This document shows, piece after piece, positions 1 through 39,106 of a DNA stretch of 39,106 bases. Within the stretch, counting starts at the first letter, position 1, and every line of letters starts with the position of its first letter. The notes below the pieces were generated by a model that saw nothing but the letters and a program-made list of their open reading frames with translations, did no database searches and was not told the origin of the DNA. The stretch comes from Candidatus Omnitrophota bacterium. GTDB taxonomy: Bacteria > Omnitrophota > Gorgyraeia > Zapsychrales > Fredricksoniimonadaceae. The position numbers and the translations under genes are program-made. The stretch lies in NCBI GenBank assembly GCA_015233375.1, contig JADFXW010000006.1, positions 1 to 39,106 of the forward strand. Direction: 5' to 3'.

Positions 1-22
1 GGTTTAATATATTAAAAAATGG

Positions 23-96
<74 letters not shown>

Positions 97-115
97 AACT
101 TAACAACGAAAATTA

Positions 116-144
116 GTTATACCAGACTTTTTCATGGCTGTCGA
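116..144 (-). promoter_or_regulatory. Sigma70-type promoter of tRNA-Pro
   Basis: On the minus strand, TCGACA (139-144) is followed by a 17-bp spacer and TATAAC (116-121). Each hexamer matches the consensus at five of six positions. The first tRNA base lies about 20 nt downstream, which suits a tRNA transcription start. Confidence 0.7.
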
Positions 145-256
145 GAACGATTTGATGGAGACAATATCAATACTATGCTTTGATAGCTTTTCTTTTTGGT
201 AAGGATACGAATCCCTAGAACGACTCCCGGCCAAATTATGGTTTTTTCTCCCGCTT

Positions 257-1177
257 TTAGAGATATTTCACCGATGAAAAATGCCGTCGTATCCCGTTCG
301 TAAATTTAAAAGAAGGGTATCCAAGAACCATGGCGATTGAAGGATGGCGATCATCGGGAATGCCCCATTTGGACATCAATTTTTTATTCCCCTCAAGAGC
401 CGGGGGTACAGTGCCAATAATACAACTTCCCAGGCCCAATGATTCTGCAGCCAAGGTCATGAAACTACAGGCAATCGTGCTGTCTACAGTATCCTTCATA
501 GGATAATGGAACATAATAACACAAGGAGCGTTATAAAACAGATAATCACTCGCCTGTTTGCGTCCTTCGAGTATTTCAACAGTAACAGGAAGTACATAGT
601 CTCGCATCAGAGCGCGGGTTGGCTTGTCCATTATCAAACGCATCATCAACGCCCCGGCAGGTGTCCTGAAAAACAACCATTTCTTAAATACTGCACACAA
701 ATCTGCAGCCAGTGCCTGCACACGCTTTTTATCATTGATGATAACAACCCCCACTTCAGTAGGCGGAAAACCCATGGGAGCTGTCGCGGCCATAGCCACA
801 AGTCTCTGGATCACCTGAGATTCGATCGGCTTATCCTCATAAATACGAATACTCCGCCGGGCATCCATCAGATCTTGCAAACTGTCCGCGCCCGCACGCT
901 CTGAAACTGGGCTAAGCAAGAAAGCATCCTCTTTTTTAAGGCCACGGCCAGATACGCTTACCGCACCTGTAGGGCAAACGGCCATGCAATGGCCGCAGGC
1001 AATACAACCAAAATCACGGCACTTCACAACCACGGGCTTGCCTTGCCTATCTTGAATGCTCATGGTGGGACATATTTGTACGCATTGACCACAGTTCGTA
1101 CAAAGTTCTTGATTGATTAAAGGCTGCCCCCATTCCACTGTTGAAGATACCTCGAATTGTTGTTTGACGCCTAGCAT
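257..1177 (-). CDS. 4Fe-4S ferredoxin / nitroreductase fusion protein
   Basis: This is a 306-residue flavoprotein of the ferredoxin-nitroreductase architecture. The N-terminus carries two [4Fe-4S] motifs, CTNCGQCVQICP (residues 26-37) and CIACGHCMAVCP (58-69). A nitroreductase-fold FMN domain follows from about residue 105, opening with ARRSIRIYEDKPI and containing a typical A-x-x-A-P-M-G-F-P-P segment. Family members pass electrons from ferredoxin-type clusters to FMN to reduce nitro compounds, quinones or related substrates; the substrate cannot be read from sequence. The start is supported by a GGGGGA ribosome-binding site 8 nt upstream. It lies 19 nt after the EamA stop, so the two genes are probably co-transcribed. 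The protein is probably cytoplasmic; I see no signal peptide. Confidence 0.9.
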   Translation of the reverse strand: MLGVKQQFEVSSTVEWGQPLINQELCTNCGQCVQICPTMSIQDRQGKPVVVKCRDFGCIACGHCMAVCPTGAVSVSGRGLKKEDAFLLSPVSERAGADSLQDLMDARRSIRIYEDKPIESQVIQRLVAMAATAPMGFPPTEVGVVIINDKKRVQALAADLCAVFKKWLFFRTPAGALMMRLIMDKPTRALMRDYVLPVTVEILEGRKQASDYLFYNAPCVIMFHYPMKDTVDSTIACSFMTLAAESLGLGSCIIGTVPPALEGNKKLMSKWGIPDDRHPSIAMVLGYPSFKFTNGIRRHFSSVKYL

Positions 1178-1196
1178 CTCTTGTCCCCCAGAAAGA

Positions 1197-1622
1197 TTAC
1201 TTAAACGCGACTAACAGTGCCCCTAAACTCATAAGAACAACGCCTCCCCACTGGTAAAGGCTTAGACGTTCACCTAAGAATAAGACTGAAAGTAACACTG
1301 CAAAAAGAAGACTCAATTTATCAATCGGCGTCACAAGAGAAGCCTGTCCTATTTGTAAAGCCCTAAAATAACATATCCAAGACAACCCTGTCGCAAGGGC
1401 AGACAAAACAAGAAAAACAAAACTTTTTGTACTTAGCGAAAATGGATTGACCCATTCACGCCGAACCGCAACCAGGACAATCAGAAACATAATAATGACA
1501 ATTGTTCTTATCAAAGTCGCCGTATTTGAAGGCAACCCGGTCACGCCTACTTTCGCAAAGACAGCGGTCAGCCCTGCAAATATAGCTGATCCTAATGCAT
1601 AAACTTGCCAGTCACTTAGCAT
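1197..1622 (-). CDS. EamA-type half-size DMT transporter
   Basis: This 141-residue membrane protein is a single EamA unit, about half the ten-helix drug/metabolite transporter family. It has about five hydrophobic helices and ends with the characteristic GERLSLYQWGGVVLMSLGALLVA segment split over its last helix. Such half-size members work as dimers; the substrate is unknown. An in-frame ATG exists 21 nt further upstream (1643). I chose 1622 because AAGAGGG sits 5 nt before it, and the earlier ATG lacks a comparable site. Its gene precedes the ferredoxin-nitroreductase gene by 19 nt. A possible extended -10 promoter lies at 1695-1703. Confidence 0.85.
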   Translation of the reverse strand: MLSDWQVYALGSAIFAGLTAVFAKVGVTGLPSNTATLIRTIVIIMFLIVLVAVRREWVNPFSLSTKSFVFLVLSALATGLSWICYFRALQIGQASLVTPIDKLSLLFAVLLSVLFLGERLSLYQWGGVVLMSLGALLVAFK

Positions 1623-1694
1623 AAACGCCCTCTTGCCACCCATAAGATGAAATAATCTCTTTTTTTTTATTTCTCCTATGATTTGTTAGCTTTC

Positions 1695-1703
1695 ATTTTA
1701 ACA
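1695..1703 (-). promoter_or_regulatory. Possible extended -10 promoter for the EamA/nitroreductase pair
   Basis: The minus strand reads TGTTAAAAT: a TGn extension before TAAAAT (five of six matches to TATAAT). The best upstream -35-like hexamer, TTGATG, is 21 bp away and too distant, so the call rests on the extended -10 alone. The rest of 1644-1775 is AT-rich with no other clear signal. Confidence 0.3.
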
Positions 1704-1775
1704 TTATTTATCAGATTGTGACATCAAATCGCGTTCCTTATATATGCCTGAACTTCGAATTAGAACCAACCCGTT

Positions 1776-4700
1776 CTAAAATGCGCCAGGCCCATCTAAG
1801 AATCGTCGCAGACTCATCAGAGGATACCAACCGATTATATCTGGAGACAATCCTACGATAGGTTTTAGGGAATGCAACATGGCCCTATCAAAACGCCATT
1901 GGATGCGACCATGAGAGACTTGCGTTTGTAAATCCTTATCTGCGCGGCTTAGGTCAATACCCCCCTTATAGCCCAAAGCTAAAGCATTGGCCTTCATAGC
2001 CCCATTTCTGCCCAAAGGATGCCCCCCTTCTTCATCTATAAAATGAATTCTTTGTTTCAAACTTTCCGGAAAGTCTTTTTTGCCCAAGACAAGGACAAAA
2101 GGACGGCCACTATACGTCCTGAATTCTTTTTCCAAAACTCTTAGAAACTGCATTTGTGGAAAAAGTGTCGTCTCATAATCTAATCGATTCTCCTGAAGCC
2201 ATCGACTAAATTGTTGTTGATCGAAATGAAAATATCCCTTTAAGTTTATCGAACTTTGAATCTGTCCCAATTGCTTTGTTGCCAAATACTGTAGGACATG
2301 TTCCATATCTTTGGTATCCTGTCTGCCTGCCACGACCAAACAATACGTCTCCAAGCCTACAGGCGTAATCTGATAAATATCTGTATCAGTCCCATGATAA
2401 ACCCTTTCCCAGCGACCATTCAAAAATCTCATATTATTTTGTAACCCCATCAATGATCTTCCCTCTAAATCTGTGTCTCCTTTAGCCTGAATCAACACAT
2501 AAAAGCCTGGCCATCCAAAATTTCTATACTGTTGTAAATTCATAAAAAACTCATCCTGTGGCACAGGCAAATTGGTCATGGGCACCAATCCCACGTGTCG
2601 GTCACTTTGACTAATAACATGAAAGTGGACACTTGCTGTTATATCAAAGAGTCCAGGAGAAGCTAAAACTTGAGAAAGAGTCACCGGGGAACCATCTTCT
2701 ACGTGTCCATAAAACCGCATAGGCTCCTTCTGATTATCTAATTCATCAAATGAACGATTTCCATAATCAAAAGTAATCACATACCCCTTTTTTATGACAG
2801 AGCCGATCTTTTTAATCCAATCCATGGCCTGCAAATTGACAGCGAAGGTGCGTCCTTGGGCTCGTTTCTCCCAATCTTTTTCATCCTTGCCTCCCAAAAG
2901 CAGCTTTAAGTATTCCATAATTTTAGGATCACTGCATTTTTGCCAGGTCTCATATAACTCGCCTTGAGAAGTGGCGCCAATATAGGATTCAAGAATATTT
3001 CCATTTTCAAATTTAATTCTACGTACGGGAAAGGTATCAGGAAGCTCATTAGAAATAAAAACACCTTGTACCCCTGAAAAACTTTTATCAACATCAAGAG
3101 CTGACCCTTCTTTCCAGAACACTTTAATCCTTGTTTCTGGAACCCCCAAGGAAATGTCTTCAGGTATAGGGATTTTATTGTCACGGAAAAGATCTTTTTG
3201 AATTTTAATAAGTTCGGGGCTAATCTCAAGGATAGTATACTTAATAGCCTGATACAATGAAGGGTATTCTTCTTCTATTTCCTTCAAAATATCCCGCGCC
3301 AAAATTCCTGTACCCGCTCCCATTTCTATAACCTCAAAATGTGCAGGAGAGCCCATATTCTCCCACATTTCATTCAATTGTTTGGCTACCCCCCTGCCAA
3401 AATAAGGGGACATTTTAATAGGAGCTGTATTAAAATCGTTTTTTTCTTCTGAATCTTGTGTCCCAAATTTGACGGCGCCTGAGGTATAAAATCCCAATTG
3501 CGGTGCATATAAACTCATCCTCATGAATTGTTCAAATGGGATAGCTCCTTCGTTTTGATGGATCTCCTTGATGATAAGCTGCTTTAGAGCATCCAGTCTT
3601 TTGGAATCATCCGCCTTGTGTAACATGGCCCTGTTATTCCCCGCAGAACGCATAGCCGCAGTAACCACCACTTCCCCAGAAGTAACAGCATTGTTGATTT
3701 GTAAAAGAACTTCCTGAGGAGCTGTTTTACTATCAAAAACAACCATTGCAGCTCCATATCCAAGGTTCGTTTCTTCTCCTTTTTCAAAGAAATGCAGGGA
3801 AACTCCTCCTGAAAAATATTTCCTTGGAATGGTCTTTTGAGTTGCAAGGTCTTGTTCTTCTTTAATGTAGTTGTAGACGCCTTTTTTGAAGGCCTGGAGG
3901 TAGCGTTGGTAGATGAGTTCGATGTCATTTGGGGCATTCTTACGTGTTGTTTTCACATTCAACGCTCTTTCGCTTGGCCACGCCATTGCCCTGGTTGGCA
4001 ACGCTAAAATAACACTTTGTTTATATTCCACACCGATAACCTTATTTTTATCCGCGTATACTTGAGATAAAATACTGTCCTTAATTTTCTTCTTGTACCA
4101 CGTGGCTAATATTAATGAATTGTATACTTGTCGTAATTGAGCAAAATTCTTGTTTTCATTAACCTCTTTTGTCAGTTGTGGAATAACGATTTCGCGGATA
4201 ATTTTTGAGCCCAAGGCGTTGATTTCTCTGATTGGCGTACGGGGGTTTCCCTGGGATGCTTTCATATTCAATGCTACTTCGCCAGGCAACGTGCTTGGGG
4301 ACACGTCCCTGAAAAACGGGACATGTCCCCTGGTTGGCATTAGGTTTTTACTCATAGCTAAATAATCCTCTTCAAGCATCACCTTTAATTTTGCCTCAAC
4401 CACATACGCGGCCCCTGCCTTTTCATTCTCAAACACCTCCGCCTTCTCGGGCACTATCCACACCTTGTTAAAGGTGTTCACTGGCACATTCGTTGTCCCA
4501 AAACGCTTCCCTGCTTCTTCATAGACTCGCTTCCAAAATTTCTTGCCAACAGCACCTTCTGGATAAATTAAGGACGCTGTCATTTGCTTTAAGATATAAT
4601 CTTCTGCCAGAAGGTCTCGCCCCATTTCAGTGAGCCCAAAACTATGCGGGATGATACGGTTTTTCTCATAAGGAGAGAGATTGACCCACAAATCTTTTTC

Positions 4701-5057
4701 TGGGATTGTTATGCTGGCCAGGAAGTATTTGATGAGTTTGGTGACTTCGTTCTTTTGTTGTTGGTTCTGGATTCCCGCTTTCGCGGGAATGACAGAAGAA
4801 GAACCAGGAATGACATTAGACTCACAGGGAATGACACCTCTGTCACCTGTATCCAAAACAAAATCAAAACGAAATGGATTATCTGGATAAACCTTAAGGC
4901 CTTTGAGGATGGGAGGATTAAATACCGAACTTTCATGCACCAGGACACCAGGCTTGGGCAATACCCACTCATCTGCTTGGGACAATGGCGTAAAATCTAA
5001 AAAATTAGCCATGAATACCCATAAAATAAAAAGATGAAGAATAAATGATTTATTCAC
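1776..5057 (-). CDS. Large exported protein with MidA-type SAM methyltransferase domain
   Basis: This 1093-residue protein starts with a hydrophobic signal-like stretch (residues 4-24, ending near PLSQADEW). An N-terminal region of about 450 residues follows; I recognise it as typical of large Omnitrophota proteins but cannot assign a function. Residues about 495-810 form a MidA/COG1565-type methyltransferase, with the family opening IPFEQFMRMSLYAPQLGFY, the SAM-binding EMGAGTGILARDIL near 577, and YTILEISPELIKIQ. The last 250 residues are unassigned. Known MidA proteins methylate an arginine of a respiratory subunit inside mitochondria. Export of such an enzyme would be odd because SAM is cytoplasmic, so the N-terminus may instead be a membrane anchor. 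Residues 89-97 (VIPAKAGIQ) and 243-253 (GHVPFFRDVSP) are translated palindromic repeats. A promoter is proposed at 5107-5136. Confidence 0.8.
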   Translation of the reverse strand: MNKSFILHLFILWVFMANFLDFTPLSQADEWVLPKPGVLVHESSVFNPPILKGLKVYPDNPFRFDFVLDTGDRGVIPCESNVIPGSSSVIPAKAGIQNQQQKNEVTKLIKYFLASITIPEKDLWVNLSPYEKNRIIPHSFGLTEMGRDLLAEDYILKQMTASLIYPEGAVGKKFWKRVYEEAGKRFGTTNVPVNTFNKVWIVPEKAEVFENEKAGAAYVVEAKLKVMLEEDYLAMSKNLMPTRGHVPFFRDVSPSTLPGEVALNMKASQGNPRTPIREINALGSKIIREIVIPQLTKEVNENKNFAQLRQVYNSLILATWYKKKIKDSILSQVYADKNKVIGVEYKQSVILALPTRAMAWPSERALNVKTTRKNAPNDIELIYQRYLQAFKKGVYNYIKEEQDLATQKTIPRKYFSGGVSLHFFEKGEETNLGYGAAMVVFDSKTAPQEVLLQINNAVTSGEVVVTAAMRSAGNNRAMLHKADDSKRLDALKQLIIKEIHQNEGAIPFEQFMRMSLYAPQLGFYTSGAVKFGTQDSEEKNDFNTAPIKMSPYFGRGVAKQLNEMWENMGSPAHFEVIEMGAGTGILARDILKEIEEEYPSLYQAIKYTILEISPELIKIQKDLFRDNKIPIPEDISLGVPETRIKVFWKEGSALDVDKSFSGVQGVFISNELPDTFPVRRIKFENGNILESYIGATSQGELYETWQKCSDPKIMEYLKLLLGGKDEKDWEKRAQGRTFAVNLQAMDWIKKIGSVIKKGYVITFDYGNRSFDELDNQKEPMRFYGHVEDGSPVTLSQVLASPGLFDITASVHFHVISQSDRHVGLVPMTNLPVPQDEFFMNLQQYRNFGWPGFYVLIQAKGDTDLEGRSLMGLQNNMRFLNGRWERVYHGTDTDIYQITPVGLETYCLVVAGRQDTKDMEHVLQYLATKQLGQIQSSINLKGYFHFDQQQFSRWLQENRLDYETTLFPQMQFLRVLEKEFRTYSGRPFVLVLGKKDFPESLKQRIHFIDEEGGHPLGRNGAMKANALALGYKGGIDLSRADKDLQTQVSHGRIQWRFDRAMLHSLKPIVGLSPDIIGWYPLMSLRRFLDGPGAF
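3951..4000 (-). repeat. Short interspersed coding repeat, copy without hairpin
   Basis: The minus strand has TGCCAACCAGGG at one end and a block encoding ERALNVK at the other. Both recur at 4260-4339 in the same gene (first block identical over 12 bases, second about 19 of 23 identical). The interior here is about 30 bp shorter. Confidence 0.6.
4260..4339 (-). repeat. Short interspersed coding repeat, copy carrying an extra hairpin
   Basis: This is the second copy of the repeat seen at 3951-4000, with the same end blocks (TGCCAACCAGGG; coding EVALNMK). It is 80 bp instead of 50 because its interior contains the palindrome at 4297-4330. It is in frame within the methyltransferase gene. Confidence 0.6.
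4297..4330. repeat. Palindromic GGGGACAYGTCCC hairpin inside a CDS
   Basis: GGGGACACGTCCC (4297-4309) and GGGACATGTCCCC (4318-4330) form a 13-bp stem with one C/T difference and an 8-nt loop. Each arm is itself nearly self-complementary. The element is read in frame as GHVPFFRDVSP. I recall similar palindromes dispersed in many bacterial genomes. Confidence 0.7.
4771..4790. repeat. REP-like palindrome (VIPAKAGIQ type) inside a CDS
   Basis: ATTCCCGC-TTTC-GCGGGAAT is a perfect 8-bp stem with a 4-nt loop. Read on the minus strand it encodes VIPAKAGIQ. The same palindrome occurs at 27123-27142 between pstS and pstC. Partial GGAATGACA copies follow at about 4807-4835, giving the repeated VIP residues in the protein. 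Confidence 0.8.
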
Positions 5058-5106
5058 GATGTTCCCTATTTCTGAATTATCCCGGATTTTGCCATTAACA
5101 CTTCAA

Positions 5107-5136
5107 AGTATAAAATATTTATACTATAAAAAGCAA
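5107..5136 (-). promoter_or_regulatory. Putative promoter of the 1093-residue protein gene, overlapping a palindrome
   Basis: The minus strand reads TTGCTT (5131-5136), 18 bp, then TATACT (5107-5112, five of six to consensus). The -10 lies in a perfect 8-bp inverted repeat, AGTATAAA-TAT-TTTATACT (5107-5125), which could be an operator or simply AT-rich promoter DNA. The gene starts about 50 nt downstream. Confidence 0.4.
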
Positions 5137-5212
5137 CAGGAAGACGTTGAAAGAGAGAGGAAAATTGAATGGGGGGACTATTTTAAAAAGACTATTCAAA
5201 TTCTAAAGATGT

Positions 5213-6478
5213 TTATGTCATAAACAAATGTTTCAGATTCATGACATCACGAAATGGAATGACACCTAACATCTTACCTTCTTTATCAGTCACCGGCAAA
5301 GCGCGAAAGCCGTAACGGGCAAACATTTCAGAAGCATCTTTTAACGTGCTATCCACACCAAGGCTGATGACCTTGCTTGTCATCATATCTTTAAGACAAA
5401 CCTTTGCATCCACCGAAAGAAGCTCCTTTAAATCAACCACACCCAATAAATAGCCTTTATCATCCAGGACATAAATGTACATAATGACATCCTTGCCCTT
5501 GGCCTGCTGTTGAAATTCGGATCTCACCTCTTCTGCCGTCATCTCAGGAGAAAATCTTAAATATTCACTAACCGCAAAATCTTCTATCTTTTCCTCTTGT
5601 TTCTCCAAAATACTTCTTATTTTTACTGCATTTTCATTATTCAACAATTTAAGAAGCACATTGACCTCGCCCCACGGTAAAACAGAAAGAATGTCCGCAG
5701 CCTGGCCTGGAGTCATATCATTAATAAGCTGGGCTGCCCTTTCTTTTTTTAAGGAAGCGACCAGGTCTCTTTGAATACGAGGGTCTAACTCCTCAAGGGT
5801 ATCAGACGCATGTTCTGTATCCAATTCCTTAAAAATTTCCATACGCTCTCTGGGGCCTAATTCCTCCAAAATATCCGCAATATCAACCGGCGACATTTCA
5901 GCAACTTGATCCTTTAAGACCTTTAATTTCAAATCCCCTTTAAAACTGCTTATCTCTTCTGGCAAGGGCTCCACATAACTCCAAGCCACGGCTTGTTCCC
6001 CAATCTTTAAAGCAAGTGTACTGATAAAATCAGCAAGCCCGCCTAAGCCAACACGCCGAAGAAGCCCATTTTTACTTAGGTCCACACCTGTCACATAGAG
6101 ACGACCTTTATTAAGAACCATTTTCACATCATAAACAACCTCAACCTCCCTGCCTTCTGTATCGAACACCTTTTTATCAAGGATATAATCTTTTAAGAGC
6201 ACCGCACCTTCCGCTGGAGTAACCGTATAGTCCTCAACGGATTCTATATCGATGACGATACTTTTAGGCTCAATGGAGCAAACCTTCTCCCATGGAACTA
6301 AAAGCTGCGGATCCCCCATAGGCCGTTCAATAATCAAATGGGTCACATCAGCAAATTTTTCACGATCGATGATAACAAAATCACTTAACTTGCCCACCCG
6401 CTTTTGAGAGGACAGATAGACATTAGTATTGACGATCCCGCTCAAAAAAAACGTTTTTTCATGACCGTTCATAATCAA
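5213..6478 (-). CDS. Detached MgtE-N / CBS-domain regulator with PRC-barrel-like N-terminus
   Basis: This soluble 421-residue protein has three parts. Residues about 8-85 form a PRC-barrel-like domain (VGKLSDFVIIDRE, LLVPWEKV). Residues about 185-285 resemble the MgtE cytosolic N domain, with helical repeats such as MSPVDIADILEELG, LEELDPRIQRDLV and MTPGQAADILSVL. Two CBS domains follow (about 305-360 and 365-420, the second with GFRALPVTDKEGKMLGVI). In true MgtE these cytosolic domains sense Mg2+ and gate the channel, but here no transmembrane part follows. The gene overlaps the stop of the preceding small membrane protein (ATGA), which in turn follows an NRAMP-like transporter, so it probably regulates that carrier. 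Start 6478 allows translational coupling; ATG 6472 is an alternative. Confidence 0.85.
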   Translation of the reverse strand: MIMNGHEKTFFLSGIVNTNVYLSSQKRVGKLSDFVIIDREKFADVTHLIIERPMGDPQLLVPWEKVCSIEPKSIVIDIESVEDYTVTPAEGAVLLKDYILDKKVFDTEGREVEVVYDVKMVLNKGRLYVTGVDLSKNGLLRRVGLGGLADFISTLALKIGEQAVAWSYVEPLPEEISSFKGDLKLKVLKDQVAEMSPVDIADILEELGPRERMEIFKELDTEHASDTLEELDPRIQRDLVASLKKERAAQLINDMTPGQAADILSVLPWGEVNVLLKLLNNENAVKIRSILEKQEEKIEDFAVSEYLRFSPEMTAEEVRSEFQQQAKGKDVIMYIYVLDDKGYLLGVVDLKELLSVDAKVCLKDMMTSKVISLGVDSTLKDASEMFARYGFRALPVTDKEGKMLGVIPFRDVMNLKHLFMT

Positions 6479-6660
6479 CCCTTTTTAATCGACACAAACA
6501 GTTTAAAAAAGAGTAACCCGACTAATAAAAGCAGATAAAGCCGCAAGCAGAACAAAGCAACCTTGGTGGCCTTGTTTGTTTTGAGGGCTGGTTTTGCGTA
6601 TTTCTTATTAATCGCCCTAATGGTTTCAACCAAATCATGGATAGCTTTTTTAATTCCCAT
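6475..6660 (-). CDS. Small single-span membrane protein
   Basis: This 61-residue protein has a basic, helical N-terminus (GIKKAIHDLVETIRAINKKY) and one hydrophobic segment at about residues 34-54, ending in SIKKG. I do not recognise a family. It sits between the NRAMP-like carrier (10 nt upstream) and the MgtE-N/CBS protein (4-nt ATGA overlap). Being translated within this unit supports a real gene, perhaps a small subunit or membrane anchor for the regulator. Confidence 0.6.
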   Translation of the reverse strand: MGIKKAIHDLVETIRAINKKYAKPALKTNKATKVALFCLRLYLLLLVGLLFFKLFVSIKKG

Positions 6661-6670
6661 ATCTTATTTC

Positions 6671-7942
6671 CTATTTAAATAAATTTGGGAACAGGGTGGT
6701 TATCCCAAACAAGGTTGATAAGACGATAATAAGCGCTACAATAGAAATATTCATGATATTATCAAATAAGGTGTTCTTTAATTTACCCATCGTCTCTTCA
6801 TCATTAAGCAATAAAATCAAAAACACTAACGCGGCCGGCAATAAGGTCACCGCGATAACCTGAACAAAAAGAGTAATTAAAACAAGCGGCGCCCCTGGTA
6901 TTAAGACGACCGTTCCTGCCGTAATAAGCGCAAAAAAATAAAATATATAAAACCAGGGAGCTTCTCTCACTTTATAGTTAAGTGAATGGGCCCATCCAAA
7001 AACCTCACCAAAGGCCCAGGAACTAGCCAGGGAGATACAAACTGCCCCCAAAAGACCTGCATCAAAAAGACCTATCGCCAGCAAAGTCCCAAGGTATTTA
7101 TTAACCCCCATCAATTTTTGCGCCGCTTGGCCTGCGTCCGTCACATTAGATCCTACCAAAACCGTACCTGTTACAATGATAATAAAAACAGCGACCAATA
7201 CTGTAAATAATGCTCCTATGGCCGTATCTATTTTCCCGCAGGTAATATCCTTTATCTGCATGTTCTTATCCACAACCGCGCTTTGCTGGAAAAAAATCAT
7301 CCATGGGGCAATGGTGGTCCCAATATTGGCCATCAACATAAAAAACAATTCATTGGTCAGGCCACCAGGAGGCATATGAGGAATAACAGAATTACAAAGG
7401 ACATCACTCCACGAAGGATGGATAATAAATGCTGCAGGAATATAAATCAAATTCAAGGCACAAAAACCCATGACAATTTTTTCCCATGTCCAATAACGCC
7501 CTTGCAAGACCATCCAACCCATCAGCAAACACACGGTAATAACAGTCAACAATCTCGGTATGTGGAATATGCCAAGAGCTGCTGTCATACCGATAAACTC
7601 AGTAACCAAGGTCAGCCAATCGGTGAGTATCAAATCAAAAAGCGAAAACCATCCCCAAAAAGGACCAAAGGCATGAAAAATCGCTTCCGCATGCCCTCGT
7701 TTAGTTACTGCACCAAGTCGAACAGTCATTTCCTGCACGAAATACGCGATGGGGCCCAAAATAATTAAGAACCATAATAAATGAAGGCCATATTTCGCAC
7801 CTGTCACCGCATAGGTCGTGATACCACCCGCATCATTATCTGCGACCATCACGATGATGCCAGGCCCCGCCAGAATCAAATACAGTTTCAAGGCCTTCCA
7901 TAACCGACGGTATTTATAAAATAAATTAGCCCAGATATTCAT
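6671..7942 (-). CDS. NRAMP-family divalent metal transporter, atypical (possible Mg2+ carrier)
   Basis: This 423-residue polytopic inner-membrane protein of the NRAMP/SLC11 fold has about eleven helices. The first helix carries GPGIIVMVADNDAGG, so the canonical DPGN metal motif reads D35-N-D-A. Helix 6 reads GTTIAPWMIFFQQSAVVD; the usual metal-binding Met of the IMPH motif is Ala212 and the His is Trp. Loss of this Met is what distinguishes Mg2+-transporting NRAMP relatives (NRMTs) from Mn/Fe carriers. The following small protein and MgtE-N/CBS regulator fit a Mg2+-sensing role. Substrate assignment is inference; Mn2+ is the alternative. tRNA-Arg lies 42 bp upstream. Confidence 0.85.
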   Translation of the reverse strand: MNIWANLFYKYRRLWKALKLYLILAGPGIIVMVADNDAGGITTYAVTGAKYGLHLLWFLIILGPIAYFVQEMTVRLGAVTKRGHAEAIFHAFGPFWGWFSLFDLILTDWLTLVTEFIGMTAALGIFHIPRLLTVITVCLLMGWMVLQGRYWTWEKIVMGFCALNLIYIPAAFIIHPSWSDVLCNSVIPHMPPGGLTNELFFMLMANIGTTIAPWMIFFQQSAVVDKNMQIKDITCGKIDTAIGALFTVLVAVFIIIVTGTVLVGSNVTDAGQAAQKLMGVNKYLGTLLAIGLFDAGLLGAVCISLASSWAFGEVFGWAHSLNYKVREAPWFYIFYFFALITAGTVVLIPGAPLVLITLFVQVIAVTLLPAALVFLILLLNDEETMGKLKNTLFDNIMNISIVALIIVLSTLFGITTLFPNLFK

Positions 7943-7984
7943 AAATTTCCATCCAACTTGATTCCCAATCTTCCAAAAAAATGG

Positions 7985-8059
<75 letters not shown>

Positions 8060-8071
8060 ATCACCATATAT

Positions 8072-9559
8072 TTAATATTTGTCTCGGTATGGCTCTAAAG
8101 TTTTTAAATATTCAACCGGAGGATTATACCCTAAAGATTGGGCTTCTGCCAGATAATGTATGGCTTCTTTAAAATCCCTGGACTTAAACGACAAAATAGA
8201 TAAATTGACATAAGCATCCTGATGACGGTGATTGATAACCACTGTTTTTAAATAAGCGGCAATAGCCTCTGCATTTTGACCTAAATTCGCGTACACATTA
8301 CCCAAATTATAATAAGCTTCCGCGTTTTTGGGGTCAACCTCCACCGCTTTTTCATAATAATTGATGGATTCCCTTAACTCACCTTGGGATTCACTTAAAT
8401 AGCCTAAATTAAAATAAGCACTTGCATTATCAGGCGCTAAATCAATAACCTTCAGATAAAATTGACGGGCTTTGAGCTTGTCCCCTAAGGCATTCCAAAT
8501 GAGACCTTGATTGAGATACCCGGAAACATTTTTCGGATGTAGATGCACCAAGCGTTCATAAACCCTCAAAGCAATCTTTAAATTACCTGTATCACGATAA
8601 AGATTAGCCAAATTATGCAACGCCCCTTCATGATTAGGATCTATTTGAAGGGCCTTGGCATAAAAACGAATAGCTTCCTCTTTACCTCCCACCTGCTCAT
8701 ATAATAAAGCTAAATTGTAGTAATCTGCGGCATTATACTTTTTTCGTTTAGATAATTGTTCAAAGTCAGCCAACACCTCTTCACGTTTTTCTTTATAAAG
8801 AACATTACTCGGATTATCCACAATCGCACGGCCATAAGCCTGGACAAGGGCAATATCAATCTTCTCATCATCAGGAAACATCGTCAAAAGACGAGAATAC
8901 GTGGACACAGCCTCTTGAGGCTTGCCTAACATCCTAAAAGCTTCTCCCAAGTCCAAATAAGCCTCAGGCAATTGAGGATTAATTTCAATCATCTTCTCCA
9001 ATAATGGAATAGCCTTGTCCCATTGCTTCTGTTCTTTGGCAAGTAAAGCCATCCCTTCATAAGCCCTTATAGAATGCTGGTCTTTCATCGCTGCTTGCTG
9101 ATAAAATGTGTTAGCAGCAGTGAAGTCTCCCCTTTTCTTATACGCATCCCCTAAATTATTAAAATTCTCTGCAAAGGGATGCCTTTTGGCTTCATAGGTC
9201 CAAAAAGTAACCGCGGATTGACGTACACTTATCTCAAAAATACTGCTCCAAATAATAAAACACCCAAAAACACCAATCCCCATCCAAAACAGGACGCGCA
9301 CAATCATTTCTTGTGATTTTAAAAAGCAATAAAACCGAGGGGTCATTGCGGCTAAAAGAAAGAAAAACACAAACGAGGCTACATATAATCCTATGAAACG
9401 AAAAGGCCCCCATACCAAAAAAACAGAAGGTTGGGAAATAAAAAAAAGAAAAACAAAGAAAGAAACCCAGGCTTTAGTAATTTTTAAATAACGCGCGAAA
9501 AGCACAAACAAAACCGAACATATACAATGTCCAGTTAAAGAAAGTAATGAAATATTCAT
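8072..9559 (-). CDS. Membrane-anchored TPR-repeat protein
   Basis: This 495-residue protein has about four hydrophobic helices in its first 115 residues, then a long array of roughly ten tetratricopeptide repeats to the C-terminus. Representative units are AYYNLGNVYANLGQNAEAIAAY and AYFNLGYLSESQGELRESINYY, with the usual Ala, Gly and Tyr spacing of 34 residues. TPR arrays bind partner proteins, so this is probably an inner-membrane scaffold. No enzymatic domain is seen. The gene follows apt by 21 nt. The membrane topology resembles TPR proteins linked to glycosyltransferases, but I see no catalytic motif. Confidence 0.85.
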   Translation of the reverse strand: MNISLLSLTGHCICSVLFVLFARYLKITKAWVSFFVFLFFISQPSVFLVWGPFRFIGLYVASFVFFFLLAAMTPRFYCFLKSQEMIVRVLFWMGIGVFGCFIIWSSIFEISVRQSAVTFWTYEAKRHPFAENFNNLGDAYKKRGDFTAANTFYQQAAMKDQHSIRAYEGMALLAKEQKQWDKAIPLLEKMIEINPQLPEAYLDLGEAFRMLGKPQEAVSTYSRLLTMFPDDEKIDIALVQAYGRAIVDNPSNVLYKEKREEVLADFEQLSKRKKYNAADYYNLALLYEQVGGKEEAIRFYAKALQIDPNHEGALHNLANLYRDTGNLKIALRVYERLVHLHPKNVSGYLNQGLIWNALGDKLKARQFYLKVIDLAPDNASAYFNLGYLSESQGELRESINYYEKAVEVDPKNAEAYYNLGNVYANLGQNAEAIAAYLKTVVINHRHQDAYVNLSILSFKSRDFKEAIHYLAEAQSLGYNPPVEYLKTLEPYRDKY

Positions 9560-9580
9560 GGAAATAAGAAGAACCGCGCG

Positions 9581-10102
9581 TTAATACTGGATGATTGAAT
9601 CAATCGGAAGATCTTTAAGCTTCTCTTTACCTTTGAGGAATTTTAATTCCACTAAAAAAGCCACTCCAACGATCTTTGCCTTCTGTGATTTTAACATATC
9701 CACCACTGCCCTCACAGTCCCTCCTGTGGCTAAAAGATCGTCGACCACAAGGACCCTGGCATTGACACCTACCGCATCTTCATGCATTTCAAGGGTGTCC
9801 GTACCATATTCTAATTGATAGGTGACACTCTTTGTCTTATAAGGCAACTTCCCTTTTTTACGTACTGGGACAAAACCTGCGCCCAATTTATACGCCAAGG
9901 CAGAGGCAAAAATAAAGCCCCGGGCCTCAACACCAACCACGTATTCAATTTTTGACTTCTTAAATGTCTGAGCCATCGCATTAATAGACTTCTTAAACGC
10001 CTTTGCATTCCTTAAGAGCGTGGTGATATCCTTGAATATAATGCCTTTTTTGGGAAAATCCGGAATATCCCGTATATATTTCTTTAGCTCAGATGTCTTC
10101 AT
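9581..10102 (-). CDS. apt: Adenine phosphoribosyltransferase
   Basis: At 173 residues this is the normal Apt length. Apt converts adenine and PRPP to AMP and pyrophosphate in purine salvage. The N-terminal IRDIPDFPKKGIIFKDITTLL is a hallmark of Apt, as is VGVEARGFIFASALAYKLGAGF split over two short motifs. The PRPP-binding motif VLVVDDLLATGGT lies near residue 120. It is cytoplasmic. It is tightly packed between the LacI-like gene (9 nt upstream) and the TPR gene (21 nt downstream), consistent with one transcript. Confidence 0.95.
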   Translation of the reverse strand: MKTSELKKYIRDIPDFPKKGIIFKDITTLLRNAKAFKKSINAMAQTFKKSKIEYVVGVEARGFIFASALAYKLGAGFVPVRKKGKLPYKTKSVTYQLEYGTDTLEMHEDAVGVNARVLVVDDLLATGGTVRAVVDMLKSQKAKIVGVAFLVELKFLKGKEKLKDLPIDSIIQY

Positions 10103-10111
10103 AATCTCCCC

Positions 10112-10957
10112 TTATTTCCCCATAGATTCAGCCTTAATTAGTTTGGCTGACAGGACTTCTTTAACAGGCAATCTAGCCTTTCCATGGCTGATTTGATAAA
10201 GCATTTCAAGACCTAAACGTCCCATTTCAATTAAAGGTTGCGCTACAGTGGCCAAGGGAATAGAACAATGAGCCCTTAATGGATTATCATCAAATCCACA
10301 AATGGCCAATTCTGAAGGGATAGCAATCTTTTTAGATTTAGCCACATCAATGGCTTCCATGGCCATCACATCAGACGCTGCAAATATGGCGGTTGGCCTT
10401 TGTTTTAATTTAAGAAGTTCTGCGGCTGCCTGACGAGCAGGAGTGCGTAAAAAAGCCCCTATCTTCACATATTCTTCATCAGGGGCCATGTGATGCTTCT
10501 TAAGGGCTGCATTATACCCGTCAAGACGAACAAGACCGGCTTGTGTCGATAAATCACCAGCGATAGTGGCAATATGCTTATGCCCCATCTTAATAAAATT
10601 CTCCACCACTTGAAGAGCCGCCTCATAATTATTGACCGCAATATAATTGATAGGTTCATGGATGATATTATTCAAAACCAGGCATGGCATACCTCTTGTT
10701 ATCGCTTTTTTGACAATATCGATATCATTGTCAATGTCTGCGAATAGAATACCATCCACATATTTACGGTCTAAAAGAGTCGGATCCAGCCATGTTTCAT
10801 GGCTAGACCTGTCAGTAATATGGACAAGGAAGTCCACATTCAAACGGCTAGCTGCCAAATTAACACCCTTAGTGATTTCGCCTGTATAATAAGAATGAAA
10901 AATATCTTCAAATCTAGGCAATATTAATACGTAAATAGGTTTACGTTTAGTGGCCAT
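10112..10957 (-). CDS. LacI/GalR-type effector-binding protein lacking the DNA-binding domain
   Basis: This 281-residue protein begins directly in the periplasmic-binding-protein fold of LacI-family regulators (RKPIYVLILPRFEDIFHSYY). It has the typical features VDGILFADID, GMPCLVLNN, GHKHIATIAGD, RLDGYNAALKKH, PTAIFAASDVMAMEAID and AICGFDDNPLRAHCSIPLATV. Normal LacI proteins are about 330-340 residues with a helix-turn-helix of about 55 residues, and that part is absent. No signal peptide is visible, so it is probably cytoplasmic and not a transport binding protein. It lies 8 nt after the sigma factor gene and 9 nt before apt. It may bind a sugar or purine and act through a partner; the function is not assignable. 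Confidence 0.8.
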   Translation of the reverse strand: MATKRKPIYVLILPRFEDIFHSYYTGEITKGVNLAASRLNVDFLVHITDRSSHETWLDPTLLDRKYVDGILFADIDNDIDIVKKAITRGMPCLVLNNIIHEPINYIAVNNYEAALQVVENFIKMGHKHIATIAGDLSTQAGLVRLDGYNAALKKHHMAPDEEYVKIGAFLRTPARQAAAELLKLKQRPTAIFAASDVMAMEAIDVAKSKKIAIPSELAICGFDDNPLRAHCSIPLATVAQPLIEMGRLGLEMLYQISHGKARLPVKEVLSAKLIKAESMGK

Positions 10958-10965
10958 AAGACTCC

Positions 10966-11772
10966 TTATGTTTCACTTTCCTTAAACATGTTTTTCATTT
11001 TATCCATGGTCAAGGCTTCTATTTGCCTGACCCTCTCACGAGAAAGGCCAAGTTTACGGGCAATTTGGGCCAAGGTATGCGTCTGGCCTTCTTTAAGACC
11101 AAAACGCATCTCAATAATCTTCCTTTCCCGCTCATCAAGCCCCTCAAGTATGGCCTGCGCCCGTTCTTTATTAAGGAAGGTGGCCACCGTTTCATCAGGA
11201 GCGCTCATGTTTTCATCTTCTAACATATCCTTCATCTGTCCTTCACCATCTTCACCAACAGGTGCATCGATGCTGGACATTTTTGTCACCGCTCCCTCTA
11301 ATTCACGGACCTTCTCCATGGTGACCTTCATCTTCTTAGCGATTTCAGCCGTCGTAGGCCTGCGGTGCATGGCCTGTGTCAATTTTTCTGTCGCTTTTCG
11401 GAATTTAAGAATTTCCTCATTCAAATAAACAGGCACGCGGATCATCTTGCCTTGATCAATAATAGCCCGAGAGATAGCCTGCTTTATCCACCAGGCCCCG
11501 TAGGTTGAAAACCTGAATCCCTTGCCAGGGTCAAACTTGTCTACCCCTCGCATCAAGCCAATATTGCCCTCTTCAATCAAGTCCCCTAAAGCAATGCCCA
11601 AATTGGTATAACGCTTGGCGATATTAATAACCAAACGCAAGTTGGCGCGGATCATGGCTTCACGCGCCTTCTTGTCTCCTTTTTGGATTCTCCGGGCCAA
11701 AGTCACCTCTTCTTCTGCCGTGAGAAGCTCTATGTTCTTTATCTCTTTTAAATAAGACTTGATTGGATCCAT
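10966..11772 (-). CDS. RNA polymerase sigma-70 family factor (RpoD/RpoS-like, compact)
   Basis: This 268-residue sigma factor has region 1.2 (DPIKSYLKEIKNIELLTAEEE), region 2 (NLRLVINIAKRY, LGDLIEEGNIGLMRGVDKFD, FSTYGAWWIKQAISRAI), region 3, and region 4 with the helix-turn-helix HTLAQIARKLGLSRERVRQIE. It lacks region 1.1 and the long non-conserved region of primary RpoD, so it is either a group 2 factor or a compact primary factor. It directs RNA polymerase to -35/-10 promoters. It is embedded in the cluster, 11 nt after ppdK and 8 nt before the LacI-like gene. Confidence 0.9.
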   Translation of the reverse strand: MDPIKSYLKEIKNIELLTAEEEVTLARRIQKGDKKAREAMIRANLRLVINIAKRYTNLGIALGDLIEEGNIGLMRGVDKFDPGKGFRFSTYGAWWIKQAISRAIIDQGKMIRVPVYLNEEILKFRKATEKLTQAMHRRPTTAEIAKKMKVTMEKVRELEGAVTKMSSIDAPVGEDGEGQMKDMLEDENMSAPDETVATFLNKERAQAILEGLDERERKIIEMRFGLKEGQTHTLAQIARKLGLSRERVRQIEALTMDKMKNMFKESET

Positions 11773-11783
11773 TTTTTTAAATA

Positions 11784-14573
11784 TTACTTTTTCTTTGTTG
11801 TTTTCTTTTTAATAACAACTTTTTTATCACTAATAGCTTGCTGTGCTGCTGCCAGACGGGCAATAGGCACCCGGTAAGGTGAGCAGGATACATAATTCAT
11901 ACCGATTCTATGGCAGAACTTGACACTCGCTGATTCTCCACCATGCTCGCCGCAGATACCAATTTTAAGGTCCTTACGTGTCGAACGACCAAGCTCAATA
12001 CCTAATTTCACAAGCTTGCCCACCCCTTCCTGGTCAAGACTTTGGAAAGGATCATCCTTGAAAATACCTTTACCGCCTTCCTTTTCAGTAGCCACATAAA
12101 CGGGAAGGAAACGACCTGCGTCATCACGAGAAAGGCCTAAGGTCATCTGGGTTAAATCATTGGTCCCAAAGCTGAAGAACTCAGCCACCTCGGCAATCTG
12201 GTCTGCCAAAAGGGCTGCTCGTGGTATCTCGATCATGGTGCCAACCATGTAATTTAATTTGACACCTGAGGCCTTGATAAGGGCATCAGCCACAGCCCTT
12301 GTTTGGGTCTCAAGAATTTTGAATTCTTTTTTATCCATGGTCAAAGGATGCATGATTTCAGGGAAAACCTTGATCCCTTCCTTCTTGCATTTGATAGCCG
12401 CCTCAATAATCGCGGTAATCTGCATTTCCAGAATTTCTGGATACGTGATACACAAACGACATCCGCGATGACCTAACATGGGATTAGACTCGTGTAATTG
12501 TTCGCAACGGTGCCTGATTTTTTCTGGCGAAAGCCCGGTAATTTTACTAAGCTTCCCAATCCCAGCCTCATCCTTTGGAGTAAACTCATGTAAGGGAGGA
12601 TCAATAAGCCTGATGGTCACAGGAAACCCATTCATGGCCTTGAATATGCCATAAAAATCATCCCTTTGAAATGGCAAAAGTTTAAGAAGAGCTGCTTTAC
12701 GGGTTTCTGGTGTTTCAGCCACGATCATTTCTTGAATAGCTAAACGACGCTCCTCAGTATCAAAGAACATATGCTCTGTACGGCAAAGCCCGATACCTTC
12801 AGCACCCATTCTCACCGCGTTATCCGCATCATAGGGCGTATCCGCATTCGTACGCACCTTGATGGTACGGAAAGTATCTGCCCATTTGAGTATTGTATAA
12901 TAGCTCTCTGGAAGCTCTGGCTCTTTAAGGGTCAAATCTCCCATATAAATATCACCAGCAGAACCATCCAAGGTCAGATAATCGCCTTGTTTGATTGTTT
13001 GACCTCCAATGGTCATGACCTTATCATTATAGTTAATATCCAAAGCCTCACAGCCGACGATACAGCACTTACCCCAACCACGTGCTACGACAGCAGCGTG
13101 AGAGGTTTTACCACCCGTCGCTGTCAATATCCCTTTGGCGGCGTGCATACCACCAACATCTTCAGGGCTTGTTTCTTTACGGACTAAAATAACCCTGTCC
13201 CCATTATGGGCAAACGCCTCTGCTTCCCCGGCCGTAAAAACAACCTTACCTGCAGCAGCACCTGGAACAGCATTGATACCGCCCGCTAAACGAAGCTTTT
13301 TCAATTGGTCAATACCTGTTTTCTTGCTATCAATGACCGGATAAAAAAGGCGTTCAATATCCTCAGACGAAAGACGACTAACAGCCTCCTCCTTGGTAAT
13401 GACTGGTTTTAGGGCCGCATCTGCATATTTCTTAGGCAGGTATCCTTTCTTTATCAATTCGTTCGCTTGGGCCTTTGTTAAAAGTGGCTGGGTTGCATGA
13501 TCAACCGCTATACGGAAGGCCGCGGCAGGAGAGCGTTTGCCTGTACGGCACTGCAACATATAAAGCCTCTCGTCTTCAACGGTAAATTCCAAATCCTGCA
13601 TTTCCTTATAATAACTCTCCAAAATGGCCCGAACAGCGCAAAGTTGGTCATAAGCCTTTGGCATCTGATCTTTAAGGGTGGCAAGCTTCAAAGGAGTACG
13701 AATACCAGCGACCACGTCTTCACCTTGGGCATTAATCAAATAATCCCCATAGAATGTGTTCTCGCCTGTATTGGGATCACGGGTAAAACAAACACCTGTT
13801 CCGCTATTTTCGCCTTTATTACCAAAAACCATCTGGACGACATTAACAGCAGTTCCTTTAAGGTCTGTGATTTTCTCAACCCTGCGGTAGGTCACGGCTT
13901 TCTCCGCTTCCCAACTGTTAAAAACCGCCATGATGGCACCCCATAACTGCTTCCATGGATCTTGCGGGAATTCCTCCCCCTTATTTTGTTTATAAAACGC
14001 CTTGAATTGGGCACAGAGTTCCTTGAGCTTGTCAGCGGGAATTTCTGGATCAGTCGCCACACCTATCTTATGCTTCATCTCATGCAGCATATCCTCCATC
14101 GGCTGCTTGGAAAGTCCCATGGCCGTTGAAGAATACATTTGGATAAACCGACGATACGCGTCATAGGCAAAGCGTGGATTATTTGTTTTTGCAGCCAAGC
14201 CTTCAACGCTTTTATCATTCAAGCCTAAATTCAAAATAGTTTCCAGCATCCCTGGCATCGAACGTGCGGCCCCGGAACGGACAGATACTAATAACGGATC
14301 CTTGTCATCACCCAATTTTTTATGAGTGACTTTTTCTAACTTGACAATTGCGTCCCTTACTTCTTTTTCTAAGGTTTTAGGAAGTTTACGACCAAGTTGA
14401 TAATACTCTTCACACGTCTGAATCGTGATGGTAAAACCAGCTGGCACTGGAATCCCAATAGAGGTCATCTCCATTAAACCTATCCCTTTACCGCCTAATA
14501 CATTTTTTGTTAAATCTGCCCCTTTAGCCTCAGCCTTACCTGCACCGTAAGAAAAAACATGTTTGTTTGCCAT
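11784..14573 (-). CDS. ppdK: Pyruvate, phosphate dikinase
   Basis: This 929-residue enzyme interconverts pyruvate, ATP and phosphate with PEP, AMP and pyrophosphate. The N-terminal ATP-grasp domain begins with NVLGGKGIGLMEM and has VSVRSGAARSMPGMLETILN. The swivelling phosphohistidine domain has GGKTSHAAVVARGWGKCC with the catalytic His. The C-terminal PEP/pyruvate barrel carries GTMIEIPRAAL, SFGTNDLTQMTLGLSRDDAG and GICGEHGG. Length is close to the usual 870-930, with an unusual Lys-rich tail (KKVVIKKKTTKKK). It is the second gene of the glyS-led cluster, 50 nt after glyS. With pckA in the same window it provides PEP from pyruvate or, in glycolysis, a pyrophosphate-dependent alternative to pyruvate kinase. 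Confidence 0.97.
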   Translation of the reverse strand: MANKHVFSYGAGKAEAKGADLTKNVLGGKGIGLMEMTSIGIPVPAGFTITIQTCEEYYQLGRKLPKTLEKEVRDAIVKLEKVTHKKLGDDKDPLLVSVRSGAARSMPGMLETILNLGLNDKSVEGLAAKTNNPRFAYDAYRRFIQMYSSTAMGLSKQPMEDMLHEMKHKIGVATDPEIPADKLKELCAQFKAFYKQNKGEEFPQDPWKQLWGAIMAVFNSWEAEKAVTYRRVEKITDLKGTAVNVVQMVFGNKGENSGTGVCFTRDPNTGENTFYGDYLINAQGEDVVAGIRTPLKLATLKDQMPKAYDQLCAVRAILESYYKEMQDLEFTVEDERLYMLQCRTGKRSPAAAFRIAVDHATQPLLTKAQANELIKKGYLPKKYADAALKPVITKEEAVSRLSSEDIERLFYPVIDSKKTGIDQLKKLRLAGGINAVPGAAAGKVVFTAGEAEAFAHNGDRVILVRKETSPEDVGGMHAAKGILTATGGKTSHAAVVARGWGKCCIVGCEALDINYNDKVMTIGGQTIKQGDYLTLDGSAGDIYMGDLTLKEPELPESYYTILKWADTFRTIKVRTNADTPYDADNAVRMGAEGIGLCRTEHMFFDTEERRLAIQEMIVAETPETRKAALLKLLPFQRDDFYGIFKAMNGFPVTIRLIDPPLHEFTPKDEAGIGKLSKITGLSPEKIRHRCEQLHESNPMLGHRGCRLCITYPEILEMQITAIIEAAIKCKKEGIKVFPEIMHPLTMDKKEFKILETQTRAVADALIKASGVKLNYMVGTMIEIPRAALLADQIAEVAEFFSFGTNDLTQMTLGLSRDDAGRFLPVYVATEKEGGKGIFKDDPFQSLDQEGVGKLVKLGIELGRSTRKDLKIGICGEHGGESASVKFCHRIGMNYVSCSPYRVPIARLAAAQQAISDKKVVIKKKTTKKK

Positions 14574-14623
14574 TGCTTTCGTCCCTTACCCTTTCTAATT
14601 AATAATTTAAGAATTTTATAAAA

Positions 14624-15937
14624 TTACCGGAGCCGTTCTTTTAAATATCCGGCCAGCCCCTCTAAAGAAACACGCTCTTGGCGCATCGTATCCCTGTCAC
14701 GAACTGTAACTTGATTATCCTCAAGTGATTGTACATCGACAGTAACACAAAAATTTGTTCCCACCTCATCTTGACGGCGGTAAAGTTTACCTATAGCAGC
14801 TGTATCATCATACACGCAAACCATGTCTTTTTGAAGCTCTGATTTAATTTTTCTTGCGAGCCTTACTATCCCCTCATTTTTCTTTAAAAGAGGCAAAACA
14901 GCAACCTTGACAGGAGATAAAGCGGGATGAAATTTCATCACCACCCGTACGGCGTCGTTAACGGTTTCTTCATGATACGCATCCACTAAAAAGGCCAAGG
15001 TAGCCCTGTCACAGCCACCCGATGGCTCAATAACATGAGGAAAAAACTTCTCATTTGTCAAAGGGTCTTGATATTGCAAGTCCTTACCTGAAAATTTTGC
15101 GTGCTGTTTTAAATCATAATCCCCACGATTGGCAATACCCTCAAGCTCAGACCATCCAAAAGGGAAATTATATTCCACATCCGTACACCCTGCGGCGTAA
15201 TGAGCCAGCTCCTCTTGACCATGTTCTCTTAATTTCAAATTCTCTTTTTTCATCCCTAAACCAATATACCAGTTAAAACGCGCCTGTATCCATTCGCGGT
15301 ATTTATCAGAAGCTTCCTCAGGTTTACAAAAATATTCAATTTCCATTTGTTCAAATTCTCGGGTGCGAAAGGTGAAATTACCAGGAGTTATTTCATTACG
15401 AAAGGACTTGCCAATTTGAGCAATCCCAAAGGGGAGCTTTCGATGGGTGGAATCAATCACATTAGCGAAATTCACAAAAATCCCTTGAGCTGTCTCAGGC
15501 CTTAAATAAACCACTGACGATGAGTCCTGCATGGCTCCAAGATTGGTTTGAAGCATCAAATTAAAGGCCCGCTCATCGGTAAATTCACTGCCCCCACAAA
15601 AAGGGCATTTTCCTTTGTTGAGCTGATCAGCCCTCAAGCGCCTGGAGCATTTCGTATTCTTGCAATCAACCATCATATCAGCAAAATTTGCGGTATGGCC
15701 AGACGCTTCCCAAGTCTTTGGATGCATGAGGATAGAAGCATCAAGCCCCACCACATCTTCACGATAATGCACGACAGACTGCCACCAGGCATTTTTAACA
15801 TTGCGCTTCAGTTCACAGCCCAAAGGACCATAGTCCCAAGCACCGTTTAATCCACCATAAATTTCAGAAGATTGAAAAATAAAACCTCTGCGCTTGGCGA
15901 GTGAAACAATTTTTTCCATGAAATCAGGACTTGTCAT
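14624..15937 (-). CDS. glyS: Glycine--tRNA ligase (homodimeric class II)
   Basis: This enzyme of about 437 residues charges tRNA-Gly. It is the alpha2-type (eukaryote/archaea/Gram-positive-like) enzyme, not the alpha2beta2 type. Visible are AKRRGFIFQSSEIYGG, GAWDYGPLGCELKRN, motif 2 FRNEITPGNFTFRTREFEQME, and motif 3 EPSGGCDRATLAFLVDAY. The C-terminal anticodon-binding domain includes VAVLPLLKKN and RRQDEVGTNFCVTVD. A CxxC/CxxC zinc-like insert (CKNTKC, CPFCGG) is present. The frame is open further upstream to a TTG, but ATG 15937 fits family N-termini; ATG 15922 (MEKIVSLAKR) is also possible. It is the first gene of a long cluster. Confidence 0.95.
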   Translation of the reverse strand: MTSPDFMEKIVSLAKRRGFIFQSSEIYGGLNGAWDYGPLGCELKRNVKNAWWQSVVHYREDVVGLDASILMHPKTWEASGHTANFADMMVDCKNTKCSRRLRADQLNKGKCPFCGGSEFTDERAFNLMLQTNLGAMQDSSSVVYLRPETAQGIFVNFANVIDSTHRKLPFGIAQIGKSFRNEITPGNFTFRTREFEQMEIEYFCKPEEASDKYREWIQARFNWYIGLGMKKENLKLREHGQEELAHYAAGCTDVEYNFPFGWSELEGIANRGDYDLKQHAKFSGKDLQYQDPLTNEKFFPHVIEPSGGCDRATLAFLVDAYHEETVNDAVRVVMKFHPALSPVKVAVLPLLKKNEGIVRLARKIKSELQKDMVCVYDDTAAIGKLYRRQDEVGTNFCVTVDVQSLEDNQVTVRDRDTMRQERVSLEGLAGYLKERLR

Positions 15938-15978
15938 AAGAGGATGATATTTTATCAAAACCTTAAAAAAACGCAACA

Positions 15979-16002
15979 AAAATTGAAAACGTTATCAATT
16001 TT
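15979..16002 (-). terminator. Weak AT-rich hairpin after the Lys-rich barrel protein gene
   Basis: AAAATTGA (15979-15986) and TCAATTTT (15995-16002) form an 8-bp stem with an 8-nt loop. On the minus strand the stem ends in a short T run, so it could terminate transcription between the ParA cluster and glyS. The stem is A/T-rich and therefore weak. Confidence 0.35.
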
Positions 16003-16013
16003 AAAAACCAGCC

Positions 16014-16481
16014 CTATTTATAAACCTTATCACCGACGTTGACATCCTTGTCAACCTTAAGCCCAACCAACTGCCCCTTTCGAGCCACCTTGACATCCAG
16101 ACTTTCAATCTGCATAGACCAGATCTTCTGAATAAACTTTTGCTTGAGACCCACAATAGTCAACTTGTCTCCTATCAAAATGGTCTGACCTGTCAGTTTC
16201 AGGACACAGACATTAATCCGTTTAAAATAATGAGTGATTTCCCCCACCTCTTTTAAAGCAGGATCAATAACAAGCCCTGTGTCTTTACGTAATTTTTGAG
16301 AAAGCGCAGGCTTAACTACCTTGGCCTTAGATAGCACTTCTTTTTTGACTATCTTTTTCTTAAACTTCTTGGGCTTGATAGCCTTTTTCTTGACCACCTT
16401 ACGACGAGAAGATTTTATCCTCTTTTTTGAGGACTTAATCCAAAACACCTCTTTGAGAAGGTCAATAAACTTATTTAACAT
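16014..16481 (-). CDS. Lys-rich protein with C-terminal EF-Tu-like beta-barrel
   Basis: This 155-residue protein has a short amphipathic start, then an extremely basic stretch at residues 16-50 (runs such as SSRRKVVKKKAIKPKKFKKK). The final 75 residues (from VGEITHYFKRINVCVLKL to VNVGDKVYK) match the small 'translation elongation factor-like' barrel family, which resembles EF-Tu domain 2 and is also found at the end of U32 peptidases. The barrel usually stands alone at about 80 residues; the basic extension is unusual and suggests nucleic-acid or ribosome binding. Function is unknown. It follows the DUF4870-like gene by 9 nt in the ParA cluster. Confidence 0.75.
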   Translation of the reverse strand: MLNKFIDLLKEVFWIKSSKKRIKSSRRKVVKKKAIKPKKFKKKIVKKEVLSKAKVVKPALSQKLRKDTGLVIDPALKEVGEITHYFKRINVCVLKLTGQTILIGDKLTIVGLKQKFIQKIWSMQIESLDVKVARKGQLVGLKVDKDVNVGDKVYK

Positions 16482-16490
16482 GCGCTTTCA

Positions 16491-16817
16491 TCAAATGGTA
16501 ATTTTTTGAGCAATCCAGGAAATGATAGGTAATTCGACAAATAGACCTCTGATAGCCGCCACCATCCCCCAAAATGAACACAAGAAAAGAATAAAAAGAA
16601 AGGGCCTTAAAATCCAGGGAAACACAATACTAAGAACCAAGGTCGCTGTTTCTGCCACAAAAAGCACTAAACCTTGACGACCATGGTTTAAGACAAAATT
16701 ATTGTTCTTTTTAAGAATCAAGGGAACTATGCAAAATACAGGCAAATACGCCAAAAGAGCATACATTTTTCCATCAAGGATATCTGTTTTATCAAATACT
16801 TCTGACTTAAGGTTCAA
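16491..16817 (-). CDS. DUF4870-like small membrane protein
   Basis: This 108-residue protein has the DUF4870 pattern: a first helix (ALLAYLPVFCIVPLIL), a polar KNNNFVLNHGRQGLVLF segment, then two more helices. No biochemical function is established for the family. The start is a TTG that overlaps the ParA-fusion stop codon (TTGA), the same geometry as an ATGA coupling, with GAGG 8 nt upstream. The next ATG (16766) would remove 17 residues but leave the first helix almost intact. Its coupling to the ParA-CBM48 gene suggests it belongs to the same process. Confidence 0.75.
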   Translation of the reverse strand: MNLKSEVFDKTDILDGKMYALLAYLPVFCIVPLILKKNNNFVLNHGRQGLVLFVAETATLVLSIVFPWILRPFLFILFLCSFWGMVAAIRGLFVELPIISWIAQKITI

Positions 16818-17983
16818 GACTTGACCTCAACCAAAGAATTAATATCGCCAAAAGAATTTCGTTCTTTGCGTGTATTCTGCGGGTCTTGTTGCCATTTCCC
16901 ATCAACAATAAATTGATACTTATAAAGCCCGGGCTTCAAGTTTAGCCTCAAGTTCCAAACACCTTCACTATTAGACATCCTGCAGCTTTCATCTAATGAC
17001 CAATCATTAAAAGAACCTGTCACATAAACAGATTTCGCGTCCGGAGCGTTTAAAACAAAGGCTGTAGGATTAAGAAGACCTTCTGTTTCTTTCTGGATTA
17101 ATTCCTTCATGCGGACTGACGTCCCTTCTGCCAGAACAACTTCTTCTTGAGTATCTTGTTGAATCAAGGCTTTTTTCTTTTGGGCAACAGAAGCCACCTT
17201 GACTTCTTTTTCAACCATAAACTGACGACCGTCCAGGGTTAAAATTTCACGGGCCAAGCTAAAATAATCCTTAGACCCCCTGCAGTATTTATCATACCTG
17301 ATGACCGACTCACCCATGACAGCCGCTTCTTTGAGTTTAACATTGGTATGAACAATGGTTTCAAACAGCATCCCTGTAAATTTCTCTTTTATCTTCCCAA
17401 GCATCACAAATGAATGTCTTAGCCTTGAGTCAAACATGGTGATCAAAACCTTTGCCAAAACAGGATGATTCAACCTCTCTCTAATCAAATGAACAATGTC
17501 CATCAAATGATCAACACCCTGCATGGAAAAACGGCTTGTCTCAACAGGTATAATAATTTCATCGCTAGCCCTAATGGCATTGACCGTTAAAAACCCAAGA
17601 CTTGGCGGACAATCAATTAGTATATAGTCATACCGATCTTTTACTTCTGTTATGATGTCTGAGAGTTTCACCTCACGACCTATTTCATCCGCCAACTCCT
17701 GCTCCAGGGTGCCCACGAGAACATTAGAAGGGACAATGTCAAAATTTCTTGTCACCTGCTTGATAATATCCTTGATTTTTAATTTATGAGGAGTCAGCCT
17801 GGAGATACAGTTATAAAGGCTGTTTTGATCATCCATGTTAAGCCCTAAGGTTGCATGGGCTTGAGGATCCAAATCAATCAAAAGGGTCCTCTGTCCTTGA
17901 GAACCTAGCGTGGAGGCTAAATTAATAGCTGTGGTTGTCTTTCCACACCCACCTTTTTGATTTGCGATTGATATTATTTTCAT
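16814..17983 (-). CDS. ParA/Soj-type ATPase fused to a CBM48 (AMPK-type) glycogen-binding domain
   Basis: This 389-residue protein has residues 1-250 as a ParA ATPase, with deviant Walker A NQKGGCGKTTTAINLA (K10 and K15), switch TLLIDLDPQAHATLG and DYILIDCPPSLGFLTVNA. A linker of about 50 residues follows. Residues about 303-389 form a CBM48/AMPK1-type domain: NAPDAKSVYVTGSFNDW, GVWNLRLNLKPGLYKYQF, VDGKWQQDP. ParA ATPases form dynamic gradients on nucleoid or membrane to segregate DNA or position organelles; CBM48 binds alpha-glucans. No parB gene is adjacent. I infer positioning of glycogen granules or a glycan-linked cargo. Start 17983 is chosen because GAGGAGA lies 10 nt upstream; an in-frame TTG at 18001 would put that site inside the gene. 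It follows a membrane protein gene. Confidence 0.9.
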   Translation of the reverse strand: MKIISIANQKGGCGKTTTAINLASTLGSQGQRTLLIDLDPQAHATLGLNMDDQNSLYNCISRLTPHKLKIKDIIKQVTRNFDIVPSNVLVGTLEQELADEIGREVKLSDIITEVKDRYDYILIDCPPSLGFLTVNAIRASDEIIIPVETSRFSMQGVDHLMDIVHLIRERLNHPVLAKVLITMFDSRLRHSFVMLGKIKEKFTGMLFETIVHTNVKLKEAAVMGESVIRYDKYCRGSKDYFSLAREILTLDGRQFMVEKEVKVASVAQKKKALIQQDTQEEVVLAEGTSVRMKELIQKETEGLLNPTAFVLNAPDAKSVYVTGSFNDWSLDESCRMSNSEGVWNLRLNLKPGLYKYQFIVDGKWQQDPQNTRKERNSFGDINSLVEVKS

Positions 17984-17997
17984 AAAAATTTTTCTCC

Positions 17998-18576
17998 TCA
18001 ATTTGAAAAACTAACCCCATCAACCAACAGCGCCCCTCGACGGAAATCAACATTCCACGCTTCAAGAACAAAAGAAACATCCGTTATCGTTGTCCAGTCA
18101 GTCAAATTTAATTTCTCAAAAGGAATACTGGCTTTCTTCCAACTTGAGGCCACATTTTGAATATAATAAATAGCCTGCTCATTCCTTTGATTTCCTATAA
18201 CAACCTTGACTATCCCTGGATACGCCCCTTCTAAACCCCGCAAAGTAACATTCAAAGCTTTATATTTTGAAACATCCTTATTAGGGATAGTGATTGAAAA
18301 TGTTTTAGTCGCCGGGAACGGATCATTAAGATCATAAACCACGCGTATAGGATTATTATTAAGCGCATAAAAAACCTGCGACTTTAACGCTGCCCTTCCT
18401 GTCAAGAAAGCTGTAAAACCATACACCGTCGATATAGTTATCACCGCTGTAATAACAATATTAATAACCAGAAGCGGACGATTGACTGGCTTCGGTTTGC
18501 TCTTTTCAGGCGCGGCGTCTTCCTTCTTGCCTAAATAAACCTGGGCAAGATGATCATATATTTCATCACGGGTCAT
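17998..18576 (-). CDS. Single-span membrane protein with beta-sandwich (carbohydrate-binding-like) ectodomain
   Basis: This 192-residue protein has a cytosolic N-terminus of about 30 residues (MTRDEIYDHLAQVYLGKK, then a Lys/Pro-rich linker), one transmembrane helix at about residues 33-54 (LLVINIVITAVITISTVYGF), and an ectodomain of about 110 residues. The ectodomain has the alternating-strand look of a galactose-binding-like fold, with SITIPNKDVSKYKALNVTL, SWKKASIPFEKLNLTDW and a final GALLVDGVSFSN; this is typical of CBM11/CIA30-like sandwiches. It is the first gene of the ParA-CBM48 cluster (15 nt before the ParA start). The short N-terminal helix could be a docking site. Family not firmly recognised. 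Confidence 0.7.
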   Translation of the reverse strand: MTRDEIYDHLAQVYLGKKEDAAPEKSKPKPVNRPLLVINIVITAVITISTVYGFTAFLTGRAALKSQVFYALNNNPIRVVYDLNDPFPATKTFSITIPNKDVSKYKALNVTLRGLEGAYPGIVKVVIGNQRNEQAIYYIQNVASSWKKASIPFEKLNLTDWTTITDVSFVLEAWNVDFRRGALLVDGVSFSN

Positions 18577-18623
18577 GCTTCTGACTACCCCCGAAAAAAT
18601 GACAAGTATTTTGTTTTTAATAT

Positions 18624-18651
18624 GTTATGACTGATTATTTATTATCATAAC
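18624..18651. other. Inverted repeat upstream of the ParA cluster
   Basis: GTTATGA (18624-18630) and TCATAAC (18645-18651) are perfect 7-bp arms separated by 14 bp in an AT-rich stretch 48-75 nt before the first gene of the cluster. It could be an operator or hairpin. The rest of 18577-18742 has no promoter I would defend. Confidence 0.3.
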
Positions 18652-18742
18652 AAAGAAAATAAAAATAAAAATAATTATGTAAAAAATTTTTTATCAATGG
18701 TTAAATAAAAAAGAAGCAAGAATACTTCGACGAGAAAATAAA

Positions 18743-18789
18743 AAATTGGGACACGCTGCATAAAATAAAACAGCAACGTGTCCCAATTT
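18743..18789 (-). terminator. Intrinsic terminator of the porin cluster
   Basis: AAATTGGGACACG (18743-18755) and CGTGTCCCAATTT (18777-18789) form a perfect 13-bp stem, extended by an inner CTG/CAG. On the minus strand it is followed by TTTTTATTTT, so it is a convincing rho-independent terminator 16 nt after the last porin stop. Confidence 0.85.
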
Positions 18790-18804
18790 CTTACATGACT
18801 TTAA

Positions 18805-20235
18805 TTAAAACTTCACTGCAACAGAGGCAAGCGCCTGGCTTGCGGCTTTACGATTAATATTCGAGAACGCATCAGCTGGCATAAACCAGCCTAAGACCAA
18901 ATTAAAATCAACATCTTCAGAATAACTATATTTGAGTTTCACATCGTATTCATTACCCAATCCCCTCTGCCCCTTGTTCTTGGTATCAGGATAAAGATAA
19001 AGATAATAATTTGGTTGAGTCATAGACAACTCATTGTTATCACCAAAACTATCTGCGGCCCAAACATTGCTCCATGTAAAAGACGCCTTCACATCTTGCA
19101 AAAGATCGACGGAAGCGCCCGCTGATAAAACATTCAAATTTCCCAGATTAAACAGAGTTCCATAAATCGTTCCCGCGCCAAAATCACTCATAAAGGAATG
19201 CCATTGAGTGTAATATTTGGCATCTTTTGAATCGCTGCTGCCGTAATTAGTCTCTGCCATCTTATCACCAGACATATAGGTATACGCCACATTAACAGAG
19301 GGTTTATATTTTGTCATAACAGGAAGCGCGTAGGTGGCCATCACTTGACCAGCCATTGCCCTCCGTTTTTCTGCCGCAGTCACAATATCATCCACTGTCT
19401 GGTTGCCAAATTGCATCGCAAACTCACCTTGAATGTTTAACCCTTGGAATGGATTTGTACTAAAACGGAATCCCGGAATATACCACTTGTCGCCCTTGTT
19501 AGCCACCCCATCAACAATAATCGTTTCTTCTCGACCAGCAATACCTGCGAACATGTATTGCTCTAAGACAGTGTTCCAGGAATCGTTGAGCTGATAATTA
19601 AGATTATAGCCATAAACATTAATACTTTGACCGCTTGTTAAATTAGCCAATCCACGCACTGAATCCAATGTCTGAACAAGCTTAAAATAAACTAAATCGA
19701 TGGTCAAAGGTTTATAATCCAAAACAACCTTGACACCATCTGCGGATCTTCTTAACGACAAATCCTGGTCAATATACGCCAAAGGGCCATTGCCTAAATT
19801 AAAATTATTATTGCCAATAATAAACCCATTTCCATAATAAAATATCTGACGCCCCACCGTAATGCTTAACGGTGAATATAAAAATTCACGCAAGGTGATA
19901 GAGGCTAAATACAACTGAACATTAGTGTCATTCGCATAATTCGTGTTATTATCACTACTGTTCTCATTATTCCACACCCTCTCATTAATCAAACCAACCG
20001 TCGTTGACACATTATCCGTAAGGTCTGCATCAATACGAAGACGTGTTTGAGTCAAAAAGATATTCTGACTTTTAAGACCATGATTCACCGCTTGTGTCGT
20101 GGCCATCCCTAAATCAAAATCCTGACGATCCACAAACGACGTTGTAATGTCCCCGCTAATCTTAACATTTTGAACAGCCGCAAAAGCAGGGACCACAAAA
20201 ATCATCATAAAAACCATCACTAAGAACTTTTTCAT
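18805..20235 (-). CDS. Alginate-export-type outer-membrane porin, paralogue 3
   Basis: This 476-residue beta-barrel precursor has a signal peptide (MKKFLVMVFMMIFVVPAFAA, cleaved near AFAA-VQN). It then has long stretches of alternating hydrophobic strands and ends in Phe (SVAVKF), as outer-membrane proteins do. Conserved blocks include FLTQTRLRIDADLTDN, TNYANDTNVQLYLAS and LREFLYSPLSITVGRQ, typical of the alginate_exp family. These proteins are probably channels for sugars or other small solutes; alginate itself is only the family name. It is the third of three tandem paralogues. A strong GGGGGAGGGG ribosome-binding site precedes the start and a terminator follows. Confidence 0.85.
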   Translation of the reverse strand: MKKFLVMVFMMIFVVPAFAAVQNVKISGDITTSFVDRQDFDLGMATTQAVNHGLKSQNIFLTQTRLRIDADLTDNVSTTVGLINERVWNNENSSDNNTNYANDTNVQLYLASITLREFLYSPLSITVGRQIFYYGNGFIIGNNNFNLGNGPLAYIDQDLSLRRSADGVKVVLDYKPLTIDLVYFKLVQTLDSVRGLANLTSGQSINVYGYNLNYQLNDSWNTVLEQYMFAGIAGREETIIVDGVANKGDKWYIPGFRFSTNPFQGLNIQGEFAMQFGNQTVDDIVTAAEKRRAMAGQVMATYALPVMTKYKPSVNVAYTYMSGDKMAETNYGSSDSKDAKYYTQWHSFMSDFGAGTIYGTLFNLGNLNVLSAGASVDLLQDVKASFTWSNVWAADSFGDNNELSMTQPNYYLYLYPDTKNKGQRGLGNEYDVKLKYSYSEDVDFNLVLGWFMPADAFSNINRKAASQALASVAVKF

Positions 20236-20258
20236 TAGACCCCTCCCCCTTTTGATAA

Positions 20259-20294
20259 ATTTCCCCCGTCCAGGTTTCCCTGGACGGGGGAAAT
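20259..20294 (-). promoter_or_regulatory. Intercistronic hairpin between porin paralogues 2 and 3
   Basis: TTCCCCCGTCCAGG and its complement form a perfect 14-bp stem (16 with flanking A/T) with a four-base loop that reads GAAA in minus-strand RNA. No U tract follows; the next ribosome-binding site comes at once. It more likely stabilises the upstream mRNA or tunes downstream expression than terminates fully. Confidence 0.75.
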
Positions 20295-20320
20295 AATACG
20301 TTTAATGGATTTCTCCAGAA

Positions 20321-21748
20321 TTAAAACTTAACGGCAACATTGGCAATGGCCTGGCTTGCCGTATCCCTATTGGTATTAGCTAACGCGTCTCCAGGAATAT
20401 ACCAGCCAACAGTAGCACCAAAAGACACGTCTTCGGTGTAATCATACTTTACATTGACATCATATTCATTCCCCAACCCACGGCGATTTGCCTTTGTTAC
20501 AGGATTATAAACACTTAACCCTGAGTTAGGCTGAAACATATCAAGCGGGTTATTAGTTAAATTATATGCATCTGCTGCCAATAAATTCGTCCATGTGAAA
20601 GACGTTGTCACATCTTCTATGGGGCTTACGGAAGCTCCTGCAGAAAAAATGTTCATATTAGATGCGGCAAATAACGTACCATAAATGGTACCTGCCCCAA
20701 CATCCCCCATGAACGGATCCCACGCGGTGTAGCGTTTAGCATCCTTTGAACCAGAACCTGAATAGTTCCGATTAGCCATCTTATCACCTGAAAGATAGGT
20801 ATAAGAGGCATTTAAGGTGGGCTTATATTTAGTTAACACCGGCAATGAATACGTTGCCATCAACTGGGCCGCCATCGCATGACGAGGCTCCGCCGTCTCG
20901 GAACCAGAATCATCGATAATCTGGTCTCCCATCTGAAGAGCGAGCTCACCCTGGAGATTTAACCCTTTTATAGGATTAGTGCTGACATGAAACCCCGGGA
21001 TAAACCATTTTTCTCCCTTGTCTTGAGCTCCCACATAAGCTTTACCTTGAACACCAATAAACACATACTGCTCAAGGACCGTGTTCCAGGCATCATTTAA
21101 CTGGTAATTGGCATTGTACCCATAAATATCAGAACCTTGGCCGCTTTCTAAACCAGCCAAACCTCGAATAGAATTATTACTCTGCGCATGTTTGATATAA
21201 ACTAAATCAATGGTTAATGGTTTATAATCCAATACAGCCTTGACACCATCCAGACCTTTTCTCATGCTCAAGTCTTTAGTAATATACTCTAAACTCCCGG
21301 AGTTTTGAAGATAACTGTTATCACTAATAACAAGCCCATTGCCATAATGAAATAATTGACGCCCAATCGTCACGCTCAGCGGAGAATACAAGAATTCACG
21401 CAAGGTGACAGACGCCAAATATAACTGCACGTTTGTATCATTAGCGTAATTGGTTTTCCCTGCAGAATCACTGCTGTTTTCAGCATTCCACACACGCTCA
21501 TTAATCAAACCAATAGTGGTGGAAACGTTATCCGTCAGATCCGCATCCACACGAAGGCGGGTTTGCGTTAAAAAAATATTCTGATTCTTAAGACCAACAC
21601 CGACCCCTGCTTGATTGAGACCAAGATCAAAATCATTCCTTCCCACAAAAGAAGTCGTGATATCCCCGCTTACCTTAACATTTTGAACAGCCGCAAAAGC
21701 CGGAGAAGACAACACCATCATCAATGCTATAACTATAAATTTTTTCAT
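20321..21748 (-). CDS. Alginate-export-type outer-membrane porin, paralogue 2
   Basis: This precursor of about 475 residues has signal peptide MKKFIVIALMMVLSSPAFAA and the same blocks as its neighbours (FLTQTRLRVDADLTDN, TNYANDTNVQLYLASVTL, SPLSVTIGRQLF), again ending NVAVKF. It is close to paralogues 1 and 3 along its whole length, with differences concentrated in segments between strands (for example residues 40-55 and 240-290), the expected extracellular loops. The start is ATG 21748, with GGGAG 8 nt upstream; the preceding in-frame TTG is less likely. Flanked by a hairpin on each side. Confidence 0.85.
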   Translation of the reverse strand: MKKFIVIALMMVLSSPAFAAVQNVKVSGDITTSFVGRNDFDLGLNQAGVGVGLKNQNIFLTQTRLRVDADLTDNVSTTIGLINERVWNAENSSDSAGKTNYANDTNVQLYLASVTLREFLYSPLSVTIGRQLFHYGNGLVISDNSYLQNSGSLEYITKDLSMRKGLDGVKAVLDYKPLTIDLVYIKHAQSNNSIRGLAGLESGQGSDIYGYNANYQLNDAWNTVLEQYVFIGVQGKAYVGAQDKGEKWFIPGFHVSTNPIKGLNLQGELALQMGDQIIDDSGSETAEPRHAMAAQLMATYSLPVLTKYKPTLNASYTYLSGDKMANRNYSGSGSKDAKRYTAWDPFMGDVGAGTIYGTLFAASNMNIFSAGASVSPIEDVTTSFTWTNLLAADAYNLTNNPLDMFQPNSGLSVYNPVTKANRRGLGNEYDVNVKYDYTEDVSFGATVGWYIPGDALANTNRDTASQAIANVAVKF

Positions 21749-21768
21749 CAATCTTTCTCCCGTTTATA

Positions 21769-21806
21769 AATTCCCCCGCCTAAGGTTTCCCTTAGACGGG
21801 GGAATT
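21769..21806 (-). promoter_or_regulatory. Intercistronic hairpin between porin paralogues 1 and 2
   Basis: TTCCCCCGCCTAAGG (21771-21785) pairs with CCTTAGACGGGGGAA (21790-21804), again around a loop that reads GAAA on the minus strand. The one non-Watson-Crick pair is a G-U in minus-strand RNA but a C-A mismatch on the other strand, so the structure belongs to the porin mRNA. The stem sequence differs from the hairpin at 20259 while pairing is kept. Confidence 0.75.
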
Positions 21807-21833
21807 GATGAGTTCTACTGGATTTCTCCAAAA

Positions 21834-23294
21834 TTAGAACTTAACAGCAACATCGGCGATGGCCTGGCTTGCTGTATCACGATTCAGATTGGATAAAGCA
21901 TCACCAGGAACATACCAACCAACAGTGACACCGAATGAAACATCTTCGGTATAATTGTACTTGACGTTGACATCATACTCATTACCTAATCCCCTCTCAC
22001 CGGTTGTCTTGGTGGCAGGATTAAGAACGCCAGTACCCTCATTGGGTTGAAAGATTAAAAGCGGATTATTGGTATTATAGCTATCCGCTGCCCATAAATT
22101 GCTCCATGTAAAGGAAGCTGTAACATCTTCCAAAGGACTTACTGAAGCTCCCCCTGAAAGAATATTTAAGTTGCTCATTGGATACAAGGTGCCATAAATA
22201 GTACCTGATCCAATACTGCCTTCCAAAGGACTCCAAGCAGTAAAATGCTTAGCATCCTTATCGCCTGATGCGGAATAGTTCTCATACTGCCTCTTATCAC
22301 CAGAAAGATAGGTGTAAGACATATTCAATGTCGGCTTATATTTGGTTAAAATCGGCAAAGAATAAGAGGCCATCACTTGAGCGGCCATGGCACGAACAGG
22401 CTCAGCAGCAACCTTGTTGTTTTGTTTCACGTTCTGATCACCTGCCTGGAACGCTAACTCGCCTTGAATATTCAATCCTTTAATAGGATTGGTACTGGCA
22501 CGTAACCCAGGAACATAGAGCTTATTCCCTTTATTTTCACCAGCAATACCAATACTATCACAATTGTTTAAACACCCTTTCCCTATAATACTAGAGAACA
22601 GGTATTGTTCCACAACGGTATTCCAAGCATCATTTAATTGATAATTAAGGTTATACCCATAAACACTGGAACTTTGACCACTGCGTAAACCTGCTAACCC
22701 TCGAATTGACTGTACTGACTGTTGACTCTTGAAATAGATCAAGTCAATGGTTAAAGGCTTATAATCCAAAACAACCTTAACACCATCATTAGCAGCTCTC
22801 AAATTCAAGTCTTGAGCAACGTACTGTAATGGACCAGAACCTTGACTGGCTGGACCATTACCCAGGACCAAGCCATTGCCATAAATAAAGGCCTGACGCC
22901 CAACAGTTACAGTTAACGGAGAATACAAAAACTCACGTAACGTCACTGTTGCCAGATACAACTGCACGTTTGTATCATTAGCGTAATTGGTATTTGCATC
23001 AGAGTTGTTTTCAGCATTCCACACACGCTCATTAATTAACCCAACAGCAGTGGACACATTATCCGTTAAATCAGCATCCACACGAAGACGGGTTTGTGTA
23101 AGAAACATGCTTTGACTCTTAAGACCAGTATCATCGGCATTACCTAATGCACCTACACTGGTCATGCCTAAATTAAAGTCATTACGATCTACATAGGAGG
23201 CGGTAATGTCTCCGCTAACCTTCACGTTTTGAACAGCCGCGAAAGCCGGAGCAGCCAAAACCACCATTAAAGCTGCAACTAATATTTTCTTCAT
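21834..23294 (-). CDS. Alginate-export-type outer-membrane porin, paralogue 1
   Basis: This 486-residue precursor has signal peptide MKKILVAALMVVLAAPAFAA and the family blocks FLTQTRLRVDADLTDN, TNYANDTNVQLYLATVTL and SPLTVTVGRQAF, ending ADVAVKF. It is slightly longer than the other two because of an insert near residues 245-262 with two cysteines (KGCLNNCDSIG), which could form a disulphide in an external loop. A GAGGGAG ribosome-binding site precedes the ATG. It is the promoter-proximal gene of the porin cluster, with a 216-nt leader. Confidence 0.85.
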   Translation of the reverse strand: MKKILVAALMVVLAAPAFAAVQNVKVSGDITASYVDRNDFNLGMTSVGALGNADDTGLKSQSMFLTQTRLRVDADLTDNVSTAVGLINERVWNAENNSDANTNYANDTNVQLYLATVTLREFLYSPLTVTVGRQAFIYGNGLVLGNGPASQGSGPLQYVAQDLNLRAANDGVKVVLDYKPLTIDLIYFKSQQSVQSIRGLAGLRSGQSSSVYGYNLNYQLNDAWNTVVEQYLFSSIIGKGCLNNCDSIGIAGENKGNKLYVPGLRASTNPIKGLNIQGELAFQAGDQNVKQNNKVAAEPVRAMAAQVMASYSLPILTKYKPTLNMSYTYLSGDKRQYENYSASGDKDAKHFTAWSPLEGSIGSGTIYGTLYPMSNLNILSGGASVSPLEDVTASFTWSNLWAADSYNTNNPLLIFQPNEGTGVLNPATKTTGERGLGNEYDVNVKYNYTEDVSFGVTVGWYVPGDALSNLNRDTASQAIADVAVKF

Positions 23295-23510
23295 TTTTTT
23301 CTCCCTCAGAGATTTAAGAAGATTAAAAACTAAAAATATATATCTAGGTGTCTATTGGCCTAGGAAATGACAATATAGACCCCAAAAGATGATCTCTAAC
23401 CGTTCTATCTCATCCCTCCTTTCTCGGCTACGTTTGAAATCACCAGGGTGAAAGACCTTTAAGCCTTACAGCTTAAAGGAATCTGAAAGGCAAGCAATAT
23501 CCTTCCAGAT
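23295..23510 (-). promoter_or_regulatory. Structured 5' leader of the porin cluster, class unknown
   Basis: This is the 216 nt between the promoter at 23518-23546 and the first porin start. On the minus strand it holds a perfect 9-bp hairpin CCTTTAAGC/GCTTAAAGG with a 6-nt loop (23456-23479). A further pairing CTTTC/GAAAG (23450-23454 with 23419-23423) encloses a small TCAC/GTGA hairpin. Another hairpin based on GTCTAT/ATAGAC lies at about 23345-23380. I compared it by eye with riboswitch consensus sequences I know and found no match. Confidence 0.45.
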
Positions 23511-23517
23511 GGTTTTT

Positions 23518-23546
23518 ATTCTGCCATAGGCATAATAGGGTGTCAA
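23518..23546 (-). promoter_or_regulatory. Sigma70-type promoter of the porin cluster
   Basis: The minus strand reads TTGACA (23541-23546, perfect), a 17-bp spacer, then CAGAAT (23518-23523, four of six). It lies in the gap between phoU and the first porin, so the porins are transcribed separately from pst. Confidence 0.7.
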
Positions 23547-23612
23547 GGGGAAATTAAGGAAAATTAAAAGAAATTTACGATGAGTTATAAACTGCTGAGA
23601 ACAATAAATTTG

Positions 23613-24272
23613 CTATTCATTTTCCTGCTTATGGTGTTTAATATCGCGTCCTTCAACTATATAAACAACCTCTTCAGCAATATTAGTAGATAGATCCGCA
23701 ATGCGTTCAAGATTATGAGCAATACGCATTAATGCCAAGGCTCTGGGAATAATATCTTTTTTGCCGCGCATAAGAACAGTTAGCTCTTTGAGTATCTTAT
23801 CCCCAGCCTCATCCACCACATTATCCATGGAACACACAGACTGAGCCATATTGACATCCTCATTAACAAAGGAATTAATGGCATTTTTAAGCATAAGAAC
23901 CGTATTTTCCCACATTTTTGGCAAATCGCTGTAAGATATTAAAGAAGGGTTAGCAATTAAATAAAGACCACTTTCAGATATATTGACCGCATGGTCCGCC
24001 ATTCGTTCCAGGTCCTTGTTCATTTTAATAATCATAATAACCATCCTCAAATCCCTTGCCACAGGCTCAAATTGAGCAATAATCTGCACACACATCTCAT
24101 CAATGGAGCGGTCATAGGCATTCACTCTTGGCTCCTGGTTTTTGACCACCTGATAGAGCATGTCCGCGTCCTTATCCAAAAGCCCCCTCATGCTTCGGCT
24201 TATCATATCCTCCACAAGACCTGCATCCTGTATTAATTGATGTTTTAATTCCGTGATTTTTTCTCTTAGCAT
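23613..24272 (-). CDS. phoU: Phosphate signalling regulator PhoU
   Basis: This 219-residue all-helical protein has two repeats of the PhoU three-helix bundle. Recognisable are MISRSMRGLLDKDADM, ARDLRMVIMIIKMNKDLERMADHAVNI and ALALMRIAHNLERIADLSTNIAEEVVYIVEG; the E/R-M/I-ADHAVNI and ERIADLSTNIAE pieces are the metal-binding motifs. PhoU links the PstSCAB transporter to the PhoR/PhoB kinase-regulator pair and restrains phosphate uptake when phosphate is plentiful. It follows pstB, separated by the 170-bp inverted-repeat element. PhoR/PhoB are not in this window. Confidence 0.95.
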   Translation of the reverse strand: MLREKITELKHQLIQDAGLVEDMISRSMRGLLDKDADMLYQVVKNQEPRVNAYDRSIDEMCVQIIAQFEPVARDLRMVIMIIKMNKDLERMADHAVNISESGLYLIANPSLISYSDLPKMWENTVLMLKNAINSFVNEDVNMAQSVCSMDNVVDEAGDKILKELTVLMRGKKDIIPRALALMRIAHNLERIADLSTNIAEEVVYIVEGRDIKHHKQENE

Positions 24273-24296
24273 ATCGCCTCCTTAATACTACTTAAC

Positions 24297-24474
24297 GCCA
24301 GTTCGATATAAGGATTGGAAGTCGTTTTTGAAAACTACTGTTGCCCCGCCAATCTTCATCACCGATTCTGAAAGACAGCCCGAAGGGCGTTGTCTTTCTG
24401 AAATATTAGAAAAGATTGGCGGAAAAAGGCAACTCGTAGTTGAAAAAATGACTTCCAATCCTTATATCAAACTC
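24297..24474. repeat. MITE-like long inverted-repeat element between pstB and phoU
   Basis: The arms beginning AGTTYGATATAAGG and ending CCTTATATCAAACT are nearly perfect for about 24 bp. They continue with paired blocks (AACTAC, GTTGCC, CCGCCAATCTT, GAAAGACA) to a centre near 24385, so almost the whole 170 bp can fold into one hairpin. It has no coding capacity. It is flanked by ACTTAAC at 24290-24296 and 24475-24481, a candidate 7-bp target duplication that includes the pstB stop codon. Confidence 0.75.
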
Positions 24475-24476
24475 AC

Positions 24477-25241
24477 TTAACCAAAACGGCCGGTGATGTA
24501 ATCTTCCGTAATTTTACTAGATGGTTTTGTAAAAAAGTCCTTTGTTTTCGCAAACTCTATAACCTGGCCATGCATCAAGAAAGCCGTTTTGTCTGAAACC
24601 CTGGCCGCTTGTTGCATATTATGGGTCACAATAACTATGGTGTACTCATCTTTTAGATCTCCTATCAACTCTTCAATCCTGGCTGTCGCAATAGGATCCA
24701 GAGCAGAACAAGGCTCATCCATCAAAATAATCTCAGGATTAATGGCAATAGCACGGGCTATACATAAACGCTGCTGTTGTCCGCCAGAAAGAGACATCGC
24801 ACTTTTACCTAAATGATCTTTAACCTCATCCCATAAGGCTGCCCTTCTTAGACTTTTCTCCACAATTTCTCTTAAAATCCTATTGTCCTTAATACCCACA
24901 ATCTTTAAACCATACGCAATGTTTTCATAAATCGATTTCAAAAAAGGCGTTGATTTTTGAAAAACCATCCCGACTTTACGCCTTAAACTCACCACATCCG
25001 TCTCAGGAGCATAAATATCGACACCATCTATTAAAACCTGACCCTCCACACGGATTAAAGGAATCAAATCATTCATGCGGTTAAAAATACGAATAAGCGT
25101 TGATTTTCCACAACCAGAAGGGCCTATCATCGCCACCACCTGGCATGGCTCAATGGCCATGGAGATGTCTTTCAAGGTATGTTGCTCTCCATAATAAAAA
25201 TTCAATTTTTTGAGTTGTATGCTTCCAACTGAATTTTTCAT
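24477..25241 (-). CDS. pstB: Phosphate ABC transporter ATP-binding protein PstB
   Basis: This 254-residue ABC ATPase is of the normal PstB length. Walker A is GPSGCGKST, the signature is [14 protein letters not shown], Walker B is [13 protein letters not shown], and the switch is [13 protein letters not shown]. The FNRMNDLIP and [16 protein letters not shown] segments and the terminal [11 protein letters not shown] are PstB hallmarks. It powers phosphate import through PstA/PstC in the inner membrane. It lies 3 nt after pstA. The stop codon sits inside one copy of the repeat that flanks the downstream element. Confidence 0.97.
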
Positions 25242-25244
25242 ATT

Positions 25245-26123
25245 TTATTTTCCTGCTGACCAGCGATTACGACGCATAACATAAAACTGTGCCCAACTGT
25301 TTATCAGCAAAACCATCAAGATTAAAACAATCGCCCCTGCCCAAGCCTGACGATGCCAATCATCAAAAGGAGATATGGCGTAACTAAAAACCTGCAAAGG
25401 CAATGCCGCAATAGGCTGTGTTAAAGAATGCTGCCAATAATGATTACCAAAGGCGGTAAACAACAAAGGGGCTGTTTCCCCTGAAACCCTCGCCAAAGCC
25501 ACCATGATACCTGTTGTAATGCCAGCCAAGGCAGAAGGTATCACAATATCCAGGGTAACTCGCCATTTAGGCACGCCTAATGCAAGGCCTGCTTCCTTTA
25601 ATTGGTTTGGCACCATACGCACGAATTGTTCACTGGTACGTGTTATCATGGGAATCATCATAATCCCTAAAGCAAATCCTCCTGAAAAAGCTGAAAAACC
25701 CTTCATAGGCAGCACACAAACAATATAGGCAAAAATGCCGTACACTATCGATGGTATCCCATTCATGACATCTGACACAAAACGAACCACCTGGGCAAAT
25801 TTATCTGATGCATATTCACTCAAATATACCCCAGCACCAAGCCCAACAGGAACACCCACACAAACCGCAAGCCCAAGCAAGATAAATGTTCCTGCAATCG
25901 CATTGGCCATACCGCCACCCTTCTCTCCTACAGGCTTTGGTAAATGGGTAAAGAAATTCCAATTTAATGCGGTAATTCCTTTAATAAACAAATGCAGCAA
26001 AATATTAAAAAGTATAAAAAGAACACTCACCGCGCATAACAATAAAACACCGACCATGACCTTATCCCATAAGGCCCGTCTCCTGCGTGTCCTTTGAAAA
26101 GAAGCTTGAATCATTTCTCTCAT
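25245..26123 (-). CDS. pstA: Phosphate ABC transporter permease PstA
   Basis: This inner-membrane permease of about 292 residues has six helices. The permease signature EAGLALGVPKWRVTLDIVIPSALAGI (EAA loop) couples to PstB, and GIPSIVYGIFAY and ARVSGETAPLLFTAFG are typical PstA motifs. The start is placed at ATG 26123, which overlaps the pstC stop (ATGA); the longer open frame upstream would need to start inside pstC. Works with PstC as the membrane channel. Confidence 0.96.
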   Translation of the reverse strand: MREMIQASFQRTRRRRALWDKVMVGVLLLCAVSVLFILFNILLHLFIKGITALNWNFFTHLPKPVGEKGGGMANAIAGTFILLGLAVCVGVPVGLGAGVYLSEYASDKFAQVVRFVSDVMNGIPSIVYGIFAYIVCVLPMKGFSAFSGGFALGIMMIPMITRTSEQFVRMVPNQLKEAGLALGVPKWRVTLDIVIPSALAGITTGIMVALARVSGETAPLLFTAFGNHYWQHSLTQPIAALPLQVFSYAISPFDDWHRQAWAGAIVLILMVLLINSWAQFYVMRRNRWSAGK

Positions 26124-27046
26124 TTTGTTGCCTCTGACGCTCCCTTTGTAACAGACCAAATCAAAAATCGCGCCAAAATATTAACAAGAATAGAAACTAA
26201 AAATAAAACCAACCCTATTTCAATCAAAGACGATAAATACATATTACCAGCAGCTTCTGCAAATTCATTCGCAAGAACACTGGCTAAGGTGTAACCTGGA
26301 GAAAATAAAGATGAGGATATCGTTGGATTATTACCAATAATCATGGTCACAGCCATTGTCTCCCCAATAGCCCGACCCAGCGCTAGAATCACAGCTCCTA
26401 ATATCCCCGCTTTTCCATAACTTAAAACAATATTAAAAACAGCTTCCCACCTGGTTGTGCCTAAGGCTAAGGCGCTTTCCTTATATACAGAAGGCACTGC
26501 CAGAATGACCTCACGCGAAACAGAGATAATAAATGGAACAATAATAATAGCTAAAATAATACTGGCTGCTAAAAAACCTACCCCATAATTAGGGCCTTGA
26601 AAAAAAGGCAGAAACCCAAAATATTTTCCAAGAAAAGGCTGTACAGAATGCCTCATAAAAGGAACTAACACAAAAATACCCCACAACCCATAAATAACAC
26701 TTGGTATGGCCGCAAGAAGATCTACTAAAATAGAAATCACCTTGGATACCTGTGGCGAGGCGTATTCCGCTAAATAAATGGCTGCCCCAACCCCAATAGG
26801 TACAGCTAATAACAGCGCTACCAAGGACGTAAGGCAAGTCCCAAAAATAAAAGGCAAAGCCCCAAAATTTTCGGCAACAGGGTCCCAAACACTGCTAACA
26901 AAAAAAGAAGCCCCAAACTTAGTTAATGAAGGCAAAGAAGATGATATTAATTGAAAAAAAAGACCAGCGACAAGGACTAAAATAGAAATTGGGAAAATCG
27001 CCAATACTCTTCTAAAAATTATGTCACTGGAATCTTGTCTGGCCAT
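26120..27046 (-). CDS. pstC: Phosphate ABC transporter permease PstC
   Basis: This inner-membrane permease of about 308 residues partners PstA. It carries AAIPSVIYGLWGIFVLVPF, the EAA loop ESALALGTTRWEAVFNIVLSYGKAGI, and GRAIGETMAVTMIIGNNP. The frame is open further upstream to 27100, but those 18 residues (FWIPTFVGI and so on) are a read-through of the REP-like palindrome, so I place the start at ATG 27046 (MARQDSSD). No strong ribosome-binding site is visible there. It overlaps pstA by 4 nt. Confidence 0.95.
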   Translation of the reverse strand: MARQDSSDIIFRRVLAIFPISILVLVAGLFFQLISSSLPSLTKFGASFFVSSVWDPVAENFGALPFIFGTCLTSLVALLLAVPIGVGAAIYLAEYASPQVSKVISILVDLLAAIPSVIYGLWGIFVLVPFMRHSVQPFLGKYFGFLPFFQGPNYGVGFLAASIILAIIIVPFIISVSREVILAVPSVYKESALALGTTRWEAVFNIVLSYGKAGILGAVILALGRAIGETMAVTMIIGNNPTISSSLFSPGYTLASVLANEFAEAAGNMYLSSLIEIGLVLFLVSILVNILARFLIWSVTKGASEATK

Positions 27047-27071
27047 AATGATTTTAGGTAATCTAATTGTT

Positions 27072-27142
27072 ATTCCCACGAAAGTGGGAATCCAGAACAA
27101 AAAAGGGTTGTATTTGAACTAGATTCCCGCTTTCGCGGGAAT
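27072..27142. repeat. REP-like double palindrome between pstS and pstC
   Basis: There are two hairpins: ATTCCCAC-GAAA-GTGGGAAT (27072-27091) and ATTCCCGC-TTTC-GCGGGAAT (27123-27142), separated by 31 bp. The second is identical to the palindrome inside the gene at 4771-4790. Placed after pstS, it could protect the pstS mRNA end or reduce read-through into pstC. Confidence 0.8.
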
Positions 27143-27174
27143 GACAATGGCTTTACTGAATATTTACAAGAACC

Positions 27175-28185
27175 CTAATATTTTACCTGTGTTAACCTTC
27201 TTTGAATCATTTCAACCACATTAGATGGAAGCGGCGCATAATCAAGATCTGCTGCATATTTCTGACCATCCGTGACCGCCCATTTGATAAAATCCACAAT
27301 GGCTTTTCCTGTAACAGGCGAATCCATCTGTTTGTAAATCAAAAGCCAGGTGAAACTGACAATAGGATAGCTTTCAGGATTTGAACTATTAACTAAAGAA
27401 ACCCTGAAATCTTCAGGAATGCTGGCCCCATCAGCAGCCTTAGAGGTGCTTTCCAAGGTAGGTTCAATATAATTACCACTTTGATTCTTTAAGAAAGCAT
27501 ATGGTAAATTATTTTGTTTGGCATAAGCTAACTCCACATAACCAATACTCCCTGACGTCTGCTTAATCATGCCAGCAACACCCTCATTTCCTTTACCACC
27601 TAAACCAAGCGGCCAATTCACTGATGTGGCTTTACCAACCCTTGCCTTCCAATCACTGCTCACTGAGCTTAAATAATCAGTGAAAATAAAGGAGGTCCCA
27701 CTGCCATCAGAACGATGAACAACCACAATGCCCTGATTAGGAAGATTGACACCTGTATTTTGTGCTGCTATACGGGAATCATTCCATTGAGTAATCTTCC
27801 CTAAATATATATCAGCCAACACATCACCGCTTAGCTTAAGCCCCTTGTTGATTCCATCCAAATTATAGGAAACAACCACTGCTCCCATAACAGTGGGGAT
27901 ATGGTAAATTCTTCCAGGAGCCTGGGTCAATTGATCAATACTCATAGGACCATCCGTTGCCCCAAAATCCACTGTCTTAGCCAATATTTGCTTAATCCCT
28001 CCACCTGAACCAATAGATTGATAATTAAACTGAACTCCAGGATTCATTTTGCCATATTCATCAAACCATTTGGAATAAATAGGATACGGGAAGGTTGCCC
28101 CAGCCCCATTAATAAGAACCGCATCTGCAAAAGCTAATGACACCCCAACGACTAACCCTAACACTAATCCAATGATTTTCTTCAT
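27175..28185 (-). CDS. pstS: Phosphate-binding periplasmic protein PstS
   Basis: This 336-residue precursor has signal peptide MKKIIGLVLGLVVGVSLAFA. The binding-site motifs of PstS are clear: GAGATFPYPIYSKWFDEY, QSIGSGGGIKQI, VDFGATDGPM and VVHRSDGSGTSFIFTDYL. It captures phosphate in the periplasm and delivers it to PstCAB. It is the first gene of pstSCAB-phoU, and a Pho-box-like array lies upstream at 28293-28321. The larger 128-nt gap to pstC contains the double palindrome, consistent with pstS being expressed more than the rest. Confidence 0.97.
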   Translation of the reverse strand: MKKIIGLVLGLVVGVSLAFADAVLINGAGATFPYPIYSKWFDEYGKMNPGVQFNYQSIGSGGGIKQILAKTVDFGATDGPMSIDQLTQAPGRIYHIPTVMGAVVVSYNLDGINKGLKLSGDVLADIYLGKITQWNDSRIAAQNTGVNLPNQGIVVVHRSDGSGTSFIFTDYLSSVSSDWKARVGKATSVNWPLGLGGKGNEGVAGMIKQTSGSIGYVELAYAKQNNLPYAFLKNQSGNYIEPTLESTSKAADGASIPEDFRVSLVNSSNPESYPIVSFTWLLIYKQMDSPVTGKAIVDFIKWAVTDGQKYAADLDYAPLPSNVVEMIQRRLTQVKY

Positions 28186-28263
28186 ACATAGTCCTCTCTT
28201 ATTTTATATTAAGACAAGTTTAATATAAGACATCTTCCAAATCTTATAGCGAACTCACGCCAT

Positions 28264-28321
28264 ATTATCGAAATTATTATTAACTTTTTTTGTTAAGAAT
28301 ATATTAAGAAGAAGTGAAGAT
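28264..28321 (-). promoter_or_regulatory. Pho-box-like direct-repeat array and putative -10 upstream of pstS
   Basis: The minus strand has TTCTTAA at 28304-28310 and again at 28293-28299 (11-bp period), with a weaker third unit CTTCACTT one period further upstream. PhoB-type boxes are direct repeats with this 11-bp period. GATAAT (28264-28269) downstream is a possible -10. The rest of 28186-28340 is AT-rich without other features. Confidence 0.5.
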
Positions 28322-28340
28322 TAAACCGGGAGAGGAAACG

Positions 28341-29582
28341 TTAAAATCTTTTCTTATACTGCAGATATATTTGGGTTTCATCTTCAGCATCATTGCCCTG
28401 AGATAATTGTGTCATGTAATTTTCTTGAGGCAATACGCCCTTTAAAATATTCAAACTCATGTTATCATTCAAATCTAACTCTCCGCTGATCTTTCTTGAA
28501 TAAAAGGTATTCGTATCCCCCACAGACACAGACCTCTGGTCCATTTCAAGACCAAGCTTTAACCTATCTGTTAATTTAGTCTTAAGCCCAACCTGCTGCT
28601 GACTATTAATATCATTCAATGAATAATTTAAAAAATCCCTGGCTAATTCACCAGAAGTGATCCCATCAAACGGTGAATTAACAGGGCCAAAAGCATTACC
28701 TGTAAACAAAACACGTAAAGCATCTTGCGGCAGCATAGGAGGATCTGATGTTACCGTCAATTGCGGCTTTAAAAGCTCATCCTTGACCACCAAATGGATA
28801 TACATATCCTCCACCTTCGCCCCAAGATGTATATCCAACAAAGGGTTTAACACATTCCCCTTAAAAAAAGCCTTGCTTTCACTTAAATCCAATTTAATTT
28901 TTCTGATAATGACATTCGCTTTATCAAATGTCATCTCACCGGACATTAATAGAACAGGAGACAAAGGCGCATTAAAAGTTAAATCAACCCCTCCTACACC
29001 ATCCTTAAGCACCACTGATCTATATCTTATTGTATCCACTTGAAAATGGCCTTTGATACGGGGTTCAAAAATTGTCCCCATAACCTGCGCATCAGCATTC
29101 GTGATAAACCCCCGCAACCCCTGAACAATGTCTTTGATTGCCCAAAAACGACTAAACTGATAAATATCCACAAAATTAGAATAAAAATTACCACTAATTT
29201 GCCCTGCATGGATTTTCCCTGTAAACACAATAGGGTCACATTCAGGAACAAAAAGGCGAGCGTTAAAAATATCAACCTGATACAAAGAAGGTGTTAGAAC
29301 AGGAATTCTAACTTTGATTTCTTGAATACGCACCGTGGACTCGGGTTGAAAAGGCATGGCCATAATCTTTACATCCTTAAGCACAAACCCGTGATGCAGG
29401 CTCCCCTCACAATGCCCTATGTGCATCCTGCCCTGGGACAAAAACTCGTATTTAAAACATCGGACCAATAATTTTGCCCCTGAAGGCGTTACAATCAGGT
29501 AGATGAACCCTGCGCTTAAAATCACAATAAAGGATAGCAAGGTCAATAAGACAGGTATAATAATACGGATCAACCAGCGCAT
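28341..29582 (-). CDS. Short TamB-like (DUF490) envelope protein
   Basis: This 413-residue protein has an N-terminal membrane anchor (residues about 5-31), then an AsmA/TamB-like N-terminal region of beta repeats (CEGSLHHGFVLKDVKI). A C-terminal TamB domain follows, with LPQDALRVLFTG, TSGELARDFLN, TKLTDRLKLGLEMDQ and the final IYLQYKKRF resembling an outer-membrane-strand ending. Full TamB proteins exceed 1000 residues, so this is a compact version. TamB-type proteins span the periplasm and help move lipids or outer-membrane proteins. It follows marC by 15 nt. Confidence 0.75.
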   Translation of the reverse strand: MRWLIRIIIPVLLTLLSFIVILSAGFIYLIVTPSGAKLLVRCFKYEFLSQGRMHIGHCEGSLHHGFVLKDVKIMAMPFQPESTVRIQEIKVRIPVLTPSLYQVDIFNARLFVPECDPIVFTGKIHAGQISGNFYSNFVDIYQFSRFWAIKDIVQGLRGFITNADAQVMGTIFEPRIKGHFQVDTIRYRSVVLKDGVGGVDLTFNAPLSPVLLMSGEMTFDKANVIIRKIKLDLSESKAFFKGNVLNPLLDIHLGAKVEDMYIHLVVKDELLKPQLTVTSDPPMLPQDALRVLFTGNAFGPVNSPFDGITSGELARDFLNYSLNDINSQQQVGLKTKLTDRLKLGLEMDQRSVSVGDTNTFYSRKISGELDLNDNMSLNILKGVLPQENYMTQLSQGNDAEDETQIYLQYKKRF

Positions 29583-29597
29583 AGGAATGATTTGAAA

Positions 29598-30191
29598 TTA
29601 TAAAGAATGTGCCCGAGAAATGATTTCAATAATGCCACGCCTGACCATCATCACTCCAATGGCCGCTAAAATAAGCATCATCACCTTAGACAAAGCCCGG
29701 GATCCAGCCCGTCCCAGAAAACTCATCAACACATCAGAATAGTAAAAAACAACCGCCACAATAGCAATGTTAAGAAACACTGCTATCAAGGTGACTAAAA
29801 GGCCATGGACACTCACGAGCATCAATGAAATGGTCAAAACCGCAGGCCCCACCACCAAAGGAGTCCCAATGGGCACTGCCCCTAATTCTGTCACAGAACC
29901 ACGCCTGGCCTTGCCCTGGGAGGTTAAATCCACCATGGCCAGGCAAAAAAGAATAACTCCCCCAGCCACCATAAAGTCCCCCATGGTTATCCCCAAGAAA
30001 CGGAATATCATATGACCCAAAAAAATAAAACCCATGGCTACCAAACTTGCAGTCACTAAGGATTGAAAAATAATAGCCTGTTTCTCTTGACGAGAAATTC
30101 CTTGGGTCAACGAAGCAAAAATAGGCAATATGCCTATCGCATCGACGGTAAAAAACATCGGGATAAAGGTAAGAAGGATTTCGTTGAGCAT
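29598..30191 (-). CDS. MarC-family integral membrane protein
   Basis: This 197-residue inner-membrane protein has six helices and the MarC-family look: FFTVDAIGILPIFASLTQG at the start, GAVPIGTPLVVGPAVLTISLML in the middle, and a final helix GVMMVRRGIIEII. The family's function is unresolved; the name derives from the E. coli mar locus but MarC is not shown to confer resistance. It lies 13 nt after pckA and 15 nt before the TamB-like gene. Confidence 0.9.
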   Translation of the reverse strand: MLNEILLTFIPMFFTVDAIGILPIFASLTQGISRQEKQAIIFQSLVTASLVAMGFIFLGHMIFRFLGITMGDFMVAGGVILFCLAMVDLTSQGKARRGSVTELGAVPIGTPLVVGPAVLTISLMLVSVHGLLVTLIAVFLNIAIVAVVFYYSDVLMSFLGRAGSRALSKVMMLILAAIGVMMVRRGIIEIISRAHSL

Positions 30192-30204
30192 AGGATGAAG
30201 CTTT

Positions 30205-31788
30205 TTATAATTGTGGGCCCGCGCTCACGAGACTACGCCCATTAGGCGTATCCGTAAAAAGCTTAAAATTCTCAATAAACAAACCTGCTAATTTGCGCAG
30301 GGTGGCGTCATAAGCATTTTTATCAGCCCATAAATTTCTAGGGGTTAAGGTCTCATCCTTAAGGCCATTAATATGTTTCGGAATCTGCAAATTAAAAACA
30401 GGAAGGATTTCAAAACCTGACTTATCAATACTCCCGTCTAAAATAGCATCCACAGCCAAACGATTATCAATTAAAGGAATCCTGGTTCCTGTTCCATAAG
30501 ATCCTGCAATCCAACCCGTGTTAATCAAATAAGCCGACGAGTGATGTTCTTCCATTTTTTGGGCTAAAATCTGGGCATATTTGGTGGGATGCACCATCAA
30601 AAAAGCCTTGCCAAAACAGGCTGAAAAGGTGGCCTTTGGTTCTTTAACACCAAGCTCTGTTCCTGCAACCTTAGCCGTGTACCCGCTTAAATAATGATAC
30701 ATCGCTTGTTCCTTAGTCAATTTAGAAACTGGAGGAAGGACCCCATACGCGTCACAAGCAAGAAAAATAATTTTGGACGGATGGCCGCCTTTAGACGGCG
30801 GTGGGACAATATTCTCAATATGGGAAATAGGATAGGAAACCCTGGTGTTTTCCGTCTTCCTGGCAGAGGCAAAATCAATATGCCCTTTTTCGTCCATGTC
30901 AACATTTTCAAGAAGCGCATCGCGCCGAATAGCCGCATATACTTCCCTTTCACGCAAAGGAGTCAAGCCTATGCATTTCGCATAACAACCACCTTCAAAA
31001 TTAAAAACCCCATCATTGTCCCAGCCGTGCTCATCATCACCAATAAGGGCCCTCTTTGGATCCGTTGATAAGGTGGTCTTGCCTGTACCAGACAAACCAA
31101 AAAATAACGCGGTATCTTTATCCTTCCCCATATTCGCGGAACAGTGAAAAGATCCTATCCCTTTCAAAGGTAGAAAATAATTCATTATTGAGAAAATACC
31201 TTTTTTCATCTCGCCACCATACCAGGTACCACCAATCACCGTCATGCGCTCCGTTATATTAAAAGCCACAAACACCTCTGAACGAAGACCTAAACGCGTA
31301 AAATCCTTGCAGGTAGTTTTACATGCATTCAAAATGGTCCAGTCTGGCTTAAAACTCTTTAATTCTTCCGCTGAAGGATTGATAAACATATTCTTGAAAA
31401 AATGCGCCATCCAGGCCACTTCTGTAACAAGCCTGACAGAGATACGGGTATCTTTGTTAGCACCACAAAACCCATCCATCACATAAAGTTTCTTGCCGTT
31501 TAATTGTTTTTCAGAAATCTCTTTTAAATGAGCCCATGTTTGAGGGGTAATGGGTTTATTGTCTGATCCTGAAGATTTTCCATCCGCCCACCAAACGGTA
31601 TCACGGGTATTATCATCCATCACAATATATTTATCTTGCGGGGACCTGCCTGTAAACCTGCCCGTATCCACAGCAACCGCGCCTAAAGAAGAAACAACCC
31701 CTCTCTCAAATCCTTCTAATTGAGGATTGGTTTCATGAGCAAACAACTCATCAAAAGAAAGGTTGTAAAAATGGCCAGAATGAATCAT
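30205..31788 (-). CDS. pckA: Phosphoenolpyruvate carboxykinase (ATP)
   Basis: This enzyme of about 527 residues converts oxaloacetate and ATP to PEP and CO2, the entry step of gluconeogenesis. The kinase-1a P-loop [11 protein letters not shown] and kinase-2 [21 protein letters not shown] split over two motifs are clear. So are [22 protein letters not shown], and [15 protein letters not shown] near the C-terminal part. Start 31788 ([11 protein letters not shown]) has AGAGGTG 5-6 nt upstream; the open frame extends 18 residues further but lacks such a site. It follows the possible CheX-like gene by 19 nt. Confidence 0.97.
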
Positions 31789-31807
31789 ATTCACCTCTTT
31801 GTAAAAG

Positions 31808-32479
31808 TCACGCCTTAGATTTTTTAGGCAGATCGTTGACAATCATGATTTCTGCAAATAAACGACGGACCCCTTCAATTTGAAAACTCACTTCATACTT
31901 ATCCATGGCCGCAGTTGGGACCTGAACACCATCTGGTGCTGTATTAATAAAACTCTCAAAATGAGACATCATAAAATCTTTATACCCCAAATTGACCATT
32001 TCTTTCTTAAATTGCCCTGCAATGAGATTTATCACCGTTCCACAGCCATCTTTAACTTCCATATCATCATCAAAATCAATATACGGATACTGCAACAATC
32101 TTAAAAACTCTGGTAAGAATTTCTGCTCCATATACACTACCAGAGTCACCAGGATATCCTTATTGGTTAACTTTTCTTCATCCTGGGCTAATTGAACCAC
32201 CGAAAAAACGGTCGTGGAATTAAATTTCTCCATGGCATCAACACGCATCCTGTTGACAAACTTGACCACAGACTTTTTGTGTAAACTGGGCTCATTAGAA
32301 AAAGTGGTTTTTGTCTTTTCAAAAAATATCTTTTTAACCGCTGCCACAAGTGCCAAGGCCAGCGTAAAAGTACTCTCCTCCTTTGTCGATAAAGAACGAA
32401 GGTTAAGCCTGACACTTTCTTGTTGAACGAGCCTCTTAAATTGATTGACATCCAGGGGTTGAGGATTTTCTTGGGTCAT
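31808..32479 (-). CDS. Hypothetical protein, possibly CheX-like
   Basis: This is a soluble 223-residue protein. I do not firmly recognise it. The C-terminal segment ([18 protein letters not shown], then [18 protein letters not shown]) has the order of a CheC/CheX-type domain, in which E-x2-N-x-I-x-G motifs dephosphorylate response regulators. Here the usual acidic residue before the Asn is not in register, so phosphatase activity is doubtful. It lies 5 nt after a CheY-like response regulator, which supports a link to that protein. The N-terminal 90 residues are helical and unassigned. Confidence 0.5.
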
Positions 32480-32484
32480 AGATA

Positions 32485-32862
32485 TTAACGCAAAAAAGGT
32501 TTTATCGCAGCCAAGAGCTCTTCGGTCTTGTAGGGCTTAACAAGATAACCTGCCAACTTAGGATTGACCTGGCGAGCTGCATTCTTATTCTCTTCTGAGC
32601 CAGACGCTGTCACCATAATGATGGGAATCTGGGATAATTCTGGAATTTTAACAATCCCTGCCATCAATTCAATACCTGACACCTTAGGCATCTGCCAATC
32701 CAATAATATCAAGCAAATATCCCTATAGTTGGTTGCAATGACCTCCATGGCTTGATCCCCATCTTCTGCTTGAATGATTTCCTGTGGAATCCCGGATTTC
32801 ATTAAAAGACGGATAAGTAATTTGCGATCCAACAATGAGTCATCAACAACAAGAATTTTCAT
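32485..32862 (-). CDS. Single-domain (CheY-like) response regulator
   Basis: This 125-residue receiver domain has no output domain. MKILVVDDSLLDRKLLIRLL contains the acidic pair. ILLDWQMP carries the phosphoacceptor Asp, VTASGSEENKNAA the conserved Thr/Ser region, and AGYLVKPYKTEELLAAI the Lys. It would be phosphorylated by a histidine kinase not present here and act by protein contact. The start at ATG 32862 overlaps the SPOR gene stop region by a base or two; the longer open frame would run inside that gene. The next gene may encode its phosphatase or partner. Confidence 0.92.
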   Translation of the reverse strand: MKILVVDDSLLDRKLLIRLLMKSGIPQEIIQAEDGDQAMEVIATNYRDICLILLDWQMPKVSGIELMAGIVKIPELSQIPIIMVTASGSEENKNAARQVNPKLAGYLVKPYKTEELLAAIKPFLR

Positions 32863-32863
32863 A

Positions 32864-33316
32864 TTAATTATTAGGTTTGACAATAATACCGCTATTAAAA
32901 CTTTTCCTGATACTTGCCAGCATTTGATGGGCCTTGACGCCATCCCCAATAGGGCCAACACGCACCCTGTACCAAAGCCCCCTTGGACCTAAATCACTCA
33001 CAATCAAAAAAGCCTGATATCCACCTGTTTTTAAACTTTGCAGGGCCGTCTGTGCCCTGTTTTTATCTAAAAACGAATACACCTGAATAGTAAAACCTTC
33101 CTCATGTCCATTCATTGGACTTGTGACAATCGCCATTGATGGAACAGGATCAGCCTTTTTCAGAGGAACTGTCTGGGACCTGGAGTGAAAAATATCTTCT
33201 AACACCACCCCTTGATCGCCTTGAGGCTTTGAGGAAACAAAGCTCAAGAAGAAAACAATCCCGCCAGCCAAAATTATCAAAAAAAGCCACCATGTGTTTT
33301 TTAAAAAATTAACCAT
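32864..33316 (-). CDS. SPOR-domain membrane protein
   Basis: This 150-residue protein has one transmembrane helix (residues about 9-27, WWLFLIILAGGIVFFLSFV), a linker of about 45 residues, then a SPOR domain (FTIQVYSFLDKNRAQTALQSLK, WYRVRVGPIGDGVKAHQML). SPOR domains bind denuded peptidoglycan glycan strands at the division septum. It is the first gene of the unit that continues into the response regulator, and a likely extended -10 promoter lies about 40 nt upstream. Confidence 0.88.
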   Translation of the reverse strand: MVNFLKNTWWLFLIILAGGIVFFLSFVSSKPQGDQGVVLEDIFHSRSQTVPLKKADPVPSMAIVTSPMNGHEEGFTIQVYSFLDKNRAQTALQSLKTGGYQAFLIVSDLGPRGLWYRVRVGPIGDGVKAHQMLASIRKSFNSGIIVKPNN

Positions 33317-33353
33317 TGTTTTCTATAAAAGCCTTCATAGATTTAAGGCCGAT

Positions 33354-33362
33354 ATTCTACCA
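33354..33362 (-). promoter_or_regulatory. Extended -10 promoter of the SPOR/response regulator/pckA unit
   Basis: The minus strand reads TGGTAGAAT: TGn plus TAGAAT (five of six). A TTGAAT further upstream is 20 bp away, too far for a standard -35, so the extended -10 carries the call. The leader would be about 30 nt. Confidence 0.45.
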
Positions 33363-33400
33363 TAAGAGCCTAAAAAATTATTCAATTATTTTCTCAAAGA

Positions 33401-34171
33401 TCATTTTTTAGGATGCTGCCCTGCTAAAATATCCTGGACCATATTCTTTACCTCATCAGAAAAATCTTTCTGTAGTATCCACTCCAAATATTGAGGATCT
33501 TTCTTGGCAATGACCCTCAAAGGCTCTTTTTTAGCATATTTCCCGAAAGTCATATATAAATCGCCATTCCACCAGCGAAACTTGCGCTCATTATCAAAGA
33601 ATTCACCTAATTGTTTATAGTCAAAATCTTTCAGGCCCTCAATATCATCACGAGAAGAAGCATAACGTTTCAACTGTTCTTGAAGTATCGCCAAGGTAGC
33701 CTCGGCATCCGCTGTTGCCCCATGAGCACCTTTGAGCTCTTGATGACAATAAAAAGCATAGGCTGCAGACAGATCCCTGCGTTCATGCAGATGATAAATC
33801 TTTTGGGCGTCATAAACAGTGCGATTTGCGTATTCAAAAGGAATCCCTGCATCAGAAAATTCCCTGGCCAATAAAGGTAGATCAAAACGCTCCACATTAA
33901 AACCGCCTATGTCAGCACCCTCCAAAAACGCTAACACTGCAGGCGCGATACGACTAAAAACAGGAGCGTCTTTAACATCCGCATCAGATATACCTGTCAA
34001 TTCCCTGACCACCTCAGGAATAGGCATGCCTGGATTGACCCGGGTTGAATAACCCTCTTGCCCCCCTTCAGGCAACACCTTAATCATTCCGATTTCAATG
34101 ATCCTGTCTTTTTCAATCCATACACCCGTGGTTTCTAAATCCAAAATCACTAAAGGTCTTGTTAATTTCAT
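33401..34171 (-). CDS. DEDDh 3'-5' exonuclease (DnaQ/ExoX-like)
   Basis: This 256-residue protein has Exo I motif VILDLETTG (Asp11, Glu13), Exo II region IGGFNVERFDLPLLARE with the third Asp, and Exo III HGATADAEATLAIL with catalytic His and Asp. A C-terminal extension (KFRWWNGDLYMTFGKYAKKEPL, DPQYLEWILQKDF) resembles the small domain at the end of ExoX-type exonucleases. It probably degrades DNA 3' ends in repair or proofreading as a stand-alone enzyme. Its start overlaps the ATP-grasp gene stop by 4 nt (ATGA), so it is translated with it, though a functional link is not obvious. Confidence 0.9.
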   Translation of the reverse strand: MKLTRPLVILDLETTGVWIEKDRIIEIGMIKVLPEGGQEGYSTRVNPGMPIPEVVRELTGISDADVKDAPVFSRIAPAVLAFLEGADIGGFNVERFDLPLLAREFSDAGIPFEYANRTVYDAQKIYHLHERRDLSAAYAFYCHQELKGAHGATADAEATLAILQEQLKRYASSRDDIEGLKDFDYKQLGEFFDNERKFRWWNGDLYMTFGKYAKKEPLRVIAKKDPQYLEWILQKDFSDEVKNMVQDILAGQHPKK

Positions 34172-35184
34172 TGACGTGATAATCCCGAATCTAAAATTTT
34201 CTGTATGAGCTCTTCATAACTAATCCCTGCCTTCAAGGCAGATAGGGCCACCTCATCCATCTTGGCAATACAGGGATTTGCATTGGCTTCAATAATATAC
34301 ACCTCACCTTCTGGTGTCAATCGAATATCAAAACGCACGTAACTCTCCAGATCCAAGGCTTGATACGCCCTTTGACAAACGTCATTAATATTGACCATCA
34401 AATCATCTGTCAGGTTAGCCGCCTCAACACTTTTAATGCCCCATTTCCTACGGTAAGCCTCATCCCATTTAGCTTTATAGGTCGCAATCCTGGGCTCTCC
34501 TTCAGGCATCTTCCCAAAAAGCATTTCGCGAAAAGGTAAAACCGTCATCTGTTTGTCCCCTAAAACAGACACATACAGCTCCCTGCCCTCAATATATTCT
34601 TCCGCGATCGCATCCATCTGCATGCTTTCATGAATAAACTTTATTCTATCCATAAAAGCCTGCGGGTTATCCACAATAGAGGCCTGCGAAATCCCGCGAG
34701 AGGCTTCTTCGCACAATGGTTTAATCACCATGGGAAACCTCAACTTGACTAATACCCTTTTTCGTTTCCCACGATAATAAGTATGAAATTTAGACACCTT
34801 AATATGATGAAAATTAAAAATTTTCTTGCTCAAGGCCTTGTTATTACAAACAAAAATGTTCCCGGCGGATGATCCTGTATAAGGGACGCCCATTATCTCA
34901 AGAAGGGCCGCCATGTTTTTCTCGAGCTGGGTTTGGTCATTAAACATCTCCATCATATTAAAAATAATATCTGGTTTATTGACCTGAACCTCTTCAAACA
35001 AAGGCGTGATATCATTATAAACACCTAGCAAAGACACCTCATGCCCTAAAGCCAACAGGGCCTCTTTCACATCTTTTTCCGTGTACATATTATCAGGATC
35101 AGCAAACTCTTCCCTGTAATCATAACCACGAGGTTTCTGATAAGGGCTATAAAAAAGCATGAGGACTTTTAATTTCTTTTTCAT
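34168..35184 (-). CDS. Ddl-like ATP-grasp ligase
   Basis: This 338-residue ATP-grasp enzyme resembles D-Ala-D-Ala ligase: MGVPYTGSSAGNIFVCNNKALSKK split over two motifs, PMVIKPLCEEASRGIS, AEEYIEGRELYVSVLG, and RFDIRLTPEGEVYIIEANANP. True Ddl enzymes have a VNTLPG motif at this last site; here it is IEANANPCIAKMDEVALSA, so the substrate is probably a different carboxylate-amine pair. The N-terminus (PRGYDYREEFADPDNMYTE) is also unlike Ddl. It is 3 nt from the zinc metallopeptidase gene upstream and overlaps the exonuclease downstream. I infer a peptide-type ligase acting with the peptidase. Confidence 0.85.
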   Translation of the reverse strand: MKKKLKVLMLFYSPYQKPRGYDYREEFADPDNMYTEKDVKEALLALGHEVSLLGVYNDITPLFEEVQVNKPDIIFNMMEMFNDQTQLEKNMAALLEIMGVPYTGSSAGNIFVCNNKALSKKIFNFHHIKVSKFHTYYRGKRKRVLVKLRFPMVIKPLCEEASRGISQASIVDNPQAFMDRIKFIHESMQMDAIAEEYIEGRELYVSVLGDKQMTVLPFREMLFGKMPEGEPRIATYKAKWDEAYRRKWGIKSVEAANLTDDLMVNINDVCQRAYQALDLESYVRFDIRLTPEGEVYIIEANANPCIAKMDEVALSALKAGISYEELIQKILDSGLSRQ

Positions 35185-35187
35185 TTT

Positions 35188-36249
35188 TTATGTCTTGTTC
35201 TTTTTAAGCAAGCCTGTGTGCATATAATTCATGGTAATGCTGGCAATATAAACAGACAATTGCATTAAGGCCACTGTCTTATCTCCAGCGACAATCATGT
35301 GCCGCTCTTTGACCCGCAATGCAATCTTCCTTAATAAATCACTGATTATATATTTACGCTCTCCCGTGCATCGGTCAACACTATTTAAAATATTCTTAAA
35401 ATGTGTCCTGATAAGAGCTTCTGCCGTTATCATCCCTTTGTCTTTAATCCGCTCCTTGCTAAAGGCCCACCACTCCTCATCCGTGAGCGGCGTGAATATT
35501 TTTTCTAATTGATCGTCATGGAAATCAGGAAAATTCTCCTGACCCTGTTGATGTTTCTTTTTATAATATTTTTCCAGGGTCATGGTCAAATTCTGCTGTT
35601 GCCAAAGTTTTTTCCCCTTAGGCTTCAAGGGCATTTGCCCTTTTAGCCCGGAAAACAGACTGTCCACATACTCTAATTTCTCAAGGGCCTTCCACCCTTG
35701 ATATTTAGCGCGCCAATCAATCCCTGGTGTTAGCCATACAGCAAAGGTTTCAACAAAGTCTTCGTCTGGATGATACTGAGCGTAGAACCCGTCAAGATGA
35801 TGCACATAACTTTTGCTGTAGGGCTTAAATTTATAAGACCCGCTGTATTCTTTTTTAGGAGAACCAAACACCTTCTTCCATTCTTTTTTCTTGTGTAAAT
35901 CATAGGCATAGGAAAAGGCATGGCCTGCTTCATGGCGCAAAAGCTGCATACACCATAAATGCCCCTCCCCTTCAGCCTCAAGCATCATGCGCCGCTCAAG
36001 CCTAATCAAGGCAGGATGCGCCAAATAAAAGGGTATCCCAATCGCCACCTCTCCCTCTGGGGTCAACCATTCATCAGCCAAATAACATTCTGGATGAAAC
36101 ACCAAGCCCTTGGCATCAATCTGGGCATAAAGTTCTTTAACACAAGATTCCAGCCAAGTCCCCTCGAGCACAAGAGGAAGGTCCTTGATACTGGTCTTTA
36201 ATAATTCTTCTTCAGAAATGGTTTCAAGATCAATGTGATTGGGGGTCAT
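35188..36249 (-). CDS. Putative zinc-binding metallopeptidase
   Basis: This protein of about 353 residues has the zinc motif HEAGHAFSYAYDL (HExxH with catalytic Glu) and, about 60 residues later, DEDFVETFAVWLTPG, whose Glu is the probable third ligand. This matches the 'putative zinc-binding metallopeptidase' family. No signal peptide is seen, so it is probably cytoplasmic. The frame is open to 36294 (MMPKNCF), but I prefer ATG 36249 (MTPNHIDLE); neither has a clear ribosome-binding site. It overlaps the preceding hypothetical gene and lies 3 nt before the Ddl-like ligase, so the pair is probably made together. Confidence 0.8.
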   Translation of the reverse strand: MTPNHIDLETISEEELLKTSIKDLPLVLEGTWLESCVKELYAQIDAKGLVFHPECYLADEWLTPEGEVAIGIPFYLAHPALIRLERRMMLEAEGEGHLWCMQLLRHEAGHAFSYAYDLHKKKEWKKVFGSPKKEYSGSYKFKPYSKSYVHHLDGFYAQYHPDEDFVETFAVWLTPGIDWRAKYQGWKALEKLEYVDSLFSGLKGQMPLKPKGKKLWQQQNLTMTLEKYYKKKHQQGQENFPDFHDDQLEKIFTPLTDEEWWAFSKERIKDKGMITAEALIRTHFKNILNSVDRCTGERKYIISDLLRKIALRVKERHMIVAGDKTVALMQLSVYIASITMNYMHTGLLKKNKT

Positions 36250-36868
36250 TGGAATACTGCTTTTGTAGCCTCTGAAGCAATTCTTCGGCATCATTGAGGA
36301 TCTTGGGATCAGCCAACTTTAATGTGTCCATGTCTTTTTTAAAAACCCTTAAGGCGGACATAAGACGGCGGACACTCTGCTCATGACGGGCTTCACGCTC
36401 TTCCTCAGGGTTTACTTTTTTGCGTTCTTTAATGATAGCGGTCAAATCTTTACGGACAACAGAGGCTTCCTTGCCTTTTTCAAAAATATCCTTCCGTAAT
36501 TTTGTATAATCATCTCGGGTTAATTCTTTTTTGGTACGAGCCAAACGCAAAACATCCAAGCCCTCAACTCCTGGGACATGGACCGTTTCCCGTTCTTTCG
36601 CGAACTCCTTCTTTAAATAAACAGGCTCGTCCTGCTCCACAAAAAAGTAAGTCTTGACCAACTTTAAAGCCAAGGGTTTTTTAAGGCCAAGTTCCCTAAT
36701 CACATAATCTTCAAATTTTTCAAAACCCCAACCTAGATACAACTTATCTCGCCAAACACCATAAAGCCCCTGGCCTAATTCAATCCACGATAACTTAAAA
36801 TTTTTGGCATACAAGGCGATATGCGCACGAAGCGCATCAGAAGATTCCATCATAGAGCTCATAGTCAC
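36230..36868 (-). CDS. Hypothetical helical protein
   Basis: I do not recognise this 212-residue protein. The N-terminal half contains ALYAKNFKLSWIELGQGLYGVWRDKLYLGWGF-like segments that look like a small helical DNA- or protein-binding module (WGFEKFEDYVIRELGLKKPLALKLVKTYFFV). The C-terminal half is strongly charged and predicted coiled coil (REARHEQSVRRLMSALRVFKKDMDTL). The annotated start is GTG; ATG codons two and five residues on are alternatives. It overlaps the metallopeptidase start by about 20 nt and follows the surface-protein C-terminal piece by 8 nt. Confidence 0.6.
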   Translation of the reverse strand: MTMSSMMESSDALRAHIALYAKNFKLSWIELGQGLYGVWRDKLYLGWGFEKFEDYVIRELGLKKPLALKLVKTYFFVEQDEPVYLKKEFAKERETVHVPGVEGLDVLRLARTKKELTRDDYTKLRKDIFEKGKEASVVRKDLTAIIKERKKVNPEEEREARHEQSVRRLMSALRVFKKDMDTLKLADPKILNDAEELLQRLQKQYSNDPQSH

Positions 36869-36876
36869 TTTTTCTA

Positions 36877-37488
36877 TTAATTGAGAGTGTTATCCGTCAC
36901 CTCTGTCCCACCCCATTCAACGACCGTGAAACCTTGACGTTTAAATGGTTTGAAGACTTGAGGCTTGACGGCCATTGGTTGAGTTAAAGGTTGGTACACC
37001 ATCAACACCCTTAACAGGCTATCCGGTTTTGGTGTTATATTCATCTGGGCTATTTGGGCATATTCTGTTTGAGCAAAATGAATTAAATTGTATTTATTGA
37101 CCATTAATCTCGGATACCAATAAACAATAAATTCATTATACTCTCGTGGTGTAAAGCCCATGGACCTTAAAGCTTCCTTTAAGAATTGCTCTGTCTTTGA
37201 ACCCTCTACAACAAATCCTTCTGACATATCATAGCTCTTTTTCCCTTTTCCTTCCCAGAATATATAACTATATTCTTGATTATCAGCAAGATTAATCACC
37301 TTCCCATCAGGAAACGCCTTAATATTCCATCCTTGAAGAACAGGATTATAGGGAGGATAAGAAACAACAATATCGCCTGCATATTCAAGACGCACAGATA
37401 TTTTCTCTTCTTTAGGAGGATAAAAATAAATCACAGGTTTACCTACTCTCCATGAGTTGAGTTTCCTCCCCCTCCAGTAGTGCCACAA
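36877..37488 (-). CDS. C-terminal domain of a surface protein (KPVIYFYP-type), in a shifted frame
   Basis: The 203-residue frame opens at a TTG with no convincing ribosome-binding site. From NSWRVGKPVIYFYPPKEE on it matches a domain I know from many candidate-phylum proteins: SYPPYNPVLQGWNIKAFPDG, YIFWEGKGKKSYD, NEFIVYWYPRLMVNKYNLIHF split in two motifs, ITPKPDSLLRVLMVYQPL, and RQGFTVVEWGGTEV. In those proteins it is normally the end of a longer secreted or surface protein. The Cys-rich frame just upstream runs into it in the +0 frame and stops at 37443, so this is probably the severed end of that protein. The function of the domain is unknown. Confidence 0.7.
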   Translation of the reverse strand: MWHYWRGRKLNSWRVGKPVIYFYPPKEEKISVRLEYAGDIVVSYPPYNPVLQGWNIKAFPDGKVINLADNQEYSYIFWEGKGKKSYDMSEGFVVEGSKTEQFLKEALRSMGFTPREYNEFIVYWYPRLMVNKYNLIHFAQTEYAQIAQMNITPKPDSLLRVLMVYQPLTQPMAVKPQVFKPFKRQGFTVVEWGGTEVTDNTLN

Positions 37489-38750
37489 ACTCCCCCATTA
37501 CAGCTTCCCCCTGGGCAAGGCGCTTGCCCCCATTGCCCGCAAGCAGGACCAGGACAAACATCAGCGACATCGGGTGCCCCATATTTACACGTATGACCTG
37601 GTTTACATGAGGTTTGGCCAGCACCTCCGCAGACATTAGGTGCTGTATAACAATTACTCCCTGTGCAATTACATATGCCTTGATAACTACAACCAACCCC
37701 TCCCTCATTACATAAGCCTCCTGAGCAACAGAGTTGTCCATAGCCTCCGCATATTGTACAACTACCTGCAGAAGTGGAATCATTATTACAAATGCCGAAA
37801 CAACAAAGACCAACACCACCCTGGCACTTGCTCCCACATCCATTGCAATTATTAGGATCTGTCTGAAGACTCGTACATTGACCATTACAACAGGCGCCAG
37901 CGCAAGGTTGACCGTTACAAGTCCCTCCTGTTCCTGTACCAGATCCTGTCCCGCCACCACCGCCACATTTAGACCTACCGCCGTCTGTACTACAGGCGCC
38001 ACAACATCCACCACCACCCGCACAGCTACCAACATAATTCCCGTCCCCAACACACGCGACACACTGACCTTGACTATTAGCTTTTGTTCCTGGAGGACAA
38101 GAAGTACAAGTACCCCCACCGCAAGATGTTCCATTAGGACAGACATTACCACAACTGCCACAATTGTTATTATCACCCTGAGGATTTACACAAGCACCGT
38201 TACAAGAAATACCAGGAGCCTGACACCCATTCCCTGTTCCTGTACCTGTTCCTGTACCACAATTCACCTGACACTGCCCACTACAACAATTTTGGCCGCC
38301 AGGGCACATATTATTACAAACGCCACAATTAGCACGATCCGCCCCCATTGTATTCAAACACTGACCATTACAACAGGTCAAATTAGGAGGGCATGGTTGA
38401 GTTGGACTACACGATGAGACTACTAAACAGGTTCCGCTGCCTGGATCAAAATTTGTCCCTGCAGGACAAATACACTGACTTCCGTTAAAACAAACCATCC
38501 CAGATCCACCTGCACAAGCAACACCATCACAGCATGGTTGCTGATAACCACCACATGGAGATCCTGTACCCTCTAAACAAGGACAAACATTACCCGCATC
38601 AGGTGCCCCATATTGACACGCTTGCCCATTTAGACAAGCCGGTTGACCACATCCACCACACGGACCAGGAGGTGTGGCACAATTATTCCCTTGACAATTA
38701 CATATGCCTTGCGGACTACAACCAATCCCTGGATCATTACATAAACCTCC
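37443..38750 (-). CDS. Cys-rich repeat segment of the surface protein
   Basis: This is the longest uninterrupted piece of the Cys-rich frame (about 435 codons after the TAA at 38751). The first ATG is at 38498, inside a repeat, so it is not a natural start. The sequence is built of disulphide-type repeats such as CCNGQCLNTMGADRANCG, GACVNPQGDNNNCGSCG and CCNGQCTSLQTDPNNCNGCG, with GTGTGTG spacers. It resembles eukaryotic-like cysteine-knot repeats found in bacterial surface proteins. It ends STHGE-stop where the conserved C-terminal domain begins in another frame. Confidence 0.6.
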   Translation of the reverse strand, partial: GGLCNDPGIGCSPQGICNCQGNNCATPPGPCGGCGQPACLNGQACQYGAPDAGNVCPCLEGTGSPCGGYQQPCCDGVACAGGSGMVCFNGSQCICPAGTNFDPGSGTCLVVSSCSPTQPCPPNLTCCNGQCLNTMGADRANCGVCNNMCPGGQNCCSGQCQVNCGTGTGTGTGNGCQAPGISCNGACVNPQGDNNNCGSCGNVCPNGTSCGGGTCTSCPPGTKANSQGQCVACVGDGNYVGSCAGGGGCCGACSTDGGRSKCGGGGGTGSGTGTGGTCNGQPCAGACCNGQCTSLQTDPNNCNGCGSKCQGGVGLCCFGICNNDSTSAGSCTICGGYGQLCCSGGLCNEGGVGCSYQGICNCTGSNCYTAPNVCGGAGQTSCKPGHTCKYGAPDVADVCPGPACGQWGQAPCPGGSCNGGVCGTTGGGGNSTHGE

Positions 38751-38753
38751 TTA

Positions 38754-39092
38754 ACAGCAGGGAGCTCCAAATGCTCCACACCCTGTACAAGCACCAGCAA
38801 CCCCTCCCATATCACACTGGCCTCCACAACAAGCAACACCACCAATGGCATAGCAACTATTCCCACAAAAACCACAATTCACAGGATCTACGTGAGTATT
38901 GGTACATGTGCCATTACAACAGGATGAGCCAACAGGGCAAGTAAGACCATTACAAGTCTCTCCTGTCCCAGTCCCAGTTCCTGTACCTGAACACAGACAA
39001 ACTCCATGTCCCGGTGTAGTATCAAAGGGGCATCCTTCAGGACAAACACACTGGCCTCCAAAACCTCCAACTAATGATAATCCTCCACAATG
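38754..39092 (-). pseudogene. N-terminal-side Cys-rich fragment between two in-frame stops
   Basis: This is 113 codons of the same frame between TAA 39093-39095 and TAA 38751-38753. It encodes FGGQCVCPEGCPFDTTPGHG, a GTGTGTGTG spacer, and CNGLTCPVGSSCCNGTC, ending at GAFGAPCC-stop. It contains no start codon placed where a protein could begin, so it is a fragment of the larger gene. Confidence 0.55.
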
Positions 39093-39106
39093 TTATTCAT
39101 GTGGGG

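Follow-up and report, generated by a model that had tools for sequence, protein, structure and literature searches.

An in-frame TAA codon in an internally duplicated, cysteine-rich gene at the contig end of an Omnitrophota draft genome

The cysteine-rich gene that runs off the end of the window (the whole stretch of DNA analysed here, 39,106 nucleotides) is interrupted by an in-frame TAA stop codon at 38751..38753 on the minus strand, and the position of the interruption can be read from a diverged duplicate within the same gene, which carries TCA at the matching codon. A recent and real inactivation in the assembled strain, brought about by a point mutation and one or more further frame breaks, is judged the probable cause, if only modestly so. 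It is favoured over an assembly error.

The interrupted array and its internal duplicate

The window corresponds to the full length of contig C176, which belongs to a draft genome of 1.76 Mb (209 contigs, 64% complete). The contig ends within the cysteine-rich gene, the 5' end and N-terminus of which are located off the contig, and no contig continuing the gene was found in the bin. On the minus strand, the part of the array upstream of the stop (38754..39092) comprises 113 open codons with 21 cysteines, and the part downstream (37446..38750) comprises 435 open codons with 75 cysteines in Stig1-like repeats, the array frame being closed by a TAG at 37443..37445. The downstream part scored over the Pfam curated cut-off for the Stig1-like repeat family PF04885 (25.5 versus 24.1 bits), and the upstream part, at 19 bits, scored below it. 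Repeated CxxxxCC.G.C...NCG.CG..C units are common to this array and the Stig1-like proteins, although the array here is longer and interrupted, and the Pfam description of the family is based on proteins of the plant stigma. Residues 109-245 of the downstream part also matched the MXAN_6577-like cysteine-rich protein (NCBIfam NF041328, E 6.6e-9), but membership of that family was rejected, the score of 35.8 bits being far under the NCBI cut-off of 100. Orthologues of the array were found neither in 54 relatives, nor in 384 genomes of the phylum, nor in IMG/VR. It was also observed that another protein with cysteine-rich and EGF-like repeats (L095) apparently runs into a Hint-type autoprocessing motif (CSCFVSGTKVLLADG...).

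The minus-strand codon 38753..38751 translates directly as TAA in the frame of the array, with the local protein reading GAFGAPCC-stop-GGLCNDPGIGCSPQGICNC. The cysteine pattern is preserved on both flanks and GC3 is similar on the two sides (0.26 after the stop, 0.23 before it). The frame is interrupted within preserved coding sequence, between 113 and 435 open codons, as in a pseudogene. Between the stop and the contig end there are 353 bases. A scan of the frame after it found no ATG, GTG or TTG until 38498, which is 84 codons on. The nonsense codon that a sequence-only reading had claimed at this place was borne out by both the translation and the duplicate; the dashes in the peptides given in that reading proved to be ordinary residues (P and G), with the frame and the stop as claimed.

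Both copies of the internal duplicate are on the minus strand, copy A at 38505..39068 with the stop and copy B at 37491..38042, where the peptide reads GGYGQLCCSGGLCNEGGVGCSYQGICNC and TCA (37724..37722) takes the place of the TAA. The two codons are 1,029 bases (343 codons) apart, the same spacing as that between the DNA copies. The protein alignment of the copies scored 494, whereas 300 shuffled versions of the second region averaged 158 and never exceeded 222; the duplication is far above chance. In DNA, the ungapped 223-base stretches 38577-38799, which spans the stop, and 37548-37770 share 71% identity. The copies are approximately 49-58% identical in protein, with 52 of 101 residues differing on the upstream side of the stop and 32 of 77 on the downstream side. 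Since dN/dS between the copies is 0.42 after the stop and 0.64 before it, the part after the stop appears to have been at least as constrained as the part before it for most of the time since the duplication, a comparison that does not date the stop itself.

It had been proposed that a single base change explains the stop. TCA to TAA is indeed one step and the neighbourhood aligns in register, and TCA would be the simplest guess for the ancestral codon. The proposal is one of parsimony from a single diverged paralogue, however, and the residue preceding the glycine varies among the repeats. More generally, an internal duplicate can locate a nonsense codon where no orthologue is known.

The C-terminal domain and the extent of the damage

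Behind the array, and in another frame, lies an ORF (36877..37488, minus strand) with TTG as its only start and a conserved C-terminal domain, termed here the KPVIYxYP domain. The domain proper occupies 36880-37446 (minus strand, 189 codons) and begins with KPVIYFYP; its structure was modelled with a mean pLDDT of 95. It keeps 53 of 59 nearly invariant residues, and the remaining six are conservative changes. The two frames conflict, an observation made directly on the sequence: a TAA at 37498-37500 closes the domain frame upstream and the TAG at 37443-37445 closes that of the array, and the frames would need joining within 37443..37500 (minus strand), the probable site of a frame break. The domain follows 29 or more in-frame residues in each of 79 homologous segments, compared with fewer than 20 codons in the window, and inspection of the sequence ahead of the domain in this ORF revealed no export signal.

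Disulphide-rich arrays and domains of the KPVIYxYP type are normally exported. On the simplest reading, array and domain would belong to one exported protein that was split by a frame break between 37443 and 37500. Among the domain homologues, no combination of a long Stig1-like array with the domain was recognised from cysteine counts and the last 60 residues. Their N-terminal parts are in many cases short and signal- or lipoprotein-like; others have greater length, and a moderate cysteine content is seen in a few (L028, with 31 cysteines).

A scan of genome contigs recovered at least 563 coding stretches related to the domain from many bacterial groups, of which 80 loci were kept, and in these it appears to be mostly C-terminal in apparently exported proteins. 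The domain matched nothing in Pfam or NCBIfam. Fold comparison against the PDB gave no match (best E 0.48, TM 0.18), a profile search of PDB sequences gave chance-level matches only, and fold comparison against BFVD recovered one giant-virus protein model (A0A3G4ZNZ8, E 9e-12). This widespread, confidently folded and unnamed domain may merit a study of its own and is of more interest than the stop.

If the lesions exist in the living strain, as we infer, and not in the assembly alone, the window would hold the 3' portion of a gene whose product is a large, exported, cysteine-rich protein with Stig1-like repeats, an internally duplicated region and, probably, the KPVIYxYP domain at its C-terminus. 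A point mutation would have given rise to the premature stop codon (TAA), with one or more additional frame breaks setting the C-terminal domain apart from the array. Translation from the missing 5' end would then halt at 38751, with the loss of approximately 435 codons, which make up the greater part of the visible array, and of the domain. The export of this protein and its fusion with the domain are inferred, as is the link to type IV pili considered below.

The 435 codons after the stop and the 189-codon domain offer 267 possible single-base changes that would create a stop, and none is present. Under neutral decay, no more than about 0.034 substitutions per site would have accumulated since inactivation (95%), a bound which assumes that the array part and the domain were released from selection simultaneously. 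The mutation had been called recent on the grounds of intact cysteine spacing; within this bound the description is supported. The dN/dS values concern the time since duplication, not that since the stop.

The stop had also been treated as the sole lesion. A frame break at the 3' end is probable and a third defect at the contig edge possible, which would bring the number of breaks in the gene to two or three. The third is a second in-frame TAA (39093..39095, minus strand), approximately 12 bases from the contig edge, around which the residues look as though the frame slips. It may be real or may be contig-end noise, and no weight is placed on it here. Because the 33 neighbouring genes (11,608 codons) carry no visible damage, the defects cluster in the cysteine-rich gene.

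Genomic setting and a possible pilus connection

The next gene (36233..36868, minus strand) is conserved in the genus and, by comparison with congeners, marks the insertion site of the cysteine-rich gene. In three congeners it is preceded not by the cysteine-rich gene but by a small lipoprotein gene, which we read from its sequence as a putative peptidoglycan-binding type, and by pilus-type ATPase genes; in two others only 200-360 bases lie upstream of its counterpart before the contig ends. Because the three congeners are without it at this site, the cysteine-rich gene has the appearance of an insertion specific to its lineage, in a gene order that is otherwise conserved. Its GC3 is 0.23-0.26, compared with 0.40 in the other genes of the window. 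The low GC3 and the absence from three congeners would fit a dispensable, recent acquisition.

The best match to the lipoprotein gene in the window's own genome is on the syntenic partner contig C187 (G000, L118:270-2862), where it is followed by two prepilin-like genes, one with a sub-threshold match to Pfam N_methyl, and by a transposase (DUF772/DDE). This stretch may be the other side of the insert in the window, and the synteny suggests that C187 and C176 were once joined.

Three prepilin proteins from the same Omnitrophota family (L093, L096 and L101) carry Stig1-like arrays directly behind a prepilin-like N-terminus. In contrast to these, the window gene has its N-terminus beyond the contig, and a prepilin fusion is a candidate only. 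By analogy, the protein may plausibly act on pili or at the cell surface. If the inactivation is real, it adds one more case of a single strain of an uncultured bacterium losing a surface-protein gene, here at a site which varies among the species of the genus. The case opens no new mechanism.

Two features elsewhere in the window were also noted. A peptide (VIPCESNVIPGSSSVIPAKAGIQNQQQ) at approximately 4780-4900, within the ORF 1776-5057 (minus strand), resembles an in-frame insertion of a short palindromic repeat element into a long gene. At 18805-23294 (minus strand) there are three tandem paralogous genes of 476-486 amino acids, signal-peptide-bearing and probably encoding porin-like proteins.

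Competing explanations and comparison with known pseudogenes

Several observations favour recent inactivation. The stop and the duplicate are in register, and the part after the stop retains its cysteine pattern, a similar GC3 and a dN/dS of 0.42. The KPVIYxYP domain appears well kept but to have lost, or never to have had, a start of its own. Counting against inactivation, the gene is repetitive and located at a contig end, where assemblies are least reliable, the species is represented by one genome, and the searches for an orthologue recovered none. Both stretches also look undamaged apart from the stops.

The same features give weight to an error in the assembly or consensus, by which the gene would be intact in the living strain, with low coverage, a mixture of strains or the collapse of repeats near the contig end having produced the stop and the frame break. 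This explanation had earlier been listed just as a way of refuting the mutation, and it deserves to be treated as a serious rival, possible although less probable than inactivation. Spurious internal stops are common in bacterial assemblies (PMC11017572); the genome here is a draft metagenome assembly in 209 contigs, the contig ends inside an internally repeated gene with an odd TAA about 12 bases from its edge, and the coding stretches are otherwise well preserved. On the other hand, 353 bases separate the stop from the contig edge, and the 3' frame conflict is approximately 1.6 kb away from it. A generally poor consensus is unlikely because the 33 other genes of the contig are intact, and the copies differ by approximately 29% in DNA and are therefore not easily collapsed.

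It is improbable that two or more separate working genes are present, with a shorter cysteine-rich protein ending at the TAA and the downstream parts translated, perhaps by coupling, from start codons of their own, such as ATG at 38498 and TTG at 37488. The ORFs from these starts are open for 351 and 203 codons, and a Shine-Dalgarno-like TAAGGAGGT overlaps the stop with an ATG at a suitable distance. That ATG is out of frame, however, and its ORF closes after 35 codons, so that a restart at the stop was rejected; most of TAAGGAGGT is accounted for by two glycine codons, and chance is the best reading of it. Reinitiation further on is unlikely because the next in-frame start is 84 codons away and the product would be without a signal peptide, and neither downstream ORF has an export signal.

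A bypass of the stop by readthrough, a suppressor tRNA or programmed frameshifting, yielding the full protein, is more doubtful still. The sequence-only reading had offered it as an alternative on the basis of the cysteine pattern, which is intact on either side of the stop, and a -1 shift between 37443 and 37500 would connect the array with the domain. The suggestion gained no support: TAA is the commonest terminator in the window, closing 18 of the 30 genes checked, and readthrough would leave the other frame break or breaks unrepaired, so that one gene would need two independent recoding events. No classic X XXY YYZ slippery heptamer was seen by eye in the overlap. A reassignment of TAA was rejected on the same count of normal terminators. 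That the gene is functional and completed by recoding throughout, with TAA readthrough and a -1 frameshift near 37443-37500 adding the KPVIYxYP domain and giving short and long forms of a surface protein, is barely credible.

Recent inactivation thus keeps its place as the favoured explanation. The cysteine-rich gene resembles ordinary bacterial pseudogenes, and equally the spurious pseudogenes of draft assemblies (PMC11017572), in having an internal stop and a probable frame break within preserved coding sequence. Unlike in those cases, the lesion here was located by means of an internal duplicate and not by an orthologue.
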